From contig JAJZEQ010000123.1 of assembly GCA_021851345.1 (NCBI GenBank), positions 1-39,461 of the forward strand: a stretch of DNA of 39,461 bases, given 5' to 3'. How positions within the stretch are numbered: the stretch's first letter is position 1; the number at the start of each line of letters is the position of its first letter. The position numbers and the translations under genes were made by a program. The notes below the pieces were generated by a model. The model worked only from the letters and a program-made list of their open reading frames with translations, made no database searches and was not told where the DNA came from. Shown here in pieces: positions 1 to 39,461 of this stretch. This stretch comes from Pseudomonadota bacterium (GTDB taxonomy: Bacteria > Pseudomonadota > Gammaproteobacteria > Burkholderiales > Gallionellaceae).

Positions 1-37
1 GTACCCGGAAGAAAAACTGGTTCCAGAGGTTATTCAA

Positions 38-580
38 TTGAAAAACAGATACGTTTGGCTTTTTGTTTCGGCATGGCTGCTGTTGCTTGCCGGATGCGCG
101 GGCGTCGCAACACGGCCATCAACCCCTGCTGCCGCACCCGCAACTGTTCCGCCCGCGGCGCAGCAACCGGGTGCCGCCGCCGCGCCGGTGCCTAGATCGG
201 CGATGTCGGGCAACCGCGCCGTGATCGCGCTGCTGGACCGGGCGCAGACCGACAGCGAGGGCGGGCAGCGTGAAGCGGCCGGCGCATCGCTGGAGCGCGC
301 GCTGCGCATCGAACCGCGCAATCCCTGGTTATGGTTTGAGCTTGCGCAATTGCGCCTGGCCCAGGGCCAGTATGCGCAGGCGATCACGCTGGCCCGCAAG
401 TCGAACAGTTTTTCCGGACGCCAATATCGCGTGCAAGCCGAAAACTGGCGGGTGATAGCACGGGCGCGCGTGTCGCAAGGCGACGCGGCGGGCGCCGATC
501 AGGCGTTCAAGCGCGCATCAGACCTTGAGCAGCAGGCCGGTGCGGAGGCGAATCACGACGCCGGATTCCACGGACAATGA
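38..580 (+). CDS. TPR-like lipoprotein
   Basis: TTG start; signal peptide with lipobox LLLAGC; TPR-like helices (ALRIEPRNPWLWFELAQLRLAQGQYAQAITLARKS). Confidence 0.75.
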   Translation: MKNRYVWLFVSAWLLLLAGCAGVATRPSTPAAAPATVPPAAQQPGAAAAPVPRSAMSGNRAVIALLDRAQTDSEGGQREAAGASLERALRIEPRNPWLWFELAQLRLAQGQYAQAITLARKSNSFSGRQYRVQAENWRVIARARVSQGDAAGADQAFKRASDLEQQAGAEANHDAGFHGQ

Positions 581-587
581 GCGCGCC

Positions 588-854
588 ATGGAAATGATCA
601 GGATCAACTCGGGCAGGCTGCGAGCCATCGGCTACGATAAGCGCGCCCGCCTGCTGCAGGTGCAACTCGACGACGGCAGCACGCTGCAGTACAGCGGCGT
701 CGGCGAAGAAGCCTGGCGCCGGTTCAGCAACTCGGGCGCGGCATGGAGTTTCTATCGCGACAATATCGAGGAAGAGTTCACCGGCGTGCGCGTTTCCGGA
801 AATTCCCGCGCAGCCGCGAATCCGCTCGACGAATTATTCCGTAAGCCAGAGTAG
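588..854 (+). CDS. KTSC domain-containing protein
   Basis: MEMIRINSGRLRAIGYDKRARLLQVQLDDGSTLQYSGV...FYRDNIEEEFTGVRV resembles KTSC family; ATG at 588 inside the longer ORF 525-854. Confidence 0.75.
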   Translation: MEMIRINSGRLRAIGYDKRARLLQVQLDDGSTLQYSGVGEEAWRRFSNSGAAWSFYRDNIEEEFTGVRVSGNSRAAANPLDELFRKPE

Positions 855-911
855 TCATGTCAGCAATTTCATTGTCCGGATTTATTCGTTCGTTTTTTGA
901 GAGAGGAAAGC

Positions 912-1718
912 ATGAGTATTGACCCGATGGATGAGTTCAAATCCAGGCAACGCGAAACCTGGACGATGGGAAATTTCGGCGACATGGCTGTCTTCACGAC
1001 ACCCGTGGCCGGGCATCTGGTGCGCTACGCCGGGGTGAGCGGCGGCCAGGCGGTGCTGGATGTGGGGACGGGAACCGGCGTGGTTGCGATCACGGCGCGG
1101 CGCGCCGGCGCCAGGGTGACCGGACTTGACCTGACCCCTGCGCTGCTTGCGCATGCGAAGGTAAGCGCCACGCTGGCCGAGCTTGACGATATCGCCTGGC
1201 ATGAAGGCGATGCCGAGGCGCTGCCTTTTCCGGATGCATCTTTCGATGTCGTGTTGAGCCAGTTCGGGCATATATTCGCGCCGCGGCCCGAAGTTGCGCT
1301 GGGCGAGATGCTGCGCGTGCTGAAGCCGGGTGGCACCATCGCGTTCGCCACCTGGCCAGGCGAGCAACTGATTGGCCGCCAGTTCAGCCTGATCGCGAAA
1401 TATATTCCGCCGCAGCAGGGCGTCGCTTCGCCGCTGCAGTGGGGCGATGTAGCTGTCGTGCGGCAACGGCTGGGGGAAAGCGTAAAAGGCCTGCATTTTG
1501 AGCGGGGCACGATGGCTATCCCGGCGCTCAGCCCCAGGCATTTGCGCCTGTTCCAGGAAGCCAAGGCCGGCCCTTTCATCCGCGCCGTGCAGGCTTTGCA
1601 GCAAGAGCCCGCAAGGCTGGAGGTGTGGCGCAGAGAAATGGATGAGGTGCTGGGCGAATACCTGCACGACAATGTCGTCCGTCACGAGTATTTGCTGACG
1701 CGGGCGATCAAGGTCTGA
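912..1718 (+). CDS. class I SAM-dependent methyltransferase
   Basis: Motif I VLDVGTGTGVVAI, plus FDVVLSQFGHIFAPRPEVALGEMLRVLKPGG; SD-like gagaggaaag before ATG at 912. Confidence 0.9.
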   Translation: MSIDPMDEFKSRQRETWTMGNFGDMAVFTTPVAGHLVRYAGVSGGQAVLDVGTGTGVVAITARRAGARVTGLDLTPALLAHAKVSATLAELDDIAWHEGDAEALPFPDASFDVVLSQFGHIFAPRPEVALGEMLRVLKPGGTIAFATWPGEQLIGRQFSLIAKYIPPQQGVASPLQWGDVAVVRQRLGESVKGLHFERGTMAIPALSPRHLRLFQEAKAGPFIRAVQALQQEPARLEVWRREMDEVLGEYLHDNVVRHEYLLTRAIKV

Positions 1719-1770
1719 CAGCAGGGGTAACCGGGAGCGAACAGCAGGGCCAATATCACATTTGCTTTTC

Positions 1771-2082
1771 TACTGAGGTTTCCATATTTGACGACAGTGA
1801 CACATCTTGCGGAATGCGGTCAGGAGAAATTCAAAAACTGGCACGTCATTCCCGCGAATTCGGGGAATCCAGAATGCCTCGTCATTGCAACAAGGCTTTA
1901 GCTGCGAGCGGAGCGCGGCAGAGGCGAAGCCGACGCGGCAATCCAGTAATGCTGTCATTGCGAGAAGGCGTAGCCGACGTGGCAATCCAGAGGGTTTAAA
2001 AAAATGCATCCTGGTCTTGCTGGATTGCTTCACTTCGTTCGCAATGACGGCAGGGGTGTCGTGAATTATGGAAGTATCAATA
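1771..2082. repeat. TIR-bounded MITE-like element, copy A
   Basis: Ends TACTGAGGTTTCCATATTTGACGACAGTGACAC and GTGTCGTGAATTATGGAAGTATCAATA match, in reverse orientation, the ends of copy C at 38099-38405; interior has GTCATTGCGA...CAATCCAG palindromic modules. Confidence 0.7.
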
Positions 2083-2151
2083 ATTAAGGACTGGTAGCAA
2101 ATATGAATCATTTCGCCGACCCGCACTCGCGCTGACGGCAGAAACTCAGCC

Positions 2152-3900
2152 TCACTCCCCGAGCGCCATCTCCAGTTCCAGCCAGCCTTCTTCCAGTTCC
2201 GCCACTTTGGCTTCCAGTCTTGCATGCGCCGCGTTCAGTTCGGTGATCCTGTCGCGGTCGGGGCTGGCATAGGTGACGGGATCGGCGAGTTGCCGGTTGA
2301 CTGCGGCGAGTTCCGCCTGTGCGGTGGCCAGCGCGGTTTCGAGTTTGGTTTGCCTGGACTGCAGCGCCTTGCGGTTGGGCTTGGGCGCGGCGGGCAGGCT
2401 GGGCTTTGCCGGTTTGGCTTGCACGGTCTCGCGCGGGCGGCGGGTCTCGATCCAGTTCTTGTAGTCTTCCAGGTCACCGTCGAACAGTTTCGCTTCGCCA
2501 TCGGCGACCAGCCACAGCTCGTCGGCCACGGCGCGGATCAGGCTGCGGTCGTGCGACACGATCACCACGGCGCCGGTGTATTCCTCCAGCGCGATCGTGA
2601 GCGCGTCGCGCATGTCCAGGTCGAGGTGGTTGGTGGGTTCGTCGAGCAGCAGCAAGTGCGGCTTTTGCCAGGCCAGCAGCGCCAGCGTGGTTTCCTTGGG
2701 CGCGATGCGCTCCATGTGTTGCAGCGGGGTTGCGTTGCTGTCGAGATTTTCCAGCTGGTGCTGGGCGAAGTAGCCGATGCGGATGTCCGGCGTGATCTCC
2801 AGCGTGCCCGAGGTGGGCTGCAACTCGCCCACCAACAGCTTGATCAGCGTGGATTTGCCCGCGCCGTTGGGGCCGAGCAGCGCGATGCGCGCGCCGGAAC
2901 GCAGCACCAGTTCGACATTCTTGAACAGTGTCTTGTCGCCATAGGCGAAGCCCATCTTCTCAGCACGCATCAACAAATCGGGGCTGCGTTCGGGCGCTTC
3001 GATCTCCAGTTCGAAATGACCGTCGGTGACATGCACGGCGGCGATGCGCGTGATCCTGTCCAGCGCCTTGATGCGGCTTTGCGCCTGCCTGGCCTTGGTG
3101 GCCTGGGCGCGGAAGCGGCGCACAAAATCTTCCAGGTGCGCGATCTTTTCCTGCTGCTTGTTGAACGCCTGATTCTGCTGCGCGATCTTTTCAGCGCGGG
3201 CGCGCTCGAAGTCGTCGTAGTCGCCGGTGTAGCAGTCTATGGTCCGGTCGTGCACATGGGCGATGCGGTTGACGCAGGCATTGAGGAATTCGCGGTCGTG
3301 CGAGACCAGCAGGATGCTGCCGGGATAGCGCGCCAGGTACTGTTCCAGCCAGATGATCGCCTCGAGGTCGAGATGGTTTGTGGGTTCGTCCAGCAACAGC
3401 AGGTCGGCTCTGTGCATCAGCGCGCGCGCCAGGTTCAAACGCATGCGCCAGCCGCCGGAGAAGCTGGTCACCGGGCGTTCCAGCGTGTCGTTGGCAAAGC
3501 CCAGCCCGTTCAGCAGTTGCGCGGCACGCGCCGGGGCACCGTAGCCGTCGATGACCTCGAAGCGCTGTTGCGCATCGAACCATGCCGCATCGTGATTTTC
3601 CTTCGCCAGTGTTTTCTCCAGCAGGCGCAGCTCCACATCCCCGTCGAGCACGAACTCCAGAGCGGGCTCATCGGAGCTCGCGATCTCCTGTTCGACGAAC
3701 GCGATGGTCTTGCCGGACTGCATGGAAATCTCGCCGCCGTCGGGCTTGATCTCGTCGCGTATCAGTCGGAACAGCGTGGATTTGCCGCAGCCGTTTTTGC
3801 CTACCAGGCCGATGCGCTGGTCGGGGAACGCCTGCAGGCTCACATTTTGCAGCAGCGGCATGCCGCCTTGCAGGTATGACAGATTCTGGATATTGAGCAT
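2152..3900 (-). CDS. ABC-F family ATP-binding protein (YheS/Uup-like) with altered second ATPase domain
   Basis: Two Walker A motifs (GLVGKNGCGKST, ALLGPNGAGKST), two LLLLDEPTNHLDL; signature SFSGGWRMRL only in domain 1. Confidence 0.9.
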   Translation of the reverse strand: MLNIQNLSYLQGGMPLLQNVSLQAFPDQRIGLVGKNGCGKSTLFRLIRDEIKPDGGEISMQSGKTIAFVEQEIASSDEPALEFVLDGDVELRLLEKTLAKENHDAAWFDAQQRFEVIDGYGAPARAAQLLNGLGFANDTLERPVTSFSGGWRMRLNLARALMHRADLLLLDEPTNHLDLEAIIWLEQYLARYPGSILLVSHDREFLNACVNRIAHVHDRTIDCYTGDYDDFERARAEKIAQQNQAFNKQQEKIAHLEDFVRRFRAQATKARQAQSRIKALDRITRIAAVHVTDGHFELEIEAPERSPDLLMRAEKMGFAYGDKTLFKNVELVLRSGARIALLGPNGAGKSTLIKLLVGELQPTSGTLEITPDIRIGYFAQHQLENLDSNATPLQHMERIAPKETTLALLAWQKPHLLLLDEPTNHLDLDMRDALTIALEEYTGAVVIVSHDRSLIRAVADELWLVADGEAKLFDGDLEDYKNWIETRRPRETVQAKPAKPSLPAAPKPNRKALQSRQTKLETALATAQAELAAVNRQLADPVTYASPDRDRITELNAAHARLEAKVAELEEGWLELEMALGE

Positions 3901-4121
3901 GGGCGCGATGATATCAGACGGGGCGGGTCATTCCGGCACACCCTCATGGGGCCATACCGGGGCTTGAATAACGGGACACCTGACCACATATATACAAAGT
4001 GTCCGGGCATTACCGCTGGCAGCCTGAACACGGGGGTAATTCCGGGATGCGGTTTACCCTCCGGGATGCTTGGATTTCTATCCGGATTACCGGGGCCAGC
4101 TGATCACGTGAGGATACGAAT

Positions 4122-4679
4122 ATGAGGAAAATTTATTTGCTGGCAATGATGATGGCGCTGGTGGGACTGGAAGGATGCTCGACCTTTTCATCCAGCCTTG
4201 CAGGTGGCACTGCGGGTTACGGCCATGAACTGACAAAAAATGATAGCGGGATTCTTTATGGCCCGTTGCTCAAACTGCCCGCTTCGGACAATACCGTAAA
4301 ATCTGCTTGCGATGCGATTCAGAATGCCGATAAACGATGCGCCCGCCAGGATGATTATGTATTGGGTGTTATCAACCCGCAAAGAAAAGCGTTGGCTATG
4401 GCCAAAATTTTAGTCCTGATTCCAAAGGACAAACAAATTCAACCATGCGATGGAATCGAATCTGGCGGGTGTACCTTTTTGAAGGTGCAGGCGGAAAAGG
4501 GAGGGCTTGGCAAAGTTATTGAAATTGCTTCTGTGCCGGGTGACAAAAAATGTTACTGGATGGGGGGTGTCGGTGTAGGCCACACCGTTTGCCCGGCTTA
4601 CGGTTGGGATGCTGACAAAGACCTGCGCGATTTTGATTCCACCCTTGGCGGGTCAATAACAGGCGTTTATGACAAGTAA
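4122..4679 (+). CDS. hypothetical lipoprotein
   Basis: MRKIYLLAMMMALVGLEGCSTFSSS lipobox; SD-like gaggat upstream. Confidence 0.7.
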   Translation: MRKIYLLAMMMALVGLEGCSTFSSSLAGGTAGYGHELTKNDSGILYGPLLKLPASDNTVKSACDAIQNADKRCARQDDYVLGVINPQRKALAMAKILVLIPKDKQIQPCDGIESGGCTFLKVQAEKGGLGKVIEIASVPGDKKCYWMGGVGVGHTVCPAYGWDADKDLRDFDSTLGGSITGVYDK

Positions 4680-4802
4680 CGTAACGCATCCGGACGGGGT
4701 GCGTTTAAACGCACAACACTGAAACTGCGCGGAAATTCAGCCAGCCAGGCCGCACGAGCTACAAAGTCATGCGACCCCTTGTTGTGATGTGAAACGGCCC
4801 CG

Positions 4803-6050
4803 TCAACCGTTGAGGAAATGTTTGCTGACCGACCGGTTCAGCAGTGCTTCCAGTGTGCTGTCGTCGGCGCGGCTGATCTCCTGGTAAAGGGGATAGGCAA
4901 TGCCGCCGAAGGTGGATAACAGTTCGGGATCGAAGCGACTGCCGCTGTCGCGTTGCAGGAGGTCCATTGTTTCCCCGAAACCGAAGGGTTCCTTGTACGG
5001 ACGCTTTGAGGTGAGCGCGTCGAACACGTCGACAATCGCGAAGATGCGCGCGTTCAGGGGAATTTCCTTCCCCTTCAGCCCCTTCATATAGCCGCTGCCA
5101 TCGAATTTTTCGTGGTGGAACTCTACTACCTCCCTCGCCCCGGCCAGCCAGTTGGATTTGCTGATGATATCCACTCCCAGCAGCACATGGCTGCGCATCA
5201 CCTCAAATTCCGTATCGGACAGGCTGGCGGGCTTGAGCAGGATGTTGTCGCGAATGCCGATTTTGCCCACGTCGTGCAGGAATGCGCCGGCAATCAGGTT
5301 GCGTATCTTCGGGCTGGGCAATCCCAGCGTCTCGGCGAGGCGTATTGCGTAAAGGGTGACCCGGTAATTATGGCTGTTGGTGTCGGAATCCCGTTCGGCG
5401 ATGGCGCTGCCCAGCACATCCATCAACTCGATATGGCTTTTAAGCAGGTCGGTGGCGAGATTGATCAACCCGCGGTTGAGGGAAATGATAATGGGGTAGA
5501 GCATGATAGCGGTGATGAGGACCACCACCACCACCAAGAGCAGGGTGCGGATGATATCCGCTTCGATATTGTGCAGGGTTTCGGCATCAACCTGATACAC
5601 GCCCTCGAAATAACCGACCAGGTCTCCGCGTTTATCCTGGAGAGGCAACAGCACCTGCAGGAACAACTGCCTGTCGATCCAGAATTTCTTGTAATAGCGG
5701 GTGTTCTCCATCGGGAAATGGTGAACATACTGTTCGAGCTTTTGCTCTACCATCTCCCTGCCCGGGCTTACTTCCCGCAGTATCTGCTTTTTGTGTTCAT
5801 CGTAGAGATCGAGAACAATGAAATGCCCCTTGAGGAATTCGTCGGCTTTTCGTTTCAGCATTTCCACCTGACCGGCTCCGGACCGGTCAAACCCGGCGGT
5901 AAAGGATCGCGATTCTTTCACCGCCAGGTCAAGCACCAGCTCGTCCACCCCGTTCATTTTCAGGTAGAACACCGCTCCGCTGATTACCAGGGACAGCGAT
6001 AACCACCCCAGCAGCAGGCGCTTGACGATTTTTTTGTGAATGTTTTGCAT
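4803..6050 (-). CDS. HD-GYP domain protein (probable c-di-GMP phosphodiesterase) with two-TM sensor N-terminus
   Basis: FLHDVGKIGI..., HHEKFDGSGYMKGLKGKEIPL, DVFDALTSKRPYKEPF; start chosen at MQNIHKKIVKRLLLGWLSLSLVISG. Confidence 0.88.
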   Translation of the reverse strand: MQNIHKKIVKRLLLGWLSLSLVISGAVFYLKMNGVDELVLDLAVKESRSFTAGFDRSGAGQVEMLKRKADEFLKGHFIVLDLYDEHKKQILREVSPGREMVEQKLEQYVHHFPMENTRYYKKFWIDRQLFLQVLLPLQDKRGDLVGYFEGVYQVDAETLHNIEADIIRTLLLVVVVVLITAIMLYPIIISLNRGLINLATDLLKSHIELMDVLGSAIAERDSDTNSHNYRVTLYAIRLAETLGLPSPKIRNLIAGAFLHDVGKIGIRDNILLKPASLSDTEFEVMRSHVLLGVDIISKSNWLAGAREVVEFHHEKFDGSGYMKGLKGKEIPLNARIFAIVDVFDALTSKRPYKEPFGFGETMDLLQRDSGSRFDPELLSTFGGIAYPLYQEISRADDSTLEALLNRSVSKHFLNG

Positions 6051-6336
6051 GAGTGTGCAGTTTGGGAATCCACCCGGGATACGGAAAAAATAGCACGTTA
6101 GCGCAACAAAGCCAACAATCACGCCGGGTATCGCCAAACATCTGTATGCCGGCAGGCATGAAGCCGTGTGGTTTGTAGAAATCACCCGATATGACTTTTG
6201 GGCTTGTGGGAAAGATTTGCACGTATCCTTGCCGTCGCCCATAACCGTTTCAAGGTTCATTCCAGGATGCGATGCTGAGCTAGAATACGCGTTGAACCCA
6301 CACAACCCCGCCCGGGCGATACACGCTAATTCTTTC

Positions 6337-7806
6337 ATGGCAACGACCAGCAACCTTGCAAACCTGCAACCGGCTTCCGTCTGGGCGCACTTCGCCACGC
6401 TGTGCGCGATACCGCGTGCCTCGTATCGCGAGGCCGCGCTGCGGGAGCATCTGGTCGCATGGGCGCAGGGGCGCGGCATCGAAGCCATCGTTGATGGCGC
6501 GGGCAACCTGATCCTGAAGAAGCCCGCGAGCCCCGGCTGCGAGTCCGTGCCCGGCGTGATACTTCAGGGCCATCTCGACATGGTGTGCCAGGTCAATGCC
6601 GGGACCCGGCATGACTTCGAGCGCGACCCGATAAACACCGTGGTGCGCGATGGCTGGGTCATCGCGGAGGACACCACGCTGGGTGCGGACAACGGCATCG
6701 GTGTCGCGCTTGCGCTGGCCGCACTGGAAGAGGCCGGCCTGATCCATCCACCGCTGGAGGTGCTGCTTACCGTCAACGAGGAATTCGGCATGGATGGCGC
6801 GCGCGGGCTGGTGCCCGGCACTTTGCTGGGAAGGACGCTGATCAACCTCGACACCGAGGAGTGGGGACATTTCTATCTGGGCTGCGCGGGCGGGGTGGAT
6901 GTGGAAGTGCTCCACGAATGCACACAGCAATACCTGCCGGCGGATTATGCGCTGCTGCAGTTCGAAGTGTCCGGGCTGCGCGGCGGCCATTCCGGCATCG
7001 ACATTCATCTCGGGCGCGGCAATGCGATCAAGCTGCTCGCGGAGGCGTTGCGCGACCTGTCCGCGCACACCGACGTGCGCCTGATCGGGTTGAAGGGCGG
7101 CACCGCGCGCAACGCGATTCCGCGCGAGGCCTGCGCCGTGTGCGCGCTGCCCATCGTCTTCGCATCGAATATCGACGAGTGGGTACGGCATCGGCATCAG
7201 GCATGGCGGGCGCGGTTCGCGGAGACGGATGGGAACGTGTCGTTTGCATGCGAGCACTACGACACGCCGCCGGACAACTCCATCTCGCGCACCGAGCAGG
7301 ATAGCCTGCTCGCCTTCCTCGACAGCGCCGTCAACGGAGTCGCGCGTATCAGCGGTGACTTTCCCGGCGTGACGGATACCTCATCCAACCTCGGCGTGGT
7401 TGCGCTGGAACACGGCGCGTTCCGCGCGACCTTCAAGGTGCGTTCGCTGCAGGACGCGCGCGCGGATGCGCTGGCCGACAAGCTGGTCTCCTATGCCACC
7501 GCCCACGGCTTGCAGGCCTATAAGGACGGCGCGTATCCGGGCTGGACGCCAGACCCGTCATCATCCCTGCTCGGGCTGTGCCAGCAGGTGTACCGGGAAC
7601 AATTCGGCCGGCCCGCATCGTTGCAGGTGATCCACGCCGGGCTGGAATGCGGCCTGCTCGCCGCCAGCCATCCGCATCTGGACATGATCTCGTTCGGCCC
7701 CGACATTCGCGGCGCGCATGCGCCCGGCGAAAGCGTGGAAATTGAATCCGTCGCGCGCTGCTGGCAATTGCTCAAGGCAGTGCTGAAAACAATGGCGACG
7801 ACTTAG
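6337..7806 (+). CDS. pepD: aminoacyl-histidine dipeptidase (PepD, M20 family)
   Basis: GVILQGHLDMVCQVN, DTTLGADNGIGVALALAALE, LLTVNEEFGMDGA. Confidence 0.92.
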   Translation: MATTSNLANLQPASVWAHFATLCAIPRASYREAALREHLVAWAQGRGIEAIVDGAGNLILKKPASPGCESVPGVILQGHLDMVCQVNAGTRHDFERDPINTVVRDGWVIAEDTTLGADNGIGVALALAALEEAGLIHPPLEVLLTVNEEFGMDGARGLVPGTLLGRTLINLDTEEWGHFYLGCAGGVDVEVLHECTQQYLPADYALLQFEVSGLRGGHSGIDIHLGRGNAIKLLAEALRDLSAHTDVRLIGLKGGTARNAIPREACAVCALPIVFASNIDEWVRHRHQAWRARFAETDGNVSFACEHYDTPPDNSISRTEQDSLLAFLDSAVNGVARISGDFPGVTDTSSNLGVVALEHGAFRATFKVRSLQDARADALADKLVSYATAHGLQAYKDGAYPGWTPDPSSSLLGLCQQVYREQFGRPASLQVIHAGLECGLLAASHPHLDMISFGPDIRGAHAPGESVEIESVARCWQLLKAVLKTMATT

Positions 7807-7872
7807 GTCCTGTTGGAATCCAGGGCAGAAATCCCGGCATATCCCGTGACAACAACACAAGACAGGAGTGGC

Positions 7873-9042
7873 ATGATGCAAACCGGCCCGCGCGAAATAG
7901 TCACACCTTTCAGGGCTATCCCGCTGGAAATCCCCGAGGGGATGAAACACAACGAGTTTTTCAACAGCGCGGAAAACCTTGATGACCTGGTGCACAACAA
8001 CGGTTTGCTGGTGAATCAGGAAAACCTGCTGTTGTATCGCAAGGCGCTGGGACACAGCACCGAGTTCGATTGCTCCATCATCTACAACACGTCCAAGACC
8101 ATACTCAATCCGCTGGGGCGGCCGGTGCGGCGCACGCAGGTGGCGGACAACGTCAAGCATGTGTGGAACCGGATGAACCAGATCATCATCGATTACATGC
8201 TGGAGCAGTATCCCGATCCGGGGGAGGCGCTGATCCTGGCCGGCGAAGCGAGCCTGGATGCGACCTGGCCGCTGACTTCTGCCGGCGTGCCCAGCATCCG
8301 CATGCTGCACAACCACTTTGTCGTTTTTCCGATGGAGGCATTGCGCAACGCCAGGCCGGCTGATGCCGGCAATCCCAACCTTACCGACGGCGGCCAGCAC
8401 AGCCTGTTTCAGGCATACATGCGCGACGTGTACCGCGAGTTCTTCGACCGGGCGCTGAGCCTGCGCATTCTCAAACCTGCCAGCGGGGCGGATGCCCGCA
8501 TCGCCCTGACCGGATACCCGCAGGGCTTGCCCAGCTGGGAAATACAGGGCGGGGCGGGCGCGCTCAGGGACGTGCATTTCTGGAGGGAATACGACGAGGT
8601 GCTGAAAGGCTTCATCGATTTCTATCGCAGCTTCTTTTCCCAGGTCTCCACGCGCAACGCGGCTATGCTGCCGGATGTCTATTTCCCGGAACAGGTGGAA
8701 AGCGTGCTGCTGTTCAACAATGATTTCATGAAGGCGGCAAAGAAGGTGCGCGACCTGTGCATCGTGGATGCGAAATATGCGAATGCGATACGCTGGCAGC
8801 CGGCGTTCAAGCAGCTGATCTACCGCAACGATGCCGGCAAACTGATCGTGACCATCAGCCAGAACTCCATCGGCAACGCGATCACCGAGCTGCTCGGTGT
8901 CGTGGTGAACCGCGTCCCGGATGCCGAAGCCTATGCCAGGCACGAACCCGCATTGATCGCGCACCTGCTTGAGGTGCGCCGCCGCCTGGCCGAGGCCGAT
9001 CTTGGCGAGGGGATCGCCACCGCCCACTGGACCAAGGAATAG
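7873..9042 (+). CDS. conserved hypothetical protein
   Basis: Long ORF with SD-like aggag before ATG; no family confidently recognised. Confidence 0.7.
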   Translation: MMQTGPREIVTPFRAIPLEIPEGMKHNEFFNSAENLDDLVHNNGLLVNQENLLLYRKALGHSTEFDCSIIYNTSKTILNPLGRPVRRTQVADNVKHVWNRMNQIIIDYMLEQYPDPGEALILAGEASLDATWPLTSAGVPSIRMLHNHFVVFPMEALRNARPADAGNPNLTDGGQHSLFQAYMRDVYREFFDRALSLRILKPASGADARIALTGYPQGLPSWEIQGGAGALRDVHFWREYDEVLKGFIDFYRSFFSQVSTRNAAMLPDVYFPEQVESVLLFNNDFMKAAKKVRDLCIVDAKYANAIRWQPAFKQLIYRNDAGKLIVTISQNSIGNAITELLGVVVNRVPDAEAYARHEPALIAHLLEVRRRLAEADLGEGIATAHWTKE

Positions 9043-9169
9043 CAATGGTCGACATCGTTACGATGCAAGCCGGTACACCTGGCAAAACTCCCCCAACTTT
9101 CCATGCCGGTGTTGCGCGGGGCCGGGAGTCCCGGCCGGCTGGAACAACTCCCGTGCATGCAGAGGCGGA

Positions 9170-9409
9170 ATGAAACTGTTGCTGTACGGAACCCGATTCT
9201 GCCATTTGTGCGAACAGGCCGGGGCGGTGCTTCATGCTGCAGGGGTGGCGGCCGAATATATCGACATTGCGGAAGATGAGGCGCTGCTTGAAAAATACGG
9301 CATGCGCATTCCCGTGGTGCGGCGTGCTGACAGCGGGGCGGAGCTTGATTGGCCTTTCGACGGGGCGGCGCTGAATGTGCTGGCGGGGCCGGCAAAAAAT
9401 ATCAAATGA
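9170..9409 (+). CDS. glutaredoxin-like (DUF836-type) protein
   Basis: MKLLLYGTRFCHLCEQAGAVL... CxxC near N-terminus, thioredoxin-like; ATG at 9170. Confidence 0.8.
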   Translation: MKLLLYGTRFCHLCEQAGAVLHAAGVAAEYIDIAEDEALLEKYGMRIPVVRRADSGAELDWPFDGAALNVLAGPAKNIK

Positions 9410-9430
9410 ATCACGGGGTGCTGAATAACC

Positions 9431-10327
9431 ATGTTCGTCGCGCAAATCATTGTTCCGATCTTCCTGCTTATCCTGCTGGGCGTGTCCATGCGCAGATGGT
9501 TTGGTTTGCGCGAGGATTTCTGGCCGCAGATGGACCGGCTGGTCTACCACGTATTTTTCCCCGCGCTGCTGTTCAGCACGCTTTCACATTTCGAGGTCGA
9601 TCTGGGTGCGGCGACGCCGATGCTGTCCGTCGCCGCGCTGTTCATGTGTTCGGGCATCGTGCTCGGCTACGCCGCGAAATACCTGGTTCATGCGCCGCCC
9701 AAAGTGTACTCGGCGACTTTCCAGACTTCATTCCGTTTCAACAGCTATGTGGGCCTTGCGATCGCGGGTGGGTTGCACGGGCACGCCGGGTTCGCCGCGA
9801 TCGGGATATTGATCGGCTTCATGGTGCCACTCGCCAACGTTGCCGCGGTGCTGATGCTGGCGCGCCACAGCGAGAACCACTGGCTCAGGGAGATACTGCT
9901 CAACCCGCTGATCGTCGCGACCGCGGGCGGCATCACGTTCAGTCTCTGCGGCTGGCATTTGCCGGGCATGCTGGACACGATGCTGGGATTGTTGTCGCAA
10001 GCCTCGCTGCCGCTGGGCCTGGTCGTCGTCGGTGCGGGACTGCGCATGCAGGGGCTGAACAGGCATGCCGGCACGCTGTGGTATGGCGTGACAGTGAAGC
10101 TGCTGGTGTTGCCCGCGATTGCATGGGGACTGGCCAGGGCATTCGGGCTGAGCGGCGTGTATTTTCACATCGTCGTATTGCTGGCGGCGCTGCCGGTGTC
10201 GACGGTGGCTTATGTGCTGGCGAAACGCATGGGCGGCGACGGCGACACGATCGCCGCGCAGGTGATGCTGAGCACGCTGCTGTCCGCGCTGACGTTGCCG
10301 CTGTGGCTGCTGCTGATGGGCTTGTGA
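9431..10327 (+). CDS. AEC family transporter
   Basis: Multi-TM protein: IIVPIFLLILLGVSMRRWFGL..., FQTSFRFNSYVGLAIAGGLHG. Confidence 0.85.
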   Translation: MFVAQIIVPIFLLILLGVSMRRWFGLREDFWPQMDRLVYHVFFPALLFSTLSHFEVDLGAATPMLSVAALFMCSGIVLGYAAKYLVHAPPKVYSATFQTSFRFNSYVGLAIAGGLHGHAGFAAIGILIGFMVPLANVAAVLMLARHSENHWLREILLNPLIVATAGGITFSLCGWHLPGMLDTMLGLLSQASLPLGLVVVGAGLRMQGLNRHAGTLWYGVTVKLLVLPAIAWGLARAFGLSGVYFHIVVLLAALPVSTVAYVLAKRMGGDGDTIAAQVMLSTLLSALTLPLWLLLMGL

Positions 10328-10367
10328 GTCAGCTGAAAAGGATCAAGGTAACCGGCCAGCACCCGGC

Positions 10368-11228
10368 TTAACGGCCTTCTTCTCTCTTGAGCTGCTGGTA
10401 GCGCAGTTTGGCCGCATGATCGTCGCGCGCGGAATCTATCTCGCGCATCACGGAACGCACGTCAGCCGTTTTTTCGTCCAGCTTGAAACTGCCGGTCAAC
10501 GGTGTGTCGGGAAACAGTTCGCCGCGCTGGTAGAGCGCCCATATTTCCTTGCCGTACCGGGTGGCTTTCAGTTCCGGGGCAAATTGGCCGAAGTAATTTG
10601 CCAGGTTGTCGACGTCCCGCTCCAGCATGCGGCTGGCATTGTTGTTCGCGGAGGCATCCACCGCCTGGGGCAGGTCGATGATGACCGGACCATGGCTGTC
10701 GACGAGTATGTTGAACTCGGACAGGTCGCCGTGAACGATGCCTGCGCACAGCATCAACACCACCTGCCGGATCAGCGTGGCATGAAATTCCCGGGCTTGC
10801 TGTTCAGAGAGCTCCAGGTCGTTGAGCCTGGGAGCCGGCGCGCCATTTTCGTCCGACACCAGCTCCATCAGCAGTACGCCCTCGTAAAATCCGTAAGGGT
10901 GCGGCACGCGCACTCCGGCTGCGGCGAGTTTGTACAGGGCGTCAACCTCGGATCGCTGCCAAGCCGATTCCTGTTCCTTGCGGCCATAGCGGGAGCCTTT
11001 TTCCATTGCGCGCGCCTGGCGGCTGTTCTTGACCTTGCGGCCTTCGGTGTAGTGGACGGCCTGGTGGAAGCCTCGCTGGTTGGCTTCCTTGTACACCTTT
11101 GCGCAACGTATCTCATCGCCGCACTGGACGACATAGACCGTGGCTTCCTTTCCGCTCATCAGCTGGCGCAGGACGCCGTCAACCACGCCGTCCTCGACAA
11201 GCGGTTCGATTCTTTTGGGGATTTTCAT
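10368..11228 (-). CDS. RIO1-like serine/threonine protein kinase
   Basis: GKEATVYVVQCGDEIRCAKVYKE..., VHGDLSEFNILVDSHGPVIIDLPQAVD. Confidence 0.9.
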   Translation of the reverse strand: MKIPKRIEPLVEDGVVDGVLRQLMSGKEATVYVVQCGDEIRCAKVYKEANQRGFHQAVHYTEGRKVKNSRQARAMEKGSRYGRKEQESAWQRSEVDALYKLAAAGVRVPHPYGFYEGVLLMELVSDENGAPAPRLNDLELSEQQAREFHATLIRQVVLMLCAGIVHGDLSEFNILVDSHGPVIIDLPQAVDASANNNASRMLERDVDNLANYFGQFAPELKATRYGKEIWALYQRGELFPDTPLTGSFKLDEKTADVRSVMREIDSARDDHAAKLRYQQLKREEGR

Positions 11229-11432
11229 GGGGTGATGATACACGTGACTTGTTAAGGAGAAGGCAGCAGAATCGAGTTATCGCCCGGCGCCGGCGCTTCT
11301 TGAACAAGCTGGCTGTAGCCCGGGAGACGAAAAGCCGGTGATTCTGTTATATCCGGAACCGACGGGATACCGGTAAAATTGCTCCATCCTGCCACGATGT
11401 CTGTCAGCGGCAAGCATGGAGACGACGATTTC

Positions 11433-11777
11433 ATGATCCGATTTCATAAGGCATTGAGCGCCTGGGGCACGCCCGGGTTCGGGGATATCCTGAAACGGGA
11501 AATCGAGCTGCTGGGCGCCGACCGGCTGCCTTTGCAGCAGGGCTTGTCGATCAGCAGCCATGTGACAGCCGAACCCATCACGGTGATGATCAATAACATT
11601 GCAGAGTCGGAAGGCGTGATCCGTGTCAGGGCGGGAATTTTGTACAGCGGCGTGATAGGCGGATGCAGTTGCGCGGACGACCCCACCCCGGTCAGCGAAA
11701 ACACCGAATACTGCGAAATCCGCCTGGATATCGACAAGGCGACCGCGGAAACCAGGGTTACACTGGTGACGGAATAA
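11433..11777 (+). CDS. conserved hypothetical protein
   Basis: ORF MIRFHKALSAWGTPGFGDILKREIELLG...; coding-like composition. Confidence 0.6.
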   Translation: MIRFHKALSAWGTPGFGDILKREIELLGADRLPLQQGLSISSHVTAEPITVMINNIAESEGVIRVRAGILYSGVIGGCSCADDPTPVSENTEYCEIRLDIDKATAETRVTLVTE

Positions 11778-11911
11778 GCGGGGCTGGTCGGGGCTGACAG
11801 CAGCCTGAAAAAAACAGCGCGCCGGCTATCAACCGGGGCGCCGCCCATGCTGCGAAACATCAAGCCGCTTGCAAAGCCGGCACCAAGTAAGGCACCTCAA
11901 TATTCAGGCTG

Positions 11912-12640
11912 TCAATTTGCAACGGCCACGCCATTTTCAATTTTGACCCTCTGTCCGATCGCAAGTCCGGGGACGGTATTCTGGTGAACGGTATGATGCG
12001 CGCCCGTATCCATTTTGATGACAATGTCGTAACCCGTGGTCTTCTTCGCGGTTTTCTCGATCTTGTTGCCGGCAAATGCGCCGCCCACTGCGCCGGCGAT
12101 GGTCGTCAAGTCACGCCCGGTTCCATTGCCGACCTGGTTGCCCAGCAAACCGCCCGCCAGTCCGCCTGCAATGGCGCCCAAACCAGATCCCTGGCCTTCT
12201 GATTCAACCGCGTTGATGGAAGTGACCACCCCGCAATTGGCGCACACTGTTCTATAGCCGGGCGGGGGTGGTGGTGGCGGGTAATCGCCATTCGCGGCCG
12301 CCTGTTGTTCGGCGCTGCGCGGTTTTTTCGCGGCGGCACGCTGTTCGGCGAGGAGTTCCTTCTTCGCGGCGGCAATGGCGGCTTCATGTTCGGTTTTTGC
12401 CTTGGCATTTTCCTCGGCTTGGGCTGTGGCGGCGGCATCCTGCCTGGCTTTTTCCGCGGCCTGGTCGGCAAGTATCTGCTGCTTGGCTTCCGCGACGGCC
12501 TTGTCGACTATTGCCTGGGTTTGCGCGGCGCTTTCTTCGGCGCTTGGTTTTTGTGAGCAGCTTGTCATTACGGTGAGGGCCGTCGCGGCCACCAGGATGG
12601 CTGCGGTATAGGCAAGCAGTTTTTGCAATTGGGTCTTCAA
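11912..12640 (-). CDS. glycine-zipper 2TM lipoprotein-like protein
   Basis: LGAIAGGLAGGLLGNQVGNGTGRDLTTIAGAVGGAFAGNKIE; TTG start at 12640 with SD AAGGAG, signal/lipobox-like TVMTSC. Confidence 0.8.
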   Translation of the reverse strand: MKTQLQKLLAYTAAILVAATALTVMTSCSQKPSAEESAAQTQAIVDKAVAEAKQQILADQAAEKARQDAAATAQAEENAKAKTEHEAAIAAAKKELLAEQRAAAKKPRSAEQQAAANGDYPPPPPPPGYRTVCANCGVVTSINAVESEGQGSGLGAIAGGLAGGLLGNQVGNGTGRDLTTIAGAVGGAFAGNKIEKTAKKTTGYDIVIKMDTGAHHTVHQNTVPGLAIGQRVKIENGVAVAN

Positions 12641-12742
12641 AGCGGTCTCCTTGCGATGGAATAAAAATGTTGAAATATATTTCAAGCCGGACTGAGACCA
12701 AACAATGGGGCAGTGGTTCAGCTTTTGCGGGTTAATCGATCT

Positions 12743-12870
12743 TATTGAGCATTCCATAATTAGCGACAAACCTGCCGTTCGGGCTGAGGTATCGAAGCCC
12801 AATCACCAGGCGGTCTACACCCTTCGATACCTCAGGGCGAACGGTGTAATGAATAACGGAAAGATCAATA
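12743..12870. repeat. short TIR-bounded element, copy D
   Basis: Ends TATTGAGCATTCCATAATTAGCGACA / TGTAATGAATAACGGAAAGATCAATA enclose a 23-bp inverted repeat CCGTTCGGGCTGAGGTATCGAAG ... CTTCGATACCTCAGGGCGAACGG. Confidence 0.6.
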
Positions 12871-13131
12871 ATGGGTAAATAAATCCTGATTTGCACCATG
12901 GCGCATCATACCTCAATCCTGATTATTGCCAGGCAGCTGTTGGCGGACGGGGGCGCGGACGGTTTGAATCAATAGCCAGACGCAGTCCGCTTTTCCTATG
13001 CCCGCGCTTTCGGTAAGATAGGGTGTGCTGGTTCAAGCGGCACTGAGAATGAATCCCCGGTGTTTTGAATTTCTATCCTTCCTGCGGAAACTGGCCCCGC
13101 GCCGATTCCTGCTGTTTTTCTGGTACAGAAC

Positions 13132-16100
13132 GTGAATGCTGTTTTATCCCCGGCTGCCCTGCGCCGCAAGGCGCGCCTTGATTCCCTTGCCGCGATAGAA
13201 TTTCCGGCCGACCTGCCGGTGGTGCAGAAGCGCGAGGACTTGGCGCGCGCCATTGCCGATAACCAGGTGGTGATCGTGTGCGGCGAAACCGGTTCGGGCA
13301 AGACCACGCAGTTGCCCAAGATCTGCCTGACGCTGGGTCGCGGAGTGCTGGGCTGCATCGGCCATACCCAGCCGCGCCGTGTGGCGGCGCGCACCGTGGC
13401 GACGCGCATCGCGTTCGAGTTGAAGACCGAGCTGGGCGGTGCGGTAGGCTACAAGGTGCGCTTCCACGACAAGGTGTCGCCGGACACCAGCGTCAAGCTG
13501 ATGACCGACGGCATCCTGCTGGCCGAGATCCACAGCGACCCGCTGCTCGGGAATTACGACACGCTGATCATCGACGAGGCGCACGAGCGCAGCCTGAACA
13601 TCGATTTCCTGCTCGGCTACCTCAAGCAGCTGTTGCCGCGACGGCCGGACCTCAAGCTGATCATCACGTCCGCGACGCTGGACGCCGACCGCTTTGCGAA
13701 ACATTTTACGCGCCCCTTCTCCCTAACCCTCCCCCGCGAGGGGGGAGGGAATGGCGCTCCCCCCTCCCTAGAAGAGAGAGGGGTTGGGGGAGAGGGTGAG
13801 AGTGCCACCATAATCCAGGTGTCCGGGCGCAGTTATCCGGTCGAGACACGCTATCGCCCGCTGCAGGTCAGCGAGGAGGGCGAGGCGCAGGATGTAACAA
13901 AGTTAGGCAATCCACTGTCCAGCAAGCTGGACGTGGAATTGACACTGCCGCAGGCGGTGAGCAGCGCGCTGGATGAACTCGCGGCGGGCGGTTTGCGCGG
14001 CGACGTGCTGGTATTCCTGCCCGGAGAGCGCGAGATACGCGACACCGCGGAAACCTTGCGCAAGCACCACCCGAAAGGAATAGAGGTGTTGCCGCTGTTC
14101 GCGCGGCTGTCGGCGGCGGAACAGGACCGGGTGTTCAAGACCGGCGCAGGGCGGCGCGTGGTGCTGGCGACCAACGTCGCGGAAACCTCGCTGACCGTGC
14201 CCAACATCGGCTACGTGATCGACTGCGGCCTGGCGCGGGTGAACCGCTACAGCATCCGGCAGAAGGTCGAACAGCTGCACATCGAGAAGATCTCGCGCGC
14301 CGCCGCGAACCAGCGCGCCGGGCGCTGCGGGCGCGTGATGAGCGGCGTGTGCGTGCGCCTGTACGACGAGGCGGATTTTCTGCAGCGCGCGGAATTCACC
14401 GACCCGGAGATTTTCCGCGTGTCTCTGGCAACCGTGATCCTGCGCATGAGCGCGCTTGAACTCGGGGAAATTTCAGAGTTCCCTTTCATCGAACCGCCCA
14501 CCCCGCGCATGATCGCGGACGGCTATCAGCTGCTTTCAGAATTGAACGCGATAGACGATACGCGCAAACTGACACCACTCGGCCACGAACTCGCCAAACT
14601 GCCGCTCGACCCGAAGATCGCGCGCCTGCTGCTGGCCGGGCGGCAATACCATTGCCTGACGGAAATACTGATCATCGCCAGCGCGCTGTCGGTGCAGGAC
14701 CCGCGCGAACGCCCGCTGGACCGGCAGGAAGCGGCGGACGCGGCGCACAAGCGGTTTGCCGACGAGCGTTCGGATTTTCTCGCCTACCCGAAGATATGGG
14801 CATGGTTCGAGCAGGCGCTGGCTGATAAAAAGTCCAACCGCCTGCTGGCTGAAGAGTGCCGCAGGAATTTTTTGTCGCAGCTGCGCCTGCGCGAATGGCG
14901 CGAGCTGCATCAGCAGCTGCATGCCCAGGTCGCCGAGATGGGGATGCTAAAAAACTCCCTCTCCCGGAGGGAGAGGGGGCAGTCTGGCGGTGAGCTCGGT
15001 GTTATCCCCTCTCCACCCGGAGGTGGGCTAGAGAGGGGGGCAGTTATAGCGCAACCCGCCACCTACGAGCAGATCCACAAGGCCCTGCTGTGCGGGCTGC
15101 TCGGCAACATCGGCATGAAGAGTGTGGAAAGCAACGAGTACCTGGGCGCGCGCGGCATCAAATTCTTCATCGCGCCGAATTCGGTGCTGGCAAAAAAAGG
15201 CGCGAAGTGGGTGATGGCGGGCGAGCTGATCGAGACGCACCGCCTGTATGCGCGCACCGTGGCGCGCATAGAGCCGGAATGGCTGGAGGAAACCGGCGGG
15301 CATTTGATCAAGCGGCATTATTACGATCCGCATTGGGAAAAAAGAGCCGCGCAGGTCGTGGCCTACGAGCGCAGCACGCTGCACGGCCTGTTGCTCAACG
15401 CCAAAAAGCGCGTGCATTACGGTCCGATAAATGTGGCGGAGTCGCGCGAGGTGTTTATACGCCAGGCGCTGGTCGGCGGGGAGTTCGAGACGCACGCGCC
15501 GTTCTTCGCGCACAACCGGAAGCTGATCGCCGACATCGAGGCGCTGGAGCACAAATCGCGCCGTCCTGATGTGCTGGTGGACGAAGAGCTGATCTTCGCG
15601 TTCTACGACAGCCGCATCCCCGGCCATTTCTCAGGGCATGGCCTCCACAACGGCGCGACTTTCGAAGCGTGGCGCAAGGAGGCGGAGCACAAAGATCCGA
15701 AGTTGCTCTATCTGAAAAAGGACGATCTGATGCGCCACGAGGCGGCGGGCATCACCACCGACCAGTATCCGCCGCAGCTGAAGATAGACAACGTCAGCTT
15801 CGCGCTGGGCTACAACTTTTCGCCGGGCAGGAACGATGACGGCATCACGCTGACCGTGCCGCTGGCGCTGATCAACCAGGTGAGCGCGGCACGCTGTGAG
15901 TGGCTGATACCGGGGATATTGGCAGAGAAAGTCACGCAACTGATCAAGACGCTGCAACAAAGATTACGCCGCCATCTGGTGCCGGTGCCGGAATTCGCGG
16001 CGGCATTCTGCCGTGAGGTGCCTGCCTCGAACACGCCGTTGCTGCAAGCGCTGGCGCGTTATATCCGCGAGCAGAAGCAGGTCGATGTGCCGCTGGATGC

Positions 16101-17211
16101 GTTCCGCCTGGAACAATTGCCGCCGCACTTGCTGATGAATTTTCGCGTCGTGGACGAGCATGGCCGGCAACTCGGCATGTCGCGCAACTTTGCGCAACTG
16201 CATGCCGAACTTGCGCCGCGCACCGCCCCTTCTCTAATCGGCTCCCTCGCAAGCTCTCCCCCAAAGGGAGAGGGACTTAAGCCGCGCGCTGTGCAAAATA
16301 GCCCCCTCTCCCCCCGGGGGAGGGCTGGGGTGGGGGAAGGAACAGGGGAAGAACGCTACACCTCATGGAGCTTCGGCGCCTTCGCCGAGACCAGCGTAGT
16401 GAAGCGCGCTGGACAGTCCGTGACGCTGTTCAACGCATTGGCGGACGATGGCGACGCGGTGGTGCTGCGCGCCTTCGATACCCGCGATGTCGCGCAGGCC
16501 GCACACCGGGGCGGCTTGCGCCGCTTGTTCATGCTGCTGTTGAAAGAGCAGGTGAAGTATCTGGAAAAAAATCTGCCCGACGCGCAGCGGCTGGGCATGC
16601 TGTTCATGGCGCCCAATTCCCCGTTTGCCGGCACGCAGCAGGAATTGCAGCAACAGATACTGGCGATGACCTTCGAGCGTTGTTGCCTGAACGATCCCTT
16701 GCCGGCGAACGAGGTGGAATTCACCGCGCGCGGCAAGGAAGCGAAGAACCGCTTGCTGCTGATCGCGCAGGAACTCGCACGGCTGGTCGGCAACGTGCTG
16801 ACCGAATATCAGGCCGTGCAAAAAAACCTGCCCCAGCTCAAGGCGCACGCGCAGGCATCGCAAGATGTGCGTGCGCAACTCGAATGGCTGTTGCACAAGC
16901 GCTTCATCGCCGACACACCGTATGAACGCCTGCAGCATGTGCCGCGCTATCTCAAGGCGATCAATTTGCGCATCGAAAAATTGCGCGCGAATCCGGCGCG
17001 CGATGCGCAGTGTATCGCGCAGATGCAACCGCTGACCCAGGCCTGGCAGAAGTTGCGCCAGGTTCAGCAGGGCAACAGCGATCCGCGCGTGGAAGAATTT
17101 GCCTGGATGTTGCAGGAACTGCGCGTGTCGCTGTTCGCGCAGGAACTCAAAACGCCGGTGATCGTTTCTGTGAAGCGGCTGGAAAAGATGCTGGCGGGGA
17201 TCAGGAATTAG
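13132..17211 (+). CDS. hrpA: ATP-dependent RNA helicase HrpA (DEAH box)
   Basis: GETGSGKTTQLPKICL, IIDEAHERSLNIDFLLGYL, NQRAGRCGRV; 1359 aa; GTG start. Confidence 0.95.
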   Translation: MNAVLSPAALRRKARLDSLAAIEFPADLPVVQKREDLARAIADNQVVIVCGETGSGKTTQLPKICLTLGRGVLGCIGHTQPRRVAARTVATRIAFELKTELGGAVGYKVRFHDKVSPDTSVKLMTDGILLAEIHSDPLLGNYDTLIIDEAHERSLNIDFLLGYLKQLLPRRPDLKLIITSATLDADRFAKHFTRPFSLTLPREGGGNGAPPSLEERGVGGEGESATIIQVSGRSYPVETRYRPLQVSEEGEAQDVTKLGNPLSSKLDVELTLPQAVSSALDELAAGGLRGDVLVFLPGEREIRDTAETLRKHHPKGIEVLPLFARLSAAEQDRVFKTGAGRRVVLATNVAETSLTVPNIGYVIDCGLARVNRYSIRQKVEQLHIEKISRAAANQRAGRCGRVMSGVCVRLYDEADFLQRAEFTDPEIFRVSLATVILRMSALELGEISEFPFIEPPTPRMIADGYQLLSELNAIDDTRKLTPLGHELAKLPLDPKIARLLLAGRQYHCLTEILIIASALSVQDPRERPLDRQEAADAAHKRFADERSDFLAYPKIWAWFEQALADKKSNRLLAEECRRNFLSQLRLREWRELHQQLHAQVAEMGMLKNSLSRRERGQSGGELGVIPSPPGGGLERGAVIAQPATYEQIHKALLCGLLGNIGMKSVESNEYLGARGIKFFIAPNSVLAKKGAKWVMAGELIETHRLYARTVARIEPEWLEETGGHLIKRHYYDPHWEKRAAQVVAYERSTLHGLLLNAKKRVHYGPINVAESREVFIRQALVGGEFETHAPFFAHNRKLIADIEALEHKSRRPDVLVDEELIFAFYDSRIPGHFSGHGLHNGATFEAWRKEAEHKDPKLLYLKKDDLMRHEAAGITTDQYPPQLKIDNVSFALGYNFSPGRNDDGITLTVPLALINQVSAARCEWLIPGILAEKVTQLIKTLQQRLRRHLVPVPEFAAAFCREVPASNTPLLQALARYIREQKQVDVPLDAFRLEQLPPHLLMNFRVVDEHGRQLGMSRNFAQLHAELAPRTAPSLIGSLASSPPKGEGLKPRAVQNSPLSPRGRAGVGEGTGEERYTSWSFGAFAETSVVKRAGQSVTLFNALADDGDAVVLRAFDTRDVAQAAHRGGLRRLFMLLLKEQVKYLEKNLPDAQRLGMLFMAPNSPFAGTQQELQQQILAMTFERCCLNDPLPANEVEFTARGKEAKNRLLLIAQELARLVGNVLTEYQAVQKNLPQLKAHAQASQDVRAQLEWLLHKRFIADTPYERLQHVPRYLKAINLRIEKLRANPARDAQCIAQMQPLTQAWQKLRQVQQGNSDPRVEEFAWMLQELRVSLFAQELKTPVIVSVKRLEKMLAGIRN
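13711..13806. repeat. GC-rich palindromic repeat in frame within hrpA, module 1
   Basis: ccctcccccgcgagggggaggg and ctccctaaccctccccc/ggggttgggggagagg inverted repeats. Confidence 0.75.
14950..15055. repeat. GC-rich palindromic repeat in frame within hrpA, module 2
   Basis: ccctctcccggagggagaggg and cccctctccacccggaggtgggctagagagggg. Confidence 0.75.
16224..16350. repeat. GC-rich palindromic repeat in frame within hrpA, module 3
   Basis: ctctcccccaaagggagaggg and ccccctctcccccgggggagggctggggtggggg. Confidence 0.75.
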
Positions 17212-17312
17212 CGAAGCATCCTGGCCGCGCCAAATTTGATTGGCGGGACAGATTGGCGGGAAACAGTTGATGATAAATACCCTGGCAGCCATTATTTTCA
17301 CCGGTGGTATCC

Positions 17313-17344
17313 CGGCAGTCGGGCGGATATCCGCCCGACTGCCG
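17313..17344. repeat. 32-nt perfect palindrome
   Basis: cggcagtcgggcggatatccgcccgactgccg equals its reverse complement; intergenic. Confidence 0.85.
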
Positions 17345-17401
17345 AATGAATATGCCCGGCCATCTGCGCAGCGACGCTGATGACCGGCTTGACCTGGAGC
17401 G

Positions 17402-18001
17402 ATGATGGAACATCTGAATTACACAATATTCATGCTGCTCAACGCCGCGCCCGGCGCCCCGGCTGTCACGGTCGGCATTGCCAGGTTTTTGGCGGAAGGC
17501 GTGATCTGGCTGGTGCCTGCAGGGCTGGTCATAGGCTGGTTGCGGGGCAGTTCGGGTGTCCGGCAGATTCTGGTTGCCGCAACGGTTTCGGGATTGGCGG
17601 GTTTGCTTGTCAACCAGTTGATCGGTTTGGTCTGGTATCACCCCCGGCCTTTCGAGGCCGGAATCGGCCAGACGCTGATTCCCCATGCCCGTGACAGCTC
17701 GTTTCCGAGCGACCATCTGACCTTTATCTGGGCCCTTTGATTCTGTCTGCTCACGCATGCGCAAACCCGGTTTGCGGGATGGGTGCTGGCCCTGCTGGGA
17801 ATACCGGTTGCCTGGGCACGTATTTATCTGGGGGTGCATTTTCCGCTGGATTTCCTGGGCGCGGCGCTGGTGGCACTGGGCAGTGTCTGGCTGGTCTCCC
17901 GGGTAGAACGCAGGCTGGTTGCGGTGCTGATGAATTTGTTGATGCCTGCTTATCTGGCGATATTTTCCGGTTTGATCCGCAAGGGATGGGTGAAAAAATA
18001 A
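17402..18001 (+). pseudogene. PAP2 superfamily phosphatase interrupted by one in-frame TGA
   Basis: WYHPRPFEAGI...SSFPSDHLTFIWAL* then same frame FCLLTHAQTRFAGWVLALLGIPVAWARIYLGVHFPLDFLG; TGA at 17738-17740. Confidence 0.85.
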
Positions 18002-18703
18002 GCCGTTTCGCAGGTGGCAGATTTGATGATGCCCATTGCGGAAGGATTGCATTTGCATCCTGCCGTGATTCAAATTGCATTTGTCCCGGTCAGAACACCC
18101 TGAGTTTGAACTGCAGGGAAAGCGCTCCGTACAACCTGTTCTGGTAACTGGGCACAATCAGCAGGTTCACCCCGAGATTCCTGTATTCGATACTGGCCGT
18201 GGGGATGCGGCGGGAAACCAGCCGCCATTCAACTCCTGGGTGCGACACTTCCTGCATGTTCCGAATTCTTGCCCGGCCCCGGGCCAGGCCGGCAAAATGA
18301 TTGCCGGAAGCGGTTTCAGCCATAAACAAGAAAATACAACACCAGCAGAAGTGCGACGGCAAGGAATATAACCACAAATTTCATTTTTTGTTCAGACCTT
18401 TTTTTGTACTGGGCAAAAAGGTCTTCATCGGAATTGTCGGCCAAGATAAATCTCCGTTCATCAGGTTTTAGTATGGATATTGTTGCGCTCGGCTTGAACG
18501 AAACAACCGCGTCGCGCACACCGCGGACAATAAAGCGGTCCGGGTCGCGCCATTCTACTTTGTCCCTGCCATTTAAGCATGCAGGCTCGGAAAGGGAGCC
18601 GGCATCAGCGCCGGCAAAATCCGCGCTGTGTCGTGCACGCCGGTATTGCCGTGCGCTGCGGTATAATCCCGTGAGCACTTCAAGTGCACATTTGAAAGAA
18701 ATC

Positions 18704-20974
18704 ATGGACGAGCAACTGCGCGAGGCTGCGCTGCAGTATCACCGCCAATCCCCGCCGGGCAAGATTACCGTTACGCCGAGCAAGCCGATGATCACCCAGC
18801 GCGATCTCGCCCTGGCGTATACGCCAGGGGTGGCGGCGGCTTGCGAAGCCATCGTGGCAAATCCGGCGGAAGCGCGCAATTTGACCGCGCGCGGCAATCT
18901 GGTGGCTGTGGTCACCAACGGCACGGCGGTGCTTGGCCTGGGCGCGATCGGCCCGCTGGCCGCCAAGCCGGTGATGGAAGGCAAGGCGGTGCTGTTCAAG
19001 AAATTTGCCGGCATCGATGTGTTCGACCTGGAGATAGCCGAGCGCGATCCCGACAAGCTGGTGGACATCATCGCCGCGCTGGAGCCGACTTTCGGCGGGA
19101 TCAACCTGGAAGATATCAAGGCGCCTGAATGTTTTTACATCGAGCGCAAGCTGCGCGAGCGCATGAAGATCCCGGTATTCCACGATGACCAGCACGGCAC
19201 GGCGATCATCGTCGGAGCAGCTTTGCTGAACGGCCTCAAGGTGGTCGGCAAGGACATTGCAAAAATAAAACTGGTGGTATCCGGCGCCGGCGCCGCTGCG
19301 CTGGCCTGCCTGGATATGCTGGTCAGCCTCGGTGTGCGCATGGAGAACATCATTGTCACCGACATCAAGGGCGTGGTCTACACGGGGCGCGCCGAAGAGA
19401 TGGATGACAACAAGGCGCGCTATGCGGTGCAGACATCAGCACGCAGCCTGGCCGAAGTGCTCGGGGGGGCTGACGTGTTCCTCGGCTTGTCCGCGGGCGG
19501 AATCTTGAAACCGGAAATGATCAGGCAAATGGGCGACAGGCCGTTGATCTTTGCGCTGGCCAATCCCACGCCGGAGATACTGCCGGATATTGCAAAAGCG
19601 GCGCGCCCCGACGCGATTCTGGCGACCGGGCGTTCCGATTATCCGAACCAGGTGAACAATGCCTTGTGTTTTCCTTACATCTTCAGGGGAGCGCTGGATG
19701 TGGGTGCATCGACGATCAACGAAGCGATGAAACATGCCGCCGTGCATGCGATCGCGGAGCTGGCCCAGGCCGAACAGTCGGATGCGGTGGAGGAAGTCTA
19801 TGGCGAGGAAAATCTGACTTTTGGCGCGGATCACTTGATCCCGAAACCGTTCGACCCGCGCTTGATCACGCGCATCGCGCCCGCCGTGGCGCAGGCCGCG
19901 ATGGACAGCGGCGTGGCGGAGCGGCCGATTGCCGATATGGCGGCATATCGCGACCAACTCGACACCTTTGTATACCACTCCAACATGCTGATGAAGCCGG
20001 TGTTCGAGGCCGCCAAGCGTGCCCCGCAGCGCCTGGTGTACGCCGAGGGGGAGGAATTCCGCGTGCTGCACGCCGTGCAGACCGTGGTGGACGAAGGCAT
20101 CGCCTATCCGATCCTGGTGGGCCGTCCCGAGGTGATAGCGCAGCGCATCGCGAAGCTGGGTTTGCGCATCCGCGCCGGGGAGGATTTCGAGCTGGTCAAT
20201 CCCGAGAGCGACTCGCGCTATCGCGAATACTGGAGCGAGTATCACCGCCTGATGCAGCGTCACGGGGTCACGCCGGATTTGGCAAAACGCGAATTGCGCA
20301 GGCGCAATACCCTGATCGCCGCGATGCTGGTGCACAAAGGCGCGGCGGATGCGATGCTGTGCGGGACGGTGTCGCAACCGCTCAGGCATCTGCGTTATAT
20401 CGACGAGGTGATCGGGCACGGCCCGGGCATGAACGTTTATGCGGCAATGAATATTTTGATACTGCCCAGGCACACGCTGTTCATTTGCGATACCCACGTC
20501 AACCTTGATCCGAGTGCCGAGCAGATCGCCGAGATGACCATGCTGGCTGCCGATGAGGTGCGCCGCTTCGGCTTGTCGCCGAAAGTCGCGTTGTTGTCGC
20601 ATTCCAATTTCGGCAGCCATCCTGACGCCTCGGCGCGCAAGATGAGCCGAGCGCGCGAGTTGCTTGAACAGCTTGCCCCGGGGCTGGAAGTTGAAGGCGA
20701 GATGCACGGCGATGCCGCGTTGTCGGAAAGCCTGCGTACGGAGACGTTTCCTTCCGCGCGGTTGAAGGGCGCCGCGAACCTGCTCATCATGCCCAATCTG
20801 GATGCGGCCAATATTGCCTATAATCTGCTGAAGATGGCGGCGGGAGACGGTGTCACGATAGGCTCGATTTTGTTGGGGGCGAACAAGTCGGTGCATATCC
20901 TGACTTCTACAGCGACGGTGCGGCGTATCGTGAACATGAGCGCGTTGGCGGTGGCCGGCGTGAAAAAACACTAG
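18704..20974 (+). CDS. maeB: NADP-dependent malic enzyme with C-terminal phosphotransacetylase domain
   Basis: [35 protein letters not shown]-terminal PTA-like region; ATG at 18704. Confidence 0.93.
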
Positions 20975-20983
20975 GGAGAAAGC

Positions 20984-21223
20984 ATGCCAATGAACAAACA
21001 GGAAGCCGCGATGTTGCGCGAAGAGATCGAGATGCTGATGCTGGAGCGCACCAGGTTGCTCAAGGTGGTGGGCGCGGCGGCGGTACTGGTGGCGAATACC
21101 GACCCGAAATCTTTGCGCGACGAAACGATGGATGCCGCGGAAATGTTGTCGGAAACGCTGAATGCCCTGCCCGAAGAAACGCTCAAGGACGCGTTGGATG
21201 CGGTGCATGCCAAGGCCGGATAA
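20984..21223 (+). CDS. small helical/coiled-coil hypothetical protein
   Basis: MPMNKQEAAMLREEIEMLMLERTRLLKVVGAAAVLV...; SD-like ggagaa upstream. Confidence 0.65.
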   Translation: MPMNKQEAAMLREEIEMLMLERTRLLKVVGAAAVLVANTDPKSLRDETMDAAEMLSETLNALPEETLKDALDAVHAKAG

Positions 21224-21230
21224 AACATCG

Positions 21231-22394
21231 ATGCAGAATCGGCTGGGTTTGATACTTACCGGCGGCGGGGCACGGGCCGCCTATCAGGTCGGCGTCCTCA
21301 AGGCCATTGCTGACTCGATGCCGCGCGGCGCGCGCAGTCCTTTTCCCATCATTTGCGGCACTTCGGCCGGCGCGCTGAATGCCGCCGCGCTCGCGGCGAA
21401 TGCGCAAAATTTTCGCAAGGCCACCCAGTATCTGGCCAATACATGGAAGGGCTTTCATGCCAGCCATATATACCGTACCGACGCTATCGGCGTGCTGAAA
21501 AACTCCATGTTGTGGCTTGCCGGAATGGTGTTCAGCGCATTCGGAATCAACAGGCTCAACCGTGTCTCGCTGCTCGACAATTCGCCGCTGGTGGGATTTC
21601 TTGAAGATATGGTGCCCTACGAAAACATACAAAAGAATATCGATGCGGGCTTGCTGCGTGCTCTGAGCATCACCGCATCCGGCTACGGTTCCGGGCAATC
21701 GGTGACTTTTTATCAGGGCGTCAAGGAGTTGGTGCCGTGGCGGCGCACCGGGCGGGTGGGTACGCCGACACAGATCGAGATCAAGCACCTGCTGGCGTCT
21801 GCCGCGCTGCCGTTCATTTTTCAGGCGAAACTGATCAATCGTGAATATTTCGGCGACGGCTCGATGCGCCAGATCGCGCCGCTCAGCCCTGCATTGCATC
21901 TGGGGGCAACGCGGGTGCTGGTTATCGGCGTGACGCTCAACGGCTACGCCGAATATCCTGACCGCGGCAATATAGGCGATTACCCCACCCTGGCCAGGAT
22001 CGCAGGACATGCCCTCAACAGTATTTTTCTTGACAGCATGGAAGTCGATCTGGAGAGGGTAAAAAAGATCAATGACCTGGTCGCGATCATGCCGGAAGAG
22101 ATGCGCGCGCGCGCCAATCTCAGGCATGTCGATGTGCTGGTTGTTTCGCCCAGCCAGCCGCTGGAAAAGATCGCCGAGCGGTATGCCTCGGAAATGCCCT
22201 GGACGATACGTCTGCTGTTGCGCCTGGTCGGAGCAAGGCAGAGCGGTGGGATATTGTTGAGTTATCTGCTTTCCGAAAGCAAATATACCCGCGCATTGAT
22301 CGAGCTGGGCTATCAGGACATGCTGAACAGGCGCGACGAAATCCTTCGCTTTCTCGAAGTCCCGGTGCAGGCCGGCGCAGAGATGCCTGAATGA
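21231..22394 (+). CDS. patatin-like phospholipase family protein
   Basis: LILTGGGARAAYQVGVLKAI, nucleophile elbow GTSAGA, DGS motif FGDGSMRQIAPL. Confidence 0.9.
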   Translation: MQNRLGLILTGGGARAAYQVGVLKAIADSMPRGARSPFPIICGTSAGALNAAALAANAQNFRKATQYLANTWKGFHASHIYRTDAIGVLKNSMLWLAGMVFSAFGINRLNRVSLLDNSPLVGFLEDMVPYENIQKNIDAGLLRALSITASGYGSGQSVTFYQGVKELVPWRRTGRVGTPTQIEIKHLLASAALPFIFQAKLINREYFGDGSMRQIAPLSPALHLGATRVLVIGVTLNGYAEYPDRGNIGDYPTLARIAGHALNSIFLDSMEVDLERVKKINDLVAIMPEEMRARANLRHVDVLVVSPSQPLEKIAERYASEMPWTIRLLLRLVGARQSGGILLSYLLSESKYTRALIELGYQDMLNRRDEILRFLEVPVQAGAEMPE

Positions 22395-23386
22395 AAACCG
22401 GTTCATCCAGCGAGCGAACCTGGCGGGTGCTGAACCTGCTGGCGGACGGCGAATTTCATTCCGGTGAAGTGCTGGCCGCCCAGCTGGGCGTGACCCGCGC
22501 CAGTGTGTTCAATGCACTGAGCGGCGCCGCCGACTTTGGCGTGAATTTGCAGCGAATCCGCGGCCGCGGCTATCGCCTGGCACATCCCTGGCAAAGATTG
22601 GAGCGCGGGGAAGTTTTGCGCCGGCTGGGCGCGGATGCCGAACATTTCGACATCGAGATATTGCCGCAAGCGACATCCACCAACACCTTGTTGCTGCAAC
22701 GCGCCGTGACCGGGGCACCGCAAGGCAAGGTTCTGGCGGCGGAGCTGCAAACCGCGGGGCGCGGCAGGATGGGACGGACCTGGCATTCGAGCCTGGGCGG
22801 CTCGCTGACCTTTTCTCTGCTGTGGCGGTTTGATTGCGGGTTGAATGCCTTGACGGGATTGAGCCTGGCGGCAGGCGTTGCGATAGTGAGGGCATTGAAC
22901 AAATTGGGTGCCGAGGGAGTCCGGCTGAAGTGGCCCAATGATATTTTGACCGCGCAGGGAAAATTGGGCGGGGTGCTGATCGAGGCGCAGGGCGATATGC
23001 TCGGTCCCAGCGCGGTGGTGATCGGCATCGGCCTGAATTGCAGCTTGCCGTCCAGCCTGGCGCCACAGATCGGCCAGCCGGCATCCGCGCTTGATGAAGT
23101 ATGCGCAGTGATGCCCGCGCGCAACCAGTTGCTGGCCGTGTTGTTGCGGGAGCTGGGACTGGTGCTGCAGGGGTTTGGGCAAAGCGGCTTCCCGGCTTTG
23201 CGCGCCGAATGGGAACAATGCAACATGCATCAGCACAAGACGGTGCAATTGCACATGCCGGATGGCTCATTGGTCAGCGGAATAGTCCGCGGAGTCAACG
23301 ACAGCGGGGAGTTGTGCCTGGAAACCGTGCAGGGATTGAAGCATATTAATTCAGGGGAATTACAGGTGCAGCGATGCGACTCCTGA
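22391..23386 (+). CDS. birA: biotin-[acetyl-CoA-carboxylase] ligase BirA
   Basis: Winged-helix N-terminus; TAGRGRMGRTWHSSLGGSLTFSLLW, LKWPNDI; ATGA overlap with upstream gene. Confidence 0.92.
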   Translation: MKTGSSSERTWRVLNLLADGEFHSGEVLAAQLGVTRASVFNALSGAADFGVNLQRIRGRGYRLAHPWQRLERGEVLRRLGADAEHFDIEILPQATSTNTLLLQRAVTGAPQGKVLAAELQTAGRGRMGRTWHSSLGGSLTFSLLWRFDCGLNALTGLSLAAGVAIVRALNKLGAEGVRLKWPNDILTAQGKLGGVLIEAQGDMLGPSAVVIGIGLNCSLPSSLAPQIGQPASALDEVCAVMPARNQLLAVLLRELGLVLQGFGQSGFPALRAEWEQCNMHQHKTVQLHMPDGSLVSGIVRGVNDSGELCLETVQGLKHINSGELQVQRCDS

Positions 23387-24123
23387 TCGATGCAGGCAAT
23401 ACGCTCATCAAGTGGGCCCTGGTGAATGACGGCGACTGGGTGGGCAATGGCGCGCTGCCGGTCGTCCGGGCTGATGAACTGCCGCGCACTTTTGCCGGAT
23501 GGCTGGACAAGACCGGGGCAGCGCCGCGCGATATACGGCGGATATGGGTGAGCAATGTCGCAGGGGAAGAGGTCGCCCGGCGCATTCGGGAGATCAAGGC
23601 CGCCCAGCCGGGCTTGATCCATTTCATCGTGGCGCGGGAACGGCAGTGTGGCGTGCACAATAACTACTCCGATACCGGCCAGCTTGGCAGCGACAGGTGG
23701 GCGGCATTGATTGCGGCATGGAATCTGGAGCGGAGGAAATGCTTGGTGGTGGATTGCGGCACGGCAATCACGGTCGATACCTTGTCCGGGCAGGGGGAGT
23801 TTCTCGGCGGACTGATTTTGCCCGGCCCGGATTTGATGCAACGCAGCCTGGTCGGCGCAACAAATCAATTGAAAATGGAACGGGGCAAGTACGCTGCATT
23901 CCCCTTGAACACCGCAGATGCGCTGTTCAGCGGGGCGGTTCAGGCCTGTTGCGGCGCGATTGAACGGCAATATGCATTGCTTGGCGATGATAGTGCGCCG
24001 GTGGTTCTGGGCGGCGGAGCGGCGGGGATGTTTCGGGAAAATATCAAGCTGCCGCTGAGGGTGGTGGATAATCTTGTCCTGCAGGGACTGTTGCTGATCG
24101 CCGGTGAGGCGGATAACAAATGA
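23374..24123 (+). CDS. coaX: type III pantothenate kinase
   Basis: MRLLIDAGNTLIKWALV, DRWAALIAAW, VVDCGTAITVDTL. Confidence 0.93.
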   Translation: MRLLIDAGNTLIKWALVNDGDWVGNGALPVVRADELPRTFAGWLDKTGAAPRDIRRIWVSNVAGEEVARRIREIKAAQPGLIHFIVARERQCGVHNNYSDTGQLGSDRWAALIAAWNLERRKCLVVDCGTAITVDTLSGQGEFLGGLILPGPDLMQRSLVGATNQLKMERGKYAAFPLNTADALFSGAVQACCGAIERQYALLGDDSAPVVLGGGAAGMFRENIKLPLRVVDNLVLQGLLLIAGEADNK

Positions 24124-24887
24124 GAAAACTGTTCTGGATATTGTTGCTGGGCAATGTGGTTCTGTTCGCGGCTATGCAGCGCGGATGGATGGGATGGGGC
24201 GATCAGGAGCCCCAGGCGCAACCCGCGTTGAACCCGGACAAGATCCGCCTGCTGGAATCTGCGCAAAACGTTCCGGCAAAGAATCCGCCCGCGCCCGCCC
24301 AGCTTAATATGCCGGCATCGGCACCCGTCCAGGTCAAGGCAGCGCATGCCCCCGCCCCCGCACTTTCTCCCGGACAAGCGGGGGCATTGAACAAGCCTGT
24401 ACAGCCCCGCAATGCGCAGGCCTGTATGGAGTGGGGTGAGTTTTCGGGCCCGGATCTGGCACGTGCCGCCGCCGCACTCTCGGGCATGCAATCTGGCGTT
24501 AAATTAAGCAGGCGCCAGGTTGAACGGGATATTGGTTACTGGGTATATATTTCCCCGCTCAAAAACAGGGCTTCGGCCAACAGGAAAGTCGCTGAACTCA
24601 AGGCGCTGGGTGTCAGTGAATATTTTATAGTCCTGGCTGCGGGTCCCTGGCACAACGCCATTTCCCTGGGCGTGTTCAAAACACGTGATGCCGCGCAAAA
24701 CTATCTCAATTATCTGCGCACCAGGGGTGTGCACACCGCGAAAGTTGGCGCACGCGTCAGCAAGGTTAAAGAAACCATATTCAACTTGGGCATGGTGGAT
24801 GCCGTGACAGCGGCAAAATTGACCGCCATGCAAAAAGATTTCCCCGGCAGCGAGCTGAAGGAAGTTCCCTGCACATTGACAAGATAG
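24120..24887 (+). CDS. SPOR domain-containing protein
   Basis: N-terminal TM, Pro/Ala-rich linker, C-terminal GYWVYISPLKNRASANRKVAELKALGV...; ATGA overlap with coaX. Confidence 0.8.
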   Translation: MRKLFWILLLGNVVLFAAMQRGWMGWGDQEPQAQPALNPDKIRLLESAQNVPAKNPPAPAQLNMPASAPVQVKAAHAPAPALSPGQAGALNKPVQPRNAQACMEWGEFSGPDLARAAAALSGMQSGVKLSRRQVERDIGYWVYISPLKNRASANRKVAELKALGVSEYFIVLAAGPWHNAISLGVFKTRDAAQNYLNYLRTRGVHTAKVGARVSKVKETIFNLGMVDAVTAAKLTAMQKDFPGSELKEVPCTLTR

Positions 24888-24918
24888 GCCTAAATCTGGA
24901 GAATGCCGCGCTCTTCGC

Positions 24919-24995
24919 GGTGATATAGCTCAGGTGGTTAGAGCGCAGCACTCATAACGCTGAGGTCGGTGGTTCAAATCCACCTATCACCACCA
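24919..24995 (+). tRNA. tRNA-Met (CAT anticodon; Ile2/CAT not excluded)
   Basis: Cloverleaf GGTGATA TA GCTC AGGTGGTTA GAGC G CAGCA CTCATAA CGCTG AGGTC GGTGG TTCAAAT CCACC TATCACC ACCA; CCA encoded. Confidence 0.93.
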
Positions 24996-25039
24996 AGACA
25001 CAGTTTCAGTCAGTCTCAAACAGTCTCGAAACCTACCCC

Positions 25040-25075
25040 AAAACCCATACTGCACATAGCTTTTCGGGTTTTTTT
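25040..25075 (+). terminator. probable intrinsic terminator downstream of tRNA
   Basis: aaaaccc...gggtttttt stem followed by T run. Confidence 0.5.
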
Positions 25076-25182
25076 ACGTCCAAGCGGTCTTAAGCTGCCT
25101 CATTGAATCTTGCTGTAATTGGGGGCATAATTCCAGCACTTATGCCCCCAGTTATTTTTTATGCCCCCAGCGAGGTGATGAC

Positions 25183-25530
25183 ATGAAGCTATCAGACACG
25201 GCAGTATGTATGTATTCCACGGCGAACGCGACCATGACAGGCCAATGAGCGACAACGCGATTAGATCGGCATTGAGGCGCATGGGCTGGGCGAACGGCGA
25301 AATGACCCCGCACGGCTTTAGGGCGATGGCATCAACGATCCTCGACAACATGGGCTACAAACAGGAATGGCTGGAACGGCGGCTTGCACACGAAGAGGCG
25401 AACAACGTTAAGGCGGCTTACAAGCGAAGCATGGCGCATGTATCTACCTGAGCGCATCGCCATGATGTAGGCATGGGCGGACTACCTAGATAAGCTGAAG
25501 GCCGGGACGGACGCGATCCCGCTACGGGTA
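25183..25530 (+). pseudogene. P4-type tyrosine integrase remnant (internal deletion, frameshift, nonsense)
   Basis: ATG AAG CTA TCA GAC ACG GCA GTA (MKLSDTAV) directly before MYVFHGERDHDRPMSDNAIRSALRRMGWANGEMTPHGFRAMAST...ERRLAHEEANNVKAAYKRS, then frame-shifted YLPERIAMM*AWADYLDKLKAG. Confidence 0.8.
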
Positions 25531-25587
25531 AATTCAGCGGTTTGATGAAACCATTTTTATTGCGGTTCAAGCTGGATGCGCTGATGC

Positions 25588-25615
25588 TTGACAATGTAAC
25601 TCATGGGGTTACAAT
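25588..25615 (+). promoter_or_regulatory. candidate higBA promoter with palindromic operator
   Basis: TTGACA-16 nt-TACAAT; TGTAAC tcatggg GTTACA inverted repeat between and overlapping the boxes. Confidence 0.6.
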
Positions 25616-25620
25616 TCGCC

Positions 25621-25899
25621 ATGATTAAGAGTTTCAAACACAAAGGGCTTGAGCGGCTGTTTATTAAGGGCAGTGCCAGCGGTGTGCAGGCGGATTATGC
25701 GCCCCGCATTACCTTGATACTCGATGCAATGGACGCGGCGGAACAGGTGAAAGAATTGGACTTGCCCGGCTTGCGCCTGCACCGTCTGAAAGGCGATAAG
25801 CGCAACCTGTGGAGCGTGAGAGTGTCAGCCAATTGGCGCATCACGTTTGAATTTGAAAATGGCGATGCTTACATTCTGGACTTGGAGGATTATCACTGA
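25621..25899 (+). CDS. higB: type II toxin HigB (RelE/ParE superfamily)
   Basis: MIKSFKHKGLERLFIKGSASGVQADYAPRI...LPGLRLHRLKGDKRNLWSVRVSANWRITFEFENGDAYILDLEDYH. Confidence 0.92.
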   Translation: MIKSFKHKGLERLFIKGSASGVQADYAPRITLILDAMDAAEQVKELDLPGLRLHRLKGDKRNLWSVRVSANWRITFEFENGDAYILDLEDYH

Positions 25900-26201
25900 T
25901 GGATACTTTACGAAACAAAAAACGCGCACCCACTCATCCCGGCGCATTGCTGCGCGAAGTGGTGCTGCCTGAGCTGGGGATCACGCAAGGCGAGTTTGCC
26001 GACCGGCTGGGCGTATCGCGCCGCACCGTGTCTGAGGTACTGCACGAACACCGCCCGGTTACGCCAGACATGGCGATCCGCTTGGGCAAGCTGCTGGGCA
26101 ATGGTGCGGGGCTGTGGTTGCGAATGCAACAAGCGGTGGACGTGTGGACGCTGGAGCAGCAAGGCGACTACGCACACATCCAGCAACTCAAGGCCGCTTA
26201 G
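25899..26201 (+). CDS. higA: antitoxin HigA (HTH/XRE family)
   Basis: HPGALLREVVLPELGITQGEFADRLGVSRRTVSEVLHEHRPVTPDMAIRLGKLLGNG; overlaps higB stop (TGATG). Confidence 0.93.
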   Translation: MDTLRNKKRAPTHPGALLREVVLPELGITQGEFADRLGVSRRTVSEVLHEHRPVTPDMAIRLGKLLGNGAGLWLRMQQAVDVWTLEQQGDYAHIQQLKAA

Positions 26202-26227
26202 AAAACCGCACCCCTGATACGACAGAA

Positions 26228-26320
26228 TATCAACCCGAGCAGCAGTGCATGATGCAGGCGTGGGCGGATTATCTGGACAAGTTAAAGGCTGGGGCTGAAG
26301 TAATACCACTGCGCGCATAA
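26228..26320 (+). pseudogene. second P4-type integrase 3'-end fragment
   Basis: YQPEQQCMMQAWADYLDKLKAGAEVIPLRA* homologous to the tail at 25441-25530, differing mostly at synonymous sites in the core. Confidence 0.75.
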
Positions 26321-26430
26321 TACGGTTTACGCAAGCCACATAAAAAGCCCCATCAGTCTGGCATAGCCAGTCTGTGACGACACCATCACAAGTGCGTAGC
26401 ATTTGTGGCTGTTGAATGCAGTTAGAGCGA

Positions 26431-28158
26431 TCACTCTCTTTCAGTCAATATCTTTTTCGCCTCTCGGAGGTCAATTTTGGCGTGATATCCGTGTTTTTGA
26501 AGAAGGTGCAAAAGATTTGAGCCGTTGAGTAAAGTTATGGGTTTCCCTTTTGCAAATTCATAGGCATCCGGGCCGTAATCGGCGGTTGTAACCAATATTC
26601 CCTTCGTAGCGCCCTCATTCATGGTTGTGCCGTATAAATCACGGACAGCAGAAACTCCAACTGTATTTGTATATCGCTTTGCTTGAATTACAATCTTTCC
26701 ACCGCGTATGGGATCAGGATCAAATGCCACCGCATCTACACCGCCGTCTCTACTTGCTTGAGTAATCTTGACTTCGCCACCATTGACTTGAAATTCTTTT
26801 TCAAAAATCTCACGAATTAGGTGCTCAAAATCTTCCCAGCCCATCGCAGCAAGATTTGTTGAGGTATCGATTGAACAGGCCACTTCGTACCCATCAACAA
26901 ACCGCTTGTCTACTTTGCTTATCTGCATAATCGGCTGCACAGGCGTTATTGAGCTCAGCTTACTGCTTGCCACCCCTTTGAGGTTCTTGAAACATACTTT
27001 AGGATCAACATTGGCAAGATCGATTTCGATAAACTCAATTTTCTTGACTTGAATACTGAGGATGCAATTATTTTCCTCTTTCCCTGTCGCTTTGTTGATG
27101 GCTTTTACCCAACCGTTAAGAGAGACAGCATCAATTGCATCTGCAGCATCAGCCTCAAACAGTTCGTGGATAGTTCGGAGTGCTATTTTGTAGATTGCCT
27201 CGTCAAACATCTTGGCCTGTTGACTCTCTGAAATTAGTGATTCTTTTAATTCCTTCCGCGTGGAGATGTACTTTACTTCCTTCACGGATGGAAAATCAGC
27301 AAGCGAGGGAAGCTGATATTCCACAATAAGGATCTTTGTGTCTGGAATATACTCAATCTCAAAGCTCACAGGAAAACTTACAGGGTAATCAGAGTTATTT
27401 AGTACCATGTCGCAATACTCTACGATGGAATCCTCATTTTTCGCCAGATAGTTTGATCTCATTGAATCAATTTTTTGATTGAACTTCTCCCGCTCTTCCA
27501 GAAAGACATTTTTGTTCTGTTCCCAGACCAACACGCTTTTTTTCCAATCGTGAAACTGCCCATCATATTCTTGCGCCTGCTGGCTATTTTTCTTGTCTAC
27601 CTCTCGCTTTTCGATCTCCCACTCTAGGATTCGGGCTTGGAAACGTTCTTCGCAGACTCCTATTTTTCTTTCCTTCTTTGACTTGATCAGTTTCTCAAAA
27701 AAGGTGAAAGTAATCTCCGCTCTCGTGGGTTCTGCTGGATACCCTAGATTTTTCTTGGCCTTTGGCTCTGTAGGAACTATTTCCGGAAAGCCATCAACTC
27801 TCTTAAGTTTTTCCCAATCAATTATGTCGTCGATCGTAAGGGTATGGATCAGCAAATTATCGATGGCCGCAAGAGCGCTCATGGCCTCCTGCGAGAGTAA
27901 AAGGGCTTTCTCAATACTTGCTTCTTTCAACTCGCTATTTTTTCGCTTCTCTTCAATCGATTCCCAAATCTCAGACCATTTTTGCGCCTGTAAATTTACC
28001 TTGTTTTGAAGTATGCCGACATCAGGTGCTGAGATTATTTTGTGGTCGTTTAAGCCGTTGTGGGACATTTCGATGGAGTATTTCAGTATTCTGGTTCCAG
28101 ACACGTTCCAATACGCCTGAGCCTTTCCCACTTGTAGTAGGTCACTTGCCATTTTCAA
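26431..28158 (-). CDS. Mrr-like restriction endonuclease-domain protein with coiled-coil N-terminal region
   Basis: C-terminal WEDFEHLIREIFEKEFQVNGGEVKITQASRDGGVDAVAFDPDPIRGGKIVIQAKRYTNTVG...GILVTTADYGPDAYEFA (D...QxK core). Confidence 0.85.
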   Translation of the reverse strand: MKMASDLLQVGKAQAYWNVSGTRILKYSIEMSHNGLNDHKIISAPDVGILQNKVNLQAQKWSEIWESIEEKRKNSELKEASIEKALLLSQEAMSALAAIDNLLIHTLTIDDIIDWEKLKRVDGFPEIVPTEPKAKKNLGYPAEPTRAEITFTFFEKLIKSKKERKIGVCEERFQARILEWEIEKREVDKKNSQQAQEYDGQFHDWKKSVLVWEQNKNVFLEEREKFNQKIDSMRSNYLAKNEDSIVEYCDMVLNNSDYPVSFPVSFEIEYIPDTKILIVEYQLPSLADFPSVKEVKYISTRKELKESLISESQQAKMFDEAIYKIALRTIHELFEADAADAIDAVSLNGWVKAINKATGKEENNCILSIQVKKIEFIEIDLANVDPKVCFKNLKGVASSKLSSITPVQPIMQISKVDKRFVDGYEVACSIDTSTNLAAMGWEDFEHLIREIFEKEFQVNGGEVKITQASRDGGVDAVAFDPDPIRGGKIVIQAKRYTNTVGVSAVRDLYGTTMNEGATKGILVTTADYGPDAYEFAKGKPITLLNGSNLLHLLQKHGYHAKIDLREAKKILTERE

Positions 28159-28410
28159 CTCCGCAAGAACAAAAATTAAGCAGGTAATTTAACACCAAAC
28201 TCCCCTACTAGCCACAAGGAACAATATATAGGCCCTTTGCGCGACCGTATGGGTGGGCATTGGGGGCACTCTTGAATTTCCGCTTCGCAGCTAGTGTGCG
28301 TTCATCATCGAGAACTGTCGGCCGTAAAGCTGCCCCCGGCAAAAAAATTCACCGGCTGAAAGCTGACCGACATGGAATGGCGCTGCTGACACATTGCAGA
28401 TAGCTGCCCT

Positions 28411-29409
28411 TCACAAGATGAATGGTGATTTGGAAGCACAATAGACATGGCGATAGCTTTGATAGATCACGTTTCGGTTAAATCCTCCCAGTAGTTCCAT
28501 GTTGTCCACACAATAATGGAGTTGAATGGAGCGTGGCAGTTTCTTGCGTTCGTTCTTAAGATGTTCAAGATACTCGGGTGGAGTGTTCGGTGGTGCTACC
28601 GCATCAATGTCGGCGAAGAGGTAACGAATGAAAGCATGCGAAGACAAGTTGAAGTCGAAGCCATCCATTCCAGATCGTCTGATGTTAGTGCTGAATGAAC
28701 GGTCTGACAATAAACAACGTGCTTCAGTATAAAGACTTATGAGTACGGTGATTTCTTGCTCAAAGTTAATAAAACTGCCTTTCACGATGCTTTCCAACAT
28801 ATTTAATTCGCCGTCTCCGGAAGGGATGAATAGCATGAACAACATTCGCAGCCATTTTTCGTATTCCGCATCAGTAATCCCGAGTTCCTGACAGAGACGC
28901 GCTTGATGAGGCTTTCGTCCATTCAGGATTCGTTCAAACGTCATTTGGTGCTCTGAGGTCGCGGGCACATAGTTTGTTAAGACCCCAAACGTGTTGAGCA
29001 CCTTATGTATGGAAAAAGGGTTGCGAGTGTAATTGAGGAGCTTCGCAATGAAGAGGTTGACGATCTCATCATTCACGTTCATATCCTTCTGTCCTGCGGT
29101 GAGTTTGTGAATCAGACTTTCCGTTTGTGTTTTAATGCTGCTCTCGTAGAAATTAAAAGCATCCTCAAAGTTGCTCCGAATATTGGTATTTTTATCAACA
29201 TCAAAGCTAAACAAGTCGTGATATGCGAGAGCATTAGAAATGGGCTGCCCTTTATGGTTTAATAACCGGAGTTTAAGCGCTTCACGATTGATAATCTTAA
29301 AGAGGTATATCCTTTGCTTTTTGATAGATGCTTGAGGATTGATGGCGTTGAAACGCTGTTCTACCTGCGGGATAAAATGTTGCCGATACGTTTCATTTTG
29401 CCACTTCAT
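28411..29409 (-). CDS. uncharacterised protein, possibly DUF4238-like
   Basis: MKWQNETYRQHFIPQVEQRFN...IYLFKIINRE...; 332 aa ORF in AT-rich island, same strand as the Mrr-like gene. Confidence 0.6.
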   Translation of the reverse strand: MKWQNETYRQHFIPQVEQRFNAINPQASIKKQRIYLFKIINREALKLRLLNHKGQPISNALAYHDLFSFDVDKNTNIRSNFEDAFNFYESSIKTQTESLIHKLTAGQKDMNVNDEIVNLFIAKLLNYTRNPFSIHKVLNTFGVLTNYVPATSEHQMTFERILNGRKPHQARLCQELGITDAEYEKWLRMLFMLFIPSGDGELNMLESIVKGSFINFEQEITVLISLYTEARCLLSDRSFSTNIRRSGMDGFDFNLSSHAFIRYLFADIDAVAPPNTPPEYLEHLKNERKKLPRSIQLHYCVDNMELLGGFNRNVIYQSYRHVYCASKSPFIL

Positions 29410-29604
29410 GGGTTAAGCCTAGCGGATGTTACAGAAATGATTCGCCTTTCACAGCCTGCCGCAAATGAAATGGAATATCAAGTTAAAGTTCCGGAATTGG
29501 CACCTTCCCGCTGTTCGCCATGTTCCACAGGGCACCTCAATTATGCGATGATCGCACCACATTTTACCCCCCCCAATAAATTGGTTTTCTCAAAGGGCAG
29601 CTAA

Positions 29605-29844
29605 GTGCCAATCTGCCGATCAGGACGGCCTTTTCAGGTTGTTCAGTCTATAGAACTACATGAGTGTCAAACCGTTGAAAAATTGTCCGGCCTAAGCAGG
29701 GCAACAATCTACCGCTTAATAAAAGCAGGAAAATTTCCACGCCCATTATCCATCGGTACGGGCTCGGTACGCTGGCGGCAATCGGACGTGATTGCCTGGC
29801 AACAGTCCCTTGCCGCTACGGCTGAACAAAGAAAACCACCCTGA
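29605..29844 (+). CDS. AlpA family (P4-type) transcriptional regulator; start uncertain
   Basis: TVEKLSGLSRATIYRLIKAGKFPRPLSIGTGSVRWRQSDVIAWQQS. Confidence 0.85.
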   Translation: MPICRSGRPFQVVQSIELHECQTVEKLSGLSRATIYRLIKAGKFPRPLSIGTGSVRWRQSDVIAWQQSLAATAEQRKPP

Positions 29845-30048
29845 CAGAGGCGAGGTGAACTTGCTATAATGCTGCGCGGACAGAAGAAGCTTTTCGCGCA
29901 GGCTTGGCAAGCAATAATGTTTCGTTGGTATATCTGTTGGTACATATAAAATCTGTATTGCATAGAATGCCAATTGCACGACTTGCATGGCAAGATTCAA
30001 TAGAACCTATCCCAAGACCCAATCTAAAGAAGTCCAAAGAAGTCCACG

Positions 30049-30084
30049 AAACCCGCATAGCATAACGCATTGCGGGTTTTTTAT
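30049..30084 (+). terminator. probable intrinsic terminator
   Basis: AAACCCGCAtagcataacgcatTGCGGGTTTTTTA. Confidence 0.6.
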
Positions 30085-30186
30085 TTCCTCAGTCGCCCAC
30101 GTTTTCCATTGCAATCCACGCTAATTGGGGGTGCAAGTGGTATGCGTGCATGTTGACACCCCCACTTGAATCCTGAGGAGACGAAA

Positions 30187-30342
30187 ATGGCATTAACAGC
30201 GTTGGAAGTAAAAAACTCAAAGCCAGCAGACAAGCCGATAAAATTGTTTGATGGTGGTGGACTGTATTTACTGGTTCAACCCAACGGTGCAAAGTATTGG
30301 AGGCCGAAATATCGTTTCGCCGGTAAAGAAAAAATGCTATGA
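30187..30342 (+). pseudogene. N-terminal fragment of a P4-type tyrosine integrase
   Basis: MALTALEVKNSKPADKPIKLFDGGGLYLLVQPNGAKYWRPKYRFAGKEKML* typical integrase N-terminal domain truncated by TGA; too short for the ORF track. Confidence 0.85.
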
Positions 30343-30509
30343 AATCGCTGATTACGATTGATGCTGACTACCTTCAAACAGTATTTGCTTCAGAAACGGC
30401 TTATGCAGGTTTTTGGGCTTTGGATGGCTGTCAGCATCCAGCCAAGGGCAATAGAGAACCTGTGGTCTTGAGTAAGGGCTTTGCTGCGATTTTCGACGCT
30501 CATGATTAA
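30339..30509 (+). CDS. short ORF (56 aa) of unknown function overlapping integrase stop
   Basis: MKSLITIDADYLQTVFASETAYAGFWALDGCQHPAKGNREPVVLSKGFAAIFDAHD*, ATGA overlap; below ORF-track cutoff. Confidence 0.3.
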   Translation: MKSLITIDADYLQTVFASETAYAGFWALDGCQHPAKGNREPVVLSKGFAAIFDAHD

Positions 30510-30729
30510 TCTCCGTTATCCCAATGATCGGGGCAGAAATCAGACTGTAATATTGTGGATTGATTCCGGCACTGCTCGGTTGATTAATGGCGTGGACATA
30601 TGATTAGGCGAGGGCGTAATTTCTGCAAATTAAATAAGTCAGGCCCAAGCTTTTCTCGACCTAAAACACTGAAGCCTGATGCAGAGATTTTCATCCAGGG
30701 CGAAGCGGCCACATACACTATTTTTGTCC

Positions 30730-31160
30730 TATTGAGATTTCCATAATTCATGACACACTTTCCGTCATTGCGAACGGAGTGAAGCAATCCAGCAAGACTA
30801 AAGATGCATTTTGTTTAAACCACCTGGATTGCCACGTCGGTTTCACCTCCTCGCAATGACGACATGTTCTGGATTGCCGCGCCGGCTACGCCTCCTGATG
30901 GAACTACTGGTGAAACGACTAGCTATCCCACTAAGCAACCAGAAGACGGTTGCCAAGTGGTTGGTTATAGCCAATCGACTAAGCCAGCAAGCTGGCAAGT
31001 CGCTGGTTATCGCAATGACGACGTGTTCTGGATTTCCGCTTGTCCGAAGGACAGTTTTATCCTGAGACCATCGAAGGACGGGAATGACGTGCCAGTTTTT
31101 TATTTTCCATGCCCTGTTACGAACGATGCCGTGCTGTCTTCAATTATGGAAAATTAAATA
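30730..31160. repeat. TIR-bounded MITE-like element, copy B
   Basis: TATTGAGATTTCCATAATTCATGACAC ... CTGTCTTCAATTATGGAAAATTAAATA; interior shares ATGCATTTTGTTTAAACCACCTGGATTGCCACGTCGG with copy C. Confidence 0.7.
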
Positions 31161-31298
31161 AATATTAACTAAGTGTGTTGGCGAACAGTTTGATCACACT
31201 CAAAGTTTTATCTTGATGTGCCATGGCGCTTGATTAGTTCTGCGTCATGCATTGTAAATTTAAATTAATCTGCATTAATTAAAAAAGGAATAAACATC

Positions 31299-31502
31299 AT
31301 GGTAAATAACAAAGAAAGTAGTGGTCTCCATAAACAAGCTGCAAGCGAGCATGAGGAAGCTGCCAAACACCATCACAAAGCAGCGGAATATCACGACCAG
31401 AATAAGCTGAGTGATGCCAAGGTCAGTTCCAAGAGCGCAATGGACTCTTGCAACAAGGCACAAAAACATTCGGCAAATGCTTACGAAAATTCAGCCAAAT
31501 AA
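31299..31502 (+). CDS. small His/Lys/Ala-rich hypothetical protein
   Basis: MVNNKESSGLHKQAASEHEEAAKHHHKAAEYHDQNKLSDAKVSSKSAMDSCNKAQKHSANAYENSAK; SD aaaagga upstream. Confidence 0.65.
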   Translation: MVNNKESSGLHKQAASEHEEAAKHHHKAAEYHDQNKLSDAKVSSKSAMDSCNKAQKHSANAYENSAK

Positions 31503-31513
31503 CTACTTGAGGA

Positions 31514-31587
31514 CAGCCGCTAGTCTGGGATGACTCAAACCTTGGTTGATCAATTCAAGAATTGATGTCAACTGGGACTAGCGGCTG
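31514..31587. other. strongly structured intergenic element
   Basis: Outer 12-bp perfect inverted repeat CAGCCGCTAGTC/GACTAGCGGCTG enclosing GTTGATCAATTC AA GAATTGATGTCAAC. Confidence 0.6.
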
Positions 31588-31677
31588 AACTATAAGTGGG
31601 TCATCAAGCTGGGCAATGTACGACATTGGCTATGTATGACGGTGGTCCACTCTTTTCAACCAAGCGAAGGAATCAAC

Positions 31678-32241
31678 ATGAATAATATTGGAAACACTTT
31701 ACGTAATCTTCTTCTCGGGGCTGTCGCCACATTCTCGCTGATTGGAATCAGCAACTATGCGGTTGCTGCAACCGCAGAAGACCTGAATAAGGATGCATTA
31801 CAGACACTGCAAACCTTGTACAAAAGCAATCCTGTTGCCAAAAGCATTTCCGAGAAGGCAACGGAGATTCTTGTATTCCCTAATATCGTCAAGGCTGGCC
31901 TTGTATTTGGAGGAGCCTACGGCGAAGGTGTTCTTCTTAAGGATTCAAAGCCGGTCGACTACTACAATTCTGTTTCCGCCTCCTTTGGCTGGCAGGCAGG
32001 TGTTCAATCATATTGCTACGTCGTTTTCCTCATGAATGAAAAGGCTGTGAGATATCTAGTCAAATCGAAAGGATTGGAAATCGGTGTAGGACCGACCGTA
32101 GTTGTGGTCAATGAAGGCGTTGCCAAGAATCTGTCATCGACGACAATGAAAGACGATGCCTATGCCTTCATTTTTGACCAGCAGGGATTGATGGCAAGTC
32201 TTAGCATCGAAGGTACCAAAATTTCCCGCATCAATCGTTGA
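31678..32241 (+). CDS. SYLF (YSC84-like) lipid-binding domain protein, exported
   Basis: Signal peptide; ATEILVFPNIVKAGLVFGGAYGEGVLL...FGWQAGVQSY...GLMASLSIEGTKISRI. Confidence 0.88.
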   Translation: MNNIGNTLRNLLLGAVATFSLIGISNYAVAATAEDLNKDALQTLQTLYKSNPVAKSISEKATEILVFPNIVKAGLVFGGAYGEGVLLKDSKPVDYYNSVSASFGWQAGVQSYCYVVFLMNEKAVRYLVKSKGLEIGVGPTVVVVNEGVAKNLSSTTMKDDAYAFIFDQQGLMASLSIEGTKISRINR

Positions 32242-32726
32242 ACCTGGCCAAGGAGCAGCGTGAAAAAGCCCATAATTGGGGCGGTCGAAGATACGGTCCA
32301 TGATGTAAGGTTTAGGCGTGCTAAAAACTGCCAGTATGGGAGTGCTTAAACGTGTTTACGACGGCCTGGATTTGGAGCTGAAATAACTGAAGCTGGTGAT
32401 CCGTAGTATTTACTAATAAAGGAATGGCTATGTATGGCTCTGATTCTGGTTCATGGATGCATGGTTCAGGAATGTTTAGTGGCGCCTTGTATCTTTAGTT
32501 GTAGGTGATTGCGAACGGTTGCACGGCATATCCCCTGGCGGCTCATCGTCCTCCCAAAAATCTCCAAAAATTCAGGAATTGCTTGTTCGGCACAATGCTT
32601 TTCCGAAATCAGGGAAGGTTTGATATTGTTCTTCCAATGCTGAAGGTTTAAACCTGGACGATTTAGGTTTCGGTGTTGTAAAAAACTCGCAGGGGGTATC
32701 CCTGTTATATAAAAGGATCTATTCAA

Positions 32727-32930
32727 ATGGCAATTGGTACAGTTAAATGGTTCAATGATGCAAAGGGATTTGGCTTTATTACTCCCGATGATGGTAGCGA
32801 AGATTTGTTCGCACACTTTTCCGCGATCAACATGAGCGGTTTCAAATCACTCAAAGAAGGCCAGAAGGTCACCTTCGAAGTTACCCAAGGTCAAAAAGGC
32901 AAGCAAGCATCCAACATCCAGGCTCCATAA
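32727..32930 (+). CDS. cspA: cold-shock protein CspA family
   Basis: [34 protein letters not shown]. Confidence 0.95.
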
Positions 32931-32950
32931 TCGGTTCTTGAGTTGGCAAG

Positions 32951-32983
32951 AAAAGCCCGGCACGCAAATGCTGGGCTTTTTTG
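32951..32983 (+). terminator. intrinsic terminator after cspA
   Basis: AAAAGCCCGGCA cgcaaa TGCTGGGCTTTTTT. Confidence 0.85.
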
Positions 32984-33282
32984 TTGTGTCAGGTGAATTT
33001 TACCAGCTGCAGGTATTGGGCACCCAAGCTCATATCAGCCGGCCATCAATTTCAGATCGGACTGCATCATACTGCCAACCCAACAAATAACTGTATAATA
33101 ACGCCTATAGCAGACTTAGCAGTAAGCACGGCTCCAAGTGGCTATCAATTGGGGGTGCATATGGGGGTGTCAATGAAATATGAGACGTTAGAAATTAGCA
33201 CTAGCAAGTTGTAGCTGATCATTCAATTGCACCTATCCCAAACAATTCGCTCCAATGTGGTTACATTGCGATCCAGAGTACC

Positions 33283-34617
33283 GTGCCAGGAAAATTCCAC
33301 ATAAAAACCTTCGGTTGCCAAATGAACGAGTATGACTCGGAGAAAATGGCGGATTTGCTGCGCGCCTGGGGGGGGATGGAACAGACCGGCGATCCGGCGG
33401 AAGCTGATGTCATCCTGTTCAATACCTGCTCAATTCGCGAGAAAGCCGAAGAAAAAGTGTTCTCCGACCTGGGGCGGGTGCGCCCCCTGAAACTGGCCAA
33501 CCCGGATCTGCTGATCGCCGTGGGCGGTTGCGTGGCCAGCCAGGAAGGCGCGGCAATCCTGAAGCGCGCGCCCTATGTCGATGTGGTGTTCGGCCCGCAG
33601 ACGCTGCACCGGTTGCCGCAGTTGCTGGAGGCGCGCCGCGCCACCGGACGCGCGCAAGTGGATATCAGTTTTCCCGAAATCGAAAAGTTCGATCACCTGC
33701 CCGCGCCCACCACAGTCTCCAGTTCTGCCTACGTGTCCATCATGGAAGGCTGCAGCAAATACTGCACATTCTGCGTCGTGCCCTACACGCGAGGCGAAGA
33801 AGTTTCGCGGCCCCAGGCCGACGTGATGCGTGATGTGCGGGAACTGGTTGGGCAAGGGGTGAAAGAAGTGACCCTGCTCGGGCAGAATGTGAATGCCTAC
33901 CGGGGCATCAGCGACGACGGCGACACGGTGGATTTCGCGTTTTTATTGCAGGCCATCGCCGCACTGGACGGAATTGCGCGCATCCGCTATACCACCTCGC
34001 ATCCCAGGGACATGGCGCAGCGGCTGATTGATGTATATGCGACCACGCCCAAGCTGGTCAGCCATTTGCATCTGCCGGTGCAGTCCGGTTCGGACCGCAT
34101 CCTGGCCGCGATGAAACGCGGCCACACGGTGCTGGAATACAAATCCATCATTCGCCGGGTGCGCGCGGCACGCCCCGGTATCTGCATCACCTCGGATTTC
34201 ATCGTCGGATTTCCCGGCGAGACGGAGCAGGATTTCGAGGCGACCATGAAGCTGATCGACGAGATAGGCTTCGATAACAGCTTCAGCTATTTGTACAGCC
34301 CGCGCCCCGGCACGCCCGCCGCCGAACTACGCGATGACACTCCCCACGAAGTGAAGGCCGGGCGTTTGAAGCGCCTGCAGGATCGCATCGCCGAACAGGA
34401 GGATGCGGTGGCCCGCTCGATGCTGAACACGACCCAGCGAGCGCTGGTCGAGGGCATGTCAAAAAAGGACGCGTCCGAGCTGGCAGCGCGCACCGACAAC
34501 AATCGTGTCGTGAACTTCAGCGGCCCCCCCGGCATGATAGGCAAGTTCGTCGAAGTGAAGATCACGCAGGTGGTGCGCCATACCTTGCGCGGCGAACTGG
34601 TTGCAAGCGCGGGATGA
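33283..34617 (+). CDS. miaB: tRNA-2-methylthio-N6-dimethylallyladenosine synthase MiaB
   Basis: [19 protein letters not shown], radical [24 protein letters not shown]-like C-terminus; GTG start. Confidence 0.96.
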
Positions 34618-35075
34618 GCAGCAGGCTTACGCTGGCGGTGCAATATGCGAGCGCGGCCGGGGAATTGCCGACCCGCGCGCAATTCCGGCGCTGGGTAAAA
34701 ATCGCGCTGCAACGCGACCTGGTTGTTACTTTGCGCGTCGTCGACGAGGCAGAGGGGCGCGAGCTGAACAAGAATTATCGCGGCAAGGATTACGCCACCA
34801 ACGTGCTGACTTTTTTTTACGATGGGGCCGGGTCCGGCGATTCCGGCCCGCTGTCGGGGGATGTGGTGATTTGCGCGCCGGTTGTGATGAAGGAAGCTTG
34901 CGCGCAGAAAAAGAATATATTGGCGCATTATGCGCATCTGACCATACATGCGATTTTGCACCTGCAGGGTTACCTGCATGAAAGCGATGGCGAGGCTGCA
35001 GCCATGGAAACACTGGAAACCGCACTAATGCTAAAATTGAACTACCCCGATCCTTATCAGGCAAGCCAGAACTAA
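34614..35075 (+). CDS. ybeY: rRNA maturation endonuclease YbeY
   Basis: [46 protein letters not shown] overlap with miaB. Confidence 0.93.
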
Positions 35076-35076
35076 A

Positions 35077-35919
35077 ATGGACGACTCAGAGAGTAGCAAG
35101 CCCAGTTTGTTGGAGCGGCTTTCCACGCTGTTGCTGCGTGAACCGGAAGACCGCGAGCAACTGGTCGCCCTTTTGCATTCGGCTTTCGAACGCAACCTGC
35201 TGGACGCCGATGCGCTGTCGATGATGGAAGGGGTAATGCAGGTTTCCGAACGGCAGGTGCGTGAAATCATGATTCCCCGCGCGCAAATGGATGTCATCGA
35301 CATCAGCGAGCCGCCCGAAAAATTCATTCCGTTCGTGATCGAAACCGCGCACTCGCGCTTCCCGGTGATCGATGGCGACAAAGACAACATCATCGGCGTG
35401 CTGCTGGCGAAGGATCTGTTGCGCTACTACGCCGGGGAAGAATTCAATGTGCGCGATATGCTGCGCCCCGCCGTATTCGTTCCCGAGGCAAAACGCCTGA
35501 ATGTCCTGCTGCGCGATTTTCGCAGCAACCGCAACCATATCGCGATGGTGGCGGACGAATACGGGGGAATATCGGGGATGGTGACCATCGAGGATGTGCT
35601 CGAGCAAATAGTCGGCGATATCGAGGATGAATACGATTTTGACGACGACGGGGACAACATAATCGCCGACAGCACCGGCCAGTATCGTGTCAAGGCCGAT
35701 ACCGAGATCGCCGATTTCAATGCCGCACTCGGCACGGAATTTAGCGATGAAGAGTACGACACGGTGGGGGGGCTGGTGCTGAAGGTCGCGGGACAATTGC
35801 CCAAACGCGGAGACCGGATGCAACTGGGCGAACTGATGTTTACTGTGCTGCGGGCGGACAGTCGCAGGTTATATTCATTGCTGGTCGAGCGGAAAACCCC
35901 CCCTGCAGAAATTTTCTGA
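35077..35919 (+). CDS. corC: CBS domain/CorC-HlyC family protein
   Basis: VREIMIPRAQMDVIDI..., FRSNRNHIAMVADEYGGISGMVTIEDVLEQIVGDIEDEYD. Confidence 0.92.
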   Translation: MDDSESSKPSLLERLSTLLLREPEDREQLVALLHSAFERNLLDADALSMMEGVMQVSERQVREIMIPRAQMDVIDISEPPEKFIPFVIETAHSRFPVIDGDKDNIIGVLLAKDLLRYYAGEEFNVRDMLRPAVFVPEAKRLNVLLRDFRSNRNHIAMVADEYGGISGMVTIEDVLEQIVGDIEDEYDFDDDGDNIIADSTGQYRVKADTEIADFNAALGTEFSDEEYDTVGGLVLKVAGQLPKRGDRMQLGELMFTVLRADSRRLYSLLVERKTPPAEIF

Positions 35920-36064
35920 CCCCGATTCCACCCCTGCTTTCGCCGGGCCGCTCCTTCCACAGGACAGTCGCAATGGCGATATTTCAAGTGGCTGAATCGC
36001 CGGATTTGGTATATCTTGCGCGGCAAACTCGCGTCTGGACAGATGTACATCACTGGGGGAGACC

Positions 36065-37267
36065 ATGTTTGATGAATTCGATCGGGAGATTTTTGCCGGC
36101 GGTCAGCTGATATTCAAATATGGCGACATGGGTGATTGCGCCTATCTTATCGAGGAAGGCTCGGTAGAAGTCCTGGTTGCCAAGGATGGCGGTGAACAGC
36201 GGATCAGATCGATCGGCAAGGGAGAGTTGTTCGGCGAGGTGTCCCTGATTGACTATCGGCCGCGCACTGCAACCGTAAAAGCACTCGAGAGAACAGTGCT
36301 GGTGCCCATCCCGCGCAAGATGATGGAGGGGCTGCTGGAGAAAAGCGACCCGGTCCTGCGCCACTTGTTGCTGGTGATACTCGAGCGTTTCAGGCATAGA
36401 AACAACAATTCGATGTTGCCGGAAGCCAGCACAACAATTCCCCCCGAGCAATCCAAACGCCACAGCATTGTGAGGGGCGAGGCGACACAAAAGCTTTCGC
36501 TCGCGCACGGGCTGAAACGCGCCCTGACCCACGAAGAGTTCAGGCTTTATTACCAGCCGATTTGCAATCTTGCCGATGGGCGTATCGCCGGATTCGAGGA
36601 GCTGATCCGCTGGCATCATCCGTCTGACGGCGTGATGCAGCCCAAGGATTTCCTGTGGATTGCCGAGCAGACCGGCTTGATACATGAAATCGGCCTTTGG
36701 GCGCTCAAACGCACCAGCAGGGACTGGCCAACACTGAGGAAATTCACCGATTACCAGTTCCCGTTTATCAATGTGAATATATCGGCCTCCCAGTTAAACA
36801 ACGAAATGTTTGTGGAAGATGTCGAGGCTATCATCGCCGGGCAGAATCTGAATGCCGCCGAATTGAAACTGGAATTGACAGAAACGGCCATGGTCGAGCA
36901 CCCCGAGTCTGCGCTGAAGATCATGCGCAGGCTTATCAAGCTGGGGTGCGGCCTGGTACTCGATGACTACGGCGCGGGTCATTCCGGGCTCAAACATCTC
37001 CAGCAATACCCGCTCACCACGCTGAAGCTCGATGGCACGTTCGTCGAACCCATGCTGCAGTCAGCCCAGAGCCGGGAAATCGTCCGTTCATCTATTGCCC
37101 TGGCACATTCGCTGGGCATGACGGTGATTGCTGAAAGCGTCGAAACCGAAGGGTTGAGGGAAAAGCTCCTGGAAATGAAGTGCGACTTCGGCCAGGGATG
37201 GTATTTTGGCAGGCCCGCCACGTTGCAGGAATTGGCACTTCGTTATGCAAAGCCCGGCAGCAACTAG
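36065..37267 (+). CDS. cyclic nucleotide-binding domain + EAL domain protein
   Basis: N-terminal cNMP-like (GDMGDCAYLIEEGSVEVL...GELFGEVSLID); EAL domain LYYQPICNLADGRIAGFEELIRW...LELTETAM...VLDDYGAGHSGL...AESVETEG. Confidence 0.9.
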   Translation: MFDEFDREIFAGGQLIFKYGDMGDCAYLIEEGSVEVLVAKDGGEQRIRSIGKGELFGEVSLIDYRPRTATVKALERTVLVPIPRKMMEGLLEKSDPVLRHLLLVILERFRHRNNNSMLPEASTTIPPEQSKRHSIVRGEATQKLSLAHGLKRALTHEEFRLYYQPICNLADGRIAGFEELIRWHHPSDGVMQPKDFLWIAEQTGLIHEIGLWALKRTSRDWPTLRKFTDYQFPFINVNISASQLNNEMFVEDVEAIIAGQNLNAAELKLELTETAMVEHPESALKIMRRLIKLGCGLVLDDYGAGHSGLKHLQQYPLTTLKLDGTFVEPMLQSAQSREIVRSSIALAHSLGMTVIAESVETEGLREKLLEMKCDFGQGWYFGRPATLQELALRYAKPGSN

Positions 37268-37279
37268 GGCTGTCTGGCC

Positions 37280-38011
37280 TCAGAATGTTTCTTCAGGGCC
37301 CAGGTAGCGCCATTGCCCCACCGGCAGATTTCCGAGTTTTACCCTGCCGATACGTATGCGTTTCAGTCCGGTTACGTTCAGCCCGACCAGTTCGCACATG
37401 CGCCGGATCTGGCGCTTTTTCCCTTCCTGCAGCACGAAACGCAACTGGTCTTCATTTTGCCAGCTTACCTTGGCAGGCTTGAGATATTCCCCGTCCAGTT
37501 TGAGTCCCCGGCTGAGCAAAGCCAGCCCGCTGTCTTCCAGTTTGCCCTGTACCCGCACCAGGTATTCCTTGTCCACCTTGGAATCTTCGCCTATCAGTTG
37601 TTTGGCGATACGCCCGTCCTGGGTGAGCACCAGCAGCCCCTGTGAATCAATATCCAGGCGGCCTGCCGGGGCAAGCCCCAGCAACTGGCTGCGGTGAAAG
37701 CGCAACGGCGATTGATCCTCTGCCCAGCGTGTCGCGCTATCCAGCAGGGTGATCGCCGGTTTGTAGTTGTGTTCGGCCTGGCCCGAAACGTAGCCCACGG
37801 GTTTGTTGAGCAAAATCGTCACACGCTGCTGCTGGGTATTTTGTGCCGGGCTGCGTAATTTTACCTGCTGGCTGGGATAGACCTTGCTGCCCAGTTCGTC
37901 GACGATTACCCCGTCGACTTCCACCCAGCCTTTTTCGATATAGCCATCCGCCTCGCGACGTGAACAAAGGCCGAGTTCGGACATGCGTTTGGAGAGGCGG
38001 ATTTTTTCCAT
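37280..38011 (-). CDS. rluF: RsuA/RluF-type rRNA pseudouridine synthase
   Basis: S4 domain [60 protein letters not shown]; exact paralog uncertain. Confidence 0.8.
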
Positions 38012-38098
38012 GGAGTATTTTCGGGTATTTTTAGCCAGGGCGCGATTTAAGCACAAAGCGGGGCGTCTGGAGAAATAGAAAAGCGGAAAATCGCATAC

Positions 38099-38405
38099 TA
38101 TTGATACTTCCATAATTCATGACACTCTTGCCGTCATTGCGAATGAAGTGTGGGTATTCAAAATACCGTCATTGCGAACGAAGTGAAGCAATCCAGCGAG
38201 TCAAAGATGCATTTTGTTTAAACCACCTGGATTGCCACGTCGGCTACGCCTCCTCGCAATGACAAGGCATTTTGGATTCCCGCTTGTCCGAAGGGCAGTT
38301 TATCCTGAGTCCATCGAAGGACGGAAACGACGTGCCGGCTTTTTTATTTCTCCTTACCGCATCCCGAAAGATGCGTCACTGTCATCAAATATGGAAACCC
38401 CAATA
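38099..38405. repeat. TIR-bounded MITE-like element, copy C
   Basis: TATTGATACTTCCATAATTCATGACAC ... GTCACTGTCATCAAATATGGAAACCCCAATA; opposite orientation to copy A. Confidence 0.75.
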
Positions 38406-38467
38406 AAGACGCTATTCCGGGCCAGCCAGGCCTTACGCCCCCTTTTGGAAATCTTTGGTGTAACGGG

Positions 38468-38977
38468 TTAGCGGCTGAACAGGCCGGCAGCGTCCGGCTT
38501 TTGCTCCATGGCCTGTTCGATTTCTTTTTTGGTCAGGATGCCCTGGTGGTGTCCGACCAGCTTGCCGGAAGGCGAGTAAAGAAAGCTGGTCGGCAAGCCA
38601 ACCAGCCCGCCGAAATCAGCGGCAGTATCTTCATTGCCGAACACGACGGGATAGGAAATGGATAGTTTGTTGACGACATCTGTCACTTTTTGGCGGCTTT
38701 GATACATCACCGCCACCCCGAGTACCTGCATATCCTTGTGCTGTTGTTGCAATGCCACGAGGTCGGGCATTTCCTGTAGACAGGGCTCGCACCACGGCGC
38801 CCAGAAATTGACCAGCACCCACCGTCCTTGCAGGCCCGAAAGCGTGTAATGCGCGCCGTCCTTGTCCTTGAGCGACCAGCCGTCGGCCAGGGCAATGGAC
38901 ACCGGTAAGAATATAAGAAGGAGCGCGGCAAACAGTGTTGCCTTGTGCAAGATGCGCTTGTTGTGTGCGTGGTTCAT
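38468..38977 (-). CDS. TlpA-family thiol-disulfide reductase
   Basis: Signal peptide; LVNFWAPWCEPCLQEMPDLVALQQQ; LPTSFLYSPSGKLVGHHQG. Confidence 0.92.
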   Translation of the reverse strand: MNHAHNKRILHKATLFAALLLIFLPVSIALADGWSLKDKDGAHYTLSGLQGRWVLVNFWAPWCEPCLQEMPDLVALQQQHKDMQVLGVAVMYQSRQKVTDVVNKLSISYPVVFGNEDTAADFGGLVGLPTSFLYSPSGKLVGHHQGILTKKEIEQAMEQKPDAAGLFSR

Positions 38978-38985
38978 GGGGCAGG

Positions 38986-39461
38986 TCAGAAGGTTTGGTG
39001 CAAACCCAGCGTCAGGATGTATTGTGGCACGAGTTGCAGCGAGCTGACATTCTGGTAAACGGGCAGCTGGATGAAACCATAGACTGAGGTGCCGCCGCCG
39101 AGGCGTACCGTTGCGCCGGGGGCCAGGTAAGCCAGCGTGCCGCCGCTGATGGAGGCGCCGGTCAGCACATCGGTGAAAACACCGGTGCCCTGGTCGCTGT
39201 TCCGGCGGATGATGTTGAGTTGCAGCATCGGCGAGATTCTGGCGCCGAAGCCGGCATAACGTATGCCGGTATTCAGCGAATAGGCGTCGCCCGGGCGATA
39301 GGTTCCGCCCAGCCCTTCGTCCACCAAGGGTGAAATGGCGTGCTGCACAGTGCCCTGGACGAACCAGCCATACGTGCTGACCAGGCCTGAAGTGTATCCG
39401 CCCAGGATAATGTCGGTTGAGCCGGTGCCGAGTTGCAGGCCCGCGTCCAGCGGAGCACCGG
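38986..39461 (-). CDS. outer-membrane beta-barrel-like protein, 5' part outside window
   Basis: GAPLDAGLQLGTGSTDIILGGYTSGL...YGFIQLPVYQNVSSLQLVPQYILTLGLHQTF, terminal Phe; frame open to window edge. Confidence 0.65.
   Translation of the reverse strand, partial: GAPLDAGLQLGTGSTDIILGGYTSGLVSTYGWFVQGTVQHAISPLVDEGLGGTYRPGDAYSLNTGIRYAGFGARISPMLQLNIIRRNSDQGTGVFTDVLTGASISGGTLAYLAPGATVRLGGGTSVYGFIQLPVYQNVSSLQLVPQYILTLGLHQTF

Follow-up and report, generated by a model that had tools for sequence, protein, structure and literature searches.

The catalytic domain of Mrr-type nucleases carries the motif (D/E)..(D/E/Q)xK, which has been reviewed (PMC3874153). EcoKMrr of Escherichia coli has, in addition, an N-terminal Mrr_N winged helix (PMC3874153), and the 5mC-dependent endonucleases AspBHI and MspJI likewise have an Mrr-cat nuclease (PMC3874153). 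LlaGI harbors Mrr-type motifs, yet methylated DNA is not its target (PMC3874153), so that an Mrr_cat domain alone does not prove modification dependence. In PADLOC, single-chain Mrr_cat nucleases of type IV are represented by mREase_IV. A different kind of single-gene defense is known from P2-like phages, in which the gpA-gpQ interval, ending at the portal gene gpQ, is a defense hotspot (Rousset et al., PMC9122126). One DUF4238 gene at this position conferred strong resistance to T7 in E. coli, acting alone (PMC9122126).

Here, we analyzed two neighboring genes, encoding an Mrr-type nuclease and a 332-aa protein, within a 39,461-nucleotide stretch of DNA from a member of the Gallionellaceae (hereafter, the window). 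A first-pass annotation had proposed that they form a two-gene defense module. In our reading, they are probably two independent single-gene anti-phage cargoes of a decayed tRNA-Met island and not a two-component system.

Genomic context of the two genes

The first-pass annotation had described two AT-rich minus-strand genes inside a tRNA island, between higBA and an AlpA regulator. Our analysis agrees with this description, since the ORFs, the tRNA-Met, the HigBA pair and the AlpA-type regulator were all identified (Table 1). Over the whole island, between the tRNA-Met and a miaB-like ORF at 33283, the GC content drops from ~0.60 to 0.42-0.52, and over 27-30 kb of the window profile it is 0.42-0.46, compared to ~0.60 on both flanks. 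Both genes are real and, with 42-46% GC versus ~60% nearby, foreign, and their frames are full length and stop-free. HigBA is a neighbor and belongs to neither of the two genes. Farther along the island, past AlpA, ORFs for a cold-shock protein and for a protein with a Ysc84 domain were found. The element's own integrase has decayed, with a 3' fragment remaining, and a plasmid search returned no near match to the island DNA.

Three att-like copies were observed: one in the 3' region of the tRNA-Met (window 24969-25000; TTCAAATCCACCTATC...CCAAGAC), a degenerate one 3' of alpA (window 29994-30020; TTCAATAGAACCTATCCCAAGAC) and one ahead of miaB (window 33221-33241; ATTCAATTGCACCTATCCCAA), the last two being identical at 19/21 positions. 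This arrangement suggests two tandem elements, the first of which would contain both candidate defense genes. Short repeats of the dispersed type (TCGCAATGACGACATGTTCTGGATTGCCGC and variants) were seen at window 30824-31039, where the island has no large genes.

The two genes are separated by a 252-bp gap, without tight coupling, and a consensus scan detected promoters and terminators not in excess of chance. Thus, there is no sign of an operon.

Table 1. Features of the tRNA-Met island in the window (positions and strand).
Feature	Position	Strand	Evidence
tRNA-Met, island start	24919..24995	+	Rfam RF00005
Tyrosine integrase, 3' fragment, 81 aa	25206..25451	+	Pfam Phage_integrase, E=3.9e-8 over positions 95-168 of 172
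HigBA-type toxin-antitoxin pair	25603..26201	+	Pfam HigB-like_toxin E=2.9e-20, HTH_3 E=6.8e-9
Mrr-type nuclease ORF	26431..28158 from TTG (575 aa); 26431..28152 from ATG (573 aa)	-	ORF list
C-terminal catalytic domain of the nuclease, PD-(D/E)XK type (Mrr_cat), residues 437-553	26500..26850	-	Pfam, homologue alignment
Non-catalytic part of the nuclease, presumed DNA-sensing	26959..28137	-	AlphaFold2 model; no Mrr_N in Pfam
332-aa protein ORF, from ATG	28411..29409	-	ORF list
AlpA-type regulator of mobile element, neighbor	29605..29844	+	Pfam Phage_AlpA E=6.8e-13

The Mrr-type nuclease

The nuclease had been annotated with 575 aa. An ORF of this length, starting from a TTG at 28158, does exist, but an in-frame ATG at 28152 is located 6 nt after a GGAG (5'-GGAGTTGAAAATG-3'). 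Because of this GGAG, we prefer the ATG, which is probably the true start and gives a protein of 573 aa.

Pfam detected Mrr_cat (residues 437-553, E=1.5e-31, 109.3 bits versus a cut-off of 21) and NA-iREase1, and nothing else, confirming the C-terminal Mrr-type nuclease domain of the first-pass annotation; no NCBIfam model matched. Furthermore, the PADLOC model mREase_IV (PDLC03663) matched residues 167-556 (E=6.4e-62). Residues E445, D475, Q492 and K494 were invariant in an alignment of 26 sequences, and the set E445, D475, Q492-x-K494 fits the Mrr-cat motif. The match to NA-iREase1, which Pfam describes as "inactive," was not read as a sign of inactivity and was set aside, since the nuclease keeps its catalytic residues.

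In the AlphaFold2 model (mean pLDDT 89.0, pTM 0.58), residues 8-44 form a small beta element at the N terminus, followed by long helices or coiled coil (residues 47-100 and 159-238), a central alpha/beta domain (residues ~242-400) and the C-terminal nuclease domain. The long coiled-coil N-terminal region that had been expected is thus borne out as a prediction. Neither the Pfam search nor the model revealed an Mrr_N winged helix. The nuclease therefore shares with EcoKMrr the C-terminal Mrr_cat domain and its (D/E)..QxK motif but, unlike EcoKMrr, has the beta element, coiled coil and central alpha/beta domain in place of Mrr_N. The best solved-structure matches found by Foldseek were AspBHI and MspJI (E about 1e-7 to 4e-5), with TM-scores of 0.16-0.17, indicating that the common part is the nuclease domain at most. 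Their recognition domain is not common to the nuclease, in which no SRA-like domain was found. By its sequence, the protein is a member of the PADLOC type IV mREase family, with a coiled coil replacing Mrr_N: like mREase_IV, it combines the match over most of its length with complete catalytic residues and a single gene. It is type IV-like and probably modification dependent. As a separate observation, DUF4236-annotated proteins in a ter-type gene cluster of a Klebsiella plasmid (L050:3755-4978) match the non-catalytic part of the nuclease at 20% over residues 87-417.

Homologues with 44-56% identity to the nuclease were found in proviruses and plasmids, and IMG/VR viral contigs contained homologues with up to 56%. 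In a sample of 399 genomes across the phylum, 11 carried a homologue, the nuclease's own genome being among the 11. An S24 protein (LexA/CI-like) was present within 4 kb at 10 of the 41 dereplicated nuclease loci and an integrase at 4 of them, in a set that is skewed towards viral contigs. At the level of gene neighborhoods, this shows that the gene often travels in prophages, as cargo of the immunity region. On plasmids of Agrobacterium and Xanthomonas, it is found 3' of a large helicase gene of the AAA or DEAD/DEAH type, and a few relatives may act within larger systems. With such a gene ahead of some plasmid relatives, the nuclease has no one general partner.

The absence of an adjacent methyltransferase, already remarked in the first-pass annotation, holds for all annotated ORFs of the island. 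We also searched the genome itself (86.5% complete) for three methylase families. No C5-cytosine methylase was found at this completeness, and the matches to N6_Mtase (three, strong and type I-like) and to N6/N4 methylases (two) were all located on other contigs. This host would thus be expected to tolerate an m5C-directed nuclease. The same genome also harbors a type I R-M locus (G000:C113, L205:416-7078) in which a gene of 395 aa, with a stretch similar to Mrr_cat, separates an HsdR-like gene from the HsdM gene.

The 332-aa protein

Single-sequence searches of Pfam, PADLOC and NCBIfam assigned nothing to the 332-aa protein. Its match to DUF4238 (PF14022) in Pfam had an E=0.029 and 14.2 bits versus a cut-off of 27, and other members of the family were likewise under this cut-off. 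The PADLOC model PDLC03000 (DUF4238-Pers) matched 0/45 family members, whereas true DUF4238 proteins do match it, and neither PADLOC nor PHROGs gave the family a function. We rejected the Pfam matches to DNMK and contractile tape measure, which were below cut-off and absent from the scanned homologues, as well as matches to PDC-M54B and JetD, which were weak and seen in one member each.

The first-pass annotation had called the protein possibly DUF4238-like. Despite the Pfam E value, this hint proved correct. Comparing the profile of the 332-aa family to that of 19 DUF4238 proteins gave an E=6.5e-6 over 261 columns, and exchanging query and template gave an E=5.6e-5, over 107 columns only. The score of 49.0 compares to a maximum of 20.5 in 100 column-shuffled controls, and it was still 39.2 when restricted to the reduced column set of the shuffles; a reversed profile scored 15.3 and unrelated Mrr profiles 22.3 at most. 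With 11% identity and an hhalign probability of 66-85%, the relation is, as far as profiles can tell, a remote one. Residues H11, E82, E89, R129, D236 and N311 of the 332-aa protein correspond to H9, E65, E72, R106, D202 and N264 of DUF4238 and are conserved at 93-100% in the 332-aa family, so that the polar set H, E(x6)E, R, (S)D, N occurs in the same order in both. Five of these residues are aligned, while the second glutamate is matched by the equal E(x6)E spacing only, since the hhalign alignment has 4 gap columns between the glutamates.

The AlphaFold2 model of the 332-aa protein, which is of very high confidence (pLDDT 94.5, pTM 0.91), matched no solved structure in the PDB at E<=1e-3 (Foldseek), and against PDB sequences the family profile yielded chance matches only. 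The only significant fold match, obtained from a viral model library, was V9IQH5 (298 aa, E=4e-6) of the P2-like Stenotrophomonas phage Smp131, with modest TM-scores of 0.36-0.39. V9IQH5 is presumably encoded by Smp_43, a gene of equal length in the phage record, whose product is just above the Pfam DUF4238 cut-off (27.5 versus 27 bits) and reaches E=3.4e-13 against our own DUF4238 profile. The profile-profile and fold evidence both indicate the DUF4238 superfamily, though the family is below every library cut-off. From the profiles and models, the 332-aa protein is best read as a divergent relative of DUF4238 in an uncatalogued family. It shares with DUF4238 the co-linear profile match, the order of the six polar residues and a related predicted fold, but it remains under the Pfam and PADLOC cut-offs and belongs to a distinct family that has invariants of its own (N80, N130-P131, W186 and N254). 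Some DUF4238 proteins (L119, L142, L145 and L148) reach 750-810 aa; they have a SEC-C motif at around residue 360-390 and an extra C-terminal region without a clear Pfam domain.

The family occurs in Pseudomonadota and a few other phyla, in prophages and plasmids. Plasmid homologues were 27-50% identical. The single 332-aa sequence found none in genome contigs, but the profile search recovered 44 genome contigs (best, 68%) and 19 viral contigs (IMG/VR); similarly, tblastn found no homologue in phage records, although IMG/VR had some. One family gene is a single-gene insertion between the baseplate and tail-completion genes of a P2-like prophage of Pseudomonas luteola, others lie amid phage genes in Proteus and Acinetobacter, and on two IMG/VR contigs a member adjoins portal and terminase genes. 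The portal-side and P2-prophage homologues are consistent with the gpA-gpQ hotspot, and like the anti-T7 DUF4238 system of P2-like phages, they consist of one gene.

Several immediate neighbors of the family match OLD, GajA, AriA or methylase models. No conserved partner was found, however, as no neighbor family was present in >3/52 dereplicated loci; the commonest (3/52 at most) were an IS21-like transposase, a Dam-like methylase, portal and terminase. The window gene's nearest relative (L051) adjoins a gene with a NERD domain and a PIN-like gene of the DUF5615 type, not Mrr. At two Rhizobiales loci (L042:4825-6954 and L055:6652-8984), a true DUF4238 gene is located directly upstream of a 332-aa family member, with a gap of ~190-310 bp; these pairs are two related families in tandem. 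In a Proteus prophage (L040:4231-6963), the gene ahead of the family member is toxin-like, with a RES domain and, at the N terminus, a HEPN/RES domain.

Co-occurrence of the two families

Using profiles of both families on plasmids, proviruses and genomes, we found 72 loci with the 332-aa family and 53 with the nuclease outside the window. Both families were present at 0/72 and 0/53 of these loci (0/52 and 0/41 after dereplication), with flanks of mostly 6-8 kb searched for the partner, shorter at contig ends and for loci from the genome search. Additionally, a genome-level search showed the 332-aa family to be absent from nine other nuclease-bearing genomes. Relatives of each gene were thus found without the other, at differing prophage and plasmid positions. 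The first-pass annotation had named co-occurrence in other islands as one of the checks on its central claim, and this check failed: for lack of co-occurrence at either the locus or the genome level, a two-gene module is not supported.

Discussion

The genes are adjacent, on one strand, and both AT-rich and defense-like, which makes it tempting to see a true module in which the 332-aa protein senses for, or licenses, the Mrr nuclease. However, with the partner missing from every dereplicated locus outside the window and from the nine genomes, and with a gap that shows no tight coupling, we rejected this idea and regard it as highly improbable. The truncated integrase and the lack of any remaining helicase or other partner could instead indicate debris, with both genes being inactive passengers of a dead element, but frames that are intact throughout and still encode the catalytic and invariant family residues make this very hard to believe.

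A reading that deserves more weight, while still being unlikely, accepts the nuclease as a genuine type IV defense and sees in the 332-aa gene a phage or plasmid moron, serving lysogenic conversion, anti-plasmid activity or the exclusion of related elements. Many family members do reside in prophages and plasmids, and the anti-phage role of a family to which PADLOC and PHROGs give no function is a predicted one. Against this speak the remote homology to DUF4238, which includes a T7-blocking member, the residues common to both, the family members at the P2 defense hotspot and the immediate neighbors resembling OLD, GajA, AriA or methylases.

We thus favor two independent cargoes, a view of both genes as defense cargo that the sequence evidence supports. 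The nuclease would work as a single chain that requires neither a methyltransferase nor an NTPase: foreign DNA, probably base-modified, would be sensed by the coiled-coil and central domains and cut by the C-terminal PD-(D/E)XK domain. We consider it likely that incoming foreign-modified DNA is its substrate and that these regions are the sensor. The 332-aa protein would act alone, by analogy with the anti-T7 DUF4238 gene, and use its conserved H, E(x6)E, R, D and N against phage or host components during infection. This analogy makes an anti-phage role likely as well, and it is somewhat probable that the protein is an enzyme operating through these six residues. Either protein may abort the infection or block the phage directly.

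With the tempting two-gene reading corrected, the nuclease belongs to a known type of enzyme, probably one that cuts modified DNA, and the remaining interest is the uncatalogued DUF4238-like family. Current catalogues miss it, as the window protein has no assignment in Pfam, NCBIfam, PADLOC or PHROGs, while its relatives occur at a P2-phage hotspot of validated single-gene defense and have the same polar residues. Uniting this family with DUF4238 provides a direct handle on a defense family, with six residues recurring across two barely alignable families. Whether the 332-aa family represents an unrecognized, widespread family of single-protein anti-phage enzymes, with a fold without solved match and an active site common to DUF4238, is in our view evenly balanced. 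If it does, a mechanism found for the 332-aa family would explain DUF4238 defense too.
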